Positions 1-64,000 of a stretch of 64,000 nt of DNA are shown piece by piece (position 1 is the stretch's first letter; every line of letters starts with the position of its first letter). A program made the position numbers and the translations under genes. The DNA is from Streptomyces sp. NBC_01335 (GTDB lineage: Bacteria > Actinomycetota > Actinomycetes > Streptomycetales > Streptomycetaceae): assembly GCF_035953295.1 (NCBI RefSeq), contig NZ_CP108370.1, positions 8,107,001 through 8,171,000 on the forward strand, written 5' to 3'. The notes beneath the pieces were generated by a model. That model was given only the letters and a program-made list of their open reading frames with translations. It searched no databases and was not told where the DNA came from.

Positions 1-1314
1 TCCAGTTCACCCGGAGCCCAGGTGGTGTCGACGTTCGCCACCTTCGCCGCCGCGTTCCTGGTTCGGCCGCTCGGCGGACTCGTCTTCGGTCCGCTCGGGG
101 ACCGGGTGGGACGGCAGAAGGTCCTTGCGATCACCATGATCATGATGGCGGCGAGCACCTTCGCCGTCGGCTTCCTCCCCACCTACGCGGCCGTCGGCTT
201 CGCGGCCCCCCTGCTGCTCCTGGTGTGCCGGCTCGTGCAGGGCTTCTCCACGGGCGGGGAGTACGCCGGAGCGACCACGTACATCGCCGAATACGCCCCC
301 GACAAGCGGCGCGGGTTCCTCGGCAGCTGGCTGGACTTCGGCACCTTCGTCGGATACTCGCTGGGCTCGGGCCTGGTCACCGTGCTCACCGCCGTCCTCG
401 GTACCGACGGGCTCACGGACTGGGGCTGGCGCATCCCCTTCTACGTCGCCGGACCGCTGGGGCTGATCGGCCTCTACATGCGCATGAAGCTGGAGGAGAC
501 CCCCGCCTTCCAGCGGCAGGAGGAGGAACAGGCCGAGGCCCTGGCGGAGGCCGGCCCGGTGGAAGAGGCCAGGCAGTCGGGCAAGGGCCGGCTCAAGGAG
601 ATCTTCTCCGAGCACTGGGAGGCCGTGCTGATCTGCATGGGCCTGGTGCTCCTCTACAACGTCACCAACTACATGGTCACGTCCTACCTCCCGACCTACA
701 TGTCGGAGACCCTCGGCGAACCCGAGACCACCTCGCAACTGCTCGTCCTCGGCACCATGCTGCTGGTCGTCCTGACCATCACCACCGTGGGCCGCAGCTC
801 CGACCGGTGGGGCCGCAGGCCGGTGTTCATGGCGGGGAGCGTGGCTCTGGTGGCGCTCTCCATCCCGGCGTTCCTGCTGATCCGGCAGGGCGGAATCCTG
901 CTCCCGGCCTTCGGCTGCGTGATCCTCGGCCTGCTGCTCGTCTGCTTCGCCGGGACCTCGGCCTCCACCCTTCCGGCGCTCTTCCCCACCCGCATCCGGT
1001 ACGGCGCGCTCTCGATCGCGTTCAACATCTCCGTATCGCTCTTCGGCGGAACCACCCCGCTGTTCGCCGCCGGGCTCGTGGAGGCCACCGGCAACGACAT
1101 GGTGCCCGCCTACTACCTGATGGTGGCGGGCGTCATCGGGCTGATCTCCACCCTCTTCCTGCACGAGACGGCCGGTCGCCCGTTGCGCGGCTCCGGGCCG
1201 ATGGTCGAGACGCGCCAGCAGGCGCACCGGCTGGTCTCGGCCAGCCGCACCTCCGCGGGCCGGCAGGCGCGCGACGTCTGGTTCCGGTTGCGCCACGGGC
1301 GGCGACGGGGCTGA
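1..1314 (+). CDS. MHS-family MFS transporter, 5'-truncated
   Basis: This inner-membrane major facilitator probably symports a metabolite or compatible solute with protons. The frame is open from base 1, so the true start and first helix lie outside the window; 437 residues remain. The segment RPLGGLVFGPLGDRVGRQK, near residue 20, is the loop 2-3 signature of the metabolite:H+ symporter (ProP/KgtP-like) group, and hydrophobic helices continue to about residue 385. A charged stretch rich in Glu/Lys/Arg near residues 165-200 is the central cytoplasmic loop. The tail after about residue 395 is Arg-rich and hydrophilic. The substrate cannot be told from sequence alone. It converges on the amidase gene. 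Confidence 0.9.
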   Translation, partial: SSSPGAQVVSTFATFAAAFLVRPLGGLVFGPLGDRVGRQKVLAITMIMMAASTFAVGFLPTYAAVGFAAPLLLLVCRLVQGFSTGGEYAGATTYIAEYAPDKRRGFLGSWLDFGTFVGYSLGSGLVTVLTAVLGTDGLTDWGWRIPFYVAGPLGLIGLYMRMKLEETPAFQRQEEEQAEALAEAGPVEEARQSGKGRLKEIFSEHWEAVLICMGLVLLYNVTNYMVTSYLPTYMSETLGEPETTSQLLVLGTMLLVVLTITTVGRSSDRWGRRPVFMAGSVALVALSIPAFLLIRQGGILLPAFGCVILGLLLVCFAGTSASTLPALFPTRIRYGALSIAFNISVSLFGGTTPLFAAGLVEATGNDMVPAYYLMVAGVIGLISTLFLHETAGRPLRGSGPMVETRQQAHRLVSASRTSAGRQARDVWFRLRHGRRRG

Positions 1315-1318
1315 CGAG

Positions 1319-1356
1319 GGGGAGCGGGCGGTCCCCGTCCGGCGCGACCGCTCCCC
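1319..1356. terminator. Inverted repeat between convergent genes
   Basis: Nine-base arms GGGGAGCGG (1319-1327) and CCGCTCCCC (1348-1356) lie just after the transporter stop and before the amidase stop on the other strand. Placement suggests a two-way terminator. There is no T-tract, which is usual in Streptomyces. Confidence 0.5.
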
Positions 1357-1388
1357 GACCTGGCGTGCGGCCGGGTACCCCGGTCCCC

Positions 1389-1970
1389 TCAGGCGTGGCG
1401 GACGAGCCGCAGATAACGGTCCCAGTCCCAGAGCGGACCGGGATCGGTGTGGTCCGTCCCCGGCACCTCGTAGTGGCCGATGATGTGCGTACGGTCCCTG
1501 GGGATGCCGTGGCGTTCGCAGATGTCGGCGGTGAGCAGCGCCGACCGTTCGTACATCGCCGCGGTGAAGTACTCCGGGCGCTCCACCCAGCCTTCGTGCT
1601 CGATGCCGACGGAACGGACGTTGTAGTCCCAGTTGCCCGCGTGCCAGGCGATGTCCCGCTCCGGTACGCACTGGGCGGTGTAGCCGTCGCCGGACCGCAC
1701 GACGTAGTGGACCGACACCTTCTTCGACGGGTCGCGGAAGATGCCGAGCGTCTGCGTGAAGGCCTGCTGGGTGACGTGGACGACCACCCGGTCGACCCGC
1801 CGGGGCGAGGTGCCCCCGGGCACGGTGTAGTTGGCGGCCGAGGCGGGTGCCCAGCGGGCCAGCGCACTGTCCGTCCCCGCCGAGGGCGCGTCCACCCCGC
1901 GCACCGACGCCGGCAGAAGAAGGCCCGCCGCGGTGCCGGCCACCGCCCGGAGAATCCTTCTGCGGTGCAT
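1389..1970 (-). CDS. Secreted N-acetylmuramoyl-L-alanine amidase
   Basis: A 193-residue exported peptidoglycan amidase (amidase_2 / peptidoglycan-recognition fold) that would cut the bond between N-acetylmuramic acid and L-alanine. The N-terminus MHRRRILRAVAGTAAGLLLP is a Tat-like signal. The mature domain shows the expected zinc-site pattern: His in VVVHVTQQ, the IEHEG motif and the late HYEVPGTDHTDPGP segment. The ATG at 1970 is chosen because GGAGAG lies five bases upstream. An upstream extension to 2150 is open but Arg/Pro-rich and lacks signal-peptide character. It may act in wall turnover; no partner gene is adjacent. Confidence 0.88.
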   Translation of the reverse strand: MHRRRILRAVAGTAAGLLLPASVRGVDAPSAGTDSALARWAPASAANYTVPGGTSPRRVDRVVVHVTQQAFTQTLGIFRDPSKKVSVHYVVRSGDGYTAQCVPERDIAWHAGNWDYNVRSVGIEHEGWVERPEYFTAAMYERSALLTADICERHGIPRDRTHIIGHYEVPGTDHTDPGPLWDWDRYLRLVRHA

Positions 1971-2264
1971 CGTGCTCTCCAGGGGACGGGTACGGATCAC
2001 GGCCGGGGCGCGCGGAACCGCCTCCCGGCGGGTGTGCCCCGGCACGAACGACGAGGTGAACGGCCGTTCGGTTCCCCGCGAGGTCCCCCGAGGCCCACGG
2101 AAGGCCGCGGTCGTCCCGCGCGGGGCCCTTACGGGGGACAGCACCACCATGGAATCAGGGGGAAGACCCCCTGCTCATCGGGATGGTGGCGTCATGGCCG
2201 CCGCGTGTCCCCCTTCATTACGTTTCTTCGGGTAGGCGCACCCGTCCAGAGAGCTGGAGATGCC

Positions 2265-3419
2265 ATGCCCCAGGCGACCACCACCGCCACCGACCCGTCC
2301 GGAGCACGGGCCGCGACCTCTGTCGCCCCGCCCTCCCCGGACGCGGACGGCGACCGGCCCGCCGGACCCGGCGCCCGGCCCGCCCCGCAGGCCGTGCCCG
2401 CCCGGCGGGGCCTCACCGAAGGTGCCCCCGGCGGCAGCGACTTCGCGCCGCTCCTGAAGGCCGTCAAGGGACAGGGGCTGCTGGACCGCCGCACCGGCTG
2501 GTACGCGGCGGGCATCGCCGTGAACGCGCTCTGTCTGGCCGCGGTCGCCACCGGCATCGAACTCCTCGGCGACACCTGGTGGACGCTGCTCCTCGCGGTG
2601 CCGCTGGCCGTCCTGTGGACCCGTACCGCCTTCCTCGGACACGACGCGGGGCACGCCCAGATCACCGGGAACCGCAGAGCGAGCCGGATCATCGGCCTCG
2701 TCCACGGGAACCTTCTCCTCGGCATGAACGAGGCGTGGTGGAACGACAAGCACGTCCGGCACCACGCCAACCCCAATCACATCGACAAGGACCCGGACGT
2801 CGGCGTGGGGGCCCTGGTCTGGACCCAGAAGCAGGCGGCCCAGCGGGAAGGCTTCGCCCGCTGGCTCACCCGCCACCAGGCACGCCTCTTCTTCCCCATG
2901 CTGCTGCTGGAGGGCATCGCGCTGAAGGTCTCCGGCTTCCAGTTCCTGCGCCGGCAGCCCGGCCGCGAGGGCGTGCTGTCCGGGCTGCTGATGGTCGCCC
3001 ACCTCGCGCTCTGGGCGACGCTGTTCCTCACCGCCATGCCGGCCGGAAAGGCGGTCGTCTTCGCACTGGTGCTCCACGCGCTCTTCGGACTGCACCTGGG
3101 GATGGCCTTCGCACCGAACCACAAGGGGATGGAGATGCCCGACCCGGACGGCGACCGCTGGGGCCATCTGCAGCGCCAGGTCCTCACCTCGCGCAACGTG
3201 CGGGGCGCCGTCCTCACCGACTGGTTCCTCGGCGGGCTGAACTACCAGATAGAGCACCATCTCTTCCCGAGCATGCCGCGCCCCCACCTGCGCCTCGCCC
3301 AGCCGCTGGTCGAGGAGTACTGCCACCGGATCGGAATGCCGTACACGGAGACGGGGCTCGTGGAGTCCTACCGCCAGGGCCTGTCCCACATGCACGACGT
3401 GGGAGCTCCGCTGCGGTAG
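2265..3419 (+). CDS. Membrane fatty acid desaturase
   Basis: A 384-residue membrane di-iron desaturase of the FADS/DesA3 type, which would introduce a double bond into an acyl chain with O2 and reduced ferredoxin or flavodoxin. All three histidine boxes are present: HDAGHAQ near residue 125, HVRHHANPNH near 165 and IEHHLFPSMP near 330. Hydrophobic pairs lie between the boxes. The first ~65 residues are a Pro/Ala-rich hydrophilic leader. Start ATG 2265 has GGAG upstream; the frame stays open far upstream but that stretch is shadow of the transporter and amidase genes. Regiospecificity is unknown. Confidence 0.9.
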   Translation: MPQATTTATDPSGARAATSVAPPSPDADGDRPAGPGARPAPQAVPARRGLTEGAPGGSDFAPLLKAVKGQGLLDRRTGWYAAGIAVNALCLAAVATGIELLGDTWWTLLLAVPLAVLWTRTAFLGHDAGHAQITGNRRASRIIGLVHGNLLLGMNEAWWNDKHVRHHANPNHIDKDPDVGVGALVWTQKQAAQREGFARWLTRHQARLFFPMLLLEGIALKVSGFQFLRRQPGREGVLSGLLMVAHLALWATLFLTAMPAGKAVVFALVLHALFGLHLGMAFAPNHKGMEMPDPDGDRWGHLQRQVLTSRNVRGAVLTDWFLGGLNYQIEHHLFPSMPRPHLRLAQPLVEEYCHRIGMPYTETGLVESYRQGLSHMHDVGAPLR

Positions 3420-3496
3420 GCCCGGCGGGGAACCGTACGCGCCGCAGAGGCGTTGTCATGGGTGAAGCGGCTGCGTGCCGCGGAGGAGGCACCATC

Positions 3497-3679
3497 ATGT
3501 CGAACGGCGCGAAGATCGCCATCGGGGGAGTTGTCGTGGCAGCCGTCCTGATCCCGTTCATCGGGTTCTGGTGGGCTCTCGTGGTGCTGATCGGGGTGCC
3601 CACCGCGGGCTATCTGCTGCTCGATCCCTCGCAGCGGCGCAGGATCCGACGTATACGACGCAAGGAGATGGGACGCTGA
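3497..3679 (+). CDS. Small membrane protein, 60 aa
   Basis: A 60-residue protein of unknown function with a near-perfect ribosome site GGAGGAGG seven bases before the ATG. Residues ~6-42 are hydrophobic (two short helices around the FIGFWWALVVLIGVP segment), and the C-terminus is strongly basic (RRRIRRIRRKE), so it should sit in the membrane with a cytoplasmic basic tail. It lies between the desaturase and the MOSC gene and overlaps the MOSC start by four bases (CTGA), so the two are probably translated together. Confidence 0.7.
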   Translation: MSNGAKIAIGGVVVAAVLIPFIGFWWALVVLIGVPTAGYLLLDPSQRRRIRRIRRKEMGR

Positions 3680-4218
3680 ACGGCACAGTCGTGGCGGTGA
3701 GCCGCAGCGGTGAGTACACCTTCACCAAACCGGTCCGGGAGAGCATCACGCTCCGGGCCGGACACGGAGTGGAGGGTGACGTCCACGCGGGCGTCACCGT
3801 CAAGCACCGCAGCAGGGTCGCCCAGGACCCCACCCAGCCCAACCTCCGCCAGGTCCACCTGATCCAGCAGGAACTCTTCGACGAGCTGCGCGCCGACGGT
3901 TTCGACCTGGCCCCCGGCGACCTCGGCGAGAACGTCACCACGCGCGGCCTCGACCTGCTCGCCCTGCCGGTGGGCACCCTGCTGCACCTGGGGGACCAGG
4001 CCGTCGTCGAGGTCACCGGCCTGCGCAATCCGTGCCTCCAGATCGACGCCTTCCGGAGCGGACTGCTCAAGCGCGTCGTCGGGCGCGACGAAGCGGGACG
4101 CGTGGTCCGCAGGGCCGGGATCATGGGAGTGGTGGTGGACGACGGACCCGTGCGAGCCGGAGACACCGTCCGGGCCGAGCTCCCCGTCGGGCCGCACAAG
4201 GCCCTCGACCGCGTCTGA
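3676..4218 (+). CDS. MOSC domain protein (probable CTG start)
   Basis: A 180-residue stand-alone MOSC (MOCO sulfurase C-terminal) protein. This family binds sulfur or metal-sulfur groups for cofactor delivery or detoxification. The family's conserved Cys is in LRNPCLQI near residue 118, and GDVHAGVTVKHRS and GENVTTRGLDLLALP are typical family stretches. No ATG is available near the natural N-terminus. CTG at 3676 gives the expected few residues before VVAVS, overlaps the previous stop as CTGA and has AAGGAG about nine bases upstream. GTG at 3691 or 3697 is the conventional alternative. Coupling to the 60-aa membrane protein is likely. Confidence 0.85.
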   Translation: MNGTVVAVSRSGEYTFTKPVRESITLRAGHGVEGDVHAGVTVKHRSRVAQDPTQPNLRQVHLIQQELFDELRADGFDLAPGDLGENVTTRGLDLLALPVGTLLHLGDQAVVEVTGLRNPCLQIDAFRSGLLKRVVGRDEAGRVVRRAGIMGVVVDDGPVRAGDTVRAELPVGPHKALDRV

Positions 4219-4277
4219 CCCTGGGGCCGCCCCGGGGGCCTGTCGCAAGGGGCGTACGCGGGTGGCGGACGGCCGCC

Positions 4278-5099
4278 TCACGCGGGCCGGGTGGCGAGCG
4301 CGTCGAGTGCGGTCAGGAGCCCGAGAAGCTGCGTACCCCTCCGTACCTGCAGTACCTCGCCCGGCGCGTCGTCCAGCAGGACGAAGGCCATGTCGTCGGT
4401 CCGGGCGACCAGCGACCACCCGGGTCCGTCGACCCGCAGCGTCCGGACGTCCGCGGAGGCGAAGGAGGACCTGATGCGTCCCGGCGGCGGAGGCGAGTCC
4501 AGGTAGTCGCGCGCCTCCTCCAGCGCCCTGCGCACGCCGGGGTGTCCCTTCGTTCCCGGACTCTCCGGCTCCTGGGCCGCGCTCGCTCCGGGACCGGGGA
4601 CCGCCGCGTCGACCTGTTCGCGCCACGACGCCCACCGCGCGGCGATCTCGTCCGCCCCCATCCGCCGCTGCTCCGGTCCCCAGTCGCTCTCCGAAGGGGG
4701 CGTCAGAAGGAGCGCCCCACCGTCCGCGGCGGGCTCGGGGTCGTAGGGTGCGGGCACCCCGGGCGCGGCGACCGCGAGGGCGAGGGGCCAGCCCGGCAGT
4801 GCGCAGACGACCGTGCGGTCGTCGGGCGAGAGCTCGTACGCGATGCCACAGTCCCAGGCGGCGATGGCACCGGCGACGGTGGTGGCGTCCTCGGTCACCA
4901 CGGTCCAGCGGGCACCCGCACCGTCCTGCCCGAGCACGAGGCCGTACCCCTCCTCGTACGGTTCGAGGGAGAGCGAGCGGCACGCGGCCGGGTAGTCGTC
5001 GCCCAGCACGGTGGGGAAGCTCGCGGGGGTCAGCAGGAGCGCGGTCAGCACGTACAGCGTGTCGTCGTCGGCGGCGATCGTGTCGTCCGTCCCGGCCAC
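4278..5099 (-). CDS. Hypothetical protein, 273 aa
   Basis: I do not recognise a family. The product is acidic and soluble, with no signal or membrane segment. It contains TALLLTPASFPTVLGDDY near the N-terminus and a C-terminal half with SWREQVDAAV and a TRTDDM-like patch. GTG 5099 is preferred because GAGGAGG lies about seven bases upstream; the frame opens 19 codons earlier without a ribosome site. It is transcribed divergently from the DUF2236 gene and converges on the MOSC gene. Confidence 0.7.
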   Translation of the reverse strand: MAGTDDTIAADDDTLYVLTALLLTPASFPTVLGDDYPAACRSLSLEPYEEGYGLVLGQDGAGARWTVVTEDATTVAGAIAAWDCGIAYELSPDDRTVVCALPGWPLALAVAAPGVPAPYDPEPAADGGALLLTPPSESDWGPEQRRMGADEIAARWASWREQVDAAVPGPGASAAQEPESPGTKGHPGVRRALEEARDYLDSPPPPGRIRSSFASADVRTLRVDGPGWSLVARTDDMAFVLLDDAPGEVLQVRRGTQLLGLLTALDALATRPA

Positions 5100-5293
5100 G
5101 ATGTCCTCCTCTTGCCTCGAACTCGTTCGTGGGATGCGTCGGCGCACCCTAACCACCCGGTAACCCCGCCGTCGAGACCTCGCGCGGCAGGTGATCGCGG
5201 ACTTCGGGAGCCGGCGTCCCCCTTCCGCGAGCCGGGTCCGGGCGTCTCCCCCGCCCTACAGTGGAGATCCGGACCGACGGAGGGGACGCGGGC

Positions 5294-6199
5294 ATGAAGA
5301 GGTTCGACCGGCTGAAGGAGATCCAAAGTCTCGATCCCGAACAGGACTTCCTCCGGATCTACCGGCTGTCCGTCACACTCGAGTTCCCGTGGGACGTCAC
5401 CCGCGCTCTCGAACTCGCCCTGTACCGCACGTATGCCGTGCCCAGCATCGGCCGACTGCTGGCGACGACGGCGGAGCTGACGGACCGGTCCCAGAAGCGT
5501 TACGACGACACGGCGCTCCTGCTGGACACCGTCGTGGAGCACGGGTTCGACTCCGGAGAAGGCCGTACGGCACTCCGGCGGATCAACGCGATGCACTGCA
5601 GCTACGCCATCAGCAACGACGACATGCGCTACGTGCTCTGCACCTTCGTCGTGGTCCCCAAGCGCTGGCTGGACGCGTACGGCTGGCGCGCGCTGTCCGC
5701 CCACGAACGCCAGGCCTGTGCGGTCTACTACCGCACGCTCGGCGCACACATGGGGATCAAGGACCTGCCCCGCACCTACGAGGAGTTCGAGGAGACCCTC
5801 GACGCCTACGAGAACGCCCACTTCGGGTGGGACGAGGGGGCGAGGAAGGTCTCCGACGCCACCCTGGGCCTGATGGCCTCCTGGTACCCGGCGCCCTTGG
5901 CACCGCTGGTGCGCAAGGCGAGTCTCGCGCTCCTCGACGACGCACTGATCGACGCCTTCCGCTACCGGCGTCCGAGCGCCTTCGCACGCGGTCTGACCAG
6001 GGGAGCGCTGCGTCTGCGGGCGCGGGCGGTCCGGCTGCTTCCGCCGCGGTCCGCGCCGCACTTCGCCCGCCAGAACCCGGAGATCAAGGGCTACCCGGAC
6101 GGGTACGACGTGGCCGCGCTCGGCACCTTCCCCACACCGGGGGTCCGGGGGTGCCCGGTGCCGCACCGCCGCGCGTCGGACGGAGCCGCCGCCGAGTGA
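5294..6199 (+). CDS. Oxygenase MpaB family protein (DUF2236)
   Basis: A 301-residue helical protein resembling the DUF2236 family, which includes MpaB and latex-clearing rubber oxygenase (heme-type oxygenases). Supporting stretches are RINAMHCSYAISNDDMRYVL near residues 95-115, the YRTLGAHMGI segment and the C-terminal RQNPEIKGYPDGYDVAALGTFP pattern. Start ATG 5294 follows GGAGGGGAC. It is monocistronic, divergent from the 273-aa hypothetical gene. The real substrate is unknown and the oxygenase role is inferred from family name only. Confidence 0.78.
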   Translation: MKRFDRLKEIQSLDPEQDFLRIYRLSVTLEFPWDVTRALELALYRTYAVPSIGRLLATTAELTDRSQKRYDDTALLLDTVVEHGFDSGEGRTALRRINAMHCSYAISNDDMRYVLCTFVVVPKRWLDAYGWRALSAHERQACAVYYRTLGAHMGIKDLPRTYEEFEETLDAYENAHFGWDEGARKVSDATLGLMASWYPAPLAPLVRKASLALLDDALIDAFRYRRPSAFARGLTRGALRLRARAVRLLPPRSAPHFARQNPEIKGYPDGYDVAALGTFPTPGVRGCPVPHRRASDGAAAE

Positions 6200-6564
6200 C
6201 CCCACGTGCGGGAGCGGCGCCCGTGTACGCGTGTCCGGTCATCGGCCACGTGGCCATGTGGCCATGCGGACAGGTGGAGGTGATCGGGTTCGGTGGCCGG
6301 AACGGGGCTGTGGGAGGAGTGAGTTCGCGGTGGGCCGGGAAGACTTCGCCGAGCCGCGTGAAGCAGCCGTGTGAAGTGCGGAAGCTCCGCGCGGCGCGAT
6401 CGGTTGTGGCGGGTTCATGGCGACAATCACTGCGTCCGTCCGCTGGCTTTGGGCGACAGAATCAGCCACTCTCCGATCGGTTCGGAGCGGCGATCCGTCA
6501 TATTCCATGAATTTCGAAGTGTGCCCCCGGCATGTACCTCCCGCCGGGCTACCGTCCCCGACTT
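6200..6564. other. Non-coding stretch, 365 bp
   Basis: No supportable gene. It holds a 12-bp palindrome GGCCACGTGGCC (6244-6255) followed by a repeated GTGGCCATG, and a relatively AT-rich part around 6490-6530. Just before the MHYT gene lies a TACCGT hexamer (6550-6555) that fits a -10 element. Confidence 0.5.
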
Positions 6565-7392
6565 ATGGGACACCTGGACCACGCAACCTTCGGCTGGCTG
6601 ACACCCGTGCTGTCGTACGCGATGGCATCGATCGGCGCCGCGCTCGGACTCCGATGCACCGTGCGCGCGCTGCACACCACCGGCCGCTCGCGGCGCAACT
6701 GGCTGCTCACCGCGGCATCCGCCCTCGGCACCGGCATCTGGACGATGCACTTCGTCGCCATGCTCGGATTCGGGGTCACCGGCACCGACATCCGCTACGA
6801 CGTGGGCCTCACCCTGTTCAGCCTGATCGTGGCCGTGCTGGTCGTCGGGATCGGCGTTTTCGCGGTGGGCCACGGCCGCAACCGCGAACGGGCCCTGCTG
6901 ACCGGCGGGCTCACCACCGGGGTCGGTGTCGCGAGCATGCACTACCTCGGCATGGCCGCCATCCACCTGCACGGTGAAGTCCACTACAACCCGGCGATGG
7001 TCGCGGTCTCCGTGGTGATCGCCGTCGTCGCCGCCACCGCGGCCCTCTGGGCTGCCCTCAACATCCACACCCCCGGAGCCGTGGCGCTCGCCTCCCTCGT
7101 GATGGGCGCCGCCGTCAGCTCCATGCACTACACCGGCATGCTCGCGGTCGGCGTCGAAGTCGCCCCGTCCGCCGCACCCCTGACCGGGGCCACGGCCATG
7201 CAGTTCATCTTCCCCCTGACCGTCGGGCTCGGTTCCTACCTCTTCCTCACCTCGGCGTTCGTCGCGCTCTCTCCCACGGCGCGGGACGCCGACACCGAGA
7301 CCGACGCCTACGTGTCCGCCTCGGCCGCACGCGCCCGGCACACCGACCGACTCACCACACCCGGCGACCCCTCCGCGGCCGCCACCCGCTGA
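6565..7392 (+). CDS. MHYT-domain integral membrane sensor protein
   Basis: A 275-residue polytopic protein built from MHYT repeats, which are proposed to bind copper and sense gases such as O2, CO or NO. The signature motifs WTMHFVAM, ASMHYLGMAAI and SSMHYTGMLA recur in order, each at a helix end. The C-terminal ~40 residues are hydrophilic. There is no GGDEF, kinase or other output domain, so signalling would need a partner. ATG 6565 (MGHLDHATFGW) matches the usual family start; ATG 6532 is the alternative. Neither has a clear ribosome site, and TACCGT nine bases upstream suggests a very short or absent leader. Confidence 0.82.
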   Translation: MGHLDHATFGWLTPVLSYAMASIGAALGLRCTVRALHTTGRSRRNWLLTAASALGTGIWTMHFVAMLGFGVTGTDIRYDVGLTLFSLIVAVLVVGIGVFAVGHGRNRERALLTGGLTTGVGVASMHYLGMAAIHLHGEVHYNPAMVAVSVVIAVVAATAALWAALNIHTPGAVALASLVMGAAVSSMHYTGMLAVGVEVAPSAAPLTGATAMQFIFPLTVGLGSYLFLTSAFVALSPTARDADTETDAYVSASAARARHTDRLTTPGDPSAAATR

Positions 7393-7448
7393 CCGGCCAC
7401 CGTACCCGTCCCCCGACCCGCCCCTTTCCCGACCGGAACGAGGAGGCC

Positions 7449-10217
7449 ATGCGCCCACTCCGTACGACCCAGGCGCCCGGCGCCCAGGACGACCGGCCCA
7501 TACCCCCGGTACGCGGCCGACGCGCGCACGCGGGGCCCCCGGCCGACGAGCGTGCCGTGCTCGGTGCCCTTTCGCGGCGCCCGGAGGACCCGTCCGGGCG
7601 CCGGCGCACCTGGTCCCCGCGGCCCCGAACCGTACGCGCCAAGGTGCTCGCCCTGCTGATGGTGCCGGTGGTGTCCCTGCTCGCCCTGTGGGGGCTCGCG
7701 ACCGTCACCACCGCCCAGGAGGTGGCACGGCTGCGCCAGGCGGAGCGGGTGGACACCACCGTGCGCACCCCGGTCCGGCAGGCCGTCGACGCGCTCCAGG
7801 CCGAACGGAAGGCGGCACTCGTCCAGGCGGCCGCACCGGGCGAGGCGGCGGCCGCGACCCTGCGGAACCGTGCCGCCCGCACCGACGCGGCGCTCGACCG
7901 GCTGCGGATGGGCGAGGGGCACACGGTGGCGGACACCGGGAGCCTCCCGACGGGCCTCTCGACCCGCATGGACGTCTTCCTCTCCCGCGCCGAGGCACTG
8001 GGCGCCCTGCGCGGCCGTCTCCGCGCCTCCTCGGACACAGGCGCGCACAGCGACACAGACCGGGACAACACCTACCTCGCCTACACCGACGCCATCGGCG
8101 CCGCCTTCGGCGTGCTCGGAGCGCTCACCGGAATCCAGGACGCCGAAGCCGGCCCCGAGGCGCGCGTCCTGCTCGAACTCGGCAGGGCGGACGAGATGCT
8201 GGCCCGCGAGGACGTCCTGCTCGCCGTGGCCGCCCGCACCGGCACGCTCGACGGGCGGGCACTGCTCCGGTTCACGGGAGCGGTGGAGGCACGGCGCTCC
8301 TTCACGGAGACGGCCGCGGCCGACCTGCCCGCCGCCGAACGCGATGCCTGGCAGGACCTCGCCGCGGACTCCACCTACCGCGCCGTGGAGAGCGCCGAGG
8401 ACGCGGTACTCGCCGCGCGGCCCGGTCCCCGGGCCGCCCGCGCGGTGCCGGCCGACGCCTGGTCCCTGGCGGGCGGTCCCGTCCTCGCCCGGCTGCGCGC
8501 CGTCGAAGCCGCCGCGGCCGAGCGCGTGGCGGGCCGTTCGGACCCGCTGACCAGCGGGCTGACGAGTCCCGACGGTGCGGCGGTCCTGTTCGGGTTCGTC
8601 GCCGTGGTCGCCGCGCTCGTCATCTCCGTCCGCATCGGCAGCGGGCTCGTCACGGAGCTGGTGAGCCTGCGCGACAGCGCCCTGGCCATCGCCCGCCGCG
8701 AACTGCCCCGCGCGATGGAGCGCCTGCGGGCGGGCGAGGAGATCGACGTGAAGGCCGAATCGCCGATGCGCAGACCGTCGCCGGACGAGATCGGCCAGGT
8801 CGGTGAGGCACTCGACATCGTGCACCGCGCCGCGCTCAGCGCAGCGGTGGAGCGTGCCGAACTCGCCAGCGGCATCGCCGGAGTCTTCGTCAACATCGCC
8901 CGCCGCAGCCAGGTCCTGGTCCACCGCCAGCTCAACCTCCTGGACGGCATGGAACGGCGCGCCGACGACCCCAACGAGCTCGCCGACCTCTTCCGCCTCG
9001 ATCACCTGACCACCCGCATGCGCCGGCACGCCGAGAGCCTGATCATCCTGTCGGGCGCCGCCCCCGGGCGAGCCTGGCGCAGGCCCGTACCGCTCACCCA
9101 GGTGGTCCGCGCGGCGGTCTCGGAGATCGAGGACTACGCCCGCGTGGAGGTACGCCGCCTCGCCGACGTCTCCGTGACGGGCGCCGCGGTCGCCGACCTC
9201 ACCCACCTGCTCGCCGAACTCGTCGAGAACGCCGCCCAGTTCTCGCCCCCGCACACCAAGGTGCGGATCACCGGCGAACCGGTGGGCAACGGGTACGCGA
9301 TCGAGATCGAGGACCGGGGCCTCGGCATGGGCGGGGAGCTCCTGGCCCAGGCCAACAAACGCATCGAGCAGTCCGAGGCGCTCGACCTCTTCGACAGCGA
9401 CCGGCTCGGGCTCTTCGTGGTGAGCCGCCTCTCCAACCGCCACCGGATCAAGGTGGGGCTCCGCGCCTCGCCGTACGGCGGCACCACTGCCGTGGTCCTG
9501 CTGCCGACCGCGCTGCTGCACGACGAGCCGTCGAAGAACGCGGAGCCGGGCGCGCTCCCCCCGCAGGCGGCCCACTCCCCGCAGACCGCGCTCCCGCCGC
9601 AGACCGACGGTGGCGAGAAGCCCGTGCCGCGCGCGGCACTCACCGACCGCGAGCACCGGCCGGCCTTCCCGCCGCCCGTCGCGGTCCCCGACCCCGACTC
9701 TGACCCCGACTCCGGTCGCGACTCCGGGCCGGGCTCCGTCATCTCGGATTCCGGCACGGACTCCGAGATGACCGGGGCGACCGGGGGGCACACTCCCGAA
9801 GCGCCGCCCGCCCCGGTCACCGCACTCCGGAGGCGGCCCCGTACTCCGTCGGCCGGGCGGACACCCGAGCGCGGCCACCCCCACACCCCGTTCAGGCAGG
9901 GGACGGCCGAGCCGCCGGAGCGGGCGCACCGGGCCGAGGGCGACGACGAGCTCCCCCGGCGCGTCCGGCAGGCGCACCTGGTGCCCCAGCTCCGCGAGGG
10001 ACAGGCCCGGGCGCCGCAGGAGCAGCGGACCACGGGCGGCGGGGAACCCGCCGGGCGTACGCCCGAACAGGTCCGGGACCGCATGACCGCCTACCGGGAC
10101 GGATGGCGTCGCGGCAGCGGTGACGCACCGGGCCCGGCGGCGGTACCCCCGCCGCCGACGGCGCCCCCCGCACCGGGTCCGGCGGCCCACCCCATCGACG
10201 TAGGAGATCCCGGATGA
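7449..10217 (+). CDS. cvnA: Conservon sensor histidine-kinase-like protein CvnA
   Basis: A 922-residue membrane sensor that heads a conservon. After a basic leader, a first transmembrane helix (about residues 60-80) is followed by an all-helical extracytoplasmic region with nitrate-sensor-like repeats (LQAERKAAL). A second helix lies near 375-395 and a HATPase domain covers about 570-690: N box LAELVENAAQ, G box EDRGLGMG and G2-like DRLGLFVVSRL. The tail after ~700 is Pro/Arg/Asp-rich and disordered. No obvious phosphoacceptor His box is seen, as in other CvnA proteins. ATG 7449 follows GAGGAGG. It overlaps the CvnB gene by four bases (ATGA). Confidence 0.9.
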   Translation: MRPLRTTQAPGAQDDRPIPPVRGRRAHAGPPADERAVLGALSRRPEDPSGRRRTWSPRPRTVRAKVLALLMVPVVSLLALWGLATVTTAQEVARLRQAERVDTTVRTPVRQAVDALQAERKAALVQAAAPGEAAAATLRNRAARTDAALDRLRMGEGHTVADTGSLPTGLSTRMDVFLSRAEALGALRGRLRASSDTGAHSDTDRDNTYLAYTDAIGAAFGVLGALTGIQDAEAGPEARVLLELGRADEMLAREDVLLAVAARTGTLDGRALLRFTGAVEARRSFTETAAADLPAAERDAWQDLAADSTYRAVESAEDAVLAARPGPRAARAVPADAWSLAGGPVLARLRAVEAAAAERVAGRSDPLTSGLTSPDGAAVLFGFVAVVAALVISVRIGSGLVTELVSLRDSALAIARRELPRAMERLRAGEEIDVKAESPMRRPSPDEIGQVGEALDIVHRAALSAAVERAELASGIAGVFVNIARRSQVLVHRQLNLLDGMERRADDPNELADLFRLDHLTTRMRRHAESLIILSGAAPGRAWRRPVPLTQVVRAAVSEIEDYARVEVRRLADVSVTGAAVADLTHLLAELVENAAQFSPPHTKVRITGEPVGNGYAIEIEDRGLGMGGELLAQANKRIEQSEALDLFDSDRLGLFVVSRLSNRHRIKVGLRASPYGGTTAVVLLPTALLHDEPSKNAEPGALPPQAAHSPQTALPPQTDGGEKPVPRAALTDREHRPAFPPPVAVPDPDSDPDSGRDSGPGSVISDSGTDSEMTGATGGHTPEAPPAPVTALRRRPRTPSAGRTPERGHPHTPFRQGTAEPPERAHRAEGDDELPRRVRQAHLVPQLREGQARAPQEQRTTGGGEPAGRTPEQVRDRMTAYRDGWRRGSGDAPGPAAVPPPPTAPPAPGPAAHPIDVGDPG

Positions 10218-10648
10218 TCGCGAACGGAAGGACGGAATTGAACCACCGCTCGGGCGAACTCGACTGGCTGCTGGACGATCTGGTGAAGCGGGTCGCGGAG
10301 GTACGGCATGCCGTCGTCCTCTCCGGCGACGGACTGGCGATCGGCGCCTCCAGCGTGCTCAGCCGCGAGGACGCCGAACACCTGGCCGCCGTCGCCTCCG
10401 GCTTCCACAGCCTGGCCAAAGGCGCCGGCCGCCATTTCGGGGCGGGCGGGGTGCGTCAGACCATGGTGGAGATGGACGACGGATTCCTGTTCGTCGTCGC
10501 GGCCGGCGAAGGCTCCTGCCTGGCCGTGCTGAGCGACGCCGTGGCGGACATCGGCCTGGTCGCGTACGAGATGGCACGCCTCGTCAAACGGGTCGGCGAG
10601 CATCTGGGTACGCCGGCACGGCTCGCACAGCCCCCCGTCGCGGGCTGA
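10214..10648 (+). CDS. cvnB: Roadblock/LC7 domain protein CvnB
   Basis: A 144-residue roadblock/LC7 protein. In conservons this member forms a membrane-associated complex with CvnA, CvnC and the GTPase CvnD and may regulate nucleotide exchange. Family hallmarks are LDWLLDDLVKRV at the start, HAVVLSGDGLAIGAS, the REDAEHLAAVASGFHSLA helix and the late VAYEMARLVKRVGEHL helix. Its ATG sits inside the CvnA stop (ATGA) with GGAG upstream, so the two are coupled. Confidence 0.93.
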   Translation: MIANGRTELNHRSGELDWLLDDLVKRVAEVRHAVVLSGDGLAIGASSVLSREDAEHLAAVASGFHSLAKGAGRHFGAGGVRQTMVEMDDGFLFVVAAGEGSCLAVLSDAVADIGLVAYEMARLVKRVGEHLGTPARLAQPPVAG

Positions 10649-10664
10649 GGGCGGGGAGGAAACG

Positions 10665-11147
10665 GTGCGCATGTCCGACGACCCCGACGCGGCGTACGGC
10701 GGCAAGGACCCCTACGGGTTCCACGATCCCTACCGGGACCGGGAGATGGGCACCGGCGCGGACGCCCTGCGCGGAAGCCAGTGGTACGACGCGGACGCGG
10801 GCCCCCTGGTGCGCCCGTACGCCGTCACCGGAGGGCGTACGAAACCGGGCCCGAGCGGGGTGCGGTTCGACCTGATCGCCCTGGTCGTCGTCGACGGCGC
10901 GTCCGACCCCGACGCCGAGACGATGCTCGGTCCGGAACACCGGTCGCTGCTCGCCCTGTGCCAGGACGAGACCCAGTCGGTCGCGGAGCTCGCCGCCGAC
11001 GCCGATCTCCCGGTGGGCGTGGTGCGGGTGCTGCTGGGAGACCTGCTGGAGGGCGGTCACGTGTCGGTCTGCCGGCCCGTCCCGCCCGCCCAGTTGCCCG
11101 ACGAGCGCATCCTGCGCGAGGTCATCGACGGACTGCGGGCACTCTGA
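10665..11147 (+). CDS. cvnC: DUF742 protein CvnC
   Basis: A 160-residue DUF742 protein, the third conservon member. The family shape is visible: a variable hydrophilic N-terminus, VRPYAVTGGRTKPG near residue 50, a central RFDLIALV strand and a winged-helix-like C-terminus (QSVAELAADADLPVGVVRVLLGD) ending at DGLRAL. GTG 10665 follows GGGGAGGA; ATG 10671 is an alternative two codons in. In a standard conservon the GTPase gene overlaps this stop, but here the next bases are non-coding. Confidence 0.9.
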   Translation: MRMSDDPDAAYGGKDPYGFHDPYRDREMGTGADALRGSQWYDADAGPLVRPYAVTGGRTKPGPSGVRFDLIALVVVDGASDPDAETMLGPEHRSLLALCQDETQSVAELAADADLPVGVVRVLLGDLLEGGHVSVCRPVPPAQLPDERILREVIDGLRAL

Positions 11148-11270
11148 GGAAGCCCGGGGGCCCGGGGGAGTCCGGGGAAGCACCGGGAAACCCGCGTGCG
11201 CGGGCGCGGGTCACGGCCCGGAGCGCACGGCGGGCATCACCGCCGCGTGGCCGGGCCCGGCCGCCGGAGG

Positions 11271-11373
11271 GTCCAGGGCTCCCCGGTGGTCACTTCCGCA
11301 TCCGGGAGTCCAGGGCTCCCGGTGCTCACTTCCGCGGCCGGGGTCCAGGAGTCGTTCCGGTGCTCACTTCCGC
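11271..11373. repeat. Three degenerate ~36-bp repeats at the marR 3' end
   Basis: Three copies share the blocks GTCCAGG and GGTGCTCACTTCCGC: 11271-11299, 11308-11335 and 11343-11373. The last copy contains the stop codon and final residues of the MarR gene, so the array looks like duplications of the gene's own 3' end. Confidence 0.7.
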
Positions 11374-11867
11374 ACCCGGCGGATCTGGCCGAGTTCGTCG
11401 TTCATCGCCTCGAGGAAGCGGGCGACCGTCCGCAGCTCCGCCGCGTCGAACTGGCCCCGCGCCGCCTGGGTGCTCTCGGCCAGCGGCCGGAAGAAGTCGC
11501 GGGCCACCGCCATCGCCGCGGCCGCGTAGTGCAGGTGCACCACCCTGCGGTCGCCGCCGTCCCGGACACGCCGGATGTGTCCGGTTCGCTCCAGCCGGTC
11601 GAGACAGGCCGTCACCGCGCCCGAGGTGAGGTTCAGCTGCTCCCGCAGCCGCCCCGGTGTCATGGCGGTGCCGGGCTCGCCGTAGTCCGCGTCGAGGATC
11701 GCGATGAGCGCCTGCACGTCCGTCGGGTGGAGGTCCTGTTCGTGGGCGAATTCGTGTGCGATGCGGTTGAACTCGCTGTTCATCCGCCGCAGCAGCACGG
11801 CGAAACTCTGGAGCCCGGCCGCGTCCTCGTCCGTGCCTCTGTCCGGGCCGCCCTCTGTGCTGCGCAT
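11364..11867 (-). CDS. MarR-family transcriptional regulator
   Basis: A 167-residue winged-helix repressor. The core is typical MarR: LHPTDVQALIAI (helix 2), LREQLNLTSGAVTACLDRLE (recognition helix-turn-helix) and the wing HIRRVRDGGDRRVVHL with its conserved D-R-R. ATG 11867 is chosen as it matches the family N-terminus; an upstream extension is possible but would run across the putative operator. It is divergent from the MMPL transporter gene and very likely represses it and itself through the repeats at 11881-11917. Confidence 0.9.
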   Translation of the reverse strand: MRSTEGGPDRGTDEDAAGLQSFAVLLRRMNSEFNRIAHEFAHEQDLHPTDVQALIAILDADYGEPGTAMTPGRLREQLNLTSGAVTACLDRLERTGHIRRVRDGGDRRVVHLHYAAAAMAVARDFFRPLAESTQAARGQFDAAELRTVARFLEAMNDELGQIRRVRK

Positions 11868-11880
11868 GGTTCCAGGGTAA

Positions 11881-11917
11881 TATCTCTCGATGATTGAGAT
11901 AGTTGATCGTTGAGAGA
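11881..11917. promoter_or_regulatory. Putative MarR operator with three half-sites
   Basis: An inverted repeat TATCTC-N9-GAGATA (11881-11886 and 11896-11901) is followed by a third related half-site GAGAGA (11912-11917). It lies 13-50 bases upstream of the marR start in the divergent marR/MMPL region. It is AT-richer than its surroundings, as expected for a MarR site. Confidence 0.55.
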
Positions 11918-12091
11918 CATGTTCGCTCGCGTGTCGGGCCGTCGTACGCGCCCCGATCCGGGGAAGGTGTCCCGCCTCGCGGATCGCCACGTCGCGGCGG
12001 TCCCACCTCGTAAGCCACTGTCTCCCTTCGCACCACTGTCACCGCGCAAGCCCGTCCCGTCGTTCCGAACGTGTCGACTCCTGGGGAAGCA

Positions 12092-14215
12092 ATGACGTCC
12101 GCATCACGGCACCGCACTCTCCGCTGGCTGGTGCCCGCAGTACTCGTCCTCGTCTGGCTCGGCATCGGGGGAGTGTTCGGCCCCTACGCGGGGAAACTCG
12201 GCGAGGTCTCCACCAACGACCAGGCCGCCTTCCTGCCGCGCAGCGCCGAATCGACCGAGGTCTCCGAGGAGCAGAAGGCGTTCCAGAAGTCCGGCACCGT
12301 GCCGGCCATCGTCGTCTGGACCGGCGACGACGGCGCGCTCCCGGGCGGCGCGGCCGAGACCGCCACCCGCGCGCTCGCCTCGCTCCGGGGTACGCCCGGC
12401 GTGGAGGGAACCCCCACCCCCGCGCTCGCCTCCGAGGACGGCCGGGCGCTCGAAGGCATCGTCCAGCTCGATTCCGGCCTCGGCGACGCCCTGCCCGGCA
12501 CCCTCGACCGGGTACGCGACGCCGCCCGGTCCGTGCCCGGCACCACGGTGGGCATCGCCGGACCCGCGGCGGCCCAGGCGGACCTCAAGGACGCCTTCGG
12601 CGGCATCGACGGCCTGCTCCTCGGTGTGGCCCTCATCGCCGTCCTCGTCATCCTGCTGCTGGTGTACCGCAGCCTCCTGCTGCCCTTCCTGATCATCATC
12701 AGCGCCGTGTTCGCCCTGGGGCTGGCCTGCGCGATCGTGTACGTCCTCGCCGACCACGGGGTCGTACGGGTCGACGGCCAGGTGCAGGGCATCCTCTCGA
12801 TCCTCGTCATCGGCGCCTCCACGGACTACGCGCTGCTGCTCACCGCCCGGTTCAGGGAAGAGCTGACCCGGGGCGGCGACCGCGTGGCAGCCGCACTCGC
12901 AGCTCTGAGGCGCTCGGCCGGCGCGATCACGGCGAGCGCGGCGACCGTGGCCCTCGGGCTCCTCGCGCTGCTGCTCAGCGATCTGACGAACAACCGGGCG
13001 CTGGGTCCCGTGGGCGCCATCGGAATCGTCTGCGCCGTGCTCTCCACCCTGACGTTCCTCCCGGCGGTCCTCGTGCTGACCGGCCGTGCCGCCTACTGGC
13101 CGGCCAAGCCCCGTCCCGCCGACGCCGCCACGGGCGGGCACGGCATCTGGCGTCGTGTCGCCGCCTTCGTGGACCGCGCCCCCCGCAAGGTCTGGGCCGG
13201 CACCCTGCTCGTCCTGGTGGCGTGCGCGCTCTTCGCGCCCACCCTGAAGTCGCAGGGCGTGCCGCTGGACGAGACCTTCGTCAACGACGCGCCGTCGGTC
13301 TCCGCACAGGCCACGCTCAGCAGGCACTTCCCCGGCGGGTCCGGCAACCCCGCCGTGATCATCGCCCGGGCCGACCGTACCGATCAGGTCGTCGCCGCCG
13401 CCCGGAACACCGAGGGGATCGCGGCCGTCACTCCGGTCACGGCATCCGGGCGCCCCGGCGACGGCGTTCCCGTGGTCGTCGACGGACGGGTGCGGATCGA
13501 CGCCACGCTGAAGGCCGAGGCGGACAGCGACGCCGCCAACGCGACGGTGAAGAGGCTGCGCGGGGCGGTCCATGCCGTACCCGGTGCGCAGGCCGCGGTC
13601 GGCGGGTACTCCGCGCAGCGGCTCGACACCCAGACCACCGCGTCCGAGGACCGCGCGCTCATCGTGCCCGTGGTACTCGCCATCATCCTGGTCATCCTGA
13701 TGGCACTGCTCCGCTCGGTCCTGCTGCCCGTGCTGCTGGTCGCCACCGTGGGGCTCAACTACCTCGCCACACTGGGCGTCTCGGCCCTGGTCTTCCAGCA
13801 CGTGTTCGGCTTCAGCGGCACGGACGCCTCCGTCCCGCTGTACGGATTCGTCTTCCTCGTCGCCCTCGGCGTGGACTACAACATCTTCCTGATGTCCCGG
13901 GTACGGGAGGAGTCCCTGCTGCACGGCACCCGCGAGGGGGTACTGCGTGGCCTGATCACCACCGGTGGAGTCATCACCTCGGCGGGCGTGGTGCTGGCCG
14001 CCACCTTCGCCGCGCTGCTCGTCATCCCGCTGGCCTTCCTGGTGCAGATCGCCTTCATCGTCGCGTTCGGCGTGCTGCTCGACACCCTGGTGGTGCGATC
14101 GCTGCTGGTGCCCGCGCTGGTGCTGGACATCGGCCCGGTGTCGTGGTGGCCGAACCGACGCATGGTGACGGGACGGCGGGACGCGGAGGCGGGCGGGGAG
14201 GATACGCGCTCCTGA
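12092..14215 (+). CDS. MMPL/RND-family exporter
   Basis: A 707-residue inner-membrane RND-type exporter of the MMPL class, which moves lipids or drugs using the proton gradient. It has the duplicated architecture: a first helix, a periplasmic loop (~45-165), five or six helices including GASTDYALLLTARFREE, then a second loop (~390-520) and a matching bundle with ALGVDYNIFLMSRVREE. Those two Asp-Tyr motifs are the family's proton-relay signature. ATG 12092 has GGGGAAG upstream; GTG 12071 is an alternative. The divergent MarR gene is the probable regulator, so a toxic small-molecule inducer is likely. Confidence 0.9.
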   Translation: MTSASRHRTLRWLVPAVLVLVWLGIGGVFGPYAGKLGEVSTNDQAAFLPRSAESTEVSEEQKAFQKSGTVPAIVVWTGDDGALPGGAAETATRALASLRGTPGVEGTPTPALASEDGRALEGIVQLDSGLGDALPGTLDRVRDAARSVPGTTVGIAGPAAAQADLKDAFGGIDGLLLGVALIAVLVILLLVYRSLLLPFLIIISAVFALGLACAIVYVLADHGVVRVDGQVQGILSILVIGASTDYALLLTARFREELTRGGDRVAAALAALRRSAGAITASAATVALGLLALLLSDLTNNRALGPVGAIGIVCAVLSTLTFLPAVLVLTGRAAYWPAKPRPADAATGGHGIWRRVAAFVDRAPRKVWAGTLLVLVACALFAPTLKSQGVPLDETFVNDAPSVSAQATLSRHFPGGSGNPAVIIARADRTDQVVAAARNTEGIAAVTPVTASGRPGDGVPVVVDGRVRIDATLKAEADSDAANATVKRLRGAVHAVPGAQAAVGGYSAQRLDTQTTASEDRALIVPVVLAIILVILMALLRSVLLPVLLVATVGLNYLATLGVSALVFQHVFGFSGTDASVPLYGFVFLVALGVDYNIFLMSRVREESLLHGTREGVLRGLITTGGVITSAGVVLAATFAALLVIPLAFLVQIAFIVAFGVLLDTLVVRSLLVPALVLDIGPVSWWPNRRMVTGRRDAEAGGEDTRS

Positions 14216-14496
14216 GCCGCAGGCCCAGGCCGATCGCGTTGGTACGGACCAGTCTGGCCGGAAGGGATCGTCGTCCTCGGACCCACGTGCTCGATTGAAG
14301 GCGCCATACGCGCATCGTCCGACCACCTTCCGGCCGCAACGATCAATTTGCGATCGCTTCTCTCGATCGGCCGACCGCTTTGCCATGCTTCTCCATACCT
14401 GACCGGCACCGTGCCGGGCAGGACTCGACCGAACCCGAAGGGTGCGCCCGATCCACCGGGGCGCACCCGAGGGCTCATGGGTGAGAGAAGTGATCG

Positions 14497-15168
14497 ATGT
14501 CCTCCGAGCACGCAGGCGGTGCAGTCCGTGAAGACGGTGACGGGGTGAACGCGGACGGGGGCGCCGCACCGGGGGAGGCCGGTGGCGAGAACACGGCCCT
14601 CGCCCTGAAGATCCTGGTCGCCGGAGGATTCGGAGTCGGCAAGACCACCCTGGTCGGAGCCGTCAGCGAGATCCGCCCGCTGCGCACCGAGGAGTTGCTC
14701 AGCGAGGCCGGACAGAGCGTCGACGACACCGAAGGCGTGGAGCGCAAGACCACGACCACGGTCGCGATGGACTTCGGCAGGATCACCATCCGGTCCGGGC
14801 TCTCCCTCTACCTCTTCGGGACGCCGGGACAGGACCGCTTCTGGTTCCTCTGGGACGAGCTGTCACAGGGGGCGCTCGGGGCGGTCGTCCTCGCCGACAC
14901 CCGGCGGCTGGAGGACTGCTTCCCCGCCGTCGACTACTTCGAGCACCGGCGCATCCCGTTCGTCGTCGCCGTCAACTGCTTCTCCGGGGCCCGCTCCTAC
15001 GGCGAGCAGGACGTGTCGCGCGCGCTCGACCTGGACCCCGGGACGCCCGTCGTCCTGTGCGACGCGCGGGACCGTGCCTCCGGCAAGGAGGTCCTGATCC
15101 GAATGGTCGAGTACGCCGGGCGGATGCACACCGCCCGGCTCCTCGACTCCGTGGGCCAGGTGTACTGA
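14497..15168 (+). CDS. cvnD: Conservon-type small GTPase CvnD
   Basis: A 223-residue Ras-like GTPase of the conservon CvnD group. A ~30-residue Gly/Ala-rich leader precedes the P-loop GGFGVGKTT (about residues 43-51). The switch region has RKTTTTVAMDFGRI, followed by the G3-like FGTPGQDRFWFLW and the late DARDRASGKEVL. ATG 14497 follows GAGAGAAG. It does not adjoin a CvnC gene: it stands alone after the MMPL exporter and converges on the PPOX gene, while a lone CvnB-like gene lies 0.6 kb further on. Confidence 0.9.
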   Translation: MSSEHAGGAVREDGDGVNADGGAAPGEAGGENTALALKILVAGGFGVGKTTLVGAVSEIRPLRTEELLSEAGQSVDDTEGVERKTTTTVAMDFGRITIRSGLSLYLFGTPGQDRFWFLWDELSQGALGAVVLADTRRLEDCFPAVDYFEHRRIPFVVAVNCFSGARSYGEQDVSRALDLDPGTPVVLCDARDRASGKEVLIRMVEYAGRMHTARLLDSVGQVY

Positions 15169-15189
15169 CCCGTGAGGTCGGGGACGCGG

Positions 15190-15208
15190 CCGGCCCGGAT
15201 CGGGCCGG
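15190..15208. terminator. Hairpin between convergent genes
   Basis: Perfect eight-base arms CCGGCCCG-GAT-CGGGCCGG with a three-base loop lie between the CvnD stop and the end of the PPOX gene, well placed as a shared terminator. Confidence 0.55.
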
Positions 15209-15216
15209 GCGGGCCC

Positions 15217-15645
15217 TCAGCCGGCGATGTCGGCCATCGAGACCACCTTCTCGATCCGTACCCGTACGACCAGTTCGCCCGGGACCGCGTTGCGGCGGCC
15301 GTACTCCGCGGCCGCCTCCTCACCCACGTACCGGGCGGCGATGCGCGTCGCCCAGGTCAGCAGTTCGTCGGGGTCCTCGCTGAGCCCGGCCCGCCCCTGG
15401 ACGACGGCGAACGAGTACGGCGGCCGTTCGTCGTCCACGCACAACGCCACCCGGCCGTCCCGCGCCAGGTTGCGCCCCTTCACCGTGTCCCTGCCGGTGT
15501 TGAAGACCAGATCCTCCCCGTCCAGGAGGAACCAGACGGGCGCGACGTGGGGACTCCCGTCCGCCCGTACGGTGGACAGCTTGCCGGTGCGGGTCCCGGC
15601 GGAGAGGAACGCCCGCCACTCTTCCTCGGTCATGTGGTGTGCCAT
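15217..15645 (-). CDS. PPOX-class (F420- or flavin-dependent) oxidoreductase
   Basis: A 142-residue split-barrel protein of the pyridoxamine 5'-phosphate oxidase-like class, many of which in actinomycetes use F420 or FMN. Diagnostic stretches are GKLSTVRADGSPHVAPVWFLLDG, then FNTGRDTVKGRNLARDGRVAL and the YVGEEAAAEYGRRN helix. ATG 15645 has AGGA about eight bases upstream; a second Met four codons in is an alternative. The reaction is unknown. It is divergent from the CvnB-like gene. Confidence 0.87.
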   Translation of the reverse strand: MAHHMTEEEWRAFLSAGTRTGKLSTVRADGSPHVAPVWFLLDGEDLVFNTGRDTVKGRNLARDGRVALCVDDERPPYSFAVVQGRAGLSEDPDELLTWATRIAARYVGEEAAAEYGRRNAVPGELVVRVRIEKVVSMADIAG

Positions 15646-15784
15646 GGGCCCATCCTGCGCCGCCGGGACGCGAGTGGCGCGAAGCGACGCCCCGGGACCC
15701 GTGGGCCGCTTGCCCGCAGCAGAGGTGTGCGCAAGGCTTACGCGCGACGAGGGGTACGGGGAAGTGGCAACGGGGAGGGCACGC

Positions 15785-16189
15785 ATGGCGTTGGACCGGG
15801 GACTCGACTGGCTTCTCGACGATCTCACCAGCCGGGTGGAACACATACAGCACGCCTTGGTGCTTTCGAATGACGGACTGGTGACAGGAGCCAGCACGGG
15901 ACTCGTCCGGGAGGACGCGGAGCACCTTGCGGCGGTCTCCTCCGGGCTGCACAGCCTGGCGCGCGGCTCGGGCAGACACTTCAAGGCGGGCCGAGCACGG
16001 CAGACGATGGTGGAGTTCGAGGAGGCGCTGCTGTTCGTCACCGCGGCCGGGGACGGCAGCTGCCTCTGCGTGCTCACCGCGGCGGAGGCCGACGTCGGTC
16101 ATGTGGCGTACGAGATGACGCTGTTGGTCAACCGGGTCGGCGAACACCTCGGCGTGGCCGTCCGGCAGGAGGACACCTACCCCTTCTGA
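15785..16189 (+). CDS. Second roadblock/LC7 (CvnB-like) protein
   Basis: A 134-residue roadblock/LC7 protein closely resembling the CvnB at 10.2 kb (shared LDWLLDDL, REDAEHLAAV, GSGRHF and VGEHLGV stretches), so the two are probably paralogues. ATG 15785 follows GGGGAGGG. It has no CvnA or CvnC neighbour and ends before the convergent SpoIIE-type gene. It may serve the lone CvnD at 14.5 kb or act as a spare adaptor. Confidence 0.9.
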   Translation: MALDRGLDWLLDDLTSRVEHIQHALVLSNDGLVTGASTGLVREDAEHLAAVSSGLHSLARGSGRHFKAGRARQTMVEFEEALLFVTAAGDGSCLCVLTAAEADVGHVAYEMTLLVNRVGEHLGVAVRQEDTYPF

Positions 16190-16341
16190 GACCGCGCGCG
16201 GACGGAGCCCGCAGGGACTGTTGCGCGCTCAACGGCCCGTCCGGCGCGTCCCGGGAGCCGAACGGAGGCCCTCGCGACCGAGCGCTTCGAGCCAATCTCG
16301 GGCCCGCTGGTGTCAACGCCCTTCGGACGACGGCCCGTTCG

Positions 16342-18480
16342 TCAGGTCCCGGTCCCGTCGGCGCGGTCGTCGTCCTCGGCGGACGGATCGGGCGGCCCGA
16401 GATCGCACCACACGGCCTTTCCTTCGCCCTGCGGCTCGATGCCCCACCGCAGGGCGACCGCGTCCAGCAGCAGCAGCCCGCGGCCCGAGGTCGACGTCTC
16501 GCCGGGGGAACGCCTGCGCGGCCACACGCTGGAGCGGTCCTGGACCGAGAGACGGATCCGGCGTACGGGCTCGGGAAGCACCTCCATCGTGAGCACCGCC
16601 CCTCCCTCCGTGTGCAGCAACACGTTGACCAGGAGTTCCCCGGTGACGAGTTCGGCGTCGTCGGCGAAGTCCTCCATGTCCCAGTCGGCCAGCGCCTGCC
16701 GGACGATCGAGCGGGCGTCCGAGAGGCCCTCCGGGTCGGCCTGGTGAATGTACTGGTGCAGCCGGGGCGCCAGCGAGGACCCCATGTCCGGACTGCGCCG
16801 CAGCACCAGCAGAGCGACGTCGTCGCCCGCCCCCCAACGCTCCCAGAGCCGTTCGGAGAGATGGTCGGCGAGCGCCTGGGCCTCCGGTGGCCCGGTCCGC
16901 ACCTCCTGAGCCAACGCCGCCAGCCCCGTGTCGATGTCGGCGCCCGGCTCCTCCACCAGTCCGTCGCTGAAGAGCACGAGGGTCTCGCCCGGTACGAGAT
17001 CGAGACGGGTCTCGGGAAACTCCTCGTACCCGAAGTACGACGCGATCCCGAGCGGGAGGCCGCCCCTGACCTGGGGGCTGCGGACGCGTCCGTCGGCGTG
17101 CCGGATGAGCGGCTCGAAATGGCCCGCGCGCGCCACGCGCAGGGCGCCCGAGCCCAGGTCGACCTGGGCGTAGGTGCAGGTCGCGAAGCGGTCGGTGTCC
17201 AGTTCGGCGAGAAAGCGCGAGGCCCGGGCCAGCACGGTCGCCGGCGGGTGCCCCTCGGCGGCGTAGGCGCGCAGGGCGATCCGGAGCTGCCCCATGATCG
17301 CCGCCGCGTGGGTGTCGTGTCCCTGCACGTCGCCCACCACCAGGCCGTACCGGCCGTTGGGCAGCGCGATCATGTCGTACCAGTCGCCGCCGACCTGACG
17401 CCCGTTCCGCGCGGCGTGGTAGCGCACAGCGATCTCGCCGCCCTCGACGTCCTGGATCCGCCGGGGCAGCATCGCCGACTGCAGCCCGGTCGCGAACTCG
17501 CGCTCCTCGTCGAAGAGGATCGCCCGCTGCAGGCTCTGCGCGAGGATGGCGGCGAGGCCCAGGCAGAGAATCCGCTCGTCCGCGTTGAACGACATCCGCT
17601 TGCCGTAGAACATCGCCAGCCCTCCGAGCGAACGCGCCTGGGCGACGAGCGGAAGGTAGGCCGCGGAGGAGAAGCCCAGCCGGTCCTCGTAGGGCTCCAG
17701 CACCGGATAGCGCCGGACCAGGTCGGCGGGGGAGGTGATGAACCGGGGACGGCCGCTGAGGATGGTGTCGACCAGCGGCAGCTTCCGGCCGAGATCGCCC
17801 GATCCCAGTTCTTCGAACGCCTCCAGCGTGTGCCCGCTCACCGCCACGACGTTCAGCGACGCGTTCTCCACCAGCCCGAGCGTCACCCCCTCACAACCCA
17901 GCCTCGCCGTCCCCCCGGGACCGGACAGCGCCGCCGTCACGTCGTCCACGGACGCGGCACGCGACATGGCACTGGTCGTCCGCTCGACGATGCTGGTCTG
18001 ACGCTGCCGGCGCTTCTCCAGCTCCAGGACGAACTCCGAGTGCGTGACCTCCGCCGTCGCGTCCCGCACCACCCCGACGATCCGGTGGGCCCGGCCGTCC
18101 GGGAAACGCAGGATGCGGGCCTGGGCGTGCGTCCACTGGACCTCCCCGTCCGGCATCGGCACCTGGAAGTGCACGCTGTACGCATGGGCGCCACTGGTGA
18201 CGGCCTCGTCGACGGACAGGTTCAGGCGCTCACGCTCCGTGGGCTCCAGCAGCTCGACCAGGGTCCCCGGGCGGCTGGCGTCGAAGGTCTCGGGATCCAC
18301 CCCGAACACCATCAGCCCGGCGTCGTCCACGTTCATGGTCCGGGTCTCCAGGTCCCAGTCGAAGCTCCCGGTCCGGTTCATCGCCAGCCGCTGGACCGTG
18401 CCGATTTCGCTGTCGTGGGCCGGGACATCCGGACGCGACGGCGGGGACTGGGGATCCACGGACTCGGTGTGATCGCTCAT
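16342..18480 (-). CDS. PAS-GAF-PP2C (SpoIIE) phosphatase with HATPase domain
   Basis: A 712-residue cytoplasmic regulator. In order: a PAS domain (~35-150, GSFDWDLETRTMNVDD), a GAF domain (~165-330), a SpoIIE-type PP2C phosphatase (~335-560, with MLPRRIQ, GGDWYDMI, GDVQGHD, FSDGLVEE and GDDVALLVL metal-site motifs) and a RsbW-like HATPase (~575-700, ELVTGELLVNVLLHTEG). This layout is typical of Streptomyces partner-switch regulators that both phosphorylate and dephosphorylate anti-sigma antagonists. ATG 18480 follows CCGGAG. It is divergent from the CoA hydrolase gene; its target is not encoded nearby. Confidence 0.9.
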   Translation of the reverse strand: MSDHTESVDPQSPPSRPDVPAHDSEIGTVQRLAMNRTGSFDWDLETRTMNVDDAGLMVFGVDPETFDASRPGTLVELLEPTERERLNLSVDEAVTSGAHAYSVHFQVPMPDGEVQWTHAQARILRFPDGRAHRIVGVVRDATAEVTHSEFVLELEKRRQRQTSIVERTTSAMSRAASVDDVTAALSGPGGTARLGCEGVTLGLVENASLNVVAVSGHTLEAFEELGSGDLGRKLPLVDTILSGRPRFITSPADLVRRYPVLEPYEDRLGFSSAAYLPLVAQARSLGGLAMFYGKRMSFNADERILCLGLAAILAQSLQRAILFDEEREFATGLQSAMLPRRIQDVEGGEIAVRYHAARNGRQVGGDWYDMIALPNGRYGLVVGDVQGHDTHAAAIMGQLRIALRAYAAEGHPPATVLARASRFLAELDTDRFATCTYAQVDLGSGALRVARAGHFEPLIRHADGRVRSPQVRGGLPLGIASYFGYEEFPETRLDLVPGETLVLFSDGLVEEPGADIDTGLAALAQEVRTGPPEAQALADHLSERLWERWGAGDDVALLVLRRSPDMGSSLAPRLHQYIHQADPEGLSDARSIVRQALADWDMEDFADDAELVTGELLVNVLLHTEGGAVLTMEVLPEPVRRIRLSVQDRSSVWPRRRSPGETSTSGRGLLLLDAVALRWGIEPQGEGKAVWCDLGPPDPSAEDDDRADGTGT

Positions 18481-18707
18481 TGCGGCTCCGGAGGTCGTCC
18501 GGCGGCGGGCCCTGCGGGCTGCGAGGAAAGACCCTGATCGTCCAATTGTCGAGCCGGTCCGGTGGGAGTGCCACAGATGCTGGTGGGCCCGCCGCGAACC
18601 ATGGTGCCCCGCCCGCGGGCGCGGCCGCGCGGCGTCGCAGAATGGCGGGAACCGAACGCCCGCACACCCTGCGGGCGCCGCCGCGGAACTCGTACCGGAG
18701 CGCATCC

Positions 18708-19769
18708 ATGACCGACGACGCCCCCGTCCTCCTGCACACCGACGGCCACGTCCGCCACATCACCCTCAACAGGCCGCGCGTGCTGAACGCCCTCGACCAC
18801 GCATCGGTACGCGCTCTCGACGCGGCGCTCGTGGCGGCGGAACACGATGACACCGTCGCGGCCGTGGTGGTGTCGGGCGCCGGGACGCGTGGGCTCTGCG
18901 CGGGCGGCGACATCCGCGCCCTGCACGACGACGCCCGGGCGGGCGGAGCCGCGTCCCTGGACTTCTGGCGCGACGAGTACCGGCTCAACGCACGGATCCA
19001 CCGGTACCGGAAGCCGTACGTCGCCTGCATGGACGGCATCGTGATGGGCGGCGGGGTCGGGATCTCGGCGCACGGCAGCGTACGGATCGTGACCGAACGC
19101 TCGCGCGTCGCGATGCCGGAGACCGCCATCGGATTCGTGCCGGACGTCGGCGGAACGTACCTGCTGTCCCGGGCGCCCGGGGAGCTGGGAACCCACCTCG
19201 CGCTCACCGGCCGGTCCGTCGGCGCGGCGGACGCACTGCTCTGCGGCCTCGCCGACCACCACGTCCTCTCGGGGGACCTCCCGGCCCTCACGGCCGCGCT
19301 CGCCGGGTGCACGACGCCCGCCGACGTGACACGCGCCGTCCGCGGCCACGCCACCGACCCGGGGCCCGGGGAACTCGACGCCGCCCGTGACTGGATCGAC
19401 GGCTGCTACACCGCCGGCACCGTGGGCGAGATCGTGGACCGGCTGCGCGACCACGGGGCCGCCGCCGCGAAGGAGACCGCCGAGAGCCTCCTCACCCTGT
19501 CACCCACCGCGCTGGCGGTGACTCTGGCCGCCGTACGCCGTGCGCGAGGGGCGGGGAGCCTGGAGGAATCGCTCGACCAGGACTTCCGCGTCTCCACCCG
19601 CGCCTTCGCACACCCCGACTTCGTCGAAGGCGTGCGGGCCAGGATCGTGGACAAGGACTACGCGCCCCGATGGGTCCCGGCCCGTACCGAGGACGTGCAC
19701 GAGACCGACGTGGCCCGGTACTTCGCACCGCTCGGCGCCCGGGAACTCGGACTGGCACCCTGGGCCTGA
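18708..19769 (+). CDS. Enoyl-CoA hydratase/isomerase family, 3-hydroxyisobutyryl-CoA hydrolase-like
   Basis: A 353-residue crotonase-fold enzyme whose length and C-terminal extension fit 3-hydroxyisobutyryl-CoA hydrolase (valine breakdown) rather than a plain enoyl-CoA hydratase. Key stretches are GLCAGGDIRALHDD (oxyanion hole), MDGIVMGGGVGIS and MPETAIGFVPDVGGTYLLSR, with the acidic catalytic residues in the expected place. The last 100 residues carry SLDQDFRVSTRAFAHPDFVEGVRA, shared by this subfamily. ATG 18708 has GGAG seven bases upstream. It appears monocistronic. Confidence 0.9.
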   Translation: MTDDAPVLLHTDGHVRHITLNRPRVLNALDHASVRALDAALVAAEHDDTVAAVVVSGAGTRGLCAGGDIRALHDDARAGGAASLDFWRDEYRLNARIHRYRKPYVACMDGIVMGGGVGISAHGSVRIVTERSRVAMPETAIGFVPDVGGTYLLSRAPGELGTHLALTGRSVGAADALLCGLADHHVLSGDLPALTAALAGCTTPADVTRAVRGHATDPGPGELDAARDWIDGCYTAGTVGEIVDRLRDHGAAAAKETAESLLTLSPTALAVTLAAVRRARGAGSLEESLDQDFRVSTRAFAHPDFVEGVRARIVDKDYAPRWVPARTEDVHETDVARYFAPLGARELGLAPWA

Positions 19770-19847
19770 CCCACGGCCGGTCCCGGCGGGGCGCGGTGCC
19801 TCACGTACGCCGGCGGACCCGCGAACCGCGCGAGGGAGCGGCGGGGT

Positions 19848-20075
19848 TCACCGGCTGCTCGCGGACAGGCTCGGCCGCAGCGCCCGTACGAGCGCGAAGA
19901 GCCGTTCCTCGTTCCCGGAGAGATCGGCGTCCCGGAGCGCCCGGTCCGCCTCCTCCATCGGCGCGGTGAGCAACGGCAGGTACAACGGCGCTTCCTGCGG
20001 TTCCGTGAGCACGGACCGGGTGGCCTCCAGCAGCCTGACGTAAGCCTGGGCAGCGGCGAGTTCGTCCTTCTCCAT
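19848..20075 (-). CDS. Hypothetical protein, 75 aa
   Basis: A 75-residue, mostly helical, charged protein of unknown function (MEKDELAAAQAYVRLLEAT at the N-terminus). The ribosome site AGGAG lies eight bases before ATG 20075, and codon use matches the neighbours. It is followed by the end of the CoA hydrolase gene on the other strand and preceded by another small hypothetical gene on the same strand. Confidence 0.65.
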   Translation of the reverse strand: MEKDELAAAQAYVRLLEATRSVLTEPQEAPLYLPLLTAPMEEADRALRDADLSGNEERLFALVRALRPSLSASSR

Positions 20076-20168
20076 CTCGGCTTCTCCTGGTCAGAGGTGT
20101 CGGGCCATCAGCATCTCCCACGGGTCTGACAACGCCCCGCAACCGGTCTCCCGGCGACACGGACCGGG

Positions 20169-20660
20169 TCACCCTCCGGCCCGCCGGAGGCCGGACGGCG
20201 GCTCCACATCGAGGAAGCGGCGCCGCCGCGGCCCCCGGTAGAGCAAGGCCGTCCACCCCAGCCCGCGCAGGACCGTAGCGCACCGGGTGAGCGACTCCTC
20301 CTCGTCCCTCGCGGCGCCGCTGCCCGCCGGGCCCACCCACTCCACCCGGACCGTGCCGGGTGCGGAGCCGGTGCCGACCAGGTAGCCCTTCGAGGCCCGC
20401 AGGCCCGAGGCGTCCACCGCCGACGGCCGGACACCGGCCGCCTCCAGCGCCAGCGCCACCGCGCGCACGGGCCGCAGGAGTTCCCAGGCCGCGGGCACCG
20501 ACTCGGGGACGGGGTGCTCCGCGTTGGTCAGGCGCCGGATCTGCAACAGGCCCTCGTGGGCGGTGGCCACGGCGGCGGCGCGGGCCGCCGCCCCGGCCGC
20601 CGGAAGGGGAGGCCCGTCCCCCGTCGCCGGCTCGAAACCCGTGTCCCCCGTGGCCGTCAT
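20169..20660 (-). CDS. Hypothetical protein, 163 aa
   Basis: A 163-residue soluble protein with no recognised domain. It has an Ala-rich helical first half (AAARAAAVATAHEGLLQIRRL) and a basic C-terminus (LLYRGPRRRRFLDVEPP). Start ATG 20660 has only a weak purine-rich stretch upstream, so the start is uncertain. It lies upstream of the 75-aa hypothetical gene on the same strand with a 93-bp gap. Confidence 0.6.
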   Translation of the reverse strand: MTATGDTGFEPATGDGPPLPAAGAAARAAAVATAHEGLLQIRRLTNAEHPVPESVPAAWELLRPVRAVALALEAAGVRPSAVDASGLRASKGYLVGTGSAPGTVRVEWVGPAGSGAARDEEESLTRCATVLRGLGWTALLYRGPRRRRFLDVEPPSGLRRAGG

Positions 20661-20797
20661 CCGTCACCCCGTCCCGAAGTCCCGCTCGTGATAGGACCAG
20701 TGTGCCGTGACCCACCGACAGCGACACCGACAGTGGTGCGGCGGCCCGGTGCGCACCGCCGACCGGGCGGTTCGGCGCCGGATCAGCCGTCGAGGGG

Positions 20798-22165
20798 TCA
20801 GCCGGTCAGCACCTTGCCGGGGTTGAGGATGCCGTGCGGGTCCAGGGCGGACTTCACGGCCCGGTGCATGGCGAGCACGGCCGGACCGAGTTCCCTGCCC
20901 AGGCCCCCCATCTTCAGCAGACCCACGCCGTGTTCACCCGTCACCGTGCCGCCCAGCGCGATCGCGTCGTCGAGGATGTCCTCGAACGCCAGCTGTGCCC
21001 TGGCCCGGGCGGCCTCGTCACCGGGCGGCGTGATGATCAGCGGGTGCAGGTTGCCGTCGCCCGCGTGCGCGATGTTGGCCACCAGGATGTCGTGCCGGGC
21101 GGCCGTACGCTCGATCCGCGCCAGCATTTCCGGCACCGCCGTCCGGGGCACGCACACGTCCTCGGTGAGCACCGGGCCCAGGCGTTCGAGCGCCGGGTAG
21201 GCGAGCCGACGCGCCTCGAAGAGCGCGTCGGCCTCCTGCTGGTCGGTGGAGACGGCGGCCCAGGTCGCCCCGGCGCGCTCGAAGCAGTCCCGCACGAGCT
21301 CCGCCTCCGCGTCCCCCTCTGCTCCGGGGGTGTCGACCCTGCCCAGCAGGACCACCTCGGCGTCGGCGGACAGCCCCATGTTCTTCCACGCGTCGACGGC
21401 GGCGAGACAGTGCCGGTCGACGAGTTCCAGCGCCGAGGGGATGACGCCGGAGGCCGTCACGGCGCTGACCGCCTCGCCCGCCGCCACGACCGAGGAGAAG
21501 TACCCGGCGACGGTCCGCTCGGCGGGCCGCCGCGGCCGGAGCCGCACGGTGATCTCCGTGATCACGCCGAGGGTGCCCTCGGAGCCGACCATCAGCCCGG
21601 CCAGGTCGTACCCCGCCACTCCCTTGGCGGTGCTCCGGCCCAGCCGGACCGTTTCGCCCAGGCCGTTCACGACCTCCAGGCCGAGCACGTAGTCGCGTGT
21701 CACGCCGTACTTCACGCAGCACATGCCGCCGGCGTTGGTGGCCACGTTCCCGCCGATGGTGGACCAGGGGGAGCTGGCCGGATCCGGCGGGTACCAGAGG
21801 CCGCGCTCCGCACACGCGGCCCGCAGGTCGTCGTTGACGACTCCCGGCTGGACGACAGCCAGGCGTTCGGCGGGATCGATCCGCAGCACGGCGTTCATGT
21901 CCTCGAAGGAGAGCACGATCGCACCGTCCACCGCGTTGGCCCCGCCCGAGAGTCCCGTACCCGCGCCGCGCGACACCAACGGGATTCCGTGCTCCACGCA
22001 GTGGCGCACCACCGCGCGCACCTCGTCCGTGTTCTGCGGCCTGACCACCGCCCGGGGCATTCCGTACGGAGCCCACTCGGCCTCGTCGTGCTGATACCGG
22101 GCCAGACCCGCCGGGTCCGTGAGCACGCGCTGGGCCGGGATGCTGTCGACCGGTGCGTTCGCCAT
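20798..22165 (-). CDS. FAD-linked oxidase (GlcD/D-lactate dehydrogenase type)
   Basis: A 455-residue flavoenzyme of the VAO/PCMH family, oxidising a D-2-hydroxy acid such as glycolate or D-lactate. The FAD_binding_4 domain covers ~35-175 with SRGAGTGLSGGANAV and ASSPWSTIGGNVATNAGG; the C-terminal FAD-oxidase domain carries the substrate/metal motif HAGDGNLHPL and GTVTGEHGVGLLK near the end. ATG 22165 is chosen because AGGAGG lies 11 bases upstream; GTG 22201 would add 12 residues. No GlcE/GlcF partners are adjacent, so it probably acts as a single-subunit enzyme. Confidence 0.88.
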   Translation of the reverse strand: MANAPVDSIPAQRVLTDPAGLARYQHDEAEWAPYGMPRAVVRPQNTDEVRAVVRHCVEHGIPLVSRGAGTGLSGGANAVDGAIVLSFEDMNAVLRIDPAERLAVVQPGVVNDDLRAACAERGLWYPPDPASSPWSTIGGNVATNAGGMCCVKYGVTRDYVLGLEVVNGLGETVRLGRSTAKGVAGYDLAGLMVGSEGTLGVITEITVRLRPRRPAERTVAGYFSSVVAAGEAVSAVTASGVIPSALELVDRHCLAAVDAWKNMGLSADAEVVLLGRVDTPGAEGDAEAELVRDCFERAGATWAAVSTDQQEADALFEARRLAYPALERLGPVLTEDVCVPRTAVPEMLARIERTAARHDILVANIAHAGDGNLHPLIITPPGDEAARARAQLAFEDILDDAIALGGTVTGEHGVGLLKMGGLGRELGPAVLAMHRAVKSALDPHGILNPGKVLTG

Positions 22166-22354
22166 CTCCGTGGCCACCTCCTGCAACGATGTATGGGCCA
22201 CCCATCATGGCGTGCGCGGATCGGGGGCACGGAAGCGGACCCCGGAGAAATCCCTCCGACCAGGACCCGGGCCGCCGAAAATCCGGTGACCCGCACCGGA
22301 CCGCCGGGCTAGCCTGCACGCGCCGTCGCTCCGGAACGCAGAGGAACAGTGACC

Positions 22355-23245
22355 ATGCCCCAAGCCGTCCGGGAACCCGACCCCGGCCCCGTCCCGGGAG
22401 ACGGAACCGCTCCCGAAGCCCTGCGCGCCGACTGCGCCAACTGCTTCGGACTGTGCTGCGTCGCTCTCACCCTCGTCGCCTCCTCGGACTTCGCGGTCGA
22501 CAAAGAGGCGGGCGAGCCCTGTTCACACCTTCAGGAGGACTTCCGCTGCGGAATCCACCGGCGCCTGCGCCCCGCCGGATATCCCGGATGCACGGTGTAC
22601 GACTGCTTCGGCGCCGGCCAGAAGGTCTCGCAGGGCGTGTACGCCGGTCATGACTGGCGTTCCCGCCCCGAGACCGCGGAGGAGATGTTCCAGGTGTTCC
22701 GGGTGATGCGTCAACTCCACGAAATGCTCAGCCATCTGACGGAAGCGCTCGCCCTCCCCGCCGCCGAGCCGATACGCGAGGAGCTGTGTCGGGCGCACGA
22801 GGCCACGGAGCGCCTCACCCGGGAACCCGCCGGTGAGCTGGCCGGACTCGACGCGACAGCGCACCGGGAGACGGTCGCGCCCCTGCTGCGCGAAGCCGGC
22901 GCCCTTGCCCGCGCCACCGTGCCGGGCCGACCCCCGTCCGGTCGCCGCGTGGCCGGCCGAGCCGGGAAAAGGCGTGCGGGCGGTGATCTCTTCGGGGCCC
23001 GGCTCCGGGGCGCGGACCTGCGGGGCGCGGACCTGCGGTCGGCATGCCTGGTCGCGGCCGACCTCACCGGCGCGGACCTGGAGCTTGCGGACGTGCTCGG
23101 AGCCGACTTCCGCGACACGCGGCTCTCACGCGCCGACCTGACGGCCACTCTCTTCCTGACCCAGGTCCAGCTCAACGCGGCTCGGGGCGACGGCGCGACG
23201 AAGATTCCGCCGTCTCTCACCCGCCCCGCCCACTGGGACGCCTGA
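22355..23245 (+). CDS. Cys-rich YkgJ-like module fused to pentapeptide repeats
   Basis: A 296-residue protein in two parts. The N-terminal ~75 residues carry a CxxC-x3-CC cluster (Cys 27, 30, 34, 35) followed by CSHL, RCGIHRRLRPAGYPGC and VYDC, a spacing like the zinc/iron-chelating CxxCxxCC (YkgJ) family. A helical middle follows. Residues ~208-267 are a run of A(D/N)LxxADL pentapeptide repeats that should fold as a short beta-helix. ATG 22355 has GAGGAA eight bases upstream. The biochemical role is unknown; it could be a metal-dependent scaffold. Confidence 0.8.
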   Translation: MPQAVREPDPGPVPGDGTAPEALRADCANCFGLCCVALTLVASSDFAVDKEAGEPCSHLQEDFRCGIHRRLRPAGYPGCTVYDCFGAGQKVSQGVYAGHDWRSRPETAEEMFQVFRVMRQLHEMLSHLTEALALPAAEPIREELCRAHEATERLTREPAGELAGLDATAHRETVAPLLREAGALARATVPGRPPSGRRVAGRAGKRRAGGDLFGARLRGADLRGADLRSACLVAADLTGADLELADVLGADFRDTRLSRADLTATLFLTQVQLNAARGDGATKIPPSLTRPAHWDA

Positions 23246-23250
23246 CGGCT

Positions 23251-23286
23251 ACCGGCACGGCGCTCGCCCCACCGCGCCGTGCCGGT
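23251..23286. terminator. Perfect 13-bp inverted repeat, bidirectional terminator
   Basis: Arms ACCGGCACGGCGC (23251-23263) and GCGCCGTGCCGGT (23274-23286) with a 10-base loop fill the short gap between two convergent genes. Confidence 0.7.
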
Positions 23287-23305
23287 CCCGACGACGCGCC
23301 GCGGC

Positions 23306-23965
23306 TCAGGCCCGCCACTCCGCGGTGCGCTCGGGCGAGGCGGCGGCCAGGGCCTCGCGAACGGCCTCGCTGTCGCCCCGGATGCCGTACACCGGTGTGC
23401 CGGGCTGCTGGCGCCACGACTCGTCCAGAGAGCCGGCGTCCACCGTGTCGAAGCCCAGTTCGTCGATGAGCTCCCGCACGGCCCTCTTCGCCTCTTCGTC
23501 GTCCCCCGCCACGGGAAGCGCCTGCCGGCCGGGCGTACCGGGCGCAAGCCCCCGGTCCAGGAGGTCCTGCGCGAACGTGCCGTTGAAGGCCTTGACCACC
23601 GGGTGGCCGATCCGGCGCTCCGTCCAGCGGCTCTCCGGCAGCCCCTCCTCGATCTCCTCGATCCGGCCGTCCCGCTGCTGCGGGTAGTAGTTGCCGGTGT
23701 CGATGACCACGGCCCCGTCGGCCGCGTGGTCCAGGAAACCGGCGGGCAGGTCCGGGACGGACTTCAGTGGCACGGTGACCACCACGACCCGCGCGCCCCG
23801 CGCCGCTTCCGAGGCCTTCGCCGCGGTGGCGCCGGTCTCCGAGACGAGGGATTCGAGGGTCTCCGGGCCACGCGAATTGGCGACGGTCACCGTGTGACCG
23901 AGGGCGGTCAGACGCCGGGTCAGGTTGCCGCCGATATGGCCCGCACCGATGATTCCGATCTGCAT
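23306..23965 (-). CDS. NADP-binding (F420-reductase-like) oxidoreductase
   Basis: A 219-residue Rossmann protein of the NADP oxidoreductase/coenzyme-F420 reductase family. It starts with the dinucleotide fold MQIGIIGAGHIGGNLTRRL, then TVANSRGPE (2'-phosphate pocket, NADP preference) and a central VVIDTGNYYPQQRDG. No separate catalytic domain is present. ATG 23965 is supported by an AGAAGG stretch about ten bases upstream and by the fold starting right at the N-terminus. It is divergent from the GH25 gene. Confidence 0.85.
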   Translation of the reverse strand: MQIGIIGAGHIGGNLTRRLTALGHTVTVANSRGPETLESLVSETGATAAKASEAARGARVVVVTVPLKSVPDLPAGFLDHAADGAVVIDTGNYYPQQRDGRIEEIEEGLPESRWTERRIGHPVVKAFNGTFAQDLLDRGLAPGTPGRQALPVAGDDEEAKRAVRELIDELGFDTVDAGSLDESWRQQPGTPVYGIRGDSEAVREALAAASPERTAEWRA

Positions 23966-24149
23966 ATGATCCGACCTTCTCAGACAGTGCTGCACAGTGA
24001 AGACTTGCTCCTCCTTCGCCAACCCCCGTGCTCGGCCCGCTATTCCTGGTGAAGAATCGATACTCCCGCCAGAGGGGAAATGGGGCGGTCCCAGCGGGGG
24101 CATGTGAACGGACGAGGACGTACCCCGCACCTCGCTGGAAGGTGGCCCC

Positions 24150-24701
24150 ATGCTGCATGGAATCGATGTCAGCTCCTATCAGGAGACGTTCGACACGGAC
24201 GGAGTGGATTTCGTCTTCATCAAGGCGACGGAGGGGCGTTCCTACGCCAATCCGCATTTGGCGGCGCAGGCGAAGAGGGCGCGGGACGCCGGTTGTGTGG
24301 TCGGCTTCTACCATTTCCTCTGGCCCGGGAAGGTGGCGGAACAGGTGCGCTTCTTCCTCGCCCGGACGCCGGAGAAATCCGGGGACCTGCTCGTCGTGGA
24401 CTGGGAACAGACCGGAGACGGCACCCGGGCCAGTAACGCCGACAAGGACAAGTTCCTCCACGAGTTGAAACGGCTCCGTCCGGACCACCGGGCCCTGCTC
24501 TACTGCGGCCGTTCGTTCTGGCTCGATGTCGACAGGACCTCGTACGCGGGCGACGGCCTCTGGATCGCGGACTACGTCGAACCCGGGGAGCCCCGCATCG
24601 AGGCGGACTGGCTCATCCACCAGTACACGGACCATCCGATCGACAAGAACGTGGCGGACTTCGCCTCGCCCGCCGAGCTGCGCAGCTGGGCCGGGGGATA
24701 G
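24150..24701 (+). CDS. GH25-type lysozyme-like protein, no signal peptide
   Basis: A 183-residue glycoside hydrolase family 25 protein (muramidase fold). The acidic active-site positions are visible: GIDVSSYQ at the start, LLVVDWEQ near residue 90 and WIHQYTD-like WLIHQYTDHPID near the end. It lacks a signal peptide and is shorter than secreted streptomycete lysozymes, so it is either cytoplasmic or exported non-classically. ATG 24150 follows GGAAGG. It is intact, unlike the GH25 gene at 39.9 kb. Confidence 0.85.
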   Translation: MLHGIDVSSYQETFDTDGVDFVFIKATEGRSYANPHLAAQAKRARDAGCVVGFYHFLWPGKVAEQVRFFLARTPEKSGDLLVVDWEQTGDGTRASNADKDKFLHELKRLRPDHRALLYCGRSFWLDVDRTSYAGDGLWIADYVEPGEPRIEADWLIHQYTDHPIDKNVADFASPAELRSWAGG

Positions 24702-24783
24702 GCCACGTCCGCGGAAGTCTTCGCGGGTGCCGGGAACCGCCGCCGGCGCAGAGCCGCGCCGGTCGGACACCGTCCAGGTGGCT

Positions 24784-24789
24784 TAGTAT
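24784..24789 (+). promoter_or_regulatory. Putative -10 element upstream of adhP-like gene
   Basis: TAGTAT fits the TANNNT -10 pattern inside an unusually AT-rich island (24782-24796) in otherwise high-GC DNA, about 80 bases before the alcohol dehydrogenase start. No clean -35 was found. Confidence 0.35.
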
Positions 24790-24867
24790 GTTTTGTGGCA
24801 CATGTCCGATCCGGTGGGGTGGTGGCTCCCGACGCCTCCGACCCGCCCGGTGAACGGAGGAATGCCC

Positions 24868-25881
24868 GTGAAAGCCGCCGTGGTCCGCAGTTTCACCGAA
24901 CCCCTGACCGTGGAGGAGAGGCCCGTCCCGACCCCCGCGCCGCACCAGGTGCTGGTACGGATGGAGACCTCCGGCCTCTGCCACACCGACATCCACGCGG
25001 CCCGGGGGGACTGGCCCGTCAAACCGGAGCCCCCCTTCGTACCCGGTCACGAGGGCATCGGCGTGGTCGAGGCCGTCGGAGACCAGGTGGACCACCTCTC
25101 GGCGGGGGACAGGGTGGCGATTCCCTGGCTCGGCGAGGCGTGCGGCCACTGCGACCACTGCGTGTCCGGCTGGGAGACCCTCTGCCTGGAGCAGCGCAAC
25201 AGCGGCTACTCCGTCGACGGCAGCCACACCGAGTACGCCGTCGCCCACGGCACCTACGTGGTGCCGGTGCCCGAGGGGATCGACCCCCTCGACGCGGCCC
25301 CGCTGACCTGCGCCGGCGTGACCACGTACAAGGCGGTGAAGCTCTCGGGTGCCCGGCCCGGCGCGCGCGTCCTCGTCTCCGGCATCGGGGGCCTCGGCCA
25401 CCTCGCCCTCCAGTACGCGCGGATCTTCGGAGCGGAGACCGTCGCGGTCGACGTCACCGACGAGAAGCTGGCGCTCGCCCGGGACCTCGGCGCGGACCAC
25501 GTCATCGACGCCCGCACCCAGGACGTCGCCGAGGAGACCCAGAAGCTGGGCGGCGCCGACGCGGCCATCTCCCTGGCCGTCAGCAACGAGTCCTTCTCCG
25601 CCGCGTACGGATCGCTCCGCCGGGGCGGGACGCTGGTGCTCGTCGCGCTGCCCGCCGAGGGCACGCTCTCGCTGCCGGTCTTCGACACGGTCCTGAACGG
25701 GATCACGGTCGTCGGTTCGATCGTCGGCACCCGCGAGGATCTGGCGGAGGTATTCCGGCTGCACCGCCTCGGCCGCACCCGGGTCGTCCGCGAGACCCGG
25801 AAGCTCGACGACATCAACAACTCGATCGGTGAAGTGCTGGACGGGAAGGTGTCCGGCCGCCTCGTCTTCGATCTCCGCTGA
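24868..25881 (+). CDS. adhP: Zinc-dependent alcohol dehydrogenase (AdhP type)
   Basis: A 337-residue medium-chain dehydrogenase interconverting primary alcohols and aldehydes with NAD. The catalytic zinc Cys is in SGLCHTDIHA (~residue 38), with PGHEGIGVV next. The structural-zinc cysteines are CGHCDHCVSGWETLC, and the NAD fold is GIGGLGHLALQYAR with the NAD-selecting Asp in VAVDVTD. GTG 24868 is chosen because GGAGG lies seven bases upstream; ATG 24862 would sit too close to it. It is monocistronic, ahead of ctaD. Confidence 0.92.
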   Translation: MKAAVVRSFTEPLTVEERPVPTPAPHQVLVRMETSGLCHTDIHAARGDWPVKPEPPFVPGHEGIGVVEAVGDQVDHLSAGDRVAIPWLGEACGHCDHCVSGWETLCLEQRNSGYSVDGSHTEYAVAHGTYVVPVPEGIDPLDAAPLTCAGVTTYKAVKLSGARPGARVLVSGIGGLGHLALQYARIFGAETVAVDVTDEKLALARDLGADHVIDARTQDVAEETQKLGGADAAISLAVSNESFSAAYGSLRRGGTLVLVALPAEGTLSLPVFDTVLNGITVVGSIVGTREDLAEVFRLHRLGRTRVVRETRKLDDINNSIGEVLDGKVSGRLVFDLR

Positions 25882-26037
25882 CGTCCTTGCGGCGGTGGCG
25901 CCGCCGCTGTTGGGCCGTTTGAGTGTCCTTGACGCCCGGTGGCGCTCCACCGGGAAGGATGTCCCACAGGGTCGAACCCCACCGGGCCATTCTGGTCGGC
26001 GAGTCCGCAACGGGCCGTCGATCAAAGGAGCGTCGCA

Positions 26038-27768
26038 GTGACGACGAGTGGCACCTCAGAACCGGTGGAGTCAGAGGCCGCGTACGCGGACGAACTGCCG
26101 GTACGGCGCAAGCAGCCGGGGAACGTCGTCATCAGATGGCTGACCACCACCGATCACAAGACGATCGGTTCTCTCTACCTGATCACGTCCTTCGCCTTCT
26201 TCTGCGTCGGAGGCCTGCTGGCCCTGGTCATGCGGGCCGAGCTGGCCCGGCCGGGCACACAGATCATTTCCAACGAGCAGTACAACCAGTTGTTCACGAT
26301 GCACGGCACGATCATGCTGCTGATGTTCGCGACGCCGCTCTTCTCCGGCTTCACCAACTGGATCATGCCCCTGCAGATCGGTGCGCCCGACGTGGCGTTC
26401 CCGCGGCTGAACATGTTCGCCTACTGGCTCTACCTCTTCGGTTCGCTCATCGCGGTGGGAGGCTTCCTCACCCCCAACGGCGCGGCCGACTTCGGGTGGT
26501 TCGCCTACAACCCGCTCTCCAACGCGGAACACTCACCGGGCGTGGGCGGTGACCTCTGGATCATGGGGCTGGCCTTCTCCGGCTTCGGTACGATCCTCGG
26601 CGCGGTCAACTTCATCACCACGATCATCTGCATGCGCGCGCCCGGCATGACGATGTTCCGGATGCCCATCTTCGTGTGGACCGTCCTGCTGACCGGCGTT
26701 CTGGTACTGCTCGCCTTCCCGGTCCTGGCCGCCTCCCTCTTCGCCCTGGAAGCGGACCGCAAGTTCGGAGCGCTGATCTTCGCCCCTGCCAACGGCGGTT
26801 CGCTGCTCTGGCAGCATCTCTTCTGGTTCTTCGGACACCCCGAGGTCTACATCATCGCCCTGCCGTTCTTCGGCATCGTCAGCGAGGTCATCCCGGTCTT
26901 CAGCCGCAAGCCGATCTTCGGCTACATCGGCCTGATCGCCGCCACGATCGCCATCGCGGGTCTCTCCGTGACGGTGTGGGCGCACCACATGTACGTGACG
27001 GGTGGCGTGCTGCTGCCGTTCTTCTCCTTCATGACGTTCCTCATCGCGGTACCGACCGGTGTGAAGTTCTTCAACTGGATCGGCACGATGTGGAAGGGCT
27101 CGTTGTCCTTCGAGACGCCGATGCTCTGGGCCACCGGATTCCTGGTCACCTTCCTCTTCGGTGGTCTGACCGGTGTTCTGCTGGCCTCGCCGCCGCTGGA
27201 CTTCCACGTCTCGGACTCGTACTTCGTCGTCGCGCACTTCCACTACGTCGTCTTCGGCACCGTGGTGTTCGCGATGTTCGCCGGATTCCACTTCTGGTGG
27301 CCGAAGTTCACCGGCAAGATGCTGGACGAGCGGCTCGGCAAGATCACGTTCTGGACGCTGTTCGTGGGCTTCCACGGCACGTTCCTGGTGCAGCACTGGC
27401 TCGGTGCCGAGGGCATGCCGCGTCGCTACGCGGACTACCTCGCGGCCGACGGCTTCACCGCGCTGAACACGATCTCCACGATCGCCTCGTTCCTGCTGGG
27501 CCTGTCGATCCTGCCGTTCTTCTACAACATCTGGAAGACCGCCAAGTACGGCGAGATGGTGGGAGTCGACGACCCGTGGGGCTTCGGCCGTTCGCTGGAG
27601 TGGGCCACCTCGTGCCCGCCGCCGCGCCACAACTTCGTCACCCTGCCCCGGATCCGCTCCGAGTCCCCGGCGTTCGATCTGCACCACCCGTACGTCCGGG
27701 CGCTCGACGACGCGACCAACGTCCCCGACGCGTCGGTGACCGTCGCCCCCGGGGACAAGCAGCAGTAG
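26038..27768 (+). CDS. ctaD: Cytochrome c oxidase subunit I
   Basis: A 576-residue catalytic subunit of the aa3 terminal oxidase, carrying heme a, heme a3 and CuB in 12 membrane helices. Hallmarks: [15 protein letters not shown] (heme a ligand), [11 protein letters not shown] (CuB His cross-linked to Tyr), [10 protein letters not shown] (CuB His pair) and [11 protein letters not shown] (heme ligands). GTG 26038 is preceded by AAAGGAG. Subunits II-IV are not in this window, so this may be a second, stand-alone ctaD copy, which streptomycetes often have. It is followed after 45 bp by a small hypothetical gene. Confidence 0.95.
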
Positions 27769-27813
27769 CCGGTGTCCGCCCGACGACGTCCGCTGTCACG
27801 AGAAGAGGAACCC

Positions 27814-28155
27814 GTGAAACCCGATCCGGACTGCGCCCGGGGCCTCGCCCGTATGGAGGGCTACCTCCTGTGGAACGCCGAGGTCGAAGAAGCGCGCCGC
27901 CGCGCAGGCCGCTTCACCGACCAGCTTCCCTGGCTCACCACCGCCCAGCGCGAGGACGTGGAACGCGTCTACGTCACCGACCGGGTGGCGGTCTGCCGTG
28001 AGTCGTTCGGCCGCGTCGCCGGGCGGGCCGTCGAACTCCGCGCCGAGTACACCGAACGCTACGAACAGCTCAGGAAGCGCTGCGTGGCCCTGTCGGTCGC
28101 CGGAGCCGGAGCGGTGACGGGCGCCTTCGCCGCGCTGACCCTGCTCACCCGCTGA
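27814..28155 (+). CDS. Hypothetical protein with C-terminal membrane helix, 113 aa
   Basis: A 113-residue protein of unknown function. Most of it is charged and helical (ARMEGYLLWNAEVEEARRR), and the last ~25 residues form one membrane helix (VALSVAGAGAVTGAFAALTLL). GTG 27814 follows AAGAGGAA; GTG 27772 would add 14 residues. It trails ctaD closely and may be read from the same transcript. Confidence 0.65.
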   Translation: MKPDPDCARGLARMEGYLLWNAEVEEARRRAGRFTDQLPWLTTAQREDVERVYVTDRVAVCRESFGRVAGRAVELRAEYTERYEQLRKRCVALSVAGAGAVTGAFAALTLLTR

Positions 28156-28171
28156 CCCGGTCCACCACGCG

Positions 28172-28202
28172 TCCCGCCGCGGGCACCACGCCCGCGGCGG
28201 GA
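28172..28202. terminator. Perfect 13-bp hairpin between convergent genes
   Basis: Arms TCCCGCCGCGGGC (28172-28184) and GCCCGCGGCGGGA (28190-28202) with a five-base loop sit between convergent genes, so it can serve both. Confidence 0.75.
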
Positions 28203-28216
28203 TCGGGTACGGACGT

Positions 28217-30142
28217 TCACGCCATCGCCACCACCACCGGTGCCTGTGCCCGCTCCGGCCGAAACACCCCCGCCTGCGCGGCGTCCAGAGCGGTCAGCCG
28301 GGCGGTCAGCCGGTCGGCGTACGAGCGGGACAGCCCGGCCGGGCGGCCGTCGAGGTGCACGGCGCAGGCGGTCGTCGTGTCGATCAGCAGCTCCAGCGCC
28401 TGGGCGACCTCGGCGGACCCGGCCGTACGCCGGGCCACCGGCGGCAGTTCGGCGGCCGACAGGTCGATCGCGTTGCGGGCCGCCGCGAGGGACCGGTAGG
28501 CGTCCCGGCGCAGGTCGCCACGGAGCTCCCCGTCCCGCGGGTCGTCCAGTACGTGACGGAGGTACCGGTACGCGGCCGAGGTCGCCGTGTCGAGCGCCGA
28601 GCGCACCGAGGCCACCCGCTGTCCCGGCATCCGCACGTGGCCGATCACCAGCACCAGCGCACACGCCAGCAGCGACTCCACGACGCGCCCGGCACCGGCG
28701 GAGGGCTCGCCGGTCAGTGCCACCAGCGAGAGCACGAGCACGGTGACGACCGCGGTCTGGGCCGCGAAGTGACGGCTGGCCACGGGAACGAGGGCCCCGC
28801 ACACCGCGACCGCTCCCACCGCGACCGCGGAACCGGCGAACGGCTCCAGCAGCACGGCGAAGAACGCGGCTCCCGCCACCGTCCCGACCGCCCGGCACAG
28901 CACCCGCGAGGCAAGCGGCCCGAGGTCGGGCTTGACCAGGAACACCGCGGTCGCCGGCAGCCAGTACCAGTGGTCGTGCCGGAGCACCTGGGCGAGCACG
29001 GTGCTCGTCGAGCAGCACAGGGCGACCCGGATCCCGTACGCGCGCCCGGCCGGGCCGAAGGCGCGCCTCAGCAGGGACGTACGGCCGGACGTCCCGCCGG
29101 TCCGCAGCCCGCGGCCCTGGCGGTTGTCGAAATCGGCGGCGGCGCGCAGCAACGCCTCGTCGAGCGCGCGCAGCCCGGAACCGGACCGGGCCGGCGCGGG
29201 AAGCGCACCGCAGGGGGTGCCCGTGAGGACGGCCCGTGCCAGCCGGTCGGGTCCCTCGGCGATGCGGGCGGGCAGCGGTTCCCCCGCCCAGGCCAGCGCG
29301 GTCGCCGCCTCGGCCAGGGGGAACGCGGCGGCGTACTGGGCGTGCAGTCTGCGCTCGGCGGACGAACTCGCGTGCCGCCGCAGTCTCGGTCCGGACAGCG
29401 TGTCCTGCGCGTGGTCGAGCGCGGCGCTCAGCGCCGCGCGCCGGCCCGGGGCCCGGTCGCTCCCCGCGGCCCGCAGCAGGTCGGCGACGGCCGTGTACAC
29501 CGCCGCCACGGCCTCGCGCTCCCCGCCGAGCAGGTACGGAGCACCCGCTCCCGCTCGGGAACGTACCGGGGAGGGCAGCACCAGTCGCAGCACGAGCAAC
29601 CACACCGCGCCGACGAGGAACAGGCCCGCGCGCTGCCAGCCGGGCTCGGGCAGCGGCATCCCGGCACCGATCACGGCCGCCACCAGCAACTGGGTCCCGC
29701 AGGAGGAGGCCACCGGCCCCGTCGAGCTGAGCGCGCCCGCCAGGAGCCCCAGCACGCCCAGCGCGAGCGGCAGGAGCACCAGGGAACGCCCGCCGCCGGT
29801 GAGTTCGCCGAGGCAGGTACCGAGGAACAGCCCGAAGGCGCCGATCACCGCGGGGAGCCCGAGCCGCAGCACCGCGCCGCGACGGCTGCCCGGCCGGTCG
29901 TTGATCCCCGCGAGCATGGCCCCCAGCGCCGCGGGCACTCCCAGCGAGGGGCGGTCGGCCAGGACCGACAGCAGCAGCGGCAGCACCGCCGGCCCGCCCC
30001 GCAGCACGGCGCCCCAGGGGACCGGGGCGCGCTGCATCTTCATGACGTGTCCGAGCCAGCGGGGCAGCGGACGTGAAGGGAGGGGGAAGTGAAAGGCGGG
30101 CAAGGAGGTTCGGAACACGGGGCTCCCGTCCAGCGGTGACAT
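28217..30142 (-). CDS. FUSC-like integral membrane protein
   Basis: A 641-residue protein of the FUSC/aromatic-acid-exporter-like group. Two blocks of about five to six helices (roughly residues 45-190 and 365-490) are each followed by a soluble helical region, the duplicated layout of this family. The second block includes HDHWYWLPATAVFLVKPDLG, a typical FUSC stretch. ATG 30142 is chosen; a TTG 14 codons upstream is possible but less likely. The substrate is unknown. It is monocistronic and ends at a shared terminator. Confidence 0.82.
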   Translation of the reverse strand: MSPLDGSPVFRTSLPAFHFPLPSRPLPRWLGHVMKMQRAPVPWGAVLRGGPAVLPLLLSVLADRPSLGVPAALGAMLAGINDRPGSRRGAVLRLGLPAVIGAFGLFLGTCLGELTGGGRSLVLLPLALGVLGLLAGALSSTGPVASSCGTQLLVAAVIGAGMPLPEPGWQRAGLFLVGAVWLLVLRLVLPSPVRSRAGAGAPYLLGGEREAVAAVYTAVADLLRAAGSDRAPGRRAALSAALDHAQDTLSGPRLRRHASSSAERRLHAQYAAAFPLAEAATALAWAGEPLPARIAEGPDRLARAVLTGTPCGALPAPARSGSGLRALDEALLRAAADFDNRQGRGLRTGGTSGRTSLLRRAFGPAGRAYGIRVALCCSTSTVLAQVLRHDHWYWLPATAVFLVKPDLGPLASRVLCRAVGTVAGAAFFAVLLEPFAGSAVAVGAVAVCGALVPVASRHFAAQTAVVTVLVLSLVALTGEPSAGAGRVVESLLACALVLVIGHVRMPGQRVASVRSALDTATSAAYRYLRHVLDDPRDGELRGDLRRDAYRSLAAARNAIDLSAAELPPVARRTAGSAEVAQALELLIDTTTACAVHLDGRPAGLSRSYADRLTARLTALDAAQAGVFRPERAQAPVVVAMA

Positions 30143-30215
30143 GGTGCGCCGGTGGACGTCCTCGGCCTTGGCTTCGTGCGCCAAGCCTAGGGGAGAGACA
30201 TGGAGAACGTGCTAC

Positions 30216-30267
30216 CCGGCCGTTTCCGGCAGGTGAAGGCCCCGGGGCCTTCAGCGGAAACGGCCGG
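30216..30267. terminator. Large hairpin downstream of the MT0933-like gene
   Basis: Outer arms CCGGCCGTTTCCG (30216-30228) and CGGAAACGGCCGG (30255-30267) are perfect. An inner GAAGGCCCC/GGGGCCTTC pair makes a ~52-nt interrupted stem. Confidence 0.6.
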
Positions 30268-30296
30268 CGGCGCGCTCGGCGGGCAGGTGGCCGGCA

Positions 30297-30386
30297 CCGC
30301 CCGCGGCCGTCCCGCCCGCGGCCGTCCCGCCCGCGGCCGTCCCGCCCGCGGCCGTCCCGCCCGCGGCCGTCCCGCCCGCGGCCGCC
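30297..30386. repeat. Six tandem copies of a 15-bp G/C-only unit
   Basis: The unit CCGCCCGCGGCCGTC is repeated five times exactly and a sixth time with one mismatch. As 15 is a multiple of three, frames through it stay open and would encode Pro-Ala-Arg-Gly-Arg repeats on the + strand. Confidence 0.9.
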
Positions 30387-30449
30387 CCGGCCGGGGTCTT
30401 CGCGGGCGGTGTCCGGCGGATCACGGGCCGCGCCGGGCCGCCGGACGGC

Positions 30450-30650
30450 CTACCGGCGCGGCGGATTGCCCTCGCCCCGCTCGCCCTCCGCCCCGAACTG
30501 CCCCCTGAGGCCGTCCTGAGCCGAGTCGACCTGGCTCCGGTACTTGTTACCGGTCTTCTTGTCGATCATGTCGCCGGCTTTGTCGACGGCCTTGCCCGCC
30601 TGGTCCTCGTGGCCCTTGAGCATCTTCTTGATCTTGTCCATCGCCGACAT
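30450..30650 (-). CDS. MT0933/Rv0909-like small protein (annotated antitoxin family)
   Basis: A 66-residue charged helical protein (MDKIKKMLKGHEDQAGKAVD) ending in the family stretch DKKTGNKYRSQVDSAQDGL. This pattern is found in the MT0933-type 'antitoxin' family, and its general look is also CsbD-like. No toxin gene is adjacent, so an antitoxin role is doubtful and a stress-linked role equally possible. ATG 30650 follows GGAAGGA. It is monocistronic. Confidence 0.75.
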   Translation of the reverse strand: MSAMDKIKKMLKGHEDQAGKAVDKAGDMIDKKTGNKYRSQVDSAQDGLRGQFGAEGERGEGNPPRR

Positions 30651-30816
30651 GACGTGTCCTTCCGGTCGTCGTCCCCCCGGGTCCCCTCAAGGTTCGCCGC
30701 ACCGCGCCCGCTCCGCATCCCCGGCCGTACGCCGGGATGCGAAGCCCGCACCGGCGCGGAAGTGTGAACACTGCCCCCCTGGGCAGATACCGGTTGACCA
30801 ACAGGAGGTGGTGGCA

Positions 30817-30912
30817 ATGGGCCGCATCAGGATCGTCCGCCGTCCGCCGCAGCCCTCGGGGCCGCCCCCGCTCGATCTGCGTACACCGTCCGGCCGGCCG
30901 CTCCCCTACTGA
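30817..30912 (+). CDS. Candidate 31-aa small protein
   Basis: A 31-codon frame encoding a basic, Pro-rich peptide (starts MGRIRIVRRPPQP, ends SGRPLPY). Support comes from the ribosome site: ACAGGAGGTG eight bases before the ATG is among the best in the window. A short inverted repeat CTGCCC-N4-GGGCAG lies ~35 bases further upstream. No family is recognised. It sits between the MT0933-like gene (divergent) and the alditol oxidase. It could be a real small protein or a leader peptide. Confidence 0.45.
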   Translation: MGRIRIVRRPPQPSGPPPLDLRTPSGRPLPY

Positions 30913-31103
30913 CGACGCCCGACGGTGCCGGACGCCCCCCGCCGGCACCCGGCGCAGGGAGCCGCACGACTAAGCTCCGTACACATGATCGATCACTCTC
31001 GCCCGCGCTCGTGTCCCGAGCAGGGAACCGCCGCGTGTCCGTCGGCTGCCCCGCGCCCCACCCCTCGTACGACCCGCCGGGCCGCACGGCGAGGGAGTGC
31101 CGC

Positions 31104-32372
31104 GTGAACGCGCCCGAGCGGAACTGGGCCAAGAACGTCACCTTCGGCGCCCGGCGCCTGCTGACCCCCACGTCCGTGGAAGAGCTGCGCGACATCGTGG
31201 GATCCTCCACCGAGCTCCGCGCCCTGGGCACCAGGCACTCCTTCAACGAGATCGCCGACACGCGGGGTGACCTGGTCTCCGTCGCCGGGCTGCCCCGGGC
31301 GGTCGACATCGACTCCGCCGCCCGGACCGCAACGGTGAGCGCCGGACTGCGGTTCGGGGAGCTGACCGCGACCCTGCACGGGAGCGGCTTCGCGCTCCAC
31401 AACCTCGGCTCCCTCCCGCACATCTCGGTCGCCGGAGCCTGCGCCACCGGAACCCATGGTTCCGGCATCGGCAACCGCTCGCTGGCCGGAGCGGTCCGCG
31501 CCGTGGAACTCGTCCGCGCGGACGGCTCCCTCACCACGGTGGAGCGCGGCCACCCCGACTTCCCCGGCACGGTGGTGTCACTCGGCGCGCTCGGCGTCAT
31601 CACCCGGCTCACCCTCGACCTCGTCCCCACCTTCGACGTCCGGCAGTGGGTCTACGAGGATCTGCCCCGCGACCAGGCGGTGCGCGGGTTCGACGAGATC
31701 ATGGCCGAGGGCTACAGCGTCAGCCTCTTCACGAGCTGGCGCGACCGGCCCGTCGACCAGGTGTGGGTGAAGCGCGCCGTCGACGGCGCCGACGCGTACG
31801 AGGCCCCGGCCGAGTGGCGCGGCGCGGTGCTCGCCGACGGCCCCCGCCACCCGGTTCCCGGCATGCCGGCCGGAAACTGCACCCTGCAGCAGGGGATACG
31901 CGGCCCCTGGCACGAGCGGCTGCCCCACTTCCGCCTCGAATTCACCCCGAGCAGCGGCGACGAACTGCAGTCGGAGTACTTCGTGGCGCGGAGCGACGCG
32001 CCCGCGGCCTTCGAGGCGCTGGACCGCATCCGGGACCGCATCGCGCCCCAGCTGCTGATCTCCGAGATCCGGACGATCGCCGCCGACGACCTCTGGCTGA
32101 GCCCCGCCCGCGGCCGCGACTCCGTGGCCTTCCACTTCACCTGGAAGCCGGACACGGCGGCCGTCACCCCGGTGCTGCACGCCGTCGAGGAGGCGCTGGC
32201 CCCCTTCGGCGCGAGGCCCCACTGGGGCAAGGTCTTCCCCATGGGCCCCGGCGAGCTGCGAGGCCTGTACCCCGACTGGTCCCGCTTCGAGGAGCTCACC
32301 GCCCGCCACGATCCCGAGGGAGTCTTCCGCAACGACTTCCTGCGCCGGTTCTTCCCCCGGTCCGGGGACTGA
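31104..32372 (+). CDS. aldO: FAD-dependent alditol oxidase (AldO/xylitol oxidase)
   Basis: A 422-residue flavoenzyme that oxidises the terminal CH-OH of alditols such as xylitol or sorbitol to aldoses, making H2O2. The length and sequence agree with Streptomyces AldO: NWAKNVTF at the start, the covalent-FAD His in GTRHSFNEIAD, SLPHISVAGACATGTHGSG and WHERLPHFRLEFTPSSG with catalytic-site residues. GTG 31104 follows GAGGGAG. It is monocistronic and converges on the MASE1/PP2C pair. Confidence 0.92.
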   Translation: MNAPERNWAKNVTFGARRLLTPTSVEELRDIVGSSTELRALGTRHSFNEIADTRGDLVSVAGLPRAVDIDSAARTATVSAGLRFGELTATLHGSGFALHNLGSLPHISVAGACATGTHGSGIGNRSLAGAVRAVELVRADGSLTTVERGHPDFPGTVVSLGALGVITRLTLDLVPTFDVRQWVYEDLPRDQAVRGFDEIMAEGYSVSLFTSWRDRPVDQVWVKRAVDGADAYEAPAEWRGAVLADGPRHPVPGMPAGNCTLQQGIRGPWHERLPHFRLEFTPSSGDELQSEYFVARSDAPAAFEALDRIRDRIAPQLLISEIRTIAADDLWLSPARGRDSVAFHFTWKPDTAAVTPVLHAVEEALAPFGARPHWGKVFPMGPGELRGLYPDWSRFEELTARHDPEGVFRNDFLRRFFPRSGD

Positions 32373-32394
32373 CCCCCGCGCCCGGTCGTCCGCC

Positions 32395-33411
32395 TCAGCC
32401 GGGCTCCGGCCGGATCGCCGCGCGCTCGCCGGAGGCGGGCCTCCGGGCGCGGCGGTCCGACCGGGGCGTCAGCTCCTCCACCAGCTCCGCCAGCTCCACA
32501 CAGGCGTGCTCCATCTCGCGGCGGATGTTCAGCTGCTCCGTGACGACCGCCGACAGCAGCAGCGAGGTGAGCGTCACCGAGCCGTTGAGCAGGGCGAGGT
32601 TGAGCATCACTTCCAGGATCTCGTGCCCCCGGAACGGCCCGGCCTCGTGCGTCGCCGAGATCACCGCGAGTACGGAGACCAGCAGGGCGCAGGGCGCGCT
32701 GCCGGGCAGCTGGAAGCGGAGCGCCGCCCAGATGAGGACGGGGAACACCAGGTACAGCATGGCGAGTGTGCTCGTCGTCGCCAGCAGGGAGACGCCCGTC
32801 ATGACGACGAACAGGGCGACGGCCTCCAGCCAGCGGTCCGTGGCCCGGGGCATCCGCGCCCGGCGCAGGACCAGCAGGATGGGCGTCACGACGAGCACGC
32901 CCATCACGTCCCCGGCCCACCAGCACGCCCAGACCGGCCAGAACCTCTCCAACGGGAGCTTCTCGGTCAGGACCAGAGTGACGCACCCCAGCATGGAGCT
33001 GACCAGCATCCCCGCGAAGGCGCCCAGGAACACCAGTGCGACCCCGTCCCGCAGCCGGTCCAGCTCCTCCCGGAAACCCACCGACCGCAGGGCCATGTAG
33101 GCGCAGATCGGGCCGAGCGTGTTGCCGGCCAGGATGCCGAGTCCCAGGGGCGAGAACGAACCGCTGATGGAGACCGTGGCGAACAGGGCGCCGAGCGCGA
33201 TGCCGGGCCAGATCCGTACGCCGAAGTGCAGCAGTGCGGCCAGTGCCACTCCGGTGGGAGGCCACAGCGGCGTCACGACCGACTGGTACGCCTCCACCCG
33301 GCGCAGCAGCCCCAGACGGCCGGACAGGTAGTACACGGCGGCGACGCCCAGGAGCCGGGCGGTGGCCACGGCCCGGCGTCTGGCCTTCTCGCTGCGGATC
33401 ACAGGTGTCAT
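32395..33411 (-). CDS. MASE1-domain membrane sensor without output domain
   Basis: A 338-residue membrane protein consisting of a MASE1 sensor domain of about eight helices (for example YYLSGRLGLL, LWPPTGVALAALL and FPVLIWAALRF) and a short ~55-residue charged tail. MASE1 normally sits in front of GGDEF, kinase or PP2C domains; none is fused here. A PP2C phosphatase gene ends 49 bp upstream on the same strand, so the pair may act as a split sensor-phosphatase. ATG 33411 has only a weak ribosome site, which suggests coupling to the upstream gene. Confidence 0.85.
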   Translation of the reverse strand: MTPVIRSEKARRRAVATARLLGVAAVYYLSGRLGLLRRVEAYQSVVTPLWPPTGVALAALLHFGVRIWPGIALGALFATVSISGSFSPLGLGILAGNTLGPICAYMALRSVGFREELDRLRDGVALVFLGAFAGMLVSSMLGCVTLVLTEKLPLERFWPVWACWWAGDVMGVLVVTPILLVLRRARMPRATDRWLEAVALFVVMTGVSLLATTSTLAMLYLVFPVLIWAALRFQLPGSAPCALLVSVLAVISATHEAGPFRGHEILEVMLNLALLNGSVTLTSLLLSAVVTEQLNIRREMEHACVELAELVEELTPRSDRRARRPASGERAAIRPEPG

Positions 33412-33460
33412 CAGACACCGGCCCCGTGAGCGACAGGGGCGGTGACACGCGCGGTGTGCG

Positions 33461-34288
33461 TCAGCCGGCCGGTTCGCCGCCGTGGCGGAGGACGAGAAAG
33501 GCCACGTCGTCCTCATGGCCCGTCATGTCCGCCGCGCCGAGCACCGTCTGGGCCAGCTCCTCGGCAGAGGCGCTCACCTGGTCGCTCACCAGTCGGCGAA
33601 TCGCTTCGAGACCCTCGTCGAGATCGAGGGAGGGACCCTCGACGAGTCCGTCGGTCAGGAGGACGATCGCCCCGGGTACGTCGAGCGAGCTCCTGGTGAC
33701 GGGGTACACCTCTCCGCTCTGGATGCCCAGGGGCAGTCCGCCCGGGCTCTCCACGATCCCCGACCGGCCGTCGACGGTCGCCCACACGCTCGCCACGTGG
33801 CCCGCGCGGGCGGAGTGGAGCTCGTGGGCGGCCGGATCCACCCGCACAAAGGTGCAGGTGGCGAACAGGGGCACCGTGACCGACATCAGGAGATCGTTGG
33901 TGCGGCGCATGACCTCGCCAGGGTCGGAGGTGCTGCCCGCGATCGCCCGCATCGCGATCCTGATCTGCCCCATGACCGCCGCCGCCTCGACGTCGTGCCC
34001 CTGGACGTCGCCGATCGCGAAGCCGAGCGCGCCGTCCGGCAGCGCGAACCCGTCGTACCAGTCGCCACCGATGTCCAGCCCGTGGTGGGTCGGCTGGTAG
34101 CGGGCCGCGGTCTGCAGACCGGGGACGGAGGGCAGCGCGCCGGGGAGCATGGTGCGCTGGAGCGCCTCGGCGAGTTCGACCCGGGCCTGGTGGAGCTCCA
34201 CCTCCCGCCGCGCGCGGGCGGTGAGCTGCTGCAGGGTGCCGAGGAGATCCGCGGCGCTCGCTGGGGCGGGATTCCTCCGGCGAGTCAT
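33461..34288 (-). CDS. SpoIIE-type PP2C phosphatase
   Basis: A 275-residue PP2C-type serine/threonine phosphatase. After a short helical lead-in (HQARVELAEALQ), the catalytic domain shows RTMLPGALP, GGDWYDGFALPDG, GDVQGHDVEAAAVMGQ, LTDGLVEG and GHEDDVAFLVL, the metal-binding Asp/Gly positions of the RsbU/SpoIIE group. It likely dephosphorylates an anti-anti-sigma factor. ATG 34288 follows TGGAG. It is the promoter-proximal gene of a pair with the MASE1 sensor. A heptamer repeat lies about 100 bp upstream. Confidence 0.88.
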   Translation of the reverse strand: MTRRRNPAPASAADLLGTLQQLTARARREVELHQARVELAEALQRTMLPGALPSVPGLQTAARYQPTHHGLDIGGDWYDGFALPDGALGFAIGDVQGHDVEAAAVMGQIRIAMRAIAGSTSDPGEVMRRTNDLLMSVTVPLFATCTFVRVDPAAHELHSARAGHVASVWATVDGRSGIVESPGGLPLGIQSGEVYPVTRSSLDVPGAIVLLTDGLVEGPSLDLDEGLEAIRRLVSDQVSASAEELAQTVLGAADMTGHEDDVAFLVLRHGGEPAG

Positions 34289-34385
34289 CGGCTGCTCCAG
34301 TGCGCATCGGTCACTGCAGAGTATTTTGCGCGCGCCGGTCCGGCTACCCGGCGGCGTACGACCGGCCGGAACAGTGCCCGGCACG

Positions 34386-34441
34386 GTCTGCCGTCTGCCG
34401 TCTGCCGTCTGCCGTCTGCCGTCTGCCGTCTGCCGTCTGCC
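34386..34441. repeat. Eight tandem copies of GTCTGCC
   Basis: A perfect 7-bp repeat run of 56 bp in the divergent region between the PP2C gene and the BAAT-type hydrolase. Seven-base units are prone to slippage, and the run is placed where copy number could alter promoter spacing. Confidence 0.95.
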
Positions 34442-34536
34442 GCCCGGCCCCGGCGCCGTAGGATCCGTTCCGGGGCAGCCCGGACCCGGTGCCCGTGCGG
34501 GCCGGCGGCCGTGGGGCGCGTACGGGAGGGGCAGTC

Positions 34537-35412
34537 ATGGACGTGCACGAGCGGGAGCTGGACACTCCGTGGGAGGGAGTCCTCGCGTCTCCCCCCGGAG
34601 GAAGCGACTGCGCCGTCCTGGTGCTGGCCGGATCCAGCGGGCGGGTCGAGCGGGAGCGGGCGCGCCTGCTCGCCGGACAGGGGCTGACCGCACTCGCGAT
34701 GCGCTGGTTCGGCGGGCCCGGCCAGCCGCCCGGCATGTGCGAGATACCCCTGGAGACCTTCACCGACGCCGTCGGAGTGCTGCGATCCGCCGGTGCGTCG
34801 CGGATCGCGATACTCGGGGTCTCCAAAGGGGCCGAAGCAGCCCTGCTCACCGCCGTGCGCGACCCTCGGGTGGACCTGGTGGTCGCGTTGTCGCCGACCG
34901 ACTCCGTCTGGTGCAACGTGGGACCGGGCCATGACGGCAGGCGCCACCCGTACCGCTCCTCGTGGACCTGGCGGGGCGAGCCGCTGCCCTTCCTCCCCAT
35001 GGACGATTCCTGGACACCCACAAGCCCCGCCGGCGAGCCCGTCGCCATCACCGGGTGGTACGAACTCAGCCGCCGCACCTTCGGTCATCTGCTCCCCGAA
35101 GCGGAGATCCCCGTGGAACACGCCCGCGCGGACATCGTCCTCGTCGCCGGCGGCGACGACGCGATGTGGCCCTCCCTCCCGGCCGTCGAACGGCTGGCCG
35201 CCCGGCGGCGCGCGGCGGGCGCGAACGTCACCGTGATCAGCCGCGCCGACGCCGGCCACCGCCCCCGGTTCCCCGGTGAAGGCGCCCTGCCGCCGTCCCC
35301 GGAACATCTCCACGGGGGCACTCCCGAGGCGGACGCGCTGCTGGGAGCGGAGGCGTGGCCGCTGATCGTCTCCGCCCTGCGGGGAACCCCCGCCGCCCGG
35401 CCCGGCCGCTGA
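34537..35412 (+). CDS. BAAT-type acyl-CoA thioesterase/hydrolase
   Basis: A 291-residue alpha/beta hydrolase resembling the C-terminal domain of bile-acid-CoA:amino acid N-acyltransferases and acyl-CoA thioesterases. The nucleophile elbow is GVSKGAEAAL (Ser near residue 104), the acid is in GGDDAMWPS and the catalytic His in DAGHRPRFPG. MRWFGGPGQPPGMCEIPLETF is a family stretch. ATG 34537 follows GGGAGGGG. The N-terminal Ig-like domain of larger family members is absent. It converges on the amidohydrolase gene. Confidence 0.82.
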   Translation: MDVHERELDTPWEGVLASPPGGSDCAVLVLAGSSGRVERERARLLAGQGLTALAMRWFGGPGQPPGMCEIPLETFTDAVGVLRSAGASRIAILGVSKGAEAALLTAVRDPRVDLVVALSPTDSVWCNVGPGHDGRRHPYRSSWTWRGEPLPFLPMDDSWTPTSPAGEPVAITGWYELSRRTFGHLLPEAEIPVEHARADIVLVAGGDDAMWPSLPAVERLAARRRAAGANVTVISRADAGHRPRFPGEGALPPSPEHLHGGTPEADALLGAEAWPLIVSALRGTPAARPGR

Positions 35413-35435
35413 CCGCCGGGCCGGTTCGCCGTCTC

Positions 35436-36701
35436 TCAGGCCAGCCGATTGCGATGGACCCGGCCGTCCTTGATGATGACGGCCAGATTCTCCTCGGGCG
35501 CCCCGAGCACGTTCGGATCGCGGGTGGGGTCACCCTCCACGATCAGCAGATCGGCCCAGGCGCCGACGGTGATCTCGCCGATGCGGGCCGCCTTGTACGG
35601 GTCGCGTTCCCCGCAGAGCCGGAAGAGACGGGCATTGCCCGAGGTGACCATCTTCAGCGCCTCCACGGGCGTGAACCCGAAGGTGCTCGACAGCCGGGTG
35701 AGCATCTCGCTCTGGAGGGTGGCCTTGGACGGATCCAGCAGCAGGTCCGTTCCGAAGGCGATCTGCGTCCCGGCGGCCCGCGCCCACGCGTAGGTCCGGG
35801 CCACCCCGTCGCACACCTGCTTGTTCTTCGCCGTGGACTCCGGCGAGGAGAAGGAGTGGTCGCCCTCCAGGAACGGCTGGGTGCTCAGCCAGACCCCCTC
35901 GTCGGTCAGCAGCCGGATGGTCTCCTCCGACGCGAGGTGACCGTGCTCGACGGACTTGATCCCGGCGGCGACCGCGCGGCGGATCCCCTCGTCGCTGAAG
36001 ACGTGCGCGCTGACGTACGTACCCCAGTCGGCGGCCGCCTCGACCGCCGCGCGCAGCTCGTCCACCGTGTACTGCACGACGTCCAGCGGGTCGTGCGCCG
36101 AGGTCACCCCGCCACCGGCCATCACCTTGATCTGGGTGGCGCCCCGCTTCAACTGCTCGCGGACGGCCGCGAGCACCTGGTCCCGGCCGTCCGCGACCCT
36201 CATGAAACCGATCCCCTCGGCCCGCGACGGCGCGCCGTCGAACGTCGTGGCGTCGTCGTACGCGCAGGAGAAGTCGCCGTGCCCCGAGGTCTGCGAGAGC
36301 GCCGCCTGACTGGGATAGATCCGCGGGCCGGGAAAGGCACCCGCGTCCAGGACCTGCCGTAGCGCGGTGACGTCCCCGCCCATGTCCCGCACGCAGGTGA
36401 AGCCCCGCATGAGCATCCGGCCCGCCTCGGCCAGGGCCTGGTAGTAGCCCGAACCGGTGCTGCCCACGGCCAGTCCCACCTCGGTGTTCCCGGCGGCGAA
36501 GAGGTGCACGTGCGCATCGGTCAGCCCCGGCATGAGAACCCGTCCGCCGCCCTCGACGACCAGCGCGTCCGGCGGCGGCGTGGCGCCACCGATCGCGGCG
36601 ATCCTGCGGTCTTCGACGAGTACCGACCGAGGTTCGGAGAGCTCACTGTCGAGCCCGTCGAAAACGCGGACGTCACGGATCAGGATCGGTACGGAGCCCA
36701 T
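35436..36701 (-). CDS. Metal-dependent amidohydrolase
   Basis: A 421-residue amidohydrolase-superfamily enzyme (imidazolonepropionase/prolidase-like group). Metal and catalytic residues appear in order: DAHVHLFAAG (~62), a candidate bridging Lys in TQIKVMAGGG, SAHVFSDEG, SVEHGHLAS and GTDLLLDPS. The N- and C-terminal strands form the usual small beta-sandwich. ATG 36701 follows AGAGAGGAAC. The natural substrate is unknown. Confidence 0.88.
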   Translation of the reverse strand: MGSVPILIRDVRVFDGLDSELSEPRSVLVEDRRIAAIGGATPPPDALVVEGGGRVLMPGLTDAHVHLFAAGNTEVGLAVGSTGSGYYQALAEAGRMLMRGFTCVRDMGGDVTALRQVLDAGAFPGPRIYPSQAALSQTSGHGDFSCAYDDATTFDGAPSRAEGIGFMRVADGRDQVLAAVREQLKRGATQIKVMAGGGVTSAHDPLDVVQYTVDELRAAVEAAADWGTYVSAHVFSDEGIRRAVAAGIKSVEHGHLASEETIRLLTDEGVWLSTQPFLEGDHSFSSPESTAKNKQVCDGVARTYAWARAAGTQIAFGTDLLLDPSKATLQSEMLTRLSSTFGFTPVEALKMVTSGNARLFRLCGERDPYKAARIGEITVGAWADLLIVEGDPTRDPNVLGAPEENLAVIIKDGRVHRNRLA

Positions 36702-36822
36702 GGGGTTCCTCTCTCTGCGGACGGAGGGCGCCGAAGGCGAAGGACGCCTGCCGCGCCGCGGCGAGGCCCCGGAGAACCGGGCCGAACCCTCTGCCTACCG
36801 CGTGCCTTTTGTTGTGAAACCT

Positions 36823-36839
36823 CCCTTTCCGGGAGGGTG
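36823..36839. repeat. Short inverted repeat upstream of the GH43 gene
   Basis: CCTCCC and GGGAGG arms with a five-base middle form a small dyad ~150 bp upstream of the GH43 start; it could be an operator or a weak hairpin. Confidence 0.35.
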
Positions 36840-36890
36840 GTGACGCGTGGCCGGCTCCGTCATGGGCCTGCCCGGCCGAGAGGCGGACGG

Positions 36891-36919
36891 TTGTCGATGC
36901 GTCTGTTCGACGCTACGTT
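36891..36919 (+). promoter_or_regulatory. Putative promoter of the GH43 gene
   Basis: TTGTCG (36891-36896) and TACGTT (36914-36919) are separated by 17 bases, fitting the TTGACN-N17-TANNNT housekeeping pattern. It lies ~60 bases before the gene and shares its GCTACGTTCC core with the region before the second ROK gene. Confidence 0.5.
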
Positions 36920-36978
36920 CCCCCTTGATCATCAGGAGCCCGGACCTCCCGGGGACGGAGCGGAAGGCTGAGAAGCGC

Positions 36979-38607
36979 GTGCGAGACGGATCTGCGCAGG
37001 TCGTACGGAACCCCGTGCTTCCCGGTTCCCACCCCGATCCCTCGATCGTGCGGGTCGGCGACGACTACTACCTGGCGACCTCAACGTTCGAATGGTGTCC
37101 GGGCGTCCGGCTGCACCATTCCCGGGACCTGGTCCACTGGGAACCCCTGGGCGGGGCGCTCGCCGGCCCGCCGGCGCTCGACCTGACCGGATGTCCCGAC
37201 TCCGGCGGCGTGTGGGCCCCCAGCCTGAGCCACGCCGACGGGCTGTTCCACCTCGTCTACAGCAACGTGTCGGCGTACACCGGCGGCTTCTCCGACGCCC
37301 CCAACTACCTCGTCACCGCTCCCTCGGTCCACGGCCCCTGGTCCGAGCCCGTCCTGCTGCACGCGCGCGGCTTCGACGCGTCCCTCTTCCACGACGGCCC
37401 CGACAGCTGGCTGATCAACCTCGTCCACGACTGGCGGCCCGGGCACGGCGGGTCCGCCGGCCTGGAAGCGACCCGCTACGACCGCGCCGCCCGCGCCCTG
37501 AGCGGCGACCCCGTCCTCATCGGCCTGCCTCCCGGCGACAGTTGGATCGAGGGCCCCAACCTCTACCGCGTCGGCGACTGGTACTACCTGCTGACGGCCG
37601 ACGGCGGCACCGGCTACGACCACCAGGTGACCGTCTCCCGCTCCCGTGCCCTGACCGGCCCGTACGAACGCGACCCGGAGGGTCCGCTCATCACCGCACG
37701 CCACCGCCCGGACCTGACCCTGCAGAAGGCCGGTCACGGCAGCCTCGTGACGACCCCCGCCGGAGAGTCCTACCTGGCCTACCTCGTCGCCCGGCCGCTC
37801 GGCCGGCACGGGCCGTGCGTCCTGGGCCGGGAGACGGCCTTGGCACCCGTGATCTGGACTCCCGACGACTGGCCCCGCGTCCCGACGGGCGAACCCGCCC
37901 TGGAAGTGGCCGCCCCCGCCTCCGTACGACGCGAGGCGCTCCCGGAGCACACCCCGGCGCCGGGCGCCCCCCTCGCCGACGACTTCGACCGGCCCGCCCT
38001 GGGGGTCCAGTGGTCCACGCTCCGGCGCCCCGCGGCACCGGAGTGGCTGTCGCTCACCGACCGCCCCTCCCACCTGAGGATCCGGGGAGGCCGCGCCCCG
38101 CACAGCCTCGTCGGGCCGAGCCTGGTGGCCCAGCGGGTGACCGCGCCCCGCTGCTCCTTCGAAGCCACCATGGAGTACCGGCCCGAGGCCTTCCAGCACC
38201 TCGCCGGGATCACCGCGTACTACAACACCCGCAATTGGTACTACCTGTACGTCACCGCCGACGACCGGGGCCGGCCCGTGCTGCGCAGGGCGAGCAGCGA
38301 CCGGGGCGTGCTGACCGTCGACGAGGCCGGCGGGATTCCCCTCGACGGCATCGCGAGGCTGAGCCTCGGGTGCGAGCTGGACGGCGGGGAACTGCGCTTC
38401 CATTACGACACCGGCTCGGGCCGGCGCCCCGTCGGCGAGGTGGCCGACGCGACCGTGCTCTCCGACGAGCACGCCGAGGACGTCACCGGAGGGCAGGTCA
38501 GGGCCATGGGCTTCACGGGCGCCTTCGTCGGCCTGTGGGTCTGGGACCTCACCGGACGAGGCCACCACGCCGACTACGACCGGGCGACGTTCACAGCCGA
38601 GGGGTGA
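36979..38607 (+). CDS. Glycoside hydrolase family 43 (xylosidase/arabinofuranosidase-like)
   Basis: A 542-residue intracellular GH43 enzyme: a five-bladed propeller (~1-310) and a C-terminal concanavalin-like beta-sandwich (~335-540, AGITAYYNTRNWYYLYV). The catalytic trio is visible: base Asp in SHPDPSIV, pKa-modulating Asp in ARGFDASLF and acid Glu in DSWIEGPNLY. It should remove xylose or arabinose from short oligosaccharides. GTG 36979 is chosen because the family fold starts at once; GGAAGG lies about 11 bases upstream. There is no signal peptide. Confidence 0.9.
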   Translation: MRDGSAQVVRNPVLPGSHPDPSIVRVGDDYYLATSTFEWCPGVRLHHSRDLVHWEPLGGALAGPPALDLTGCPDSGGVWAPSLSHADGLFHLVYSNVSAYTGGFSDAPNYLVTAPSVHGPWSEPVLLHARGFDASLFHDGPDSWLINLVHDWRPGHGGSAGLEATRYDRAARALSGDPVLIGLPPGDSWIEGPNLYRVGDWYYLLTADGGTGYDHQVTVSRSRALTGPYERDPEGPLITARHRPDLTLQKAGHGSLVTTPAGESYLAYLVARPLGRHGPCVLGRETALAPVIWTPDDWPRVPTGEPALEVAAPASVRREALPEHTPAPGAPLADDFDRPALGVQWSTLRRPAAPEWLSLTDRPSHLRIRGGRAPHSLVGPSLVAQRVTAPRCSFEATMEYRPEAFQHLAGITAYYNTRNWYYLYVTADDRGRPVLRRASSDRGVLTVDEAGGIPLDGIARLSLGCELDGGELRFHYDTGSGRRPVGEVADATVLSDEHAEDVTGGQVRAMGFTGAFVGLWVWDLTGRGHHADYDRATFTAEG

Positions 38608-38704
38608 GCGGCCGCGGAACCCGCACGGCCTCATCGGCGCGCCGGTCGGAGACCGCCGCCGGCCCACGGGAGCCCGCCCGGCGCACGGACCGTGTGACCA
38701 CCGC

Positions 38705-39450
38705 TCACCCGGAGGCGGCGGGGGCGCGGGTCTGCGACTTCTGGAACGCGGGCGTGTCGGTGGCAGGTTGCTGGTGGGTCAGCAGGAACCGCCAGGTCGC
38801 CTGGTCCACCCACCCGGTCGCGGGCAGGCGGTAGTACTCCTGGAAGAGCCGCACGCTACGGGCCGTCGTGGGCGTGAAGACCCCCGACACCTCCGCGGCG
38901 CTCCGCCCCGTGCGGTTCGGCAACTCCTGGACCGCCAGGACCGCTTCCCCCCTGGAGCCGGGCTTGACGTCCATCACCAGCCACGGCCAGGTGTCCTCGC
39001 CCACCTTGCCGTCGGTCGGGAGCTGCCTGCCGCGCTGGAAGTCCATGACGGCGGCCTGCGTCCTCTCCCCGATGATGCCGTCCACCTTCAGTTCGTAGTG
39101 CCGCTCCACGAGCAGGTGCTGCACCGCGCGGCCCAGGGTGAACCGGTCCTCGTGCTGCTTCTTCCTGACCAGCGGCCAGCGATGTCCCGCGTCGTCGGAG
39201 AGGACCACACCGGGCGCGCCTCCACGACCCGGAGGGGAGCGGTGGAGGGATGATTCCGGTTCAGATGCCGCGACAGCGTGGTCTGGTCGATGCCCAGCCG
39301 GGAGGCGAGCGCCTGCTGAGTCGGCCGCGTACTTTTGTCGGCACCTCCGGCCCGCTCCCACCAGCTACGGAGCAACTCGGCCAGCGCCGCACCCGGCAGT
39401 GTGTCCGGCGGGACGCCCGGCGGGGCACCTCGTGGTGCTTCCCGGTCCGG
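38705..39450 (-). pseudogene. Frameshifted HTH/peptidoglycan-binding gene
   Basis: Two parts of one former gene lie in different frames. The 5' part (~39450 down to 39220) reads LLRSWWERAGG and TQQALASRLGIDQTTLSRHL, an XRE-like helix-turn-helix, with no in-frame ATG or GTG before it. The 3' part (39203 down to 38705) reads DDAGHRWPLV and two peptidoglycan-binding repeats (VDGIIGERTQAAV and TPTTARSVRLFQEYY). The frame changes near 39205-39222, where the linker of related proteins also appears deleted. The 3' part could still be made from an internal start, but the HTH would be lost. Confidence 0.75.
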
Positions 39451-39863
39451 ACTTTCCTGTGCACGCGCCGTGGTGACCTCCCGGTGTCCCGACGACGACG
39501 GCCGTGGCGTCCCGCCCCCGCATCGACTGCTTCACGGCATGACGGCATAACGGCAGGTCAGGTGCGTGCATGGTGGCATACATGGACGCATCGGCCTGCA
39601 TGGGGTCAGAGCGTAGCGAGTCGGGTGGGCCGTCCGGCATGCTGGTCGCGCCGACAGCGGCGTGACCGGTCTTTGGCGCGTCGCACGATCCAGCGGCAGA
39701 GCCGTACACACGCGGGCGAACTCCGGTCGCGCCGGCCGAGTGCACCCGCACCCGGAATCACCTGACCGAGTGATGGACGGCCCGTCCGACGCCCCTCAGC
39801 ACCCCGTCGCTCCTCCACTGCTCAGCGCCTGCTCAGCCACTTCAGTGAAAGAAGGTCCCCGGC
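39451..39863. other. Non-coding stretch, 413 bp
   Basis: I see no supportable gene. A purine-rich AAAGAAGG at 39848-39855 serves the broken GH25 gene that follows. No transposase remnant was recognised. Confidence 0.5.
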
Positions 39864-40545
39864 ATGTTCCTCGGCCGTACCCCGGGCGCCCCGCCCCCCT
39901 CCATGCGCCGCGTCCCTCGCTCCCGTTCGGCCCGTTGCTCCCACCAGGAGCCGAAAGGGCTCCGCACGCGCGAACCGTCGGGGCCGTCGTGGCCGCGGCG
40001 AGCGCGGTGGCGCTGCTCGCCGGCCCCGCCGCGCCGCGCGCGGACGCCGCCCCGCCGGGCAGCTACCGGGTCTCCGGCATCGACACCAGCCACTACAACC
40101 ACCCCGGTGACGAGGCCATCGACTGGTCCCGGGTGCGCGCGGCCGATCACGCGTTCATGTTCGCCAAGTCCACCGAGGGAGCCACCGAACAGGACCGGTG
40201 GTTCGCCCGCGACATGGAGGGAGCGAAGGAGGCCGGCCTGATCCGCGGCGCCCACCACCTCTACGGCAGGACACCGGGCGGCGAGCAGGACCGGAACCTC
40301 GTGAAGACGATGAAGAGCGCCGGATACACCGGGAGAGCGGCCGGAGAACTGCCCCCGGCGATCGACCTGGAGCTCCGCAACGGCACTGCCTGTCCGGAGA
40401 ACTTCAGCACCGGCCAACTGCGCGACTTCCTCCGGGTCGTCGACACCGAACTGGGGCCGGCTCGGGCTGGAAGATCTGGCAGCACAGCGAAGAGGGCGCC
40501 GTGCCCGGCACGCCCGACACAGCGAAGACCGACCTCGACGTCTCC
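39864..40545 (+). pseudogene. Broken secreted GH25 lysozyme
   Basis: A GH25 muramidase gene with several lesions. The ATG at 39864 has a good ribosome site, but the hydrophobic signal (TVGAVVAAASAVALLAGP) is in another frame. The catalytic fold then runs from SGIDTSHYNHPGDEAIDW to the acidic PPAIDLEL and FLRVVDTELG. Near 40455 the sequence jumps frame to GSGWKIWQHSEEG and TDLDVS. In intact members about 40-50 residues separate those points, so a deletion and a frameshift are both present. It cannot yield active enzyme. Confidence 0.8.
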
Positions 40546-40863
40546 CAACGCCGCGTTCCCGCTGGACGTGCACGCCGAGCGCTACGCGTCCGAGACCCAG
40601 TCAGTCGACAATCCCGCCGTCGTCGTCAGCGCCGTCAAGCCGGCCGACGACGCCAGCGGTGACTCGTCGTACGGCTCTACGAGTCCACCGGCGGCCGGGC
40701 CAGGGCCCGCATCGGCTTCGGCTTCGAGGCCACCGGCATCGCGGTGACCGACCTGCTGGAGCGGACGCTGGACGAGGCCACCGCACCGGAGTTCACCGAC
40801 GCGGGCGCGGCGCTCACCCTGCGCCCGTTCGAGCTGGTCACCCTCCGGCTCGCCCGCGGCTGA
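40546..40863 (+). pseudogene. C-terminal remnant of a GH38 alpha-mannosidase
   Basis: About 105 codons that match the end of GH38 alpha-mannosidases: AAFPLDVHAERYAS and VDNPAVVVSAVKPADDASGD, then, after a one-base loss near 40664-40668, VVRLYESTGGRARARIGF and the last TLRPFELVTLRLARG before the stop at 40861. The rest of the ~1000-codon gene is missing, and the fragment joins directly to the end of the broken GH25 gene. It is a deletion scar. Confidence 0.8.
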
Positions 40864-40909
40864 AAAGCGGCGTGGGGCCGGTGCCGGCCGGCCCCCGGTC
40901 GGCCCGCCC

Positions 40910-42535
40910 TCAGCGCCCCGACGTCTTCAGGAAGACCGGGTTGGTGAGGGCGGCCATCGGGCCGAACATCAGGGCGTCGCCCATGGTGTTGCCCTGCCCC
41001 GCCGAACCGTTCGCCATCGGGTGGCGGACCTCGGCGCGCACGTACGCGGCGAGCGACGTGGTCGTACGCCACACCACCGTGCCCGCGCCCTCGGCGCTCA
41101 GCGACTCCTGGTGCATCTGGCCCTCGTCGGTGATGAAGCGGACCGTGCCGTTCGGTACGCCCTTCACGTCCAGGCGGACGTCCACCGGCGCTTCGGCCGG
41201 TGCCTCGATGGTCTCGCCGATCCCGGCCTGCCGTGCGTCGCCGCTCACGGTGAAGGTCAGCTCCACCGCGGCGGACTCGGCGATCCAGCTGCGCCCGGCG
41301 CGGATACCGTCCATGACCGAGTCGGTTCGCAGGTCGTCGGCGAGCACCACGTTGTGCGGCAGGCCGATGACCTGCGGGGCGCTGTGGGCGTCGCTGTTGC
41401 CCATGGCCGGCAGCGGGCGGCCGCCCGAGCGCACCGCCTCACCGATCTTCTGGTCCCAGGTGCTGACGGCGTGCTCGTCGTCGTACGTCCACGGGCCGGT
41501 CCACACCTCGGTGGCGTCCGCGTCGTCGAAGCCGAACTTCCACTGGCTCGCCACGTACGCGCAGTACATGTGGGCGGGCACCACGAGGCCACCGCCGCGG
41601 CGCACCTGACGGGCGAAGCGGGGGAAGGCGTCGTCGCGGTTGCGGTAGCGCCAGTCGATCCACTCGCCGGGGGGCAGGCCGAGGGCGAGCCAGTGGCCGT
41701 TGCGGGTGGTGACCTCCTCACCGGTGATGATCAGCAGGTCGGAACCGGCGTGCTCGCCCCACACCGCGTGAGCGGACGAGGTGTTGTGGTCGGTGGAGAC
41801 CATGAAGTCCAGCCCCGCGTCGCGCGCACCGGCCGCCACCTCGGCGGGCAGGCGCTTGCCGTCGGAGTGGACCGTGTGCAGGTGGCAGTCGCCCCGGTAC
41901 CAGGCACGGCCGCGGCCCCTGGCCCGCTGCGGTGGGAAGCTGCGGGGAGCGGCCGGGCCGGGCTCGCCGTAGGTGAGGGTCACCTGGACCTGGTAGTTCA
42001 GCCCCTGCGGCGCGACCTGGTACGGCCCGAGCACGATGTGCCAGGTGCCGCGGCCGACCTTGCCCGGCAGATACCCCGGCGTGGCCTCGCTGTTGCTGAT
42101 CTCGAAGGAGGTACGCGAACCGCCGGACCAGCCCCGGAAGCCGCGCCCGCCCAGCCCGATGCCGCGCTCGTCGAAGATGCCGATGTCGCAGGAGTTGCCG
42201 GGCGTGCCGGAGGGGACCGCTGGCTTGTCGTACGCGTACGACACGGCGATCTTCCGCACACCGGACGGCACCTCGACGGGGAGGTGGACGAAGTCGGCCA
42301 CGCCGGTGGCCAGATGGCCACTGATGACGTGCGTCGTCTCCGAACCCTGCGGGGCCGGCTCCGCCGCCTGGGCCGACGGGGCGAACGTCATCGGAGCGAG
42401 GGTGAGGGCAGCCGCACCGGCGACGCCCGCCGCCAGCAGCCCGCGGCGCCCCGGCCCGCCCCCGGGTCCGCCGGTCCGCCCGGCGTCGGGGTGGAGGATG
42501 TCCACCTGGTGCTCGCAGTGTCCGTCAAGGCACAT
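40910..42535 (-). CDS. Tat-exported PHP-domain (CehA/McbA) metallohydrolase
   Basis: A 541-residue protein with a ~45-residue leader holding a twin-arginine motif (GRRGLLAAGVAGAAALTLAP) and a following ~150-residue beta-rich domain. A PHP hydrolase domain comes next: HLHTVHSDGKRLP, STDHNTSS, ITGEEVT and GNSDAHSAP, the metal-binding His/Asp set of CehA-like phosphoesterases. It is therefore probably an exported phosphodiesterase or ester hydrolase. ATG 42535 follows GAGGA. It is divergent from the first ROK gene. Confidence 0.88.
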   Translation of the reverse strand: MCLDGHCEHQVDILHPDAGRTGGPGGGPGRRGLLAAGVAGAAALTLAPMTFAPSAQAAEPAPQGSETTHVISGHLATGVADFVHLPVEVPSGVRKIAVSYAYDKPAVPSGTPGNSCDIGIFDERGIGLGGRGFRGWSGGSRTSFEISNSEATPGYLPGKVGRGTWHIVLGPYQVAPQGLNYQVQVTLTYGEPGPAAPRSFPPQRARGRGRAWYRGDCHLHTVHSDGKRLPAEVAAGARDAGLDFMVSTDHNTSSAHAVWGEHAGSDLLIITGEEVTTRNGHWLALGLPPGEWIDWRYRNRDDAFPRFARQVRRGGGLVVPAHMYCAYVASQWKFGFDDADATEVWTGPWTYDDEHAVSTWDQKIGEAVRSGGRPLPAMGNSDAHSAPQVIGLPHNVVLADDLRTDSVMDGIRAGRSWIAESAAVELTFTVSGDARQAGIGETIEAPAEAPVDVRLDVKGVPNGTVRFITDEGQMHQESLSAEGAGTVVWRTTTSLAAYVRAEVRHPMANGSAGQGNTMGDALMFGPMAALTNPVFLKTSGR

Positions 42536-43005
42536 GGTCGTCCTCAGCAAAGTGTGTTCTGGTGAGGGCCGTCCCGGGACAGCCCCTGAAATCCGCTTGC
42601 ATTCCGACTCTTGGCGATCTTCGTGAACACGGTGTGGCCCCGGCGTGACAGGGCGAGGTATCGACGGTGGCGGAAGCGCGCCGGAGCCGAGGGCCGAAAA
42701 GGGCCGGAGGGTGGTCGTCGCGGCCCGGGCGGGAATCGGCGGGCCGTGGATCAGAGGGCCGCGACGACCGGGGCGGCGTCGGCCGCGAGCGTCGGCCCGG
42801 CCCGGGTGTCGTGGGGTGCAGTGCAACGACGGCGCGTGCTCGCTGTCGGAATCCTGCTGGGTGTCGAACGAAAAGAGGAGGGTGTGGAGCACCTTTTCGA
42901 CCATCGACAACTGAAAGAAGAAGTAGTTCCCGGGGTTTGCGGGAAACAGAAAGGGACGTTTCGCCAACGACGGGTAGAACTGGAGCTTGCCACTATCATC
43001 GGCCC
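42536..43005. other. Non-coding divergent region, 470 bp
   Basis: No supportable gene. It holds the leaders of the PHP gene and the ROK gene. An inverted repeat TTCCCG-N7-CGGGAA lies at 42927-42945 in a locally AT-rich part, placed well for an operator of the ROK gene. Confidence 0.5.
42994..43005 (+). promoter_or_regulatory. Putative leaderless promoter of the first ROK gene
   Basis: TATCAT (42994-42999) fits TANNNT and ends six bases before the ATG. Standard -10 spacing would put the transcript start at the A of the ATG, and no ribosome site is present. No consensus -35 is seen. Confidence 0.45.
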
Positions 43006-44163
43006 ATGGATGTGGCTTCCGATCGCTCCTCACCCCGCAACAGAACCAGGGAAGAAATCTTCCGGGTCATTCAGGGCGGCGGTGCGCTCACGCGTGCGCA
43101 ACTCGTGGACGCCACCGGTCTGTCCCGGAGCACCGTCAATCACGCGGTCTCCCGGCTCATCGCCGAGGAGCGGGTGAGGGAGGAGGACCCGGAGGCGAAG
43201 GGGCCGGGGAGCGGCAGCGGACGCCCGGCGGGCGTGCTGAGATGCGTTCCCGGCGGGTCCAGTTCGGCGGCGCTCGACTTCGGGCACACCCACATCAAGG
43301 TCGCCGTCGTCGACGACACGGGCCGGATGCTGGCCCAACGGCGTGCCGACCTGGACGTCGACCTGTGCGCGTCCGAGGCCATGGACGCGGCGGCGGACAT
43401 GCTCGCGGAACTCCGCGGCGAGCATGCCGTCGACGACCTCTCGACGGTGGTCGCGGGGATCCCGGGACCGCTCGACTCCGCCACCGGGCTGGTGCGGTCG
43501 CCCACCATCCTCTCCAGCTGGGTCGGTCTCGACCCCGGGAAGGAACTCGAACGCCGACTGGGCCTGCGGGTGCACGTCGAGAACGACGCCGTGCTCGGGG
43601 CCTACGGCGAACTGCGCTGCGGCGCCGGCCAGGGCTACTCCGACTTTCTGTACGTGAAGGCGTCCCACGGCATCGGCGCGGGGATGGTGCTCGGCGGCGA
43701 GCCGTACCGGGGAGCTCTGGGCATCGCCGGGGAGATCGGCCACACGCCGCTGCCCGGCTACACGGAGCTGTGCCGGTGCGGCCGACGCGGCTGCCTGGAG
43801 GCGGTGGTCTCGGTCGAGTCCGTCAAGGCGCAGATCGCCCACACCCATCCCAGCCTGGGCTCCGGCGTCTCCTTCGGGGACCGGCCGGACGATCCGACCA
43901 CCTGGCGGATCCTGAACGACGCGGGCCGCATCCTGGGCGAGGTCCTCTCCGTGCTGAGCAACCTGCTCAACCCGGCGGCGGTCATCATCGGCGGCGAGCT
44001 CGGCGCCGCCGGCGGCGCGCTCCTGGAGGGGGTGGCGGCGACGGTGCACCGCAGCGCCCAGCCCGCCATCGCCGCGTCCCTCGACATCCTCCCCGCCCAG
44101 CTGGGCAGGGACGCGGAGCTGATCGGCGCGGCGGCGCTCGCCGCCGCGTTCGCGCGGGGGTGA
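43006..44163 (+). CDS. ROK-family regulator, first copy
   Basis: A 385-residue ROK (repressor, ORF, kinase) protein. Residues ~8-70 form a winged helix-turn-helix (RAQLVDATGLSRSTVNHAVSRL) and the rest a ROK sugar-kinase-like fold, with LDFGHTHIKVAVVDD (phosphate 1), GEIGHTPLPG and the zinc motif CRCGRRGCLEA. Regulatory ROKs of this type bind a sugar and leave DNA. ATG 43006 appears leaderless. It is followed by a palindromic site but no gene for ~400 bp. Confidence 0.9.
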   Translation: MDVASDRSSPRNRTREEIFRVIQGGGALTRAQLVDATGLSRSTVNHAVSRLIAEERVREEDPEAKGPGSGSGRPAGVLRCVPGGSSSAALDFGHTHIKVAVVDDTGRMLAQRRADLDVDLCASEAMDAAADMLAELRGEHAVDDLSTVVAGIPGPLDSATGLVRSPTILSSWVGLDPGKELERRLGLRVHVENDAVLGAYGELRCGAGQGYSDFLYVKASHGIGAGMVLGGEPYRGALGIAGEIGHTPLPGYTELCRCGRRGCLEAVVSVESVKAQIAHTHPSLGSGVSFGDRPDDPTTWRILNDAGRILGEVLSVLSNLLNPAAVIIGGELGAAGGALLEGVAATVHRSAQPAIAASLDILPAQLGRDAELIGAAALAAAFARG

Positions 44164-44184
44164 CCGACCGGGAGCCGAAGCTCA

Positions 44185-44198
44185 TGGGAGCGCTCCCG
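44185..44198. promoter_or_regulatory. CebR-like palindrome TGGGAGCGCTCCCG
   Basis: Thirteen of 14 bases match the LacI-family CebR operator (TGGGAGCGCTCCCA) that governs cello-oligosaccharide use in streptomycetes. It starts 21 bases after the first ROK stop. It could also act as part of a terminator, as AGCT blocks flank it symmetrically. Confidence 0.5.
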
Positions 44199-44320
44199 CA
44201 AGCTCTTCGGGGGCCCAGGTCCCGACACGCGGCGACTTTGTCCATCAGCGGCTTCGTGAACGGCACGTGGGCAGAACCGGATTCGGCGTCGGCGACGATC
44301 ACGTCCGGTGACCTCCCCGG

Positions 44321-44359
44321 CCGGCGCGGGTGCGGCCAGGCGCTGGCCGCACCCGCCGG
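44321..44359. terminator. Large hairpin in the inter-ROK region
   Basis: Perfect 11-base arms GGGTGCGGCCA (44328-44338) and TGGCCGCACCC (44344-44354), extended by CCGGC/GCCGG on the outside with a two-base bulge. Confidence 0.5.
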
Positions 44360-44481
44360 TGGAGAGCCCTCGTGTCCCGGTCGCTTCGGTGGACGAGGCC
44401 GCACTCCGGACGAACGAGGTCATCCAGCAGGGGCTTTGTCCTCGGAGCGGAAAAAGTCTGCGCGAATCGACGCACGACTTC

Positions 44482-44510
44482 TTCACGGCCGTGCCGTTGA
44501 CTGCTACGTT
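44482..44510 (+). promoter_or_regulatory. Putative promoter of the second ROK gene
   Basis: TTCACG (44482-44487) and TACGTT (44505-44510) have 17 bases between them. The -10 and its flank (GCTACGTTCC) repeat those before the GH43 gene. Confidence 0.45.
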
Positions 44511-44572
44511 CCACCGAAAGCCGGCTCCGCAAGTCCGGTGCAGTCAGGCCGAGTTGTGGCGAGGAGGGACAC

Positions 44573-45763
44573 GTGAGACGCATGACCGAACGACCGGCGA
44601 ACGCCCACCAGGCCCACCTGCTGAGGCTGTTGCGCGACCACGGTCCCCAGTCCCGGGCGCGACTCGGCGAACAGGTCGACCTCTCGCGATCGAGACTGGC
44701 CGTGGAGGTGGACCGGCTCCTGGAGACCGGGCTCGTGGCCGCCGACGGCCTCGCCGCCTCGCGCGGCGGGCGCCGGTCCCACAACGTCCGGCTCGCACCG
44801 GGGCTCCGCTTCCTCGGTGTCGACATCGGGGCGACCTCGGTCGACGTCGCCGTCACCAACGCCGAACTGGAGGTACTCGGTCACCTCAACCGGCCCATGG
44901 ACGTACGCGAGGGCCCCGTCGCGGTCTTCGAGCACGTGCTGGATCTGGCGGCGGAGCTGAGGAAATCGGGACTCGCCGATGGCTTCGACGGCGCCGGCGT
45001 CGGAGTGCCCGGACCGGTCAGCTTTCCCGAGGGTGTTCCGGTCGCACCGCCCATCATGCCCGGCTGGGACGGCTTCCCCGTGCGGGAGGTACTCGGCCAG
45101 GAACTCGGCTGCCCGGTCATGGTCGACAACGACGTGAACCTGATGGCCATGGGGGAGCGGCACGCGGGCGTGGCCCGCTCGGTGACCGACTTCCTCTGCG
45201 TCAAGATCGGAACCGGCATCGGGTGCGGCATCGTCGCCGGCGGTGAGGTCCACCGCGGGGTGACGGGCAGCGCCGGGGACATCGGGCACATCCAGGCGGT
45301 CCCCGGCGGCCGGCCGTGCACCTGCGGCAACCGGGGCTGTCTGGAAGCGCACTTCGGCGGTGCGGCGCTCGCCCGCGACGCGACCGAAGCGGCCCAGCAG
45401 GGCCTGTCGGCCGACCTCGCGGCCCGGCTCGCGGCGAAAGGCACCCTCACGGGCGTCGACGTCGCAGCCGCCGCGGCCGCGGGGGACGCCATCGCGCTCG
45501 ATCTGATCCGCGCGGGCGGAACCCACGTCGGGCAGGTCATCGCCGGGCTCGTCTCCTTCTTCAACCCCGGCCTGGTGGTGATCGGCGGCGGAGTGACCGG
45601 CCTCGGCCACACCCTGCTCGCGGCCATCCGCACCCAGGTCTACCGCCAGTCGCTGCCCCTGGCGACCGGCAACCTGCCGATCGTCCTCGGAGAACTGGGC
45701 CACGACGCCGGAGTCATCGGTGCCGCCCGGCTCATCAGCGATCACCTCTTCTCACCCGCGTAG
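44573..45763 (+). CDS. ROK-family regulator, second copy
   Basis: A 396-residue ROK regulator directly ahead of a sugar ABC transporter, so its likely controller. The N-terminal winged helix (RARLGEQVDLSRSRLAVEVDRLL) is followed by the ROK fold: GVDIGATSVDVAVT, DNDVNLMAMGER, GDIGHIQ and the zinc motif CTCGNRGCLEA. GTG 44573 follows GAGGAGGGAC; ATG 44582 is three codons in. It is only distantly similar to the first ROK protein. Confidence 0.9.
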   Translation: MRRMTERPANAHQAHLLRLLRDHGPQSRARLGEQVDLSRSRLAVEVDRLLETGLVAADGLAASRGGRRSHNVRLAPGLRFLGVDIGATSVDVAVTNAELEVLGHLNRPMDVREGPVAVFEHVLDLAAELRKSGLADGFDGAGVGVPGPVSFPEGVPVAPPIMPGWDGFPVREVLGQELGCPVMVDNDVNLMAMGERHAGVARSVTDFLCVKIGTGIGCGIVAGGEVHRGVTGSAGDIGHIQAVPGGRPCTCGNRGCLEAHFGGAALARDATEAAQQGLSADLAARLAAKGTLTGVDVAAAAAAGDAIALDLIRAGGTHVGQVIAGLVSFFNPGLVVIGGGVTGLGHTLLAAIRTQVYRQSLPLATGNLPIVLGELGHDAGVIGAARLISDHLFSPA

Positions 45764-46139
45764 GGCGTTCCCCGCCAACGGCCCCCGGTACAGCGCACCG
45801 CACCGCCCGCACCGCCCGCACTGCTCGCACCGCCCGCACTGCTCGCACGGCCCGTACCGCCCGACCAGCACTGCCCGCTCGCCGGCACTGCCCGTACTGC
45901 CCGGCACCGCTCGTACCGCCCGCCCGGCACAGCTCCGTACGTTCCGCGCGCCTTTGCACGTTCCGCACAGGCCACCGCCGCTCCGTACCACCCGTACCGC
46001 GAGCCACCGCATCGCCGTTCCGCCGCGATCCGCACAGCGCGACCTCGTACCGCGCCCGCATGCCCGAATCCGACCCGACCCGTCACGTCCAGGTGCTCCA
46101 GTCCTGACCGAGGCCGTACGTCTGCCGAGGGGAACCCAC
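45764..46139. repeat. Low-complexity C-rich degenerate repeats
   Basis: Between the ROK gene and the ABC operon lies ~370 bp of degenerate short repeats built on CACCGCCCG, CACTGCTCG and GTACCGCCCG (densest at 45795-45935). On the + strand it is poor in G. I see no gene; the leader of the ABC operon lies at the end, with GAGGGG before its ATG. Confidence 0.6.
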
Positions 46140-47657
46140 ATGGCACTCCAGCCACCGCTGCTCCACATGTCCGGCATCACCAAGTCGTTCCCCGGTGTCC
46201 GCGCCCTGGACGGCGTCGACCTGGAGGTCCAGGCCGGCGAGGTGCACTGCCTGCTCGGCCAGAACGGTGCGGGCAAGTCCACCCTGATCAAGGTTCTCGC
46301 GGGTGCCCACCAGCCCGACACCGGCACCATCCACTGGCGCGGCGAGGCCGTGACCCTGCGCTCGCCCATCGCCGCCATGCGTCTCGGCATCGCCACCATC
46401 TACCAGGAACTCGACCTGGTGGAGCACCTGTCGGTCGCCGAGAACATCCACCTCGGCCACGAGCCGACCACCGCCGGGTTCGTGGTCAGGGGCCGAGCCG
46501 CCCGCACCTCGTCCACCGAACTCCTGCGGCGTCTGGGCCACCCCGAGATCGACCCCGCCCGGCTCGTCGGAGAACTGCCGGCCGCACAGCAGCAGATCGT
46601 GTCGATGGCCCGCGCGCTCTCCCACGACGTCCGCCTCATCGTCATGGACGAGCCGTCCGCCGCCCTCGACCCGGACGAGGTCGACAACCTGTTCCGGATC
46701 GTCGGGGCGCTCACCGCGGAAGGTGTGTCGGTGGTCTACATCTCGCACCGCCTGGAGGAGATCCGCCGCATCGGCGACCGGGTGACCGTGCTCAAGGACG
46801 GCCGGGCGGTCGCGGGCGGACTGCCCGCGGACTCCACCCCGACCCACGACATCGTCGCCCTGATGACCGGGCGGAACGTCGAGTACGTCTTCCCCCGGCG
46901 GCCACCGTCCCCGCCCGACGGGCCTCCGGTCCTGGAGCTGCGCGGGCTCGCCCGCGCAGGCGAGTTCGCGCCGCTGGACCTCACCGTCCGCCCCGGCGAG
47001 ATCGTGGGACTCGCCGGGCTCGTCGGCTCCGGCCGCTCCGAGATCCTGGAGACCCTCTACGGCGCCCGCAGACCGACGTCCGGACAGGTATGCGTCGACG
47101 GAGCGCCGTTGCGGCCGGGCAGTGTGCGCGCGGCGGTCCGGGCCGGCATCGGCCTCGCCCCCGAGGAGCGCAAGGCGCAGGCGCTGCTGATGCTGGAGTC
47201 CGTCACCCGCAACGTCTCCCTCTCCACGCTCTCCCGCTTCTCCCGCGCCGGCTGGCTCGACCGCCGCGGAGAACGGGAAGCCGCCCGCGCGGCCACCCGT
47301 GAACTGTCCCTGCGCCCCGACAACCCCTCGGTGCCCGTCCGCACCCTCTCCGGCGGAAACCAGCAGAAGGCCGTACTCGCCCGCTGGCTGCTGCGCGGCT
47401 GCCGCGTGCTGCTGCTCGACGAACCGACCCGGGGCGTCGACGTCGGAGCCCGCGCCGAGCTGTACGCGGTGGTGCGGCGGCTGGCCGACGAAGGACTCGC
47501 GGTGCTGCTCGTGTCCAGCGAGGTCCCCGAAGTACTGGGCCTCGCCGACCGCGTGCTGGTGCTGCGCGAAGGCCGTGTCGTGCACGAGGCCCCGGCCCGC
47601 GAGCTCGACGAACACCGCGTACTCGACATCGTTCTGGAAGGAAGCCCGGCATCATGA
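46140..47657 (+). CDS. Sugar ABC transporter ATP-binding protein (RbsA type)
   Basis: A 505-residue double ATPase of the CUT2 (ribose/galactose/inositol-type) importer family. Domain 1 has Walker A GQNGAGKST (~residue 40), a degenerate signature LPAAQQQ and Walker B LIVMDEPSAALD. Domain 2 has the modified Walker A LVGSGRSE (~295), signature LSGGNQQK and Walker B VLLLDEPTRGVD. The degenerate first signature and second Walker A are normal for RbsA-like proteins. ATG 46140 follows GAGGGG; it overlaps the permease start by four bases. Confidence 0.93.
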   Translation: MALQPPLLHMSGITKSFPGVRALDGVDLEVQAGEVHCLLGQNGAGKSTLIKVLAGAHQPDTGTIHWRGEAVTLRSPIAAMRLGIATIYQELDLVEHLSVAENIHLGHEPTTAGFVVRGRAARTSSTELLRRLGHPEIDPARLVGELPAAQQQIVSMARALSHDVRLIVMDEPSAALDPDEVDNLFRIVGALTAEGVSVVYISHRLEEIRRIGDRVTVLKDGRAVAGGLPADSTPTHDIVALMTGRNVEYVFPRRPPSPPDGPPVLELRGLARAGEFAPLDLTVRPGEIVGLAGLVGSGRSEILETLYGARRPTSGQVCVDGAPLRPGSVRAAVRAGIGLAPEERKAQALLMLESVTRNVSLSTLSRFSRAGWLDRRGEREAARAATRELSLRPDNPSVPVRTLSGGNQQKAVLARWLLRGCRVLLLDEPTRGVDVGARAELYAVVRRLADEGLAVLLVSSEVPEVLGLADRVLVLREGRVVHEAPARELDEHRVLDIVLEGSPAS

Positions 47658-48673
47658 CGCAGCACGCCTCCCCGCCCCGCGACAGCACCGACAAGGCGCA
47701 ACCGGCCGGCACCCTCCCCGCCTGGCGCTTCCTGGTGGCCCGCGCCGACATCCGTACCCTTTCGCTGGTCGGCGTGCTGCTCGCCCTCGTCGTCGTCGGC
47801 GGCATCACCAAACCGGACGAGTTCCTGGACACCCAGAACCTTCAACTCGTCCTCACCCAGGCATCGGTGATCGGCGTCGTCACGGTCGGCATGACCTTCG
47901 TCATCACCTCCGGCGGCATCGACCTCTCGGTCGGCGCGATCGTGGCCCTCGCCTCGGTCTGGGCGACCACGGTGGCCACTCAGGAGTTCGGTTTCCTGGG
48001 CATCCTCGTCACGGCGCTGCTCGTCGGCGTCGGATGCGGACTCGTCAACGGGGTGCTCATCTCCTTCGGCCGCATGGTCCCGTTCATCGCCACCCTCGCC
48101 ATGCTCGCCTCGGCCCGCGGGCTCGCGCTCCAGATCACCGACGGCAAGACCCAGATCGTCACCGTCGACGGGCTCCTCGGCCTCGGCGAGCGGGACTCGT
48201 ACGTACTCGGCATCCCGCCCCTCGTCCTGGTGTTCGCAGCCGTGACGGTCGTCGGCTGGCTGGTGCTCAACCGCACCACCTTCGGCCGCCGTACGATCGC
48301 CGTCGGCGGCAACGCCGAGGCGGCCCGGCTCGCCGGCATCGACGTACGCCGCCAGCGGCTCTACCTCTACCTGCTGTCCGGACTGTGCTGCGGCATCGCC
48401 GCCTTCATGCTGATCATCCTCTCCGGGTCCGGACAGAACACCAACGGCAATCTCTACGAACTCGACGCCATCGCGGCCGCGATCATCGGCGGAACCCTGC
48501 TCAGCGGGGGGCGCGGCACCATCACCGGCTCCGTGCTCGGCGTCCTGATCTTCACCACGATCACCAACATCTTCGCCCTGAACAACCTGCAGAGCGACGT
48601 CCAGCAGATTGCCAAGGGCGCGATCATCGTCGCCGCGGTGCTCGTCCAGCGCCGCACCGCGAGCACGACCTGA
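47654..48673 (+). CDS. Sugar ABC transporter permease (RbsC type)
   Basis: A 339-residue integral membrane permease, the channel of a CUT2 sugar importer, working as a homodimer with the RbsA-type ATPase. It has about eight to ten helices, with family stretches FVITSGGIDLSVGAIVALA, NTFGRR-like NRTTFGRRTIAVGGNAEAARL and AAIIGGTLLSGGRGTITGSV. Its ATG lies in the ATPase stop (ATGA). It ends 17 bp before the binding-protein gene. Confidence 0.93.
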   Translation: MTQHASPPRDSTDKAQPAGTLPAWRFLVARADIRTLSLVGVLLALVVVGGITKPDEFLDTQNLQLVLTQASVIGVVTVGMTFVITSGGIDLSVGAIVALASVWATTVATQEFGFLGILVTALLVGVGCGLVNGVLISFGRMVPFIATLAMLASARGLALQITDGKTQIVTVDGLLGLGERDSYVLGIPPLVLVFAAVTVVGWLVLNRTTFGRRTIAVGGNAEAARLAGIDVRRQRLYLYLLSGLCCGIAAFMLIILSGSGQNTNGNLYELDAIAAAIIGGTLLSGGRGTITGSVLGVLIFTTITNIFALNNLQSDVQQIAKGAIIVAAVLVQRRTASTT

Positions 48674-48690
48674 GGAAGGGGTTCACCGCC

Positions 48691-49731
48691 ATGTCACACC
48701 TCACGAGCCGCAGAGGGCTGCTCTTCGGGAGCGCCGCCATATCCGCAGGAGCGCTGCTCACCGGTTGCACGAGCAACGAGAGCAAGGACGAGAAGCCCGC
48801 CGCCGCCGAGCGGCCGGCCGCCGACGACCAGCCCGGCAAGCCGGTCACCATCGGGTTCGCCGGCCCCCAGGCCGACCACGGCTGGCTCAACGCGATCAAC
48901 GACAACGCCAAGAGCCGCGCCAAGAAGTACTCGGACGTCACCCTGGAGATCACCGAGGGCTCCAACGACACCGCCGCGCAGATAGGCCAGATCGAGACCC
49001 TGATCAACAAGAAGGTCGACGTCCTGGTGATCCTGCCCGCGGACGGCAAGGCCCTCACCCAGGTCGGGCTGAAGGCGATGCGCGCCGGCATTCCGGTGAT
49101 CAACCTGGACCGGATCTTCAACACCCCTCAGGCGTACCGCTGCTGGATCGGCGGCGACAACTACGGCATGGGCTTCAACGCCGGTCACTACATCGGCGAG
49201 AAGCTCAAGGGCAAGTCCGGCGCCCACGTCGTCGAGCTCGCCGGTCTGGACAACCTGGAGCTGACCAAGCAGCGCACCCAGGGCTTCGACGACGCCCTCA
49301 AGAACTACCCGAACGTCGAGAAGGTCGCCCGCCAGGCCGCCGACTTCACCGTCGAGTCCGGTCAGGCCAAGATGGCCCAGCTCCTCCAGGCGCAGTCGAA
49401 GATCGACGCCCTGTGGAACCACGACGACGACCAGGGCGTCGGCGCCCTGCGCGCCATCGAACAGGCCGGGCGCGACGAATTCCTGATGGTCGGTGGCGCC
49501 GGGGCGCTCTCCGCCTTCGAGGTGATCAAGCAGGACAGCGGGGTCCTGAAGGCGACCGTGCTGTACCCGCCGACGATGGCCGCCTCGGCCGTCGACCTGG
49601 CCCGCGCTCTCGGCCAGGCCAAGGGGGTCGGCGGCCTCGCCGAGTACGAGATCCCCTCGTCGATCACGCTCTACTCCGCCGTCGTCGACAAGGACAACGT
49701 CGACCAGTACATGCCCACCGGCTTCCGCTGA
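48691..49731 (+). CDS. Sugar-binding lipoprotein (RbsB type)
   Basis: A 346-residue extracytoplasmic solute-binding lipoprotein. The leader has an Arg pair (SRRGLLFG) and a lipobox LLTGC (Cys 26), followed by a Lys/Glu/Pro linker. The two-lobed periplasmic-binding fold shows TIGFAGPQADHGWLNAI, VDVLVILPADGKALTQ and VIKQDSGVLKATVLYPP. Sequence suggests a CUT2 sugar or cyclitol; the exact ligand cannot be told. ATG 48691 is preceded by GGAAGGGG. A long hairpin follows the stop. Confidence 0.92.
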   Translation: MSHLTSRRGLLFGSAAISAGALLTGCTSNESKDEKPAAAERPAADDQPGKPVTIGFAGPQADHGWLNAINDNAKSRAKKYSDVTLEITEGSNDTAAQIGQIETLINKKVDVLVILPADGKALTQVGLKAMRAGIPVINLDRIFNTPQAYRCWIGGDNYGMGFNAGHYIGEKLKGKSGAHVVELAGLDNLELTKQRTQGFDDALKNYPNVEKVARQAADFTVESGQAKMAQLLQAQSKIDALWNHDDDQGVGALRAIEQAGRDEFLMVGGAGALSAFEVIKQDSGVLKATVLYPPTMAASAVDLARALGQAKGVGGLAEYEIPSSITLYSAVVDKDNVDQYMPTGFR

Positions 49732-49738
49732 CGGGCCA

Positions 49739-49810
49739 GGCCGTGTCCGCGGCGTCCCGCCGCGCGCCCGGAAAGGGGCGCGGGCCCGGACGGATGCCGC
49801 GGACACGGCC
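49739..49810. terminator. Long hairpin between binding-protein and dehydrogenase genes
   Basis: Perfect 15-base arms GGCCGTGTCCGCGGC (49739-49753) and GCCGCGGACACGGCC (49796-49810) enclose an inner CGCGCCC/GGGCGCG pair. It likely stops or slows transcription after the importer genes. Confidence 0.75.
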
Positions 49811-49854
49811 TCCGCACCCCCACGGATCTACGAAGAGGATGAGGAGGACCCACC

Positions 49855-51063
49855 ATGGGACACCCGGAGCAGATCGAAGGGCCGGAGGCGGCGAAGCCAC
49901 CGCTCCGCGTCGGAATGGTCGGATACGCCTTCATGGGCGCCGCCCACTCCCAGGGCTGGCGCACCGTGGGCCGCGTCTTCGACCTGCCCCTGAGACCGGT
50001 CCTGGCGGCCGTCTGCGGCCGTGACGGTGGAGCGGTCCGGGCGGCGGCCGACCGGCACGGCTGGGCGAGCGCCGAGACCGACTGGCGCGTCCTGGTGGCG
50101 CGGGACGACATCGACCTCGTCGACATCTGCACCCCCGGCGACAGCCACGCCGAGATCGCGCTGGCCGCGCTGGCCGCGGGCAAGCATGTGCTGTGCGAGA
50201 AGCCTCTCGCCAACACGGTGGCGGAAGCTTCCGCGATGACCGTCGCTGCCCAAGAGGCATCCACGAAAGGGCAGTTGACGATGGTCGGCTTCAACTACCG
50301 GCGGTTGCCCGCCACGGCCCTGGCCCGCCGGATGGTGACCGAGGGAAGGATCGGCACGCTGCGGCACGTACGGGTGTCCTACCTCCAGGACTGGCTGGTG
50401 GACCCGTCCTTCCCGCTCACCTGGCGGCTGCGCAAGGAGCACGCGGGCTCCGGCTCGCTCGGCGATCTGGGCGCGCACATCGTCGACCTCGCCCAGTACC
50501 TGGCCGGCGAACGGCTGGCCGGGGTCTCCGCGCTCACCGAGACCTTCGTGCGGCGGCGCCCGCTGCCCGCCGGGCCCACCAGCGGCCTCGCCGCCGGGGC
50601 GGTGGCCGGTACCGGGGAGGTCACCGTGGACGACGCCGCCGTCTTCACCGGCCGGTTCGCCTCCGGCGCTCTCGCCTCGTTCGAAGCCACCCGCTACGCG
50701 ACCGGCCGCAAGAACGCGCTGCGCATCGAACTCAACGGAGAACGCGGGTCGCTCGCCTTCGACCTGGAGCGCCTCAACGAACTCGCCTTCCACGACGGCA
50801 CCGAACCCGGAACGCACGCCGGTTTCCGCCGGATCCTCGTCACCGAGCCCGACCACCCCTATGTGGAGGCCTGGTGGCCCCCGGGCCACGGCCTCGGCTA
50901 CGAGCACTCCTTCGTCCACCAGGCCCGCGATCTCGTGCACGCCATCGCCGAGAAGCGTGCCCCAGAACCCTCCTTCGCCGACGGGCTGCAGGTCCAGCGG
51001 GTGCTCGCCGCGGTGGAGGAGAGCGCAGAGAAGAGCTCCGTCTACACCCCGATCGCGTTCTAG
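49855..51063 (+). CDS. Gfo/Idh/MocA-family sugar oxidoreductase
   Basis: A 402-residue NAD(P)-dependent dehydrogenase of the glucose-fructose oxidoreductase/inositol dehydrogenase family. Rossmann motif [17 protein letters not shown] (~18-34), then [12 protein letters not shown] and the family's EKPLANT (~117), with the substrate-domain stretch [17 protein letters not shown]. It likely oxidises a hydroxyl of an imported sugar, glycoside or cyclitol. ATG 49855 follows GAGGAGGA. The isomerase gene starts 11 bp after its stop. Confidence 0.92.
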
Positions 51064-51074
51064 AGGAGGCCCCC

Positions 51075-52082
51075 GTGCCGCGCAGTTTCACGCTCTTCAC
51101 CGGTCAGTGGGCCGACCTCCCTCTGGAGGAGGTCTGCCGACTGGCCCGCGACTTCGGCTACGACGGCCTCGAACTCGCCTGCTGGGGAGACCACTTCGAG
51201 GTCGACAAGGCGCTCGCCGATCCCGCCTACCTGGACTCGCGGCGCGAGCTCCTGGACCGGTACCAGCTCAAGTGCTGGGGCATATCGAACCACTTGGTGG
51301 GACAGGCCGTCTGCGACGCCATCATCGACGAACGCCACCAGGCCATCCTGCCCGCCCGGATCTGGGGGGACGGCGAGGCCGAGGGCGTACGGCGGCGTGC
51401 CGCGGCCGAGATCGCCGACACCGCCCGTGCCGCGGCGGCGTTCGGCGTCGACACCGTGATCGGGTTCACCGGGTCGGCGATCTGGCATCTGGTCGCCATG
51501 TTCCCGCCCGTCCCCGAGTCGATGATCGAGCGCGGCTACCAGGACTTCGCCGACCGGTGGAACCCGATTCTGGACGTCTTCGACGCCGAAGGCGTCCGCT
51601 TCGCCCACGAGGTCCACCCCAGCGAGATCGCCTACGACTACTGGACCACCCGGCGCGCCCTGGAAGCCGTCGACCACCGGCCCGCCTTCGGACTCAACTT
51701 CGACCCCTCCCACTTCGTGTGGCAGGACCTCGATCCGGTCGGCTTCCTCTGGGACTTCCGCGACCGGATCTACCACGTCGACTGCAAGGAGGCCCGTAAG
51801 CGTCTGGACGGACGCAACGGACGGCTCGGCTCCCACCTGCCCTGGGGCGATCCCCGCCGCGGCTGGGACTTCGTCTCCGCCGGCCACGGCGACGTCCCCT
51901 GGGAGGACGTCTTCCGGATGCTGGCCTCCATCGGCTACCAGGGGCCGGTCTCCGTCGAGTGGGAGGACGCCGGTATGGACCGGCTCCAGGGCGCCCCCGA
52001 GGCCCTGGCCCGGCTCAAGGCGTTCGACTTCGACCCGCCGAAGGCATCCTTCGACGCGGCCTTCGGCACCCAGCCCTCCTGA
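51075..52082 (+). CDS. Sugar phosphate isomerase/epimerase (AP_endonuc_2)
   Basis: A 335-residue TIM-barrel enzyme of the xylose isomerase-like/AP endonuclease 2 family. Metal-binding positions fit: [24 protein letters not shown] and VDCKEARKR, and a late [15 protein letters not shown] 51075 follows GAGGAGG placed over the previous stop. In related loci this enzyme partners a Gfo/Idh/MocA dehydrogenase in 3-keto-sugar or inositol breakdown. Confidence 0.9.
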
Positions 52083-52121
52083 CCCGGGCGGCTCCGGGGC
52101 CCGGCGGCTCCGGAGCCCGCC

Positions 52122-52259
52122 CTCAACGGCGTACGGATCAACGACTTCACCAACACCGATCCGAAACGGAGCCTGCGCGAGGGCCACCTCGGCATCCGGA
52201 ACCACGGAGCCGGTGACCAGGTGTCGTTCCGCGACATCCGGATCAAGGAACTCCAGTAG
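52122..52259 (+). pseudogene. C-terminal remnant of a DUF1080 (3-keto-glycoside hydrolase) gene
   Basis: A 46-codon open segment with no start of its own, reading LNGVRINDFTNTDP, then EGHLGIRNHGAGDQVSFRDI and a final RIKELQ before the stop. This is the conserved end of the DUF1080 (3-keto-disaccharide hydrolase) fold. The rest is absent, and the bases before 52122 do not continue the domain. It lies right after a dehydrogenase and isomerase that commonly accompany DUF1080 proteins, so it is a deletion scar. Confidence 0.75.
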
Positions 52260-52394
52260 GTGGTGTCCGGTCATCGTCCGCCGTCTACGCCCGGGGACGT
52301 GCGCCGGTCAGCGCCGGCGTCCGCAAGGCACCCGCACGGCATTCGTACCGCACACGCAAGACACGCAGGGAATTCGCCCGGCAAGGAGGCTGCC

Positions 52395-53639
52395 ATGTCT
52401 GTCATGTCCGCGTCTATTTCCTCAGCTCGGGTGGGGGTGTGGCTGATCGGCGCCCGCGGTTCCGTCGCCACCACCACCGTCGCCGGCTGCGCCGCCGTGG
52501 CCGCCGGCCTGCACCCGCCCACCGGAATGGTCACCGAGACACCCCCGTTCGCCGCATCGGGTCTTCCGTCCCTGACTGCGCTGGTGTTCGGCGGCCATGA
52601 CGTACTGGACTGCCCGCTGCCCAAGCGCGCGGAGCAACTGGCGGCGGCCGGAGTGCTGCCGCACGGCCTCCCGGCCGCCGTGGCCACCGAACTCGCCGCG
52701 GCGGACGCGGAGATCAGGCCGGGCGGCCCGGTGGCGGGGGACGCCCGCGGCCCCGACGAGGTGATCTCCGCCTTCGCCCGGGACATCCAGGACTTCGCGC
52801 GCAGACACGGACTGGCCCGCACGGTGGTCGTCAACGTGTCGTCCACCGAGCCGGCCGCCACCGGCGCGACCCTGCCGCCCAGTTCGCTGTACGCGGCGGC
52901 GGCCCTGCGGGCCGGGTGCGCGTACGTGAACTTCACCCCGTCGACGGGCCTGCACCACCCGGAGCTGGCCGGTCCGGTGGCGGCCTCCGGCCTGCCGTAC
53001 GCCGGCCGGGACGGGAAGACCGGCCAGACGCTGCTGCGGTCCGTCCTCGGCCCCATGTTCGCCCAGCGGGCCCTGGCGGTCCGCGCCTGGTCCGGCACCA
53101 ACCTGCTGGGCGGAGGCGACGGAGCCGCCCTCGCCGACCCGGCGGCTGCCGCGGCGAAGAATGCGGGCAAGGGGAGAGTCCTCGCCGACACTCTCGGCAC
53201 CACACCGCAGGGCGTGGTGCACATCGACGACGTACCCGCGCTCGGCGACTGGAAGACGGCCTGGGACCACGTCGCGTTCGACGGCTTCCTCGGCACCCGG
53301 ATGATCCTGCAGACCCTGTGGCAGGGCTGCGACTCGGCACTGGCCGCCCCGCTGGTCATCGACCTCGCCCGACTCGCCCTGCGCGCCCAGGAAGCCGGAT
53401 TCCAGGGGCCGTTGGGCGACCTCGGGTTCTACTTCAAGGACCCGGTGGGCGACAGCCCCGCAGCCCTGGGCGAGCAGTACGCGGCCCTGCTCCGCTTCGC
53501 CGGGCGACTGCGCGAGGGGCCGGCCCGGGCCAGTACGGAGGCGGGCGCCGCCGCCACCACGCAGAAGCCCTCCACGCAGAAGCCCTCCACGCAGAAGCCC
53601 GCCGCGGAGAAGCCCGCCACCCAGGAGGCGGGGTGCTGA
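52395..53639 (+). CDS. Inositol-3-phosphate synthase-like cyclase of the Ebo locus
   Basis: A 414-residue NAD-dependent cyclase resembling myo-inositol-1-phosphate synthase, which turns glucose 6-phosphate into a cyclitol phosphate. NAD fold GVWLIGARGSVATTTVAG at the start, VVVNVSSTEP, the catalytic-Lys stretch GRDGKTGQTLLRSVLGPMF and WSGTNLLGGGDG are family marks. The last ~40 residues are a Lys/Pro/Thr repeat tail (TQKPS units). ATG 52395 follows AAGGAGG. The UbiA gene starts inside its last codons, and its RBS lies in the tail. Confidence 0.88.
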   Translation: MSVMSASISSARVGVWLIGARGSVATTTVAGCAAVAAGLHPPTGMVTETPPFAASGLPSLTALVFGGHDVLDCPLPKRAEQLAAAGVLPHGLPAAVATELAAADAEIRPGGPVAGDARGPDEVISAFARDIQDFARRHGLARTVVVNVSSTEPAATGATLPPSSLYAAAALRAGCAYVNFTPSTGLHHPELAGPVAASGLPYAGRDGKTGQTLLRSVLGPMFAQRALAVRAWSGTNLLGGGDGAALADPAAAAAKNAGKGRVLADTLGTTPQGVVHIDDVPALGDWKTAWDHVAFDGFLGTRMILQTLWQGCDSALAAPLVIDLARLALRAQEAGFQGPLGDLGFYFKDPVGDSPAALGEQYAALLRFAGRLREGPARASTEAGAAATTQKPSTQKPSTQKPAAEKPATQEAGC

Positions 53640-54730
53640 AGAGCCTGGTGCCGGCGCTCCGGTCCGCGGTGCGCCGCCCGGGCCGCCGGGCCCCCGCTGC
53701 GGACCCCGCGCCCGGACCCCGCGCCCGGCTTCTCCCGGCCCGCCCGGAGAACGGGCTCGGCCCGGAGAACGCGCCCCGCCGGACGCACCCCCGGAACACC
53801 CCGGTGGTCACACCCGCCCGCCGCGGCCCCGACCTGCGGGCCTGGGCCGAACTGCTACGCCTCCCGGCCCTGTTCACCGTTCCCGGGGACGTACTTGCCG
53901 GAGCGTCGGCGTCCGGCGGGCGCCCCGGCCCCCGCACCCTGCTGGCCATCGGCTCGTCCGTCTGCCTCTACGAGGCGGGCATGGCCCTCAACGACTGGGC
54001 CGACCGGGACGAGGACGCCGCCGAGCGCCCCCACCGCCCCCTTCCCTCCGGCCGGGTGCGCCCCGGAGCGGCCCTCGCGGCGGCCTCCGTCTGCACCGCG
54101 GCGGGCCTCGCCCTGGCCGCCCGGGCGGGCCGCCCCGCCCTCGCCGTCGCGATCCCGCTGGCGGCGGCGGTGTGGGCGTACGACCTGGGGCTCAAACGGA
54201 CCCCGGCCGGCCCGGCGGCGATGGCGGCGGCGCGCGGCCTCGACCTGCTGCTCGGTGCGGCCGCGACCGGGCCCGGTACCCGCCCCGTCCGGCACGCGGC
54301 CCCGTCCGCGGCGCTCCTCGCCGGCCACACCCTGGCCGTCACCGCGGTCTCCCGGCGGGAGACGACCGGCGGTACCCCGCTCGTACCGCTGGCCGCGCTC
54401 GCCACGGCCGGCGCCCTCACCGTGCTGCTCGGCGCACGGCCCGGTACGCGTGCAACATCCGGTACGCCCGCCCCGGCGCGGGCCGCCGGGGACCTCCTGC
54501 GCACCGGTATCGCCACCGGCTACGCCGTGACGGCCGCCCGCCCCTGCCTCCACGCGGCCCTCAACCCGTCGCCCGCCCTCACCCAGCGCGCCGTCGGCGG
54601 CGGCATCCGCGCCACGATCCCGCTCCAGGCCGCGCTCTGCGCCCGCTCCGGCGCCCCGGCCACCGCCCTGCTGACCGTCGTACTGGCCCCCCTCGCCGCC
54701 AGGTTCGCCCGGAAAGTGAGCATCACATGA
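53633..54730 (+). CDS. eboC: UbiA-family prenyltransferase EboC
   Basis: A 365-residue membrane prenyltransferase that should join an isoprenoid diphosphate to an acceptor. After a ~65-residue Arg/Pro-rich leader come membrane helices with the first Asp-rich motif NDWADRDED (~residue 120) followed by RPHRPLPSGR, and the second region YDLGLKRTPAGP. GTG 53633 has AGGAGG four bases upstream and overlaps the cyclase stop. Context in the Ebo operon gives the name; the acceptor is unknown, but a cyclitol or sugar phosphate made by its neighbours is a fair guess. Confidence 0.87.
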   Translation: MLKSLVPALRSAVRRPGRRAPAADPAPGPRARLLPARPENGLGPENAPRRTHPRNTPVVTPARRGPDLRAWAELLRLPALFTVPGDVLAGASASGGRPGPRTLLAIGSSVCLYEAGMALNDWADRDEDAAERPHRPLPSGRVRPGAALAAASVCTAAGLALAARAGRPALAVAIPLAAAVWAYDLGLKRTPAGPAAMAAARGLDLLLGAAATGPGTRPVRHAAPSAALLAGHTLAVTAVSRRETTGGTPLVPLAALATAGALTVLLGARPGTRATSGTPAPARAAGDLLRTGIATGYAVTAARPCLHAALNPSPALTQRAVGGGIRATIPLQAALCARSGAPATALLTVVLAPLAARFARKVSIT

Positions 54731-55764
54731 GCCCCCGGGCCGATCTCCCCGAGCCCTCGGCGCCTCCCGTGGGAACCGGCGCGCCGCTGCGGTTCGGATA
54801 CGGCACCAACGGCCTCGGCGACCTCCGGCTCGACGACGCCCTCGGCCTCCTCGCCGACCTCGGCTACGACGGAGTCGGACTCACGCTCGACCACATGCAC
54901 CTCGACCCGCTCGCCCCGGGCCTCGGCGCGCGTACCCGGCGCGTCGCCGGCCGGCTGGCGGGGCTCGGGCTGGGCGTGACCGTGGAGACGGGCGCCCGGT
55001 ACGTCCTCGACCCCCGGCGCAAGCACGGCCCCACCCTCCTCGACGCCGACCCCGCCGACCGGGCCCGCCGCACCGACCTGCTGCTCCGCGCCGTCAGGGT
55101 CGGCGCGGACCTCGGGGCCCACGCCGTGCACTGCTTCAGCGGGATCACCCCCGACGGCACGGACCCGGACACCGCCTGGCAGCGGCTGACGGACTCCATG
55201 GCCCCGGTCGTGGACGCCGCCGCGACCGCCGGGATCCCCCTCGCCGTCGAACCCGAACCCGGCCACCTCCTCGCCACCCTCGCGGACTTCCACCGGCTGC
55301 GCCGCGCGCTCGGCGATCCCGGGCACCTCGGCCTCACCCTCGACATCGGTCACTGCCAGTGCCTCGAACCCTTCCCTCCCGCCGACTGCGTCCGTGCCGC
55401 CGCCCCCTGGCTGCGGCACGTCCAGATCGACGACATGCGGCGCGGCGTGCACGAGCACCTGCCCTTCGGCGACGGCGAGATCGACTTCCCGCCGGTCCTG
55501 GCGGCCCTCGCCGCCACCGGCTACCAGGGCCTGACCGTCGTCGAACTGCCCCGGCACTCGCACGCGGGGCCCGAGCAGGCCACCCGGTCGCTCCCGTTCC
55601 TGCGCCGGGCCGCCCGCGCCGCCACCGCCATCCCCCGGCGAACGCCACCGGACACCGCACCCCGGCCCGACACCGCACCCCGCCCCGACAACGCGCCCCC
55701 TCCGGACAGCGCACCACCTCCGCCCGGCACGTTCACCGCCACCCCCGAAGGGAGACCCGCATGA
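54727..55764 (+). CDS. TIM-barrel sugar isomerase/epimerase in the Ebo operon
   Basis: A 345-residue xylose isomerase-like TIM barrel. Metal-site candidates are LAVEPEPGHL, LTLDIGHCQC, LRHVQIDDMRRGVHEHLPFGDGEID-type residues (HVQIDD, HEHLPFGDGE) and VVELPRHSH. The C-terminal ~40 residues are a Pro/Asp/Ala repeat tail (DTAPRP units) with no fold. ATG 54727 overlaps the previous stop as ATGA. It is separate from EboE, so this locus has two barrel proteins. Confidence 0.88.
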   Translation: MSPRADLPEPSAPPVGTGAPLRFGYGTNGLGDLRLDDALGLLADLGYDGVGLTLDHMHLDPLAPGLGARTRRVAGRLAGLGLGVTVETGARYVLDPRRKHGPTLLDADPADRARRTDLLLRAVRVGADLGAHAVHCFSGITPDGTDPDTAWQRLTDSMAPVVDAAATAGIPLAVEPEPGHLLATLADFHRLRRALGDPGHLGLTLDIGHCQCLEPFPPADCVRAAAPWLRHVQIDDMRRGVHEHLPFGDGEIDFPPVLAALAATGYQGLTVVELPRHSHAGPEQATRSLPFLRRAARAATAIPRRTPPDTAPRPDTAPRPDNAPPPDSAPPPPGTFTATPEGRPA

Positions 55765-56486
55765 CACCCCGGACCACCGCCCCGGAGGCCACCACCGCGA
55801 CCGTCCCGGACACCACCGGGCCGGCCGGCACCACCCTCGCCGCCACCTCCACCGATACGCTGCTCGCCCTGCTGCGCACCCGGCTCCACCCCGCCGCCCG
55901 TACCTGGCTGGACCGGGCCCTCGCCGACGCCACCGCACCCCCGCGCGACCACGGCCCCCTGCCCGCATGGGAGGCGCGCCTCGCCGAGGCCGGCCGCCGC
56001 TGCGGACCCACGCACGCGGACGCCACCCGGGTCCTGCTGCTGCGTACGGCCCGGGCCGACACCGACACGCTCACCCGTGTCTACCGGCAGGGCACCGCCG
56101 ACGAGCGGCGCGCCGTCCTGCACGCCCTGCCCGCCCTCGTACCGGGTCCGGACGCGCTGCCCCTCGTGGAGGACGCGCTGCGCACCAACGACACCCGGCT
56201 CCTGGCCGCCGCGGTCGGCCCCTACGCCGCCCGCCACCTGGACGCCCACGCCTGGCGGCACGCCCTCCTCAAGTGCCTGTTCACGGGGGTCCCCGTCGAC
56301 ACGGCGGCCGAGCTGGCACGACGCGCCCACGGCGACACCGAACTCGCCCGCATGCTGCGCGACTTCGCCGCCGAACGCACCGCCGCCGGCCGGCCCGTGC
56401 CCGAGGACCTCCACCGGGTGCTCTCCCTCACCGGCGCCCCGGCAACCCCGCATCCGTCGGACGACCCCCACGGCAAGGAGTCCTGA
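55761..56486 (+). CDS. eboA: EboA domain-containing protein
   Basis: A 241-residue, mainly helical protein. After a ~30-residue Thr/Ala-rich leader, the EboA-like body shows TRLHPAARTWLDRAL, WEARLAEAGRRCG and the pair LLLRTARADTDTLTRVY and LEDALRTND-like VEDALRTNDTRLLAAAVGPYA, with HAWRHALLKCLFTGVP near the end. EboA has no known activity. ATG 55761 overlaps the previous stop (ATGA). The name rests on sequence pattern and on its place before a TatD gene. Confidence 0.85.
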   Translation: MTPRTTAPEATTATVPDTTGPAGTTLAATSTDTLLALLRTRLHPAARTWLDRALADATAPPRDHGPLPAWEARLAEAGRRCGPTHADATRVLLLRTARADTDTLTRVYRQGTADERRAVLHALPALVPGPDALPLVEDALRTNDTRLLAAAVGPYAARHLDAHAWRHALLKCLFTGVPVDTAAELARRAHGDTELARMLRDFAAERTAAGRPVPEDLHRVLSLTGAPATPHPSDDPHGKES

Positions 56487-57334
56487 TGCGCCTTTTCGAT
56501 CCCCACATCCACATGACCTCCCGCACCACCGACGACTACCGGTCCATGCGCGCCGCCGGTGTGCACGCCGTCGTCGAACCGTCCTTCTGGCTCGGGCAGC
56601 CCCGGACCTCGCCCGCTTCCTTCCTGGACTACTTCGACTCCCTGCTCGGCTGGGAACCCTTCCGCGCCGCGCAGTACGGCATCGCCCACCACTGCACCCT
56701 CGCCCTCAACCCGAAAGAGGCCAACGACCCCCGCTGCGCCCCGGTACTCGACGAACTGCCCCGCTACCTCGTCAAGGACCAGGTCGTCGCGGTGGGCGAG
56801 ATCGGTTACGACTCCATGACGCCGGCCGAGGACACCGCTCTCGCCACCCAGCTCCAACTGGCCGCCGACCACGGGCTGCCCGCCCTGGTGCACACCCCGC
56901 ACCGGGACAAGCTCACCGGGCTGCGCCGCACGCTCGACCTCGTCCGCGAGTCCGCGCTGCCGGCCGAGCGGGTCCTCGTCGACCACCTCAACGAGACCAC
57001 CGTCGACCTGGCCGCCGACAGCGGCTGCTGGCTCGGCTTCTCCGTCTACCCCGACACCAAGATGGACGAGGAGCGGATGGTCGCGATCCTCCGTACCCAC
57101 GGCCTCGAACGCATTCTGGTCAACTCCGCCGCCGACTGGGGCCACAGCGACCCCCTGAAGATCCGCAAGGTCGCCGACCTCATGCTCGCCGAGGGCTTCA
57201 CCGACGACGACGTCGACCGGGTGCTGTGGCGCAACCCCGTCGCCTTCTACGGACTCAGCGGGCGCCTGAACCTGGACGCGTCCGCCACCGGACCCACCCA
57301 CGAGGGCAACAGCCTCCAGCGCGGCGGGGAGTGA
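56486..57334 (+). CDS. eboB: TatD-family hydrolase EboB
   Basis: A 282-residue metal-dependent hydrolase of the amidohydrolase/TatD group. Metal-binding residues: FDPHIHMTSR at the start, VAVGEIGYDS, LVHTPHRDK, LVDHLNETT and NSAADWGHSDP. Its ATG shares one base with the EboA stop (TGATG) and has AAGGAG five bases upstream. In Ebo operons this is EboB. Substrate unknown; a phosphoester or amide of the pathway product is possible. Confidence 0.9.
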   Translation: MRLFDPHIHMTSRTTDDYRSMRAAGVHAVVEPSFWLGQPRTSPASFLDYFDSLLGWEPFRAAQYGIAHHCTLALNPKEANDPRCAPVLDELPRYLVKDQVVAVGEIGYDSMTPAEDTALATQLQLAADHGLPALVHTPHRDKLTGLRRTLDLVRESALPAERVLVDHLNETTVDLAADSGCWLGFSVYPDTKMDEERMVAILRTHGLERILVNSAADWGHSDPLKIRKVADLMLAEGFTDDDVDRVLWRNPVAFYGLSGRLNLDASATGPTHEGNSLQRGGE

Positions 57335-57337
57335 GCC

Positions 57338-58522
57338 ATGCGCTTCCGGCATCCCGACGGTACCGTCGTCCACCTCGCGTACTGCACCAACGTCCACCCC
57401 GCCGAGACACTCGACGGAGTCCTCGCACAGCTCCGCGACCACTGCGAACCCGTACGCCGCCGCCTGGGCCTCGACCGGCTCGGCATCGGCCTGTGGCTCG
57501 CCAAGGACGCGGCAGAGGCCCTGGTGACCGACCCCGCAGCGCTCCGCGCGCTGCGTCTCGAACTCGCCCGCCGCGGTCTCGAAGTCGTCACCCTCAACGG
57601 ATTCCCGTACCAGGGATTCGGTGACCAAGAGGTCAAGTACCGGGTCTACCAGCCGGACTGGACCGACCCCGAACGGCTCCGCCACACCCACTCGCTCGCC
57701 CGCGTCCTCGCCGCGCTGCTGCCCGACGACATCACCGAGGGCTCCATCTCCACCCTGCCGCTCGCCTGGCGCACCCCCTGGGACGACCGGCGCGCGGACA
57801 CCGCCCGCACCGCCCTGCGCACCCTCGCCGAACGCCTCGACGCCCTGGAGGAAGTGACCGGGCGTTCCATCCGGATCGGCATGGAACCCGAACCCGGCTG
57901 CATCGTGGAGACCACCGCGGACGCCATCGCCCCGCTCACCGCGATCGCCCACGACCGCATCGGCGTCTGCGTCGACACCTGCCACCTCGCCACCTCCTTC
58001 GAGGACCCCGGCACCGCCCTGGACGCGCTCACCCGGGCAGGCGTCACCATCGTCAAGTCCCAGCTCTCGGCCGCCCTCGACGCCGACCGCCCCCGGCTCC
58101 CCGAGGTCCGCCGGGCCCTCGCCGCGTTCGACGAGCCCCGCTTCCTCCACCAGACCCGCAGCCGGCCGCACCCGGGTGGGGCGGCCACCGGCCCGCGCGG
58201 CACCGACGACCTCGCCGAAGCGCTGAACGGCGGCACCCTGCCCGACACGGACCCCTGGCGCGTCCACTTCCACGTCCCCCTGCACGCCGCCCCCGCCGCG
58301 CCCCTCACCTCCACCCTCCCCGTCATGAAGTCCGCCCTCGCGCGCCTGGTCGGCGGCCCCCACCCGCTCACCCGCCACCTGGAGGTCGAGACCTACACCT
58401 GGCAGGCCCTGCCGCCCGAACTGCGCCCCCGCGACCGGGGCCGGCTCGCCGACGGCATCGCCGCCGAACTCGACCTCGTCCGCGACCTGCTGAGCGACCT
58501 CGGCCTGAAGGAGCTGCCGTGA
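57338..58522 (+). CDS. eboE: Metabolite-traffic protein EboE
   Basis: A 394-residue TIM-barrel protein of the EboE group. The family N-terminus is clear (HLAYCTNVHPAETLDGVLAQL), followed by LNGFPYQGFGDQEVKYRVYQPDW, IGMEPEPGCIVET and CVDTCHLATSFED with metal-site His/Glu. The late HFHVPLHAAP and EVETYTWQALP stretches fit. ATG 57338 starts three bases after the EboB stop. EboE is linked to export of a natural product in cyanobacteria, but its reaction is unknown. Confidence 0.92.
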   Translation: MRFRHPDGTVVHLAYCTNVHPAETLDGVLAQLRDHCEPVRRRLGLDRLGIGLWLAKDAAEALVTDPAALRALRLELARRGLEVVTLNGFPYQGFGDQEVKYRVYQPDWTDPERLRHTHSLARVLAALLPDDITEGSISTLPLAWRTPWDDRRADTARTALRTLAERLDALEEVTGRSIRIGMEPEPGCIVETTADAIAPLTAIAHDRIGVCVDTCHLATSFEDPGTALDALTRAGVTIVKSQLSAALDADRPRLPEVRRALAAFDEPRFLHQTRSRPHPGGAATGPRGTDDLAEALNGGTLPDTDPWRVHFHVPLHAAPAAPLTSTLPVMKSALARLVGGPHPLTRHLEVETYTWQALPPELRPRDRGRLADGIAAELDLVRDLLSDLGLKELP

Positions 58523-59919
58523 ACGCCGAACCCGCCGGCCCGAACCCCACCCCCCTTCTCGTCCTGGACGTCGTGGGCCTCACCCCCCGCCTGCTGGAGC
58601 ACATGCCGCACCTCGCGGCCCTCGCCCGCACCGGCTCCCGCGCGAACCTCGACACCGTGCTGCCCGCCGTCACCTGCACCGCCCAGTCCACCTTCCTCAC
58701 CGGCACCACGCCCGCCGAACACGGCATCGTGGGCAACGGCTGGTACTTCCGCGAACTCGGCGACATCCTCCTGTGGCGCCAGCACAACGGCCTCGTCACC
58801 GGCGACAAGCTCTGGGACGCGGCCCGCCGCACCCACCCCGGCTACACCGTCGCCAACATCTGCTGGTGGTACGCGATGGGCGCCGACACCGACATCACCG
58901 TCACCCCCCGGCCCGTGTACTACGCGGACGGCCGCAAGGAACCCGACTGCTACACCCGGCCCCCCGCACTCCACGACGAACTCACCGCCGAATGCGGCAC
59001 GTTCCCCCTGTTCCACTTCTGGGGCCCCGGCGCCGACCTCGTCTCCAGCCGGTGGATCGCCGACGCCACCCGGCACATCCTGCGCACCCGCACCCCCGAC
59101 CTCGCCCTGTGCTACCTCCCCCACCTCGACTACGACCTCCAGCGCTACGGCCCCGACGACCCGCGCGCCCACCGCGCCGCCACCGAGCTGGACGCCGTGA
59201 TCGCACCGCTGCTGGACGACGCCCGCGCCGAGAACCGCACCGTCGTGGTCCTGTCCGAGTACGGCATCACCCCCGTCGACCGCCCCGTCCACATCAACCG
59301 CGCCCTGCGCGGCGCCGGACTGCTGGAGGTGCACACCCAGGACGGCATGGAGTACCTGGACCCGATGGCCTCCCGCGCCTTCGCGGTCGCCGACCACCAG
59401 ATCGCCCACATCTACGTACGCCGCCCCGAGGACCTGGAGGCCACCCGCGCCGCCCTCGCCGACCTGCCGGGCATCGACGTGCTCCTCGACGACGAGGGCA
59501 AGAAGGCCCACCATCTGGACCATCCCCGCTCCGGCGAACTCGTCGCCCTGGCCGCACCGGACGCCTGGTTCACGTACTACTACTGGCTCGACGACGCCCG
59601 CGCCCCCGACTTCGCACCCCTCGTCGAGATCCACCGCAAACCCGGATACGACCCGGTCGAACTGTTCATGGATCCGCTCGACCCCTACGTCAAGGTCAAG
59701 GCCGCCACCGCGCTCGCCCGCAAGAAGCTCGGCATGCGCTACCGCATGGCGGTCGTACCCCTCGACGCCTCACCCGTACGCGGCAGCCACGGCCGCCTCC
59801 CGGAACGCGACGACGACGGTCCGCTCCTCATCTGCTCCGCCCCCCACGCGGTCGGCGACCGCATCGCGGCCACCGACGTGAAGTCCCTGCTGCTCGCCCT
59901 GGCCGGCCTGCCCCGGTGA
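58519..59919 (+). CDS. eboF: Alkaline-phosphatase-superfamily phosphodiesterase EboF
   Basis: A 466-residue type I phosphodiesterase/nucleotide pyrophosphatase-like enzyme. The nucleophile Thr lies in VLPAVTCTAQSTFLTGTTPAEHG (~50-65); further metal sites fit CYLPHLDYDLQRYGPDD, VVLSEYGITPV and the late DASPVRGSHG and SAPHAVGDRI. No signal peptide is seen, so it acts inside. GTG 58519 overlaps the EboE stop as GTGA. It is the last gene of the Ebo operon. Confidence 0.9.
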   Translation: MNAEPAGPNPTPLLVLDVVGLTPRLLEHMPHLAALARTGSRANLDTVLPAVTCTAQSTFLTGTTPAEHGIVGNGWYFRELGDILLWRQHNGLVTGDKLWDAARRTHPGYTVANICWWYAMGADTDITVTPRPVYYADGRKEPDCYTRPPALHDELTAECGTFPLFHFWGPGADLVSSRWIADATRHILRTRTPDLALCYLPHLDYDLQRYGPDDPRAHRAATELDAVIAPLLDDARAENRTVVVLSEYGITPVDRPVHINRALRGAGLLEVHTQDGMEYLDPMASRAFAVADHQIAHIYVRRPEDLEATRAALADLPGIDVLLDDEGKKAHHLDHPRSGELVALAAPDAWFTYYYWLDDARAPDFAPLVEIHRKPGYDPVELFMDPLDPYVKVKAATALARKKLGMRYRMAVVPLDASPVRGSHGRLPERDDDGPLLICSAPHAVGDRIAATDVKSLLLALAGLPR

Positions 59920-59964
59920 CCTCCCGCACCGGGCCGGCACCGCACGGCTCCCCGGCCCCGGGCA

Positions 59965-60864
59965 TCAGGGGGCCCCGGTGGTCTCCTCGGCGACGGAGAT
60001 CCCCAGCCGGCCCGCCACGGCGGTGAGGGTCGGCCCCAGCGGGAGCGCGACGCGGGTGACGGCATGCGTGTCGCCCCGCGTCGCGTCCCGGTTGACGATC
60101 AGCACCGGTTTCCGCTCCTCGGCGGCCTGGCGCACGAACCGGAGACCCGACATCACCGTCAGGGAGGACCCGAGAACCAGCAGCGTCGACGCGTCACGGA
60201 CCATGGCGCGGCAGCGCGCCACCCGCTCCGGAGGCACGGCCTCGCCGAAGAACACCACGTCCGGCTTGAGGACGCCGCCGCAGACCCCGCAGGGCACCAC
60301 CCGGAAGTCCCCGACCTGCTCGTCGGTGAGGTCGGCGTCACCGTCGGGATTGAGCCCGGCGGCCACCGGCGCGAAGCCCTCGTTGGCCGCCTCCAGCCGG
60401 GCGGCGAGTGCGCGGCGCGCGCTGAACGTGCCGCAGGAGAGGCAGACGACCCGGTCGAGGCTCCCGTGGAGCTCCACCGCGTCCCGGCTGCCGGCCGCCT
60501 GGTGCAGACCGTCGACGTTCTGGGTGATCACCCCCGACACCAGGCCGTGCCGCGCGAACGCGGCCACGGCCCGGTGCCCCGCGTTGGGGCGGGCCCGGCC
60601 GAACGTGCGCCACCCGAGGTGGCTGCGCGCCCAGTAGCGCCGCCGGGCAGCGGCGTCGGCGGTGAACTCCTGGTACGTCATCGGGGTGTGCCGGCTCAGG
60701 CTCCCGCCGTCCCCCCGGTAGTCGGGAATCCCCGACTCCGTGGAGATGCCCGCCCCGCTCAGCACCAGCACACCGCCGGAGGCCAGCGCCTCGGCGACGG
60801 GAGAGGGATCCGTGGTTCCGGGCGGCAGGTCTTCGGGCGGGGTCCAGGTCAGAGTGGGGCGCAT
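59965..60864 (-). CDS. Sir2-family NAD-dependent protein deacylase
   Basis: A 299-residue sirtuin that removes acyl groups from lysines using NAD. Key features: LSGAGISTESGIPDYRG (NAD pocket), TQNVDGLHQAAG, catalytic His in ELHGSL, the zinc pairs CLSCGTF and CGVCGG, and VVFFGEAVP. ATG 60864 has GGGGG seven bases upstream; ATG 60870 is too close to it. It ends 45 bp from the EboF stop on the opposite strand. Confidence 0.92.
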   Translation of the reverse strand: MRPTLTWTPPEDLPPGTTDPSPVAEALASGGVLVLSGAGISTESGIPDYRGDGGSLSRHTPMTYQEFTADAAARRRYWARSHLGWRTFGRARPNAGHRAVAAFARHGLVSGVITQNVDGLHQAAGSRDAVELHGSLDRVVCLSCGTFSARRALAARLEAANEGFAPVAAGLNPDGDADLTDEQVGDFRVVPCGVCGGVLKPDVVFFGEAVPPERVARCRAMVRDASTLLVLGSSLTVMSGLRFVRQAAEERKPVLIVNRDATRGDTHAVTRVALPLGPTLTAVAGRLGISVAEETTGAP

Positions 60865-61107
60865 GCGCATGCCCCCAGATTACGGCGGCCCCGCGCGGAG
60901 GGTTCCGGACACGGTCACCGGCGGCGCCTCCCGTCCACCTCGGCGTCGGCCGGATCGCCATCGTCGTGGGCCCGGCCCGCGGCCTGAGCCGGGTGTCAGG
61001 GCGGGGCGGGACGACCGGTGGTCTACTGGGAGGTGCGGGAGACGCCCCGGAAATGTCCCGGAGGCGCCCCGCCCTCCGACCCTCCTCCTGCCACTCCGGG
61101 GCCTGCC

Positions 61108-61794
61108 GTGCACCCTTCCCGTGCAGCTGTCGTGAGACGTGTTCCCCGTGCCGTCGTCGCCGTCGCGGCCGTGCTGGCCGTCGGCTCTCCCGCGGCGGTG
61201 GCGGCCGCGCCCTCCCCGGGCGTTCCCGCCGCTGTCGGTCTCCCCGCGTCCTCCGGCACGCCGTCCGACAGGACGGATCCGCGTACCGAGGCCGCCGGCC
61301 TCGCGATCCCGGAGATCGGCGTCACGGACCTCCGCGTGGTCCCGTACGAGGGCACGACGGACGACACGCCGGGCACCCGTATCCAGGACAGGGGAGTGGC
61401 GGCGAGTCCGTACGGCAAGGACGGCGGCGTCGGGCCCGGCGAGATCGGGAACTACCTGGTGACGGCCCACCGGCTGTCCGCCGGGGGACCGCTGCGCGAC
61501 CTCCCGTCGCTCGACCGGGGCGACACGGTCCTCGTGACGGAGGACGGCACGGTGTACGAGTACCGGATCACCGGAACCCGGGAGACCTCGTTCCGCTCCG
61601 CCCGCTCGCTCGCCGAACAGCGGGCCGAGGTGCCGGGCAAGCCCGGCGGGAAACCGACCCGGGCCATGATCACCATCTCCACCTGCGCCACACCCGAGGA
61701 CGACGCGGCCGGAAACCACTGGCGCGACGCCCACGACAACCCGGAGCACCGCATCGACAAGATCGGCGTACTGGTGTCCGCGCGTCCGGCCTGA
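61108..61794 (+). CDS. Class E-like sortase
   Basis: A 228-residue membrane-anchored or secreted transpeptidase. A basic N-terminus and hydrophobic signal (RAVVAVAAVLAVGSPAAVAAA) precede a Pro/Ser linker and the sortase barrel. The catalytic trio is visible: His in YLVTAHRL, Cys in TISTCATPED and Arg in HRIDKIGVLV. GTG 61108 is chosen, with GTG 61018 and GTG 61132 as alternatives; no start has a strong ribosome site. No sorting-signal substrate is adjacent, so it may be a housekeeping or F-type enzyme. Confidence 0.87.
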   Translation: MHPSRAAVVRRVPRAVVAVAAVLAVGSPAAVAAAPSPGVPAAVGLPASSGTPSDRTDPRTEAAGLAIPEIGVTDLRVVPYEGTTDDTPGTRIQDRGVAASPYGKDGGVGPGEIGNYLVTAHRLSAGGPLRDLPSLDRGDTVLVTEDGTVYEYRITGTRETSFRSARSLAEQRAEVPGKPGGKPTRAMITISTCATPEDDAAGNHWRDAHDNPEHRIDKIGVLVSARPA

Positions 61795-61795
61795 A

Positions 61796-61809
61796 TCATG
61801 AGCTCATGA
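61796..61809. repeat. 14-bp perfect palindrome TCATGAGCTCATGA
   Basis: A perfect palindrome just after the sortase stop. It is AT-richer than its surroundings. It could be a regulatory site for the small zinc-ribbon gene that follows or a chance palindrome. Confidence 0.35.
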
Positions 61810-61922
61810 CCCGGACCATGAGCCGGCCCGGACCAGGAGCCGCGCGGGGCCGCCGGAGCTCCCCACCGGGGACACCGCACTCACCACCCGGGCGACAGGT
61901 GTCCCAGGGCCGGTCATCCGAC

Positions 61923-61934
61923 TACCGTAAAACT
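61923..61934 (+). promoter_or_regulatory. Putative leaderless promoter of the zinc-ribbon gene
   Basis: TACCGT (61923-61928) fits TANNNT and ends six bases before the ATG, which places the predicted transcript start on the A of the ATG; no ribosome site is present. The -35 is weak (GTGTCC at 61899-61904). Confidence 0.45.
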
Positions 61935-62189
61935 ATGGCCAGAACCGAGCGCCAGACCGATCGGCAGGCCGCCTACGTATGCCCGGCATGTGAGCGGCCC
62001 GTCGGGAGCGTGGTCGCACGGCGCAAAACCCTCGGCATCTTCGTACCCCGCTGGGTTCCGGGCCCCTGTCACACCCCCGGCTGCCCCAGGTGTGCCGACG
62101 AGCCCGCGACCACCACGAGCCCCTCGAAACGCCACGTACGCGCCCCGGGACGCCCCGAGCCGCGCCCCTTCCACGGTGGGAGTCGGTGA
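61935..62189 (+). CDS. Small zinc-ribbon-like protein, 84 aa
   Basis: An 84-residue basic protein with a four-cysteine cluster, VCPACERP near residue 15 and CHTPGCPRC near 42-50, that could bind one zinc ion. The C-terminus is Arg/Pro-rich. No family is recognised. It seems leaderless (TACCGT promoter directly before the ATG), which supports a real gene. It lies between the sortase and the alkyl sulfatase. Confidence 0.6.
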   Translation: MARTERQTDRQAAYVCPACERPVGSVVARRKTLGIFVPRWVPGPCHTPGCPRCADEPATTTSPSKRHVRAPGRPEPRPFHGGSR

Positions 62190-62311
62190 CCTGGCCTGTC
62201 TGCCTGCCTGCCTCGCCTCGCGACGCGGAAGCGGCCCGGCATCGGGACCACATCGCGAGGCACGCGGGACATAACCGGGCAATGTGATGCTCAATGCGCT
62301 ATTCGTTGCCC

Positions 62312-64000
62312 ATGAGTGATCTCGACTACGCCGACAGGTCCGACTTCGAGGACGCCGAGCGGGGCTTCGTCGCCGCACTCTCCCCGGCCGTCGTCCGCAC
62401 GGACGACGGCCGGGTGATCTGGGACGGCGACGCCTATGCGTTCCTCGACCACGACTGTCCCGGCACCGCGCACCCCAGCCTGTGGCGGCAGAGCCAACTG
62501 TGCAACAAGCAGGGCCTGTTCGAAGTCACCGAGGGGATCTACCAGGTCCGCAACCTGGACCTGTCGAACATGACGCTGGTCGAGGGCGACACCGGGGTCG
62601 TCGTCATCGACCCGCTGATCTCCGCCGAGACCGCGGCCGCCGCCCTCGCCCTGTACCGCGAGCACCGCGGGGACCGCCCGGTCACCGGGCTGATCTACAC
62701 CCACTCGCACGGCGACCACTTCGGGGGCTCGCGCGGGGTCCTGCCGCACGGCCACCCACCGGTGCCCGTCCTCGCCCCGGCCGGGTTCCTGGAGCACGCG
62801 GTCGCGGAGAACGTGTACGCGGGCGGCGCGATGACCCGCCGCGCGGTCTACATGTACGGCGCCGAACTGCGCAAGGGTCCCGCCGGGCAGATCAGCGCCG
62901 GGCTGGGCATGACGACCTCCAAGGGCACGATCACCCTCGTACCGCCGACCCTGGACATCACCCGCACCGGCCAGGAGGAGATCCTCGACGGGGTGCGGAT
63001 CGTCTTCCAGATGACGCCGGACACCGAGGCGCCCTCGGAGATGAACTTCTACTTCCCCGACCGGCGCGCGCTCTGCATGGCGGAGAACGCGACCCACAAC
63101 ATGCACAACATCCTGACCCTGCGCGGCGCGGTGGTCCGCGACACCCGCATCTGGGCGCACTACCTGGGCGAGACGATCGCCCTGTTCGGTGACCGGGCGG
63201 AGGTCGCCTTCGCCTCCCACCACTGGCCCACCTGGGGTCGAGGACGCATCGTCGAGCACCTGGCCGGCCAGCGCGACATGTGGGCCTATCTGCACGACCA
63301 GACCCTGCGCATGACCAACCAGGGACTGACCGGCCCGGAGATCGCCGAGCGCATGGAGCTGCCTCCGGCGATCGCGAACCGGTGGGCCAACCGCGGCTAC
63401 TACGGCTCGGTCAGCCACAACGTCAAGGCCATCTACCAGCGGTACATGGGCTGGTTCGACGGCAACCCCGCCCACCTCTGGGAGCACCCGCCGGTCGAAC
63501 AGGCCGAGCGGTTCGCCGCCGACTACGGCGGTGTGCCCGCGATGGTCGCCAAGGGCGAGGAGTACGCGGCCGCCGGGGACCTGCGCTTCGCCGCGACGCT
63601 GCTGGGGCACGCGGTCTTCGCAGCCCCCGGGGACACGGCGGCCAAGCAGGCGCTCGCCGCGGTGTACGAGAAGCTCGGCTTCGGCGCGGAGAACGGCACA
63701 TGGCGCAACTTCTACCTGATGGGCGCCCAGGAACTGCGCGGCACCGTCGCACACACCGCGCTGGAGACGACCAACCCCGAGATGGCGATGGCGCTCACCG
63801 TCGACATGATCATCGACTCCCTCGCCATCCGCGTCGACGGCCCGCGCGCCTGGGACGAGAGACTGACCATGACCTGGAACGTCACGGACGAGGGGCGCAC
63901 CTGGCACCTGCTGCTGTCCAACGGAGCCCTCACCTACCGCAGCACCGGCCCGGAGACCGACGAGCCGGCCCCGGCCGCCGATCTGACCTTGACCCTGACC
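62312..64000 (+). CDS. Alkyl/aryl-sulfatase (metallo-beta-lactamase type), 3'-truncated
   Basis: The first 563 residues of a linear alkyl sulfatase of the SdsA1 type, which releases sulfate from alkyl sulfates. The metallo-beta-lactamase domain has YTHSHGDHFGG (~130), EMNFYFPD and AENATHNMHN with metal-binding His. The dimerisation domain follows (GYYGSVSHNVKAIYQRYMG), and the C-terminal SCP2-like lipid-binding domain begins at ~515 and runs off the window. ATG 62312 is chosen; ATG 62294 is an alternative, and neither has a clear ribosome site. No signal peptide is seen. Confidence 0.92.
   Translation, partial: MSDLDYADRSDFEDAERGFVAALSPAVVRTDDGRVIWDGDAYAFLDHDCPGTAHPSLWRQSQLCNKQGLFEVTEGIYQVRNLDLSNMTLVEGDTGVVVIDPLISAETAAAALALYREHRGDRPVTGLIYTHSHGDHFGGSRGVLPHGHPPVPVLAPAGFLEHAVAENVYAGGAMTRRAVYMYGAELRKGPAGQISAGLGMTTSKGTITLVPPTLDITRTGQEEILDGVRIVFQMTPDTEAPSEMNFYFPDRRALCMAENATHNMHNILTLRGAVVRDTRIWAHYLGETIALFGDRAEVAFASHHWPTWGRGRIVEHLAGQRDMWAYLHDQTLRMTNQGLTGPEIAERMELPPAIANRWANRGYYGSVSHNVKAIYQRYMGWFDGNPAHLWEHPPVEQAERFAADYGGVPAMVAKGEEYAAAGDLRFAATLLGHAVFAAPGDTAAKQALAAVYEKLGFGAENGTWRNFYLMGAQELRGTVAHTALETTNPEMAMALTVDMIIDSLAIRVDGPRAWDERLTMTWNVTDEGRTWHLLLSNGALTYRSTGPETDEPAPAADLTLTLT

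Follow-up and report, generated by a model that had tools for sequence, protein, structure and literature searches.

What does an ebo operon make when a protein of the myo-inositol-phosphate synthase (INO1) family stands where EboD would be expected? This question is raised by a cluster of seven genes in Streptomyces sp. NBC_01335, located in the 64,000-nucleotide stretch of contig NZ_CP108370.1 that we analyzed (positions 8,107,001 to 8,171,000; here referred to as the window). Ebo operons were named in 2016 and are widely shared, and their chemistry has stayed unsolved since. What the cyclase of EboD-type operons acts on has been guessed from related enzymes. The INO1 form employs an enzyme family with a well-known substrate and product, so that the first ebo step becomes directly assayable. 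We therefore regard the INO1-type operon as a tangible handle on the product of the ebo cluster.

Organization of the operon

The seven genes occupy positions 52395 to 59919 on the + strand in the following order.

52395..53639, + strand: INO1-like cyclase of the archaeal-type myo-inositol-phosphate synthase family, in the EboD slot (PF07994, PF01658)
53633..54730 (start unsure, 53633 or later), + strand: EboC, UbiA-type prenyltransferase (PF01040; NF045897)
54727..55764, + strand: xylose-isomerase-like TIM barrel, strictly paired with INO1 in ebo loci (PF01261)
55761..56486, + strand: EboA (NF035938)
56486..57334, + strand: EboB, TatD/amidohydrolase-like (PF01026)
57338..58522, + strand: EboE, TIM barrel (NF035939)
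58519..59919, + strand: EboF, phosphodiesterase/nucleotide pyrophosphatase fold, metal-ligand positions altered (PF01663)

An earlier sequence-only reading had described these genes as an ebo-type operon of overlapping or nearly touching genes, and all seven were recovered where it had placed them, with successive gaps of -7, -4, -4, -1, +3, and -4 nt. Profile searches identified the TIM barrel (PF01261, 146 bits), EboA (NF035938, 160 bits; cut-off, 50), EboB (PF01026, 50.5 bits; cut-off, 27), EboE (NF035939, 430 bits; cut-off, 250), and EboF (PF01663, 241 bits); EboA scored 59 bits against the EboG-type model NF035937, below the cut-off of 320. The EboB and EboF proteins are 39 to 58% and 45 to 57% identical, respectively, to their counterparts in EboD-type operons; for EboB, the identity is 48 to 58% with several of these operons. 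The prenyltransferase matched PF01040 (83 bits) and the NCBIfam "SCO3242 family prenyltransferase" model NF045897 (385 bits; cut-off, 260) but fell short of the EboC model NF035940 (116 bits; cut-off, 250); with its UbiA family, its position among ebo genes, and the NF045897 match, it is a probable EboC. It carries an Asp-rich motif at residues 120 to 128. The GTG at 53633 overlaps the INO1 stop codon and is preceded by a ribosome-binding-like GGAGG; the family model starts at residue 70.

The ebo operons described from eustigmatophyte plastids and bacteria are likewise tight (PMC5133447), but the operon here lacks EboD and has INO1 and an additional TIM barrel instead. The TIM barrel gene fits a remark in the same paper, with data not shown there, on a fusion of actinobacterial EboA with a xylose-isomerase-like portion; its main text nowhere uses the word "inositol." In Streptomyces coelicolor, a "putative transferase" (SCO3242) adjoins a "myo-inositol phosphate synthase" (SCO3243), resembling EboC and INO1 here, although the two are entered as CDA-cluster genes and ebo goes unmentioned in the available text of that source (PMC3610822). 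Our literature search found no description of an INO1-type ebo variant.

An INO1-like cyclase in place of EboD

The proposal that INO1 stands in for EboD was supported: neither of the two findings that the earlier reading had named as contradicting it emerged, as no EboD was found in the locus or the genome and INO1 is linked to ebo genes in relatives. Searching the genome with the PF01761 profile returned four matches, three of them over the cut-off and all outside the ebo locus, leaving no EboD in the locus itself. With a true EboD as the query, the three paralogues scored 153, 122, and 109 bits, compared to the 394 bits reached by an authentic EboD from a different genome, and among 13 + 18 actinomycete genomes no EboD-like match exceeded 160 bits. 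A hidden EboD was also considered and rejected: two non-AroB EboD-like paralogues fall outside 60 EboD proteins (support, 86) in a quick tree whose three parallel rows were chosen by a crude rule, one of them being a very long branch.

The locus INO1 possesses both domains of its family over the cut-off (PF07994, 111 bits; PF01658, 96 bits). Its best solved relative is the Archaeoglobus fulgidus Ino1 (1u1i), which shares its fold family and matches it at only about 191 bits; the A. fulgidus enzyme is not known to be part of an ebo operon. All 23 ebo INO1 proteins compared retain the eight active-site residues of this enzyme, and a C6 cyclitol phosphate is therefore the likely product, in keeping with the earlier suggestion of a cyclitol phosphate, for which these residues are the sequence-based support. 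All of the 23 other INO1-family proteins compared retain these residues too, which therefore do not pinpoint the product.

Actinomycetes require INO1 for mycothiol and phosphatidylinositol, and one might suppose that the locus INO1 is simply the ordinary synthase of these pathways, situated beside ebo genes by chance. We consider this highly improbable, as a second, classical INO1 sits elsewhere in the same genome, at 3.945 Mb, and its existence already contradicts the idea. In addition, the locus protein is only 27% identical to that copy over 194 residues and scores 30.5 bits against the mycothiol-type model TIGR03450, for which the cut-off is 638.

Distribution of INO1-type and EboD-type loci

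Ebo-type INO1 occurs in 13 of 296 genomes of the phylum, the same 13 in which EboE exceeds its cut-off, and in all 13 it heads the operon and adjoins the ebo genes; hence the linkage seen in the window holds in relatives. Of 199 genomes of the genus Streptomyces, 138 had EboE and 134 had INO1. Among the 150 EboE places listed for the genus, 116 have INO1 within 7 kb, in every case upstream and on the same strand. A dedicated cyclase was present in 79 of 112 annotated ebo loci, namely, EboD in 60 and INO1 in 19 and never both, and the companion TIM barrel was found in all 19 INO1-type loci versus none of the 60 EboD-type loci. INO1 plus the TIM barrel is thus a conserved ebo variant, mutually exclusive with EboD at the locus level in this sample. 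INO1-type operons were also found in haloarchaea and in two Gemmatimonadota genomes (Gemmatirosa and a second), and the variant probably occurs in Rokubacteria. The cyclase swap is therefore wider than earlier thought, involving a dedicated second TIM barrel and reaching archaea. Since the variant is common in Streptomyces and present in haloarchaea, it can be studied genetically in tractable organisms.

These patterns bear on two ways of understanding the cyclase. Taken as a whole, the explanation that we hold with moderate confidence is that the locus is an INO1 form of the ebo operon, in which INO1 and the TIM barrel occupy the EboD slot and would feed a C6 cyclitol (inositol-1-phosphate or a derived inosose) into the shared EboC/B/E/F machinery. 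Alternatively, INO1 and the TIM barrel could be an added branch that makes a second moiety, with the actinomycete ebo system either lacking a dedicated cyclase or drawing its cyclitol from another enzyme. Such an arrangement is possible but rather unlikely in our judgment. It would agree with the Gemmatimonadota MAG G296, in which EboD lies on one contig and INO1-TIM on another; with 12 ebo copies that we looked at, which have neither INO1 nor EboD alongside (the genomes of two had no ebo-type INO1); with INO1-TIM pairs that occur without ebo genes in YcaO clusters; and with the two EboD-like paralogues and the classical INO1 located elsewhere in this genome. However, the absence of loci with both cyclases (0 of 79), the adjoining position of INO1 throughout the phylum sample (13 of 13), and the lack of any stronger EboD-like match in the 13 + 18 actinomycete genomes all argue for replacement.

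Apparent exchange of the cyclase within Gemmatimonadota

In the EboF tree, the INO1-type Gemmatirosa protein is nested within an EboD-type group (33 EboD-type rows; SH-aLRT, 96), and its EboB is likewise nested in an EboD-type group (SH-aLRT, 100). On the basis of these placements, the cyclase appears to have been exchanged between EboD and INO1 within this one phylum. The Gemmatirosa EboC is sister to the EboC of an EboD locus (support, 99). A strict tie of cyclase type to EboC lineage was rejected, as the INO1 label must change three or more times on the EboC tree.

A possible pathway

Under the replacement reading, INO1 would convert glucose-6-phosphate to a cyclitol phosphate, as its kept active-site residues suggest, and the TIM barrel, given its fold and strict co-occurrence with INO1, may isomerize, epimerize, or dehydrate that product. 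EboC, with its UbiA fold and motif, would then add a prenyl chain to the resulting cyclitol in the membrane, and EboA, EboB, EboE, and EboF may finish or organize the product and help a metabolite outward, as suggested by published Nostoc mutants in an EboD-type cluster. The Nostoc punctiforme ebo cluster, linked to scytonemin export, has the same EboA-B-C-E-F machinery and a similar recurrent link to secreted oxidizing or propeller-type proteins, but it uses EboD, and scytonemin genes are absent here (PMC6282210).

The exchange of INO1-TIM for EboD narrows what EboC can accept. The sole published EboC activity is that of Ubi-297/EboC, which farnesylates quinolines (8-hydroxyquinoline-2-carboxylic acid is one example), and all 14 acceptors tried with that enzyme were aromatic (PMC9235831). 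This enzyme, of marine Flavobacteria and Saccharomonospora, is likewise a UbiA-type protein in an ebo cluster, but it acts on quinolines, and the available text of that paper describes EboD rather than INO1. Eight EboC alignment columns separate the INO1 from the EboD types; these columns track phylogeny and do not point clearly to any acceptor.

EboD has been grouped with C7-cyclitol enzymes (PMC5133447), and INO1 would therefore yield a different ring, unless the substrates differ from those assumed. A more speculative extension, which we put forward tentatively and think improbable as it stands, is that EboD and INO1-TIM arrive by convergence at one and the same C6 cyclitol. If so, the ebo product of bacteria, plastids, and archaea would be a prenylated inositol- or inosose-type lipid that carries oxidizable metabolites or sugars out, with EboF as a noncanonical or nonhydrolytic member of its fold.

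In the earlier reading, phosphate was trimmed after prenylation; for EboF, this step of the scheme was not supported. At the D, H, D, and H positions of its NPP relatives, which we take to be metal ligands, EboF has V, Q, E, and Y in 106, 106, 108, and 108 of 108 proteins, respectively; 107 of 108 retain the threonine position. EboD-type operons, moreover, carry EboF just as well, although the superfamily to which their cyclase belongs already releases phosphate (PMC5133447), which also argues against such a role.

A sugar-uptake and keto-sugar module upstream

The seven-gene operon was confirmed as first described, but the locus is larger than that: in relatives, a module for sugar uptake and keto-sugar metabolism immediately precedes the operon. 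In the window, the genes concerned are as follows.

47654..48673, + strand: sugar ABC transporter permease, read from the sequence; before INO1 in 19 of 20 chosen relatives
48691..49731, + strand: ABC transporter substrate-binding protein, read from the sequence
49855..51063, + strand: Gfo/Idh/MocA dehydrogenase, levoglucosan-dehydrogenase-like; 19 of 20 chosen relatives (≥65%)
51075..52082, + strand: TIM2, a PF01261 TIM barrel (142 bits); in 19 of 20 chosen relatives
52122..52253, + strand: 44-codon remnant of a DUF1080-type gene

It is conceivable, though quite unlikely, that the actinomycete operon serves this module, with ebo making or exporting a keto-sugar product and INO1-TIM supplying a sugar-derived ring. 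The conserved positions of the permease, Gfo/Idh, TIM2, and DUF1080-type genes upstream of INO1 speak for this idea, as do a 60% identical TIM2 copy that adjoins INO1-TIM in Gemmatirosa and a ThuA/DUF1080/glucose-dehydrogenase protein alongside INO1-TIM in a Gemmatimonadota MAG. However, TIM2, ThuA, and DUF1080 occurred in none of 50 EboD-type loci of at least 15 kb, and Gfo/Idh and the permease occurred in one each, so that the module was not borne out as a general ebo partner there; its genes were also absent from the stretches examined of L025, L034, L036, L074, L083, L090, and L204.

The upstream genes resemble the levoglucosan dehydrogenase pathway, which comprises an ABC importer, a Gfo/Idh dehydrogenase, and a PF01261 lyase; the available text on that pathway mentions no ebo link (PMC10066097). 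The Gfo/Idh protein here scores 362 bits against the levoglucosan dehydrogenase model NF052479, below the cut-off of 650. The DUF1080-type gene precedes INO1 in 17 of the 20 chosen relatives, and, by tblastn, the 44-codon remnant in the window matches 17 of the 20 loci at 69 to 86% identity.

An ebo operon with an INO1-like cyclase in place of EboD

Seven plus-strand genes run from 52395 to 59919 of the window (8.107-8.171 Mb of a four-contig genome), separated by gaps of -7, -4, -4, -1, +3 and -4 nt. Their order is INO1-like cyclase, EboC, PF01261 TIM barrel, EboA, EboB, EboE and EboF. EboE and EboA were assigned with NCBIfam models, both above cut-offs; EboC passed the "SCO3242 family prenyltransferase" cut-off and stayed below that of the EboC model (SCO3242 and SCO3243 are described as CDA-cluster genes [PMC3610822]). 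Gene families and coordinates confirm the seven-gene ebo operon of the sequence-only reading, and its proposal that INO1 replaces EboD, the 3-dehydroquinate-synthase-like cyclase of standard ebo operons, is well supported: no EboD was found, and the linkage is kept in relatives. Because EboD was tested for and is missing, the operon departs from the canonical ebo type, but most likely functions in the same way. In a literature collection with few subscription papers and preprints, we found no paper describing an INO1-type ebo operon, which does not prove novelty.

No separate EboD was found in the locus or genome by profile, query or tree. Searching the whole genome with PF01761 gave four matches, three above cut-off, none of them in the ebo locus. 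A true EboD from Ketogulonicigenium (L077), used as query, did not exceed 160 bits in any of the 13 actinomycete genomes that carry INO1-type ebo operons, the window genome included, or 154 bits in 18 more genomes of the genus, two of which lacked any match; with the same query, the real EboD of a Gemmatimonadota MAG (G296) reached 394 bits. In a quick tree, the window genome's two non-AroB paralogues fell outside 60 EboD proteins (support 86).

INO1 and ebo genes are linked in actinomycete relatives

The EboE model (NF035939) matched 14 of 296 genomes from the phylum, and its cut-off was exceeded in 13. The window INO1 found an INO1-like match of some kind in 202 of the 296, and only 13 genomes reached at least 285 bits, the next score being 176. 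The 13 genomes with EboE above cut-off are the 13 with the ebo-type INO1, and all of them (twelve relatives and the window) keep the order INO1-EboC-TIM-A-B-E-F. No INO1 adjoins two further ebo loci of this set, namely, the second copy in G128 (L026) and the locus of G279, whose EboE match is split into two pieces below cut-off. Within the genus, 138 of 199 genomes gave an EboE match (135 above cut-off), and 134 gave an INO1 match at E 1e-60. Among the EboE matches listed (150 places in 134 genomes), INO1 lies within 7 kb at 116 places in 113 genomes, each time upstream of EboE on the same strand; of the other listed places, 20 have INO1 on another contig only, 10 share a contig with it at a long distance, and 4 come from genomes that have no INO1. 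The linkage thus holds in relatives.

Searches of twelve ebo loci, L026 among them, turned up no INO1 and no EboD. Eleven have the order C-TIM-A-B-E-F, and L233 is without EboC. A FAD oxidoreductase gene and an inositol-monophosphatase-family gene lie upstream in seven, which are second ebo copies (L026, L225-L229, and L235; families tested for L026), and the ebo-type INO1 is missing from the genomes of L234 and L235. We infer that such loci could be supplied by the cell's classical INO1.

EboD and INO1 across sampled loci

Genome contigs were scanned using an EboF alignment headed by Gemmatirosa. From 583 confirmed candidates, the best 80 were retained (no title among them names an actinomycete), and actinomycete and plasmid loci were added to give 112 loci, annotated by tblastn; as the scan favors kin of one EboF, the counts that follow are sample counts and not natural frequencies. 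EboD was present in 60 of these loci, INO1 with EboC in 19, and both cyclases in none; the remaining 33 had neither cyclase, a partial operon, or INO1 outside ebo. B, C, E and F were all present in 74 sampled loci: 54 of EboD type, 16 of INO1 type, and 4 without a clear cyclase. The TIM barrel occurred in all 19 INO1-type loci versus none of the 60 EboD-type loci.

Strict exclusion is called into question by G296, which carries EboD on one contig (L091) and INO1-TIM on another (L189) and may represent a halfway state of cyclase exchange. INO1 was sought in 28 genomes behind the sampled loci, and 12 gave some match. Matches in EboD-type genomes other than G296 reached at most 202 bits, and four that were placed in a tree fell among non-ebo INO1. 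Among 200 Gemmatimonadota genomes, at E 1e-60, INO1 was found in three and EboD in one (G296).

In quick trees with SH-aLRT support only, Gemmatirosa EboF, next to that of L091, grouped with 33 EboD-type rows (96; 79 rows), and its EboB with 7 EboD-type rows (100; 76 rows). For EboC, the Gemmatirosa and L091 proteins are sisters (99). From the EboC and EboF placements, one EboC/EboF lineage appears to pair with both cyclases. In a careful 46-row INO1 tree, 15 actinomycete ebo proteins formed one group (99/99), and three Gemmatimonadota ebo INO1 proteins grouped with non-ebo INO1 (96/97); forcing all ebo INO1 and the Halomarina protein into one group was not rejected (p-AU 0.173).

INO1-type ebo genes outside actinomycetes

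Gemmatirosa has TIM-INO1-EboC-EboF-EboB with EboE divergent, and no EboA was found at this locus; G403, taken as Gemmatirosa (identical INO1, same coordinates), had no EboD at E 1e-60. In a second Gemmatimonadota genome (G394), EboE diverges from B-F-C-INO1-TIM. In a Rokubacteria MAG, INO1-EboC ends one contig and TIM-A-B-E-F starts another, which suggests the actinomycete gene order. EboC also adjoins INO1 in an unclassified bacterium (G302). On plasmids of the haloarchaea Halobaculum, Halocatena and Natronococcus, INO1 is grouped with EboF, EboB, a UbiA gene and two short TIM barrels; neither EboA nor an EboE-type protein turned up in these sets.

Haloarchaeal ebo-like sets on plasmids
L074, 5109-11659
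L076, 5238-11539
L084, 4954-11627

A fourth haloarchaeal INO1, from Halomarina (L075), neighbors glycosyltransferases and not ebo genes. EboB and EboF matches were also seen in a metagenome bin titled Rickettsia typhi (L161), probably a misnomer.

INO1 also belongs to a second type of cluster, which has no ebo genes and encodes a YcaO protein, a TIM barrel, and a methyltransferase or Gfo/Idh protein; most of these clusters also have a glycosyltransferase-like and a PIG-L-like gene.

INO1-YcaO clusters (YcaO and methyltransferase Pfam-tested for L085 and L200; L086 from annotation; others by eye)
L085, 8866-17833
L192, 9004-17658
L199, 1426-10417
L200, 277-10437
L086, 6962-15143

Their INO1 proteins form one clade (99/95).

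Predicted functions of the operon's proteins

Among solved structures, A. fulgidus Ino1 comes closest to the window INO1 (191 bits), far ahead of the mycobacterial enzyme (29 bits) and a five-membered-cyclitol-phosphate synthase (52 bits). Eight active-site positions are kept in 23/23 ebo INO1 and 23/23 other INO1-family rows, and this equal conservation points to an intact site without telling the exact product. Among the eight, we take D225 and D261 to be important. K274, K306, K367, N255, D332 and the K-x-x-x-K motif's second lysine are described as important (PMC5614600). The INO1 reaction is described as glucose-6-phosphate oxidation, enolization, ring closure and reduction (PMC11348189); it keeps the phosphate, whereas the EboD superfamily is reported to lose it (PMC5133447).

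The TIM barrel of the operon has conserved acidic and histidine residues, and its profile is closest to those of uncharacterized MJ1311, an L-ribulose-5-phosphate 3-epimerase, and IolI. These neighbors suggest that it is likely, if unspecifically, an isomerase, epimerase or dehydratase acting on a cyclitol. EboC retains the Asp-rich motif. As described in PMC9235831, the sole published EboC activity is on quinolines. This result does not favor a cyclitol acceptor and, since the acceptors tried there were all aromatic, does not weigh strongly against one.

EboF aligns with nucleotide phosphodiesterases and keeps the nucleophile threonine position in 107 of 108 proteins. At four positions, V, Q, E and Y occur in 106, 106, 108 and 108 of the 108; we take these positions to be metal ligands in nucleotide phosphodiesterases. 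These residues speak against ordinary phosphate trimming by EboF, in EboD-type operons too. The proposed scheme, in which a cyclitol phosphate is made, prenylated and then trimmed of phosphate, is a good hypothesis, though the final step has been weakened. EboF has been called a hydrolase of a phosphate-containing substrate in a paper whose main text does not contain the term "active site" (PMC5133447).

A sugar module upstream and other neighbors

Upstream of the operon lies a levoglucosan-like catabolic set of genes.

Features upstream of the operon
44573-52082, plus strand: ROK-type regulator, sugar ABC transporter, Gfo/Idh and a second PF01261 TIM barrel (TIM2)
52122-52253: DUF1080-type remnant, 44 codons left, longer in 17 of 20 relatives

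In 20 loci chosen for upstream room and not at random (19 of the genus and one of the class), the ABC permease, Gfo/Idh (at least 65% identity) and TIM2 were each found upstream of INO1 in 19, and a DUF1080-type gene (3-keto-disaccharide hydrolase) directly before INO1 in 17. TIM2, at 60%, adjoins INO1-TIM in Gemmatirosa too. Among 50 EboD-type loci of at least 15 kb, TIM2, ThuA and DUF1080 were found in none, and Gfo/Idh and the permease in one each (Gfo/Idh in 5 of 18 control loci); this near-absence indicates that the sugar module is not general to ebo. Glucose-dehydrogenase-like stretches occurred in 9 of the 50 versus 0 of the 18 controls.

On a Streptomyces camelliae plasmid (L090, 3221-15447), a gene named as ScyD/ScyE family directly precedes an INO1-type ebo operon, and an aromatic prenyltransferase, a methyltransferase and a multicopper oxidase follow it; the ScyD/ScyE-family gene and the oxidase recall how EboD-type ebo is tied to scytonemin in Nostoc. 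Another Streptomyces plasmid (L082, 8995-10173) carries a lone EboE gene in an apparent type II polyketide cluster.
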